Shown here: one piece after another, positions 1 to 10,132 of the stretch
Layout of the letters: each line of letters opens with the position of its first letter
How positions within the stretch are numbered: the stretch's first letter is position 1
Assembly: GCA_003647375.1 (NCBI GenBank)
Contig: QMMS01000157.1
Span: 1 to 10,132, forward strand
From: Deltaproteobacteria bacterium
GTDB taxonomy: Bacteria; Desulfobacterota; Desulfobacteria; Desulfobacterales; B30-G6
Direction of reading: 5' to 3'
DNA: 10,132 nt
The notes under the pieces: generated by a model
Databases searched by the model: none
Seen by the model: only the letters and a program-made list of their open reading frames with translations
Told to the model about the DNA's origin: nothing
Translations under genes and position numbers: made by a program

Positions 1-123
1 ACAAAATTTATCTTAAAGATATGGCCCTGTTCGGCATTACGGTCTCTTGGGAGCGAGTTTTTCACGTTCGCACAGGGATTATCCATCCGCGATACCACCA
101 ACCTTCTTTTGGGTTATAATCCC
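1..123 (-). repeat. Left copy of a ~115-bp inverted repeat flanking the Bat operon
   Basis: Reverse-complementing this stretch gives a near copy of 8881-9003. Positions 9-123 pair with 8881-8995 with only three differences, at 9, 21 and 111. Positions 1-8 contain two more differences, so the conserved core probably ends at 9, although the window edge prevents certainty. The strand is given so that the element reads GGGATTAT first in both copies. Internal structure includes GGGATTAT pairing with ATAATCCC and a terminal hairpin, tatctt-a-aagata, at 9-21. Bases 79-123 also encode the stop codon and last 14 residues of batE. No transposase gene lies beside it inside the window. It resembles no riboswitch or integron attC site that I can recognise. 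Confidence 0.93.
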
Positions 124-894
124 ATTTCTTTTTATGATCCGCTCTAAATGTTTCGATTCCGCCCAGCCTCTTTTATCTTTTGACAGCTGCAGCAGTGTCC
201 AATCGTCCTCAGTGCGTTCCAGACGCACAACCGTCCCTGCATGAAGTTTAAATAGAAGGGTATCTCTCGAATCAGGACCGGCCTGAACCACGACCTCCTC
301 CGACAAAACCACAGCACGGTTATCGGTTGCCCACGCGTACCACTTCAACGTGACGGCGCATACACCGACACTGATAACGATGGTCAGGAAAATTGAGAGG
401 TAATATGTCCATTCGGTTTTTTTATAGAGTCTTATACAGAGAAGAGAAAAGAACAGGACGTTCAAGAGAATAAACGCGAAAAAGGTCTCATACCGGTTGA
501 GGCCACCGAGGCCCAGAAGGCTGTTTAAGGAAGACGTCTGCAAATCAATTGAGGCATCCTGGGCCTGGTTTCTTGCATGGGAAAGATTAAAAGAGAGATC
601 GTCGTCCCGTGGCATCAAGAGAGATGCTCGTTCGTAGAAGAGGATGGCCCTTCCCAGATCCCCGAGTCGAAAATACGTATTGCCAAGGTTATAGTAAACC
701 TGTCCGTTTCCATGTCCGTTTTCAATAAGACGGATGTAGCCATCTGCAGCGTGTTGAAACTGATCGTTCTTATAGGCCTGGTTGGCTTCAAAAAACTGTT
801 CAACAAAAGACGTGCCGGTCTCTGCATGGGCTATGTTCAAAAAGCACACGAACACCAGTATCCCTATGGTTATGTGTCGGACCTGCCTGGTCAT
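79..894 (-). CDS. batE: BatE-like TPR / SH3-like membrane protein
   Basis: This 271-residue protein is the last gene of the Bat operon. Residues 1-24 look like a signal peptide ending in AHA. TPR-type helices occupy about 32-101, with a clear repeat around YYNLGNTYFRLGDLGRAILFY. Two membrane segments follow at about 136-154 and 163-184, then a C-terminal SH3-like domain at about 193-252 (VVLSEEVVVQAGPDSRDTLL, later GWAESKHLERI). That order is typical of BatE proteins, which are thought to act in an envelope complex with BatA, B and D; the molecular function is not established. The ATG overlaps the batD stop as ATGA (891-894), with AAGGGA upstream, so it is probably translationally coupled. 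The last 14 residues (258-271) are encoded by the flanking inverted repeat, so the native C-terminus was probably replaced or extended just after the SH3 domain. Confidence 0.88.
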   Translation of the reverse strand: MTRQVRHITIGILVFVCFLNIAHAETGTSFVEQFFEANQAYKNDQFQHAADGYIRLIENGHGNGQVYYNLGNTYFRLGDLGRAILFYERASLLMPRDDDLSFNLSHARNQAQDASIDLQTSSLNSLLGLGGLNRYETFFAFILLNVLFFSLLCIRLYKKTEWTYYLSIFLTIVISVGVCAVTLKWYAWATDNRAVVLSEEVVVQAGPDSRDTLLFKLHAGTVVRLERTEDDWTLLQLSKDKRGWAESKHLERIIKRNGIITQKKVGGIADG

Positions 895-2651
895 GAAATT
901 CCCTTTTCTATTACCCTGGCAAGACCCAACAGCTCGCCGACGGCATCTGAATCATTGAAATGATTACCCGCATATACCGCCGTTTCGAACCGCTGGACCA
1001 GTGAACGCATGTTTTTTGCTGTTTCAGCGTCCACGCCCTGGTCCCGCAAAATCTTTTCAGCATCATCAGCCGTCAGGGTGCCGATGGACAGGCTGCATCG
1101 ATCATTCAGATAATCCTTGAAGGCATTGATGAGATCCTCGTAGCTAATTTGATCTTTTTGGCAGCGTTTCTTTAAAGTGCTAAAGGCTTTTTTCGATATT
1201 GATTGGGCCAAACGTTCAGGCGATAGGCGTTGCACTCTCAATGCACCCAGGAGCATCAGATATATGAATAGGGGCCCCACCAGCACAAACCAGAGAACCC
1301 AGCCCATGGAAAGAAAACGAAAGGGAACGGACAGGTCCACAGCATCGGTATGAATCGGCAATATATCTTCCCCCAACTGCTGAATCTCTTTATTATTTGT
1401 CCTTCCGCCCGTATTGTTTTTGTCAGACAAGGAATTCAACCTTGCGACACTCTCTTCTGATTTGCCTGGCAGAACAGATAAATAATGTGTGGGGGTAACC
1501 AGGACATGGTATTTTTTTGTTTCAGGGTTAAAAAAACTCAAAGACAATAACGGGACTTTATATTCACCGGTATTTTCAGGAACCAAAGCCCATTTCATGG
1601 TTTTTGTCCCCCTAATCCCCTGACGGCTTTGCTCAGTTTCCAGAACCGGCTGGTCGCTGTACGTACGGGCAAAATCCATTTCAGGGAGATCCAAATCAGG
1701 TATGCGATTCACGGTACCCCGGCCTTTCACCTGAATGGTCAGGGTAGCGGACTCACCCGCTTTTAAACTGGAAGGCTCCAGCGTCGATGCCACCTGGAAC
1801 GTGCCCACAAGACCTGTGAAATCAGCCGGCCTGCCTTCTTTGGGAAGAGGATTCACATGTAAGTTGATGGGGTCGGTTGTTAATGTCAACGGCCTGTTTG
1901 ATGAGAAGCCGGAGAAAGAATCATTGAAAAAATTGCCAAGCCTGGAGCGGGAGCCGGCCTGGCGCACGGTCAACTTCAGCCGGGAAGGAGTGATGATGAA
2001 GTCGCCTTGCTTTGAAACCATCATGGCGTGACGGATTTCCAATACCTGATACGTACGACCTTCATCTGTGGATTGGTACTCGAGGGGTCGGCCGAGCTGA
2101 TGAAAGCTGACATATTCCATTTCCGGCAGACCCAGGGAGAGATTGCCAATGTTGACCCGGTAATAGAGCTTCAATGTGTAAAGAACTTGCTCATCCACAA
2201 AAATATCCTGTGATGAGATGGACGCTTGGATGAAAACCGGACCGCGATCTGAACTGCCTGGTTGTGATGCTGTTCGGACCACCAAGGATTGGCTCCCGCT
2301 CTCATATATTTTACCATCCACGTTTACCTTGACGGGCCCGATTTTAAATTCACCGGTTTTCCGGGGCTGGATAAAATAGGTGTAGTCGATGCCTGAATTG
2401 ACCTTGCCGTTGATGAATTCCATTCGGCTGGAGGTTCCTCCATTGGTTACCAGAAAGGATTCCAGGCCATGGAGAAAAGGCGGAGCATCGCTCTTGCGGG
2501 ATCCGGAAACATGAATTTCCATGCGCAGGGTGTCTGACAGGGTAGCTTCTACCCGATCGAGCCGAAGTGTGACAGTCACGTCGTCTGCCGCCCAAACAGT
2601 GAACATGGGTAATAAAAGGATACACAGGATACCTGCGATTGCCTTTATCAT
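891..2651 (-). CDS. batD: BatD-like protein (oxygen tolerance family)
   Basis: This 586-residue protein has the BatD plan. It starts with a signal peptide (residues 1-21, ending VWAA), followed by a long periplasmic part of Ig-like beta repeats with typical phrases such as RKTGEFKIGPVKVNVDGK and ENTGEYKVPLLSLSFFNPETKKY. One membrane segment lies at about 448-471, and a cytoplasmic helical tail of about 115 residues follows. The start is placed at 2651 because the ATG lies 1 nt after the preceding stop, has AAGGGA/GGAAGG 8-10 nt upstream and opens directly into the signal peptide. An in-frame ATG at 2693 would add 14 residues, overlap the upstream gene and lacks a ribosome-binding site. BatD is known as part of aerotolerance loci, probably an assembly or scaffold component; its biochemical role is unknown. 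The tail resembles that of the DUF4381-like protein encoded at 5555-6526. Confidence 0.9.
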   Translation of the reverse strand: MIKAIAGILCILLLPMFTVWAADDVTVTLRLDRVEATLSDTLRMEIHVSGSRKSDAPPFLHGLESFLVTNGGTSSRMEFINGKVNSGIDYTYFIQPRKTGEFKIGPVKVNVDGKIYESGSQSLVVRTASQPGSSDRGPVFIQASISSQDIFVDEQVLYTLKLYYRVNIGNLSLGLPEMEYVSFHQLGRPLEYQSTDEGRTYQVLEIRHAMMVSKQGDFIITPSRLKLTVRQAGSRSRLGNFFNDSFSGFSSNRPLTLTTDPINLHVNPLPKEGRPADFTGLVGTFQVASTLEPSSLKAGESATLTIQVKGRGTVNRIPDLDLPEMDFARTYSDQPVLETEQSRQGIRGTKTMKWALVPENTGEYKVPLLSLSFFNPETKKYHVLVTPTHYLSVLPGKSEESVARLNSLSDKNNTGGRTNNKEIQQLGEDILPIHTDAVDLSVPFRFLSMGWVLWFVLVGPLFIYLMLLGALRVQRLSPERLAQSISKKAFSTLKKRCQKDQISYEDLINAFKDYLNDRCSLSIGTLTADDAEKILRDQGVDAETAKNMRSLVQRFETAVYAGNHFNDSDAVGELLGLARVIEKGIS

Positions 2652-2652
2652 C

Positions 2653-4566
2653 TTACCAGTCCCTTCCGGAAAAAGAATTTTGGCGATTCTCATCAGATAA
2701 CATAAACCGCATTATTTCAGACGGATCTTCTTGAATGTTATCCAGTAACGCTTCGGCTTTTTTCCTGTCAATGTCAGACGGATTGTCACCTTTTAAGGGG
2801 TCGGTTGATTCTAACTCAGGCAAGGCCTCGCGTGGCTTTAGATCGCCGGAAAGCGTGTCTCCATCTATTGATTCAGGTGGTTTGTTTTGGGCCGATGCCT
2901 GATCCTCATTGTTGTTGGACTGCTCCTTCTCGTCATTCTTAGGTGTTTGATCATCTATTCTTTGACGATCTCCGTTTTTCTGAGGATCTTCATTTCCCTT
3001 GTCACTTTGTTGAGGTTCTTTGTCAGGCGGTTGTTCCCCCGGCTTCTGGTTGTCGGTTCCTTCCTGATCGTTTCCCTGAGGCGGCGTGTCGGATTGGGGT
3101 GTATCCGTCGGTTCCTGTTCTTGTTTCTCTTGCTCTTTTTTCAGAGCCCTTAAAGAAAGTTCAAGGTTGTAGCGCGCATCTTCACTGGCGGGTTGATCAG
3201 CAATCGCCTGTTTATAATACGTGGAGGCAGACGCATAATCGCCCTGCTTGAAAGCGGTATTACCCAGATTGAAAGCGGCTTTAAATCGTACATCCTCATT
3301 TTCTGTTCTTCTTATGACACTGGAAAAAGCTGCGGACGCTTCTTCGTATTGTCCATTCTGAAAGGCTGCACACCCACGATTGTAACGAAATCGGATATCT
3401 TTGGGATGATCCATATCCTGCTGGGAATAGGCTTGTTCCGCTTCCTCATACCGCCCCTGCTGATAGAGTTCATCCGGTGTTTCAGCTGCTTCGACCGGGG
3501 ATAAACAAAGCCAGGGGGTGAGTCCTATGGCCAATACAACGATAAAGAATGAAAATTTTCTTTTGGTATTTGTACGGCGCTTGCCATCGAGCAGTTCTTC
3601 GAAAAGCAGTAAAAAAAAAGCAGCCAGAATAAATAGATTGAAATGTTCTTCATATACCTTGATTTTCCCGCTTTTAAGGGTTTGGGCTTCCGTCTTTTGC
3701 TTGATGCCGTCAAAATAAAGGATATCCAGGTCCAGGTCTCCGGCCATGGAGCGGACATATCCGCCGCCGGTTTCCATTGCGATATCCTGTAAGGTCTTTT
3801 CATCCAGTTTGGACAGCACCAGGTTGCCGTTTTTATCCTTTTTAAACCCGCCCTGGTCTTGGCCGGCAGGTATGGGGCCACCGGATGGGTCGCCGATGCC
3901 GAAAACAAAAATTTTAATGCCTTGGTCTGCCGCTTTTCGGGCGGTTTCCAGGCCTCGGTTTTCATTATCCTCGCCATCGGTGATCAATAACATGACTTTG
4001 TCGGTTTCGTCCTTGGCATCAAAAGCGGTCAGTCCGGTTTCAATGGCAGCACCAAGATCGGTTCCCGGCACCGGGATGATACCTGGCTGGAGCACATTTA
4101 AAAACATTTCCAGGGCCGCATAATCGAGGGTGAGGGGGCATTGAACAAAGGCAGCACCTGCAAAAGCTGTCAGGCCCACCCGATCGCCTTCAACAACCTT
4201 GAGAAAATCGATGATCTCCCTTGTGGCACGCTCCAGGCGATTGGGTTTCACGTCTTCAACCATCATGCTTCGTGAAACATCCACCAACACCATGATGTCC
4301 ACTCCTTTGCGGCTCACTTCCTGGTATCGACTCCCCCAACGGGGACCGGCCAATGCAAAGATCAAGGTGCCTAAAGCAAAAAGGAGCAGCAGGGCCTTTA
4401 GAAAGCGTTTGCCTTTGTGGTCTTCGGGGGTGAGTCTTTTCAGCAGGGTTTGTTCGGCAAACCGGCCCATGGCCCGTTGTCGTCTGCGGTGCTGCACCAT
4501 GAGCACAAAAGCAATCAGAGGCATTGCCCAAAGAAAATGTAGGATCCATACATTTGCAAATGTCAC
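2653..4566 (-). CDS. batB: BatB-BatC fusion: membrane VWA protein with TPR and acidic tail
   Basis: This 637-residue protein joins two parts that are separate genes in Bacteroides. The BatB part has an N-terminal membrane segment (about 8-24), a second at about 56-73, and a von Willebrand A domain at about 88-290. The MIDAS metal site is complete: D96-x-S98-x-S100, T169 and D197 (LLITDGED). A membrane segment follows at about 308-325 and another at about 338-357, ending in a signal-like VEAAE. The BatC part then has TPR repeats at about 363-475, followed by a charged linker rich in Q, E, D, N and P to about 600. The start is GTG at 4566, overlapping the batA stop as GTGA and preceded by GAGGA at 7 nt spacing. 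The VWA domain probably binds partner proteins through a metal ion, with the TPR part outside the cytoplasm. The fusion is read directly from one uninterrupted frame. Confidence 0.9.
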   Translation of the reverse strand: MTFANVWILHFLWAMPLIAFVLMVQHRRRQRAMGRFAEQTLLKRLTPEDHKGKRFLKALLLLFALGTLIFALAGPRWGSRYQEVSRKGVDIMVLVDVSRSMMVEDVKPNRLERATREIIDFLKVVEGDRVGLTAFAGAAFVQCPLTLDYAALEMFLNVLQPGIIPVPGTDLGAAIETGLTAFDAKDETDKVMLLITDGEDNENRGLETARKAADQGIKIFVFGIGDPSGGPIPAGQDQGGFKKDKNGNLVLSKLDEKTLQDIAMETGGGYVRSMAGDLDLDILYFDGIKQKTEAQTLKSGKIKVYEEHFNLFILAAFFLLLFEELLDGKRRTNTKRKFSFFIVVLAIGLTPWLCLSPVEAAETPDELYQQGRYEEAEQAYSQQDMDHPKDIRFRYNRGCAAFQNGQYEEASAAFSSVIRRTENEDVRFKAAFNLGNTAFKQGDYASASTYYKQAIADQPASEDARYNLELSLRALKKEQEKQEQEPTDTPQSDTPPQGNDQEGTDNQKPGEQPPDKEPQQSDKGNEDPQKNGDRQRIDDQTPKNDEKEQSNNNEDQASAQNKPPESIDGDTLSGDLKPREALPELESTDPLKGDNPSDIDRKKAEALLDNIQEDPSEIMRFMLSDENRQNSFSGRDW

Positions 4567-5558
4567 GGAATCGTCCTCAATAACGTGGTGCGGATGGTGA
4601 TGTCCGCTGCCAACAAAAGTATTGCCGGTATAAGGAAAAAGGAATAGAGCTCCTTAAAATGGAAGAACTCTTTAACCTTGATTTCTGTTTTCTCCTGCTC
4701 ATCGATGATAGCGTATATTTCCTGCAGGCGATCCGTATCCGCAGCCCTGAAATATTGACCTTTTCCTGTGTCGGCAACCTTCATGAGGGTTTTTTCATCC
4801 AGGTCGACTTTTTGCCGAACGATCTTTGTACCAAAAAGCGTTTGAACCGGGAAGGGCGCAGGTTCTATCCCTCCCACCCCGATGGTGTATATTTTGATTC
4901 CCAGAGCTTGTACCGCATCTGCAGCATCTGCAGGGGTGAGCCCTTCTGTGGTTTGCCTGCCATCTGTTAACAGAATCAGAATTTTTGATTCAGCCTCAAG
5001 ATCTTTTAAGCGTTTCCCGCCTACGGCAATGGCATTTCCAATGGCTGTTTGATCGCCTGCCATACCGATTTCCATCCTTTTCACCAGATCCATCAAAAGG
5101 CCCTTGTCCAATGTCAGCGGGGACTGGGTAAATGCTTGGGTGCCAAAAACCACCAGGCCGATCCTGTCCATATCTCTTTTTTCAATGAAATCCGTGACCA
5201 CTTTTTTTACCGCAGCCAGGCGGGAGACCGGTTGATTGTCGATGGTAAAGTCCAGGGCTTGCATGGAGCCGGACGTGTCCAGGCACAGCATGATATCAAC
5301 CCCCGACGAATCAATATCCCGTGATACATTGTACAGCTGGGGACGGGCAGCGGCCAGAACCAGCAGGACAAGGCATCCTGTTCTTAATATCAAAGGGATA
5401 TGCCCTGCCAGTCGATGGCTGCCTCCGGAAAGTTGCGCGAGGGTACCGGTCATGGAATAGGTAATCCCCACTGGTTTACGGGTAAGGCGCCAGGCAAACC
5501 AGGCAAGAACCAATATCAAGAGGGTCAGCAACGCAGGATGAGCCAGACGAAATATCAC
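4563..5558 (-). CDS. batA: BatA-like membrane VWA protein
   Basis: This 331-residue protein has two N-terminal membrane segments (about 7-23 and 53-71), a von Willebrand A domain (about 87-285) and a C-terminal membrane segment (about 306-325). This is the standard BatA arrangement and places the VWA domain on one face of the inner membrane. The MIDAS residues are present: D94-T-S96-G-S98, T171 and D199 in LLTDGRQT. Such domains bind a divalent metal and a protein ligand. The partner is probably the MoxR ATPase encoded upstream, or BatB, which is inferred from family knowledge. The start is GTG at 5558, overlapping the previous stop as GTGA. A perfect AGGAGG sits 7 nt upstream (5566-5571), the best ribosome-binding site in the operon. 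No key residue is missing. Confidence 0.92.
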   Translation of the reverse strand: MIFRLAHPALLTLLILVLAWFAWRLTRKPVGITYSMTGTLAQLSGGSHRLAGHIPLILRTGCLVLLVLAAARPQLYNVSRDIDSSGVDIMLCLDTSGSMQALDFTIDNQPVSRLAAVKKVVTDFIEKRDMDRIGLVVFGTQAFTQSPLTLDKGLLMDLVKRMEIGMAGDQTAIGNAIAVGGKRLKDLEAESKILILLTDGRQTTEGLTPADAADAVQALGIKIYTIGVGGIEPAPFPVQTLFGTKIVRQKVDLDEKTLMKVADTGKGQYFRAADTDRLQEIYAIIDEQEKTEIKVKEFFHFKELYSFFLIPAILLLAADITIRTTLLRTIP

Positions 5559-6526
5559 TGTGGCACCTCCTGAATGGATGCGCTTTCCTGTGAACCGTTC
5601 GTCATCGGGCGGGTCTGTTGAATATAGGTTCGGGCCATCAGGATATCTTGATCTTTACGGTCCGGTGCCGGTACTGAATCGGAAAATTTGACCAGGTCGG
5701 CTTGCCTGAGCAATGGCAGAACCTTTTGATCATAGGGATCTGTTTTGATAAATCTTGCGATCTCTTCGGTTGTCATTTCGGCTGCCGGGAACCGGCGGAT
5801 AGATTCAATGTAGCGGCGTATGGTTTCTGAAAAAATAAAATAAAATGCTTTCACGTCCCCATTTTCAAACAAACCACTGGCAATCAGGTTGTCGATTTCC
5901 CTGTCGGCTTTTACATGAGGCGGGTCTTCCATTGTTGCCTTCATGTCACTTATGCACCGTTTTTTGCGCCACCATATAAAACCGGAAATCATGCCAAGTA
6001 GTATGATGGCCGCAAAAGTCCATACTAGATGCGTTAGCCATCTTGATTGGGTGGAAATAATGTCCTGAATCGGTCTCAGGGTAGCATCCTCGGGCTTTTC
6101 ACCCAGGTTGGACAAAATTGTGATGGTAATGGGGTCTGTAGCCACCTGTTGTTCATTCTTTTGATGGTCAATATACGTGAGACTGAAGGGACCCAGGTCA
6201 AACGATTCCAGTTGATCAACAAGAAATCGGAAATTTATTTCATTGGGTTCTGTTTTCTGCTCAATGATGGTCAAGGCTTCAAGGCCGTCGACACCGCCGC
6301 TCTCAGGTAGTTTGGCATCCTCGGGAATCTCAACCATCAAGGTCACCCATAACAAGTCACCGACACTGGCAGTATTATTTTCAACGGATGCAGACAGTGT
6401 CGGCAGGGAACTTGTTTCTGCTGTCTCGGACCATGTCGGCCCGGACCAAAGAAGGAAACAGACCAGTGCCCAAAGGAGAAGCAGGTTTTTTCGAGAGTAT
6501 GTAGGATTCATTGAAAACAGACTCAC
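5555..6526 (-). CDS. DUF4381/BatD-like single-pass membrane protein
   Basis: This 323-residue protein lies between the DUF58 and BatA genes, a slot often filled by DUF4381-type proteins in proteobacterial Bat-like operons. It has an N-terminal hydrophobic segment (about 14-30) that fits a signal peptide. A beta-rich periplasmic domain of about 120 residues (ASVENNTASVGDLLWVTL, later FDLGPFSLTYID) recalls one Ig-like BatD repeat. One membrane segment lies at about 166-187 and ends in WWRKKR, followed by a cytoplasmic helical tail containing RRYIESIRRFPAAEMTTEEI. The start chosen is GTG at 6526, overlapping the DUF58 stop as GTGA, because AAGGAG lies 9 nt upstream (6536-6541). An ATG at 6511, five codons in, is a weaker alternative. 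The function is not established; a structural partner of BatA/BatB is the likely role. Family assignment rests on position, topology and tail pattern. Confidence 0.75.
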   Translation of the reverse strand: MSLFSMNPTYSRKNLLLLWALVCFLLWSGPTWSETAETSSLPTLSASVENNTASVGDLLWVTLMVEIPEDAKLPESGGVDGLEALTIIEQKTEPNEINFRFLVDQLESFDLGPFSLTYIDHQKNEQQVATDPITITILSNLGEKPEDATLRPIQDIISTQSRWLTHLVWTFAAIILLGMISGFIWWRKKRCISDMKATMEDPPHVKADREIDNLIASGLFENGDVKAFYFIFSETIRRYIESIRRFPAAEMTTEEIARFIKTDPYDQKVLPLLRQADLVKFSDSVPAPDRKDQDILMARTYIQQTRPMTNGSQESASIQEVPQ

Positions 6527-7398
6527 CGACGCTTTCTCCTTTTATCAAACAACCGGACGAGCGGCTCGGAAACCGAGCCGTCTGTTTGAATGTCCACCAG
6601 ATCCACCCCGGTTTTGCTAAGCAGATTTGTGAGACGTGCCTGTTGCGCCTGCCGATGGATTCGCCATTTTTCCCTTAACGCTTTGCTACGGGTGTTCAGC
6701 AGCGCCACACGGTTTGTTTCCGGATCGGTCAGATAGACCAGACCCACATCCGGCAAGGTTTTTTCTGAAGGGTCTGATATGCGGATCACGGACAGGTCAT
6801 GCTTGCGGGATGCAATGCCGAATGGGAGCTCAAACCCCATATCCATACAATCGGATACGAGAAAAACAATGGCATGGCGTTTTACCACCCGATTCAGATA
6901 ATCCAAAGCGCCTTTGATGTCGGTTCCCAGGTCAGAAGGCTCATAGGTAAAGATCTCTTTGATGAGGGTCCAGACATGAGCGGCGCCTTTTTTAGGCGGT
7001 ATATATTTTTCTACCTTGGAGCTGAACAGGATGGCGCCCACTTTATCGTTGGTTCGAATAGCGAGGAAGGCCAGCATCCCTGCCGTTTCGGCCAATAATT
7101 CGCGCTTGAATTTCTTTTTTGTACCGAATGATTGGGAACCTGATAAATCCAGTAAAAACATTACGGTAAGCTCTCGTTCTTCATGGAAAACTTTAATGTA
7201 GGGATGCCCGAACCGGGCTGAAACATTCCAGTCGATGGTGCGAACATCGTCGCCGGGTTGGTATTCCCGAACTTCGGTGAACTCCAACCCCTGTCCCTTG
7301 AATGCGCTTTCATATTGCCCGGCAAACAGGTCGTTGGCCAGGTGTCTGGTTTTGAAATGAAAGCCTTGAATTTTTTTCAGCAAGTCGTTGGATAGCAT
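6523..7398 (-). CDS. DUF58 domain protein
   Basis: This 291-residue protein carries the DUF58 signature at about 37-61 (GLEFTEVREYQPGDDVRTID, then WNVSAR). It is followed by a VWA-like fold with DLSGS at 84-88 and a later acidic LVSDCMD strand. There is no signal peptide or membrane segment, so it should be cytoplasmic. DUF58 proteins almost always accompany MoxR ATPases and membrane VWA proteins, and are thought to be adaptors or clients; the exact activity is unknown. The ATG at 7398 has only a weak GAG-type ribosome-binding site, unlike the downstream genes. This may reflect the insertion of repeat material just upstream, which separates it from moxR by 348 bp. Downstream it overlaps the next gene by 4 bp (GTGA at 6523-6526). 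The length and motif order are normal for the family. Confidence 0.93.
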   Translation of the reverse strand: MLSNDLLKKIQGFHFKTRHLANDLFAGQYESAFKGQGLEFTEVREYQPGDDVRTIDWNVSARFGHPYIKVFHEERELTVMFLLDLSGSQSFGTKKKFKRELLAETAGMLAFLAIRTNDKVGAILFSSKVEKYIPPKKGAAHVWTLIKEIFTYEPSDLGTDIKGALDYLNRVVKRHAIVFLVSDCMDMGFELPFGIASRKHDLSVIRISDPSEKTLPDVGLVYLTDPETNRVALLNTRSKALREKWRIHRQAQQARLTNLLSKTGVDLVDIQTDGSVSEPLVRLFDKRRKRR

Positions 7399-7472
7399 TG
7401 TAGCTCTATTATTTCATGAAAAATTTCAAGCCAAATAGCAAAATAGGCTCATCTTCCAATTGATTGGGAGAA

Positions 7473-7508
7473 AGGGTTCCAGGGGTCCAGGATTCAAGGG
7501 TTCAAGTG
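7473..7508 (+). repeat. Left arm of inverted repeat around the four-helix-bundle remnant
   Basis: This arm contains TTCCAGGGGTC and AAGGGTTCAAGTG. Its reverse complement matches 7700-7727 at 26 of 28 positions once an extra 8 bases in this arm are skipped. Short 'ccaggggtc / caagggttc' repeats of this style are common between genes in Desulfobacterales-type genomes, as far as I recall. Confidence 0.8.
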
Positions 7509-7512
7509 TTTG

Positions 7513-7669
7513 TTTCCCAGCGATAGGTCGCTTTATCCCATACCCTCGACGGGTTTGATGGCTATGGGAAAAAGCATATCTTCTTATTTTTTGGCTCAAA
7601 CCGATCATTTCCTCTGTAGGAAAACGTTTCATTTCTATATATGCGAACAGTTAACTCTTTACAATTTTA
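7513..7669 (-). pseudogene. Remnant of a four-helix-bundle (23S rRNA intervening-protein family) gene
   Basis: On the minus strand, RFPTEEMIGLSQKIRR (from 7626) matches the hallmark core of four-helix-bundle/23S rRNA-IVP proteins, usually of the form RFPKEE-GLTSQIRRA. Just upstream, in a different frame, 7660-7634 reads KELTVRIYR, which fits the helix that normally precedes this core. After the core, ...AFSHSHQTRRGYG is what the usual SIPSNIAEGYG becomes with a local frame slip and substitutions. There is an in-frame TAA at 7669-7667, and the C-terminal half of the family (about 60 residues) is missing. The reading frame continues into the flanking repeat arm. I read it as a decayed and truncated gene, not an expressed protein. 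An open frame 7632-7426 exists, but only its first 40 or so codons derive from the family. These small proteins are also found in 23S rRNA intervening sequences; their function is unclear. Confidence 0.72.
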
Positions 7670-7699
7670 AGCTTTGAGCGCTGATGCCACACTTTGTAT

Positions 7700-7727
7700 C
7701 ACTCGAACCCTTGACCCCTGGAATCCT
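7700..7727 (-). repeat. Right arm of inverted repeat around the four-helix-bundle remnant
   Basis: This is the inverted partner of 7473-7508, with two mismatches over 28 aligned bases and an 8-base gap. The two arms enclose about 190 bp that contain the remnant gene. Together they occupy most of the moxR-DUF58 gap. Confidence 0.8.
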
Positions 7728-7746
7728 TCGTTTAAATATGTTCGGG

Positions 7747-8727
7747 CTATGGAACCTCGATCCGCTCCAACAGTTCATGTATGATATTGTCTGTGGTGCG
7801 TCCCTCCGCTTCTGCTTCGTAACTTAAAATGATGCGGTGTCTGAACACTTCCGGTGCCATGGATTTGACGTCCTGTGGGGTCACATAGCCACGCCCGTTC
7901 AAAAATGCCTGCGCTCTGGCGGCAGCTTCAAGCCAGATCGATGCCCGTGGTGACGCTCCGTAACTGATCATGGATCCGATATCCATGCCGAATTCATCAG
8001 GATTTCTGGTGGCTTGTGTTAAGCGAACAATATAATCCACCAGCCTGTCTTCCATGTGAATAACGTGCAGGGTTTTCCGGGCTGATTTGAGGGAAGAGAT
8101 ACTCACTACACTGGTGGCATTGTTGTCAGCGCCGGAACGGATTCGTTTGACGATCTCTTTTTCTTCCTCTGCCGAAGGGTAATCCACTTTAATTTTCATC
8201 ATGAAACGGTCGATCTGGGCCTCGGGAAGCGGATAGGTTCCTTCCTGCTCGATGGGGTTCTGTGTGGCCATCACCAGGAAAGGGTCATCGAGCTTAAAGG
8301 TTGTGTCCCGAATCGTGACCTGGTGTTCCTGCATGGCTTCGAGCAAGGCACTCTGTACTTTGGCGGGAGCACGGTTGATCTCATCCGCTAAAATAATATT
8401 GTTAAATATCGGTCCTTTATTTACCTCGAAGGAACCGTTGTCCGGCCGGTAAATCTGGGTTCCGATAATATCTGCAGGAAGGAGATCCGGCGTAAATTGG
8501 ATTCGTTTAAAAGACGTATCGATGGTTTGGGCCATTGCTTTGACTGCGGTGGTTTTGGCGAGCCCCGGCAGGCCTTCCAACAGCAGATGGCCTTCGCAGA
8601 GCAAGCCGATGAGCATTCGGTTTATCAGCCCTGTTTGGCCGACAATGACCTTTTCGATTTCAGCGACTATCTGCCTGATAGATACACTCTCTTTTTCAAC
8701 TTGATGTGTAATTTCCTTGATATCCAT
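7747..8727 (-). CDS. moxR: MoxR-family AAA+ ATPase
   Basis: This 326-residue cytoplasmic ATPase has every AAA+ motif of the MoxR family: Walker A GLPGLAKT at 52-59, Walker B IILADE with D115/E116, sensor 1 in ATQNP (N157), the arginine-finger region EAQIDRF (R174) and sensor 2 in GASPRA (R261). The phrases YPLPEAQIDRF and GTYPLPEAQ are diagnostic for MoxR. MoxR proteins are thought to be chaperone-like ATPases that assemble or activate VWA-domain proteins, here probably BatA and BatB. The start is placed at the ATG at 8727 because AGGAG (8739-8743) precedes it. A GTG at 8763 would add 12 residues with no ribosome-binding site. It is the first gene of the operon, behind a promoter-like sequence. 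Unlike all later junctions it is not coupled to the next gene, because a 348-bp repeat-bearing gap follows. Confidence 0.95.
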   Translation of the reverse strand: MDIKEITHQVEKESVSIRQIVAEIEKVIVGQTGLINRMLIGLLCEGHLLLEGLPGLAKTTAVKAMAQTIDTSFKRIQFTPDLLPADIIGTQIYRPDNGSFEVNKGPIFNNIILADEINRAPAKVQSALLEAMQEHQVTIRDTTFKLDDPFLVMATQNPIEQEGTYPLPEAQIDRFMMKIKVDYPSAEEEKEIVKRIRSGADNNATSVVSISSLKSARKTLHVIHMEDRLVDYIVRLTQATRNPDEFGMDIGSMISYGASPRASIWLEAAARAQAFLNGRGYVTPQDVKSMAPEVFRHRIILSYEAEAEGRTTDNIIHELLERIEVP

Positions 8728-8738
8728 ACAAACAATAT

Positions 8739-8743
8739 CTCCT
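8739..8743 (-). promoter_or_regulatory. Ribosome-binding site that sets the moxR start
   Basis: AGGAG on the minus strand, 11 nt before the ATG at 8727. It decides in favour of this ATG over the in-frame GTG at 8763, which has only AT-rich sequence before it. The spacing is slightly long. Confidence 0.6.
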
Positions 8744-8801
8744 GTAGAGGTTACCTGTTCCACCTATTTATTCGATCGGGTTCATTTTTTTGTGCAACAA
8801 T

Positions 8802-8829
8802 AATTTAAAACATGATTTGATATGGTCAA
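8802..8829 (-). promoter_or_regulatory. Candidate sigma-70 promoter of the Bat operon
   Basis: The minus strand reads TTGACC (8829-8824), a 16-nt spacer, then TAAATT (8807-8802). The -35 matches five of six consensus bases, the -10 four of six. A start near 8795 would leave a leader of about 70 nt before moxR. The surrounding 110 bp is AT-rich and lies between the right inverted repeat and moxR, so the promoter is inside the region bounded by the repeats. No operator palindrome was recognised. Confidence 0.4.
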
Positions 8830-8880
8830 GAGTTTACATAAGAATATGATAGATTTGGTTTTCAGACAACATTTTTGAAC

Positions 8881-8995
8881 GGGATTATAACCTAAAAGAA
8901 GGTTGGTGGTATCGCGGATGGATAATCCCTGTGCGAACGTGAAAAACTCGCTCCCAAGAGACCGTAATGCCGAACAGGGCCACATCTTTAAGATG
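8881..8995 (+). repeat. Right copy of the ~115-bp inverted repeat flanking the Bat operon
   Basis: This matches the reverse complement of 9-123 at 112 of 115 positions; similarity continues more weakly to 9003. Pairings visible on this strand are GGGATTAT (8881-8888) with ATAATCCC (8922-8929), AACCT (8889-8893) with AGGTT (8900-8904), CCCTGT (8927-8932) with ACAGGG (8974-8979), and CATCTT (8983-8988) with AAGATG (8990-8995) around one base. The first and third pairings share CCC at 8927-8929, so they cannot form together. This copy lies upstream of the moxR promoter and does not overlap a recognised gene. It has TAA where the left copy has the CAA codon of batE. Confidence 0.93.
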
Positions 8996-9152
8996 AATCT
9001 CGTTTTTGAACATAGCTCACCCTTTCAATTTATCCAGATTTAATCATATCTTGTGGTTTTAATACTTTCCTGACATATAGTCTGTAAAGGGGGTTATAGA
9101 CGAGCTGTTACCGTCAATATATTAACCCGGCGACTAAATAGCCAACCCCGTT
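8996..9152. other. AT-rich intergenic sequence, no gene seen
   Basis: No open frame with a ribosome-binding site or recognisable motif was found. The only notable feature is a weak inverted pair, GGGTTA (9091-9096) with TAACCC (9123-9128). With the REP-like element that follows, it makes up the 354-bp gene-free stretch before the lipoprotein gene. Confidence 0.5.
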
Positions 9153-9281
9153 ATGCCGGACTTGATAAGCCTGCCCCGGCAAGTAGTTAGCCGGGGGCAT
9201 CCAGTGTTCTTCTGGATAGCGCTAAAACTTCACTTCGTGCCCCGCCCCCTTCCTGCGAAGGGGCAGGCACGCGGGAATGAC
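9153..9281. repeat. Composite REP-like GC-rich palindromic element
   Basis: This begins with ATGCCGGACTTGAT and ends with GCGGGAATGAC (reverse complement GTCATTCCCGC), both hallmark ends of intergenic REP-like repeats in proteobacteria. Inside are hairpins CCCCGGC (9174-9180) / GCCGGGG (9190-9196), ATCCAG (9199-9204) / CTGGAT (9212-9217), and CCCCTTC (9246-9252) / GAAGGGG (9257-9263) with loop CTGC. A perfect 9-bp long-range pair joins GCCTGCCCC (9169-9177) to GGGGCAGGC (9260-9268). The GC content is clearly higher than in the flanks. No coding potential is apparent. Confidence 0.75.
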
Positions 9282-9349
9282 AACCTGCGGGCATTTGTCC
9301 GCCAGAGTAATAAACTACTTAAACGCGACTTTTACAAGAGGAGATATAT

Positions 9350-9856
9350 ATGAATACGTTAAATCGATTACGGGTAACTTGTTCCACAGGGTTATTTTTG
9401 TTTTTTTTATTGGTTGCCGTTGTTTTTATGGCGAGCTGTGTCGGGTCTGGAAACTACGGACGGCTTTTTCCTAGCGATAATGTAAAAAAGTCATTTGAAA
9501 CTTACCAGTTACCGCCGAATCACACTTACTATTATAGTGGACCGGATGCTTTCCCGAGAGCTATTATCGGGATTCAAAATGAGTATCACCTCGAATCAAA
9601 ATTTTGGAAACCGGTTGATCTTACGAAGACCCAACTGAAAAGATGGTTAGAAATGGGGGGCCGTTCAAGGGATGACTATTATCCAAATAAAAACGGCTCA
9701 GATATACTCGCTCCTGACGGTGGGAAAATAGGTGTCTGGTATGCGGTGAAAAACTGGAAGGACAGGGCAACGGTGAAAATGATTGATGACAAAACAGTTA
9801 ATGTCAGCCCCCCGATAAAGTACAGTAGCGGACAGGAAAGGAAGATGATCCCCTAA
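9350..9856 (+). CDS. Predicted small lipoprotein of unknown function
   Basis: This 168-residue protein starts at an ATG with AGGAG 6 nt upstream (9339-9343). Residues 12-27 are strongly hydrophobic and end in MASC, so C30 is a plausible lipobox cysteine; it would then be an exported lipoprotein anchored in the envelope. The mature part has an aromatic-rich opening (YQLPPNHTYYYSGPDAFPRA), followed by IIGIQNEYHLESKFWKPVDL and, later, GSDILAPDGGKIGVWYAVKN and VKMIDDKTVNVSPP. The second half looks beta-rich. I recall uncharacterised proteins of this pattern in Desulfobacterota but cannot name a family or role. It is on the opposite strand from the Bat operon, separated from it by repeats, so a functional link is not implied. 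A nested palindromic element follows 4 bp after its stop. Confidence 0.75.
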   Translation: MNTLNRLRVTCSTGLFLFFLLVAVVFMASCVGSGNYGRLFPSDNVKKSFETYQLPPNHTYYYSGPDAFPRAIIGIQNEYHLESKFWKPVDLTKTQLKRWLEMGGRSRDDYYPNKNGSDILAPDGGKIGVWYAVKNWKDRATVKMIDDKTVNVSPPIKYSSGQERKMIP

Positions 9857-9860
9857 AATT

Positions 9861-10021
9861 GATGGTCTCGCAAAAAGTCAGAAAAGCTACTTTTTACGAG
9901 AGTATTTTGTATTTAGTGTTTAGTGTTTTGGGGTCTAATAGCTTGGTATATCAGCATTTTTTCCATACTAAATCCAAAATACTAAACACTTGATGAATTC
10001 GACTTTTTACGAATTCATCAA
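9861..10021. repeat. Nested palindromic intergenic element
   Basis: Three layers of inverted symmetry are visible. The outer arms 9861-9879 and 10001-10019 match at 15 of 19 positions when one is reverse-complemented. The middle arms 9915-9931 and 9974-9990 match at 16 of 17. Each end is itself a hairpin: 9866-9878 with 9889-9901 (one mismatch, 10-nt loop), and 9990-10001 with 10010-10021 (perfect 12 bp, 8-nt loop ACTTTTTA). The core ACTTTTTACGA occurs in both hairpins. No open frame is inside. This looks like a small non-autonomous repeat of the MITE/REP kind. Confidence 0.78.
9866..9901 (+). terminator. Hairpin after the lipoprotein gene, possible terminator
   Basis: TCTCGCAAAAAGT pairs with ACTTTTTACGAGA apart from one mismatch, 9 bp after the stop at 9856. 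The bases that follow (GTATTTTGTATTT) are T-rich but not a clean T run. It is also part of the repeat element, so terminator activity is only a possibility. Confidence 0.3.
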
Positions 10022-10063
10022 AATTGGAAAACGTGATAAGCTCTCAACAAACAAAGGAACAAC

Positions 10064-10132
10064 ATGCAAGGTAAGCTTTTAAATAAAAACCTCATGGTAG
10101 CTATTCTAATTTGTGTGATCTGTCTTCCAATC
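10064..10132 (+). CDS. Start of a probable exported protein, cut by the window end
   Basis: ATG at 10064 is preceded by AAGGA with 5-nt spacing and opens an uninterrupted frame of 23 codons to the last base. The peptide (MQGKLLNKNLMVAILICVIC, then LPI) has two to three lysines followed by a hydrophobic run. This fits the start of a signal peptide or a membrane anchor. Nothing can be said about function. It is in the same orientation as the lipoprotein gene at 9350-9856 but separated by a repeat element of about 160 bp. Confidence 0.55.
   Translation, partial: MQGKLLNKNLMVAILICVICLPI

What the first reader, a model, noticed from the sequence alone, without database searches (positions are those of the whole stretch)
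1..9003. Entire Bat operon is bracketed by near-identical ~115-bp inverted repeats
Positions 9-123 and 8881-8995 are inverted copies with three differences in 115 bp. Between them lie exactly moxR to batE and the candidate promoter. Two such copies could mark the ends of a mobile or once-mobile unit. They could instead be a dispersed structured repeat that inserted on both sides, or a substrate for recombination that inverts the 8.8-kb operon relative to its surroundings. The near identity implies recent duplication, gene conversion or strong constraint. No recombinase is visible in the window.
Basis: partly seen in the sequence, partly recalled or inferred. Interest (0 to 1): 0.78.

Follow-up and report, generated by a model that had tools for sequence, protein, structure and literature searches.

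The report
Half-copies of a mobile hairpin element
The two matching DNA stretches beside this group of genes look like separate insertions of a tiny jumping element rather than the ends of one jumping block, and longer relatives of that element in related bacteria carry a strongly conserved hairpin that matched no family in the RNA library searched.

Summary
The inverted repeats are real: 1-126 and 8878-9003 match at 120 of 126 bases. They do not look like ends of a mobile Bat operon. Each is a 123-bp miniature element. The right one (8880-9002) begins CGGGATTATAACC and is flanked by an 8-bp duplication, TTTTTGAA. The left one (2-124) overlaps batE and supplies its last 15 codons and stop. Their recognisable end repeats face the operon. 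Elements with this end are dispersed in related genomes, often with 8-bp A+T-rich duplications; the same ends flank an interrupted IS1595-family insertion sequence. No such end lies within 1 kb of other Bat operons (0 of 53 upstream, 0 of 49 downstream).

Unexpectedly, full-length relatives (about 265 bp) contain a conserved hairpin: 36 of 38 pairs show double changes among 64 sequences, internal loops are 92-100% invariant, and Rfam gave no match. It was found in 85 of 291 genomes of the order, 51 times in one chromosome, between different kinds of ends: four with well-supported 8- or 10-bp duplications, a fifth (4 bp) weaker. Mismatch counts place the fold on the strand opposite to the one modelled. 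The window copies hold one half only. Function unknown; a transcribed RNA is most likely.

The parts
2..124 (-). Left element: 123-bp half-copy; reads TGGGATTATAACCC...AATTTTG on the minus strand; outer flank cut by the window edge
   Evidence: 117/123 identical to the right element; end-repeat match with 1 mismatch at 102-124; weak model match, 12.7 bits, E 0.026
102..124 (-). End repeat of the left element, facing the operon
   Evidence: pattern CGGNNYKATAWMCMANAANAAGG, 1 mismatch
8880..9002 (+). Right element: 123-bp half-copy, CGGGATTATAACC...AATCTCG
   Evidence: model R1 match 8917-9124, 25.8 bits, E 5.9e-6, the second half poorly paired
8880..8902 (+). End repeat of the right element, facing the operon
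   Evidence: 1 mismatch to the family pattern
8872..8879 (.). Target-site duplication, inner copy (TTTTTGAA)
9003..9010 (.). Target-site duplication, outer copy (TTTTTGAA)
82..126 (-). Last 15 codons of batE (NGIITQKKVGGIADG), encoded by the left element except the first two bases of the first codon
   Evidence: the tail motifs searched occur in no other protein fetched; none of the 59 other homologues aligned has it
79..894 (-). batE (TPR, weak SH3-like)
891..2693 (-). batD
   Evidence: PF13584
2653..4566 (-). batB-like VWA + TPR gene
4563..5558 (-). batA-like VWA gene
5555..6526 (-). operon gene without a Pfam match
6523..7398 (-). DUF58 gene
   Evidence: PF01882
7747..8763 (-). moxR AAA ATPase
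   Evidence: PF07726

Best explanation
The two arms are separate insertions of the same 123-bp non-autonomous mobile element (a MITE), probably moved in trans by an IS1595-family transposase that makes 8-bp A+T-rich target duplications. One copy inserted upstream of moxR. The other inserted at the 3' end of batE and now provides its stop codon and last 15 residues. Their inverted arrangement around the operon is coincidental. Shown: the right copy's duplication; the same end repeat around dispersed elements and around an IS1595 gene in relatives; its absence near other Bat operons. Inferred: which transposase acted in this host, and the left copy's duplication. The 123-bp form corresponds to one arm of a longer element whose two arms form a conserved hairpin, probably of a transcribed RNA; that hairpin core is found between several different kinds of transposon-like ends across the order.
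For: TTTTTGAA at 8872-8879 and 9003-9010 abuts both ends of the right element. Of 41 distinct end-paired elements in related genomes, 19 have identical 8-bp flanks and 27 at least 7 of 8; swapped flanks give a mean of 0.76 identical, maximum 4 in 1000 draws. The same ends bound an 1100-bp sequence with PF12760 and PF12762 and duplication ATTTTTTA. A stricter form of the end pattern occurs exactly in 19 of 291 genomes sampled from the order; the looser form gives 66 sites in G005 against 0 for the reversed control. Near other Bat operons: 0 of 53 upstream and 0 of 49 downstream among 80 loci, of which 28 and 24 are from the 40 Desulfobacterota-like loci. The hairpin model hits 1 of 41 Bat-locus sources, 6 kb from moxR. 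Identity between copies within other genomes is 0.76-0.97, so 95% is not special. The closest BatE relative, P0219, ends KRTRDYNQ, which fits the end repeat read in another frame (back-translation is my inference).
Against: The far end of the window element (CGAGATTCATC read inward) does not match the family end repeat, so one end is atypical. For the left copy the single outside base visible is T where A would be expected. A chance 8/8 flank match is about 2% per element by the swap control, and the right boundary was chosen after seeing it. The IS1595 genes with matching ends are interrupted by a stop, and the second of them (L206) has flanks matching at only 3 of 8. No IS1595 gene was found in G001, G003, G004 or G006. 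Those of G002 and G005 show no convincing ends, though both lie near a contig end. The host genome is not held.
Confidence: 0.86

Rival explanations
1. The arms are the ends of a mobile or once-mobile unit carrying the whole Bat operon.
For: Near-identical inverted arms enclose the operon.
Against: The right arm has its own target duplication, so it inserted alone. The recognisable end repeats face inward. No transposase or recombinase among the genes of the window. Bat operons without the end repeat: 53 of 53 upstream and 49 of 49 downstream flanks examined.
Confidence: 0.03
2. The arms serve as a homologous-recombination substrate that flips the 8.75-kb operon.
For: Long stretches of perfect identity between inverted arms would allow it in principle.
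Against: No evidence for two orientations was available. The closest relative P0219 seems to keep the element at the same end of batE (inference).
Confidence: 0.06
3. For the wider family: the paired arms are kept alike only by DNA-level copying between palindrome arms, not by selection on a folded molecule.
For: Long inverted repeats in DNA can be homogenised by template switching (recalled), which also gives double changes.
Against: Internal loops that differ between the arms stay 92-100% invariant while median pairwise identity is 52%; arm copying would erase them. Mismatches are strand-asymmetric: on the strand opposite to the modelled one G.U outnumbers A.C 96 to 22, in 26 of 32 genomes, with 2 the other way and 4 ties.
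Confidence: 0.25
4. The conserved hairpin acts as folded single-stranded DNA (recognised by a transposase, recombinase or replication factor) rather than as RNA.
For: It lies inside mobile elements; G.T is also a mild mismatch in DNA (recalled); neighbouring frames lie in all orientations around 34 copies.
Against: Duplications of 8 and 10 bp beside different ends suggest movement by several enzymes, so no single transposase explains the core; of 16 forms of 93-95 bp, too short to hold the core, 8 have identical 8-bp flanks, so the core is not needed for movement.
Confidence: 0.25

Closest known systems
MITEs of the IS1595 insertion-sequence family
   Same: Short, no gene, end repeats shared with an IS1595-family element, 8-bp A+T-rich target duplications. 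ISApl4 of this family makes preferably A/T-rich 8-bp repeats (PMC12561309, passages seen).
   Different: One end of the window copies is atypical, and full-length relatives carry a conserved hairpin that also occurs between other kinds of ends.
Small repeated palindromes such as ERIC or Correia elements (recalled, not compared)
   Same: About 100-150 bp, dispersed imperfect palindromes.
   Different: Here target duplications and a matching insertion sequence are shown, and the full-length form is about 265 bp with invariant internal loops.
Coxiella MITEs linked to protein and small-RNA evolution (PMC5896051; title and start of abstract in the listing only)
   Same: A MITE providing part of a protein and possibly an RNA.
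   Different: Different host; sequences not compared; whether that paper describes one core shared by different ends was not checked.
Candidate structured bacterial RNAs found by comparative genomics (PMC2864571, two passages seen)
   Same: Covarying stems with conserved loops, the same kind of evidence.
   Different: Here the core is multicopy and mobile; no match to Rfam 15 in the window and 33 loci searched.

Membership tests
IS1595-family MITE | Terminal inverted repeats shared with an IS1595-family insertion sequence | tested here: inconclusive
   Met for relatives (L184). In the window one end of each copy matches with 1 mismatch; the other end does not match the pattern.
IS1595-family MITE | 8-bp A+T-rich target-site duplication | tested here: met
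   Right copy TTTTTGAA, 8 of 8; relatives 19 of 41 identical. Left copy not testable beyond one base, which does not fit.
IS1595-family MITE | No transposase gene inside | tested here: met
   123 bp; batE reads into the left copy.
IS1595-family MITE | Many copies dispersed in the host genome | not testable with these tools
   Host genome not held. Met in relatives G001, G002, G005.
IS1595-family MITE | A working transposase with these ends in the same genome | not testable with these tools
   In relatives: interrupted genes in G251 and G154; IS1595 genes of G002 and G005 without convincing ends, both near a contig end.
Composite transposon carrying the operon | Insertion sequences at both ends and one duplication outside both | tested here: not met
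   No transposase; the duplication flanks the right arm alone.
Invertible DNA switch | Both orientations present and a recombinase | not testable with these tools
   No reads available; no recombinase domain among the genes searched.
Any Rfam family, including c-di-GMP-I (GEMM) considered early | Covariance-model match | tested here: not met
   Window: none at E up to 5. 13 loci: one tRNA and three hits far below gathering score. 20 loci: two hits, best 36.2 bits against a cut-off of 149.
Integron attC site | R and L boxes and association with an integrase | not tested
   Considered from recall only.

The most novel reading that the evidence does not exclude
A structured RNA of about 170-200 nt that matched no Rfam family, with covarying stems and near-invariant internal loops, is itself the conserved unit. 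It has been carried round genomes of one bacterial order inside miniature transposons with at least four, probably five, different kinds of ends (duplications of 8, 10 and perhaps 4 bp), more than one kind in a single chromosome. The repeats beside this Bat operon are half-copies of it.
Probability: 0.58. Interest if true: 0.82.

Novelty: new variant of a known kind. Interest (0 to 1): 0.6.

Why it matters
For the Bat operon it argues against operon mobility and shows a mobile element rewriting the C-terminus of BatE. More widely, a conserved structure inside elements usually regarded as transposon debris, kept while the ends change, would mean that the hairpin rather than the transposon is what selection preserves. 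That is directly testable by transcript mapping in a bacterium that carries tens of copies.

Tried and rejected
Exact 20-mer of the repeat in viral and genome contigs: no hit. blastn in plasmids and phages: no hit. First guess of a c-di-GMP-I-like riboswitch: no Rfam match. ISL3 as source of the CGG...TATAACC ends: the PF01610 genes found in G004 and G006 show no such ends in the stretches held, the G004 one starting at a contig end. ISL3 as source of the GGTTCCTCGC ends in G020: its one PF01610 gene shows no such ends, so that label stays a recalled resemblance, as do ISAs1-like for CAGGG ends and IS5-like for YTAR. A cis-regulatory role: neighbouring open frames around 34 copies lie in all orientations (10 opposite/opposite, 9 same/same, 7 and 7 mixed, 1 with one neighbour only); 5 of the 34 lie inside an open frame of at least 80 codons (mechanical frames, not genes). 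Folding of the 123-bp form alone: 18 to 92 of 200 shuffles fold as well (z -0.1 to -1.3).

I gave the model only part of the copies held then, so the 32 genomes are a chosen sample. Of the first-pass BatE list 60 of 120 were aligned. An earlier count said 119 of 126; the correct count is 120.

Full report
Observation. The operon between them is moxR, DUF58, a gene without Pfam match, two VWA genes, batD and batE, all on the minus strand. The host genome is not held, so copies were sought in relatives found through BatA (the best, L001, 88% identical).

What the arms are. The right element is bounded on both sides by TTTTTGAA: 8880-9002 (123 bp), repeat at 8872-8879 and 9003-9010. The left arm is the same 123-bp element at 2-124 on the other strand; one outside base is visible and does not fit a duplication. 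The genomes sampled from L001's family, itself included, all have matches to the repeat (4 of 4); L002's genome has 6 matches and L018's none. Aligning copies with flanks gave an end repeat, CGGNNYKATAWMCMANAANAAGG, that pairs with itself in elements of 58 to 267 bp, most often 93-95 and 265-266 bp. Over 41 distinct pairs, flanking 8-mers are identical in 19 and at least 7/8 in 27. Shifting the register by 1-3 bases gives 0 or 1 identical and at most 4 with 7/8. Swapping flanks gives a mean of 0.76 identical, maximum 4. These are target-site duplications; left flanks are 94% A+T.

Which transposase. In L184 the same ends enclose 1100 bp with an IS1595-family zinc ribbon and DDE domain (PF12760 E 3.6e-11; PF12762 E 2.1e-31) and duplication ATTTTTTA. 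A second, 1089-bp case (L206) has flanks matching at 3 of 8. Both genes contain a stop, so no working copy is shown. PF12762 was found in 7 of 13 genomes searched and in neither G001, G003, G004 nor G006. A/T-rich 8-bp duplications are reported for an IS1595-family member, ISApl4 (PMC12561309, passages).

Link with the operon. The end pattern with up to 3 mismatches lies within 1 kb in 0 of 53 loci with at least 500 bp upstream of moxR and in 0 of 49 downstream of batE, out of 80 loci; 28 and 24 of these belong to the 40 Desulfobacterota-like loci, 25 and 25 to the rest. A covariance model of the full-length element hits 1 of 41 sources holding Bat loci (L219 overlaps L007): L001, 6 kb upstream of moxR. 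So the pairing around this operon is most likely incidental. The left copy does matter to batE: its last 15 residues are encoded almost wholly by the element. None of the 59 other homologues aligned has that tail (60 of the 120 listed were aligned, of 326 found). The nearest, P0219, ends KRTRDYNQ, which I read as the same end repeat in another frame (inference).

The hidden structure. The 265-bp relatives are long imperfect palindromes. A sequence-only alignment of 16, with the structure predicted from it, gave 38 pairs, 21 with changes on both sides, covariation score 0.390 against 0.146 shuffled (0 of 500) and at most 0.103 when slid; the number of further pair types was no higher than in shuffles (260 of 500). 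A model of the core matched 85 of 291 genomes drawn from the order at E up to 0.001, with 8 candidates scored per genome and two of the 85 resting on weak matches near 3e-4. It matched 6 of 395 in a phylum sample, 4 of them already in the order sample; 0 of 38 genomes whose record titles name other groups or, in one case, only an uncultured bacterium; and 9 of 37 genomes of the related Bat loci, one weakly, with 51 separate places in the 6.84-Mb chromosome of L006. Among 65 aligned copies (64 distinct) from 32 genomes, 36 of 38 pairs have changes on both sides, score 0.651 against 0.163 shuffled and at most 0.120 slid, again with further pair types no higher than in shuffles (269 of 500); median pairwise identity is 52%. 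This alignment was fitted to the model, which favours the structure; the 16-sequence one was not. Loop positions AAACTC and CTCANACAG are 92-100% invariant apart from N.

Strand. On the modelled strand G.U pairs number 22 and A.C 96 of 2417 cells; on the opposite strand this becomes 96 G.U and 22 A.C. A.C exceeds G.U in 26 of 32 genomes, the reverse holds in 2, 4 are ties. The unfitted alignment shows 10 to 28 the same way. So the folded strand is probably the opposite one, where the loop reads CUGUNUGAG / CGAGUUU; the facing GA dinucleotides recall a kink-turn (recalled, not tested). A folded RNA is the simplest reading; folded DNA is not excluded.

Several vehicles. The core lies between different ends in different genomes. 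Besides the IS1595-type end: GGTTCCTCGC in G020 (8 copies: 8-bp flanks 8/8 in 4, 7/8 in 3, 2/8 in 1; mismatched pairings reach 7/8 in 0 of 56); CAGGGYAAACGC in G215 (4 copies: 9/10 in 3, 2/10 in 1; mismatched 0 of 12); GTAACCGTTTAGC in G059 (6 copies with that left end: at least 7/8 in 4; mismatched 0 of 30); and TTCTACTTTGTCACA in G059 (12 of 21 copies show both ends: 4/4 in 5, mismatched 10 of 132; at least 3/4 in 10, but mismatched 54 of 132, so this one is weaker). No two of the five ends are more alike than shuffled sequence over 31 bases, a test of little power; the last two share TTAGCC near the end. Only the first is tied to a transposase by sequence. Neighbouring frames around 34 copies lie in all orientations, against a cis-regulatory role. 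Rfam gave no match in the window and 33 loci. Searches of the paper library combining MITE, IS1595, structured RNA and Desulfobacter terms listed nothing that by title or start of abstract describes it; most subscription journals are not held, and I read no candidate in full.

Verdict. The finding as given resolves to two half-copies of a mobile element that happen to bracket the operon. The half-copies lack the second arm and cannot form the hairpin. The family they belong to is the interesting part: conserved structure inside miniature transposons, kept while the ends differ.

Noticed in passing
82-126 (minus strand): A mobile element supplies the last 15 residues and the stop codon of BatE; the closest relative P0219 has a different tail that fits the same element in another frame.
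   Followed up: partly
7472-7508 and 7700-7728: A second pair of inverted repeats (AAGGGTTCCAGGGGTCCAGGATTCAAG type) lies in the 348-bp gap between moxR and DUF58, a long gap for an operon.
   Followed up: no
6476-6513 and 9881-9918: Two 74%-alike copies of a stretch with TTTTTNCGAGAGTAT, one at the start of an operon gene, one downstream of the lipoprotein-like gene; 9989-10022 is terminator-like.
   Followed up: no
9350-9856 (plus strand): Small secreted or lipoprotein-like gene without Pfam match; 97 relatives found, one 98% identical on contigs up to 20.7 kb.
   Followed up: partly
L321 (G059:C1:6475380-6476380): Two hairpin model matches lie 28 bases apart on the same strand (6475673-6475844 and 6475873-6476078).
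   Followed up: no
L118 / L149 (G005:C3:64497-64856): Two 93-bp elements with the same ends lie 174 bp apart, each with its own 8-bp duplication (8/8 and 7/8).
   Followed up: no
L190 1-1315: A frame with a TOTE-conflict-system primase domain (PF22548, 1-801) overlaps an IS1595 transposase frame (626-1279) that is followed by an IS1595-type end at 1293-1315.
   Followed up: no
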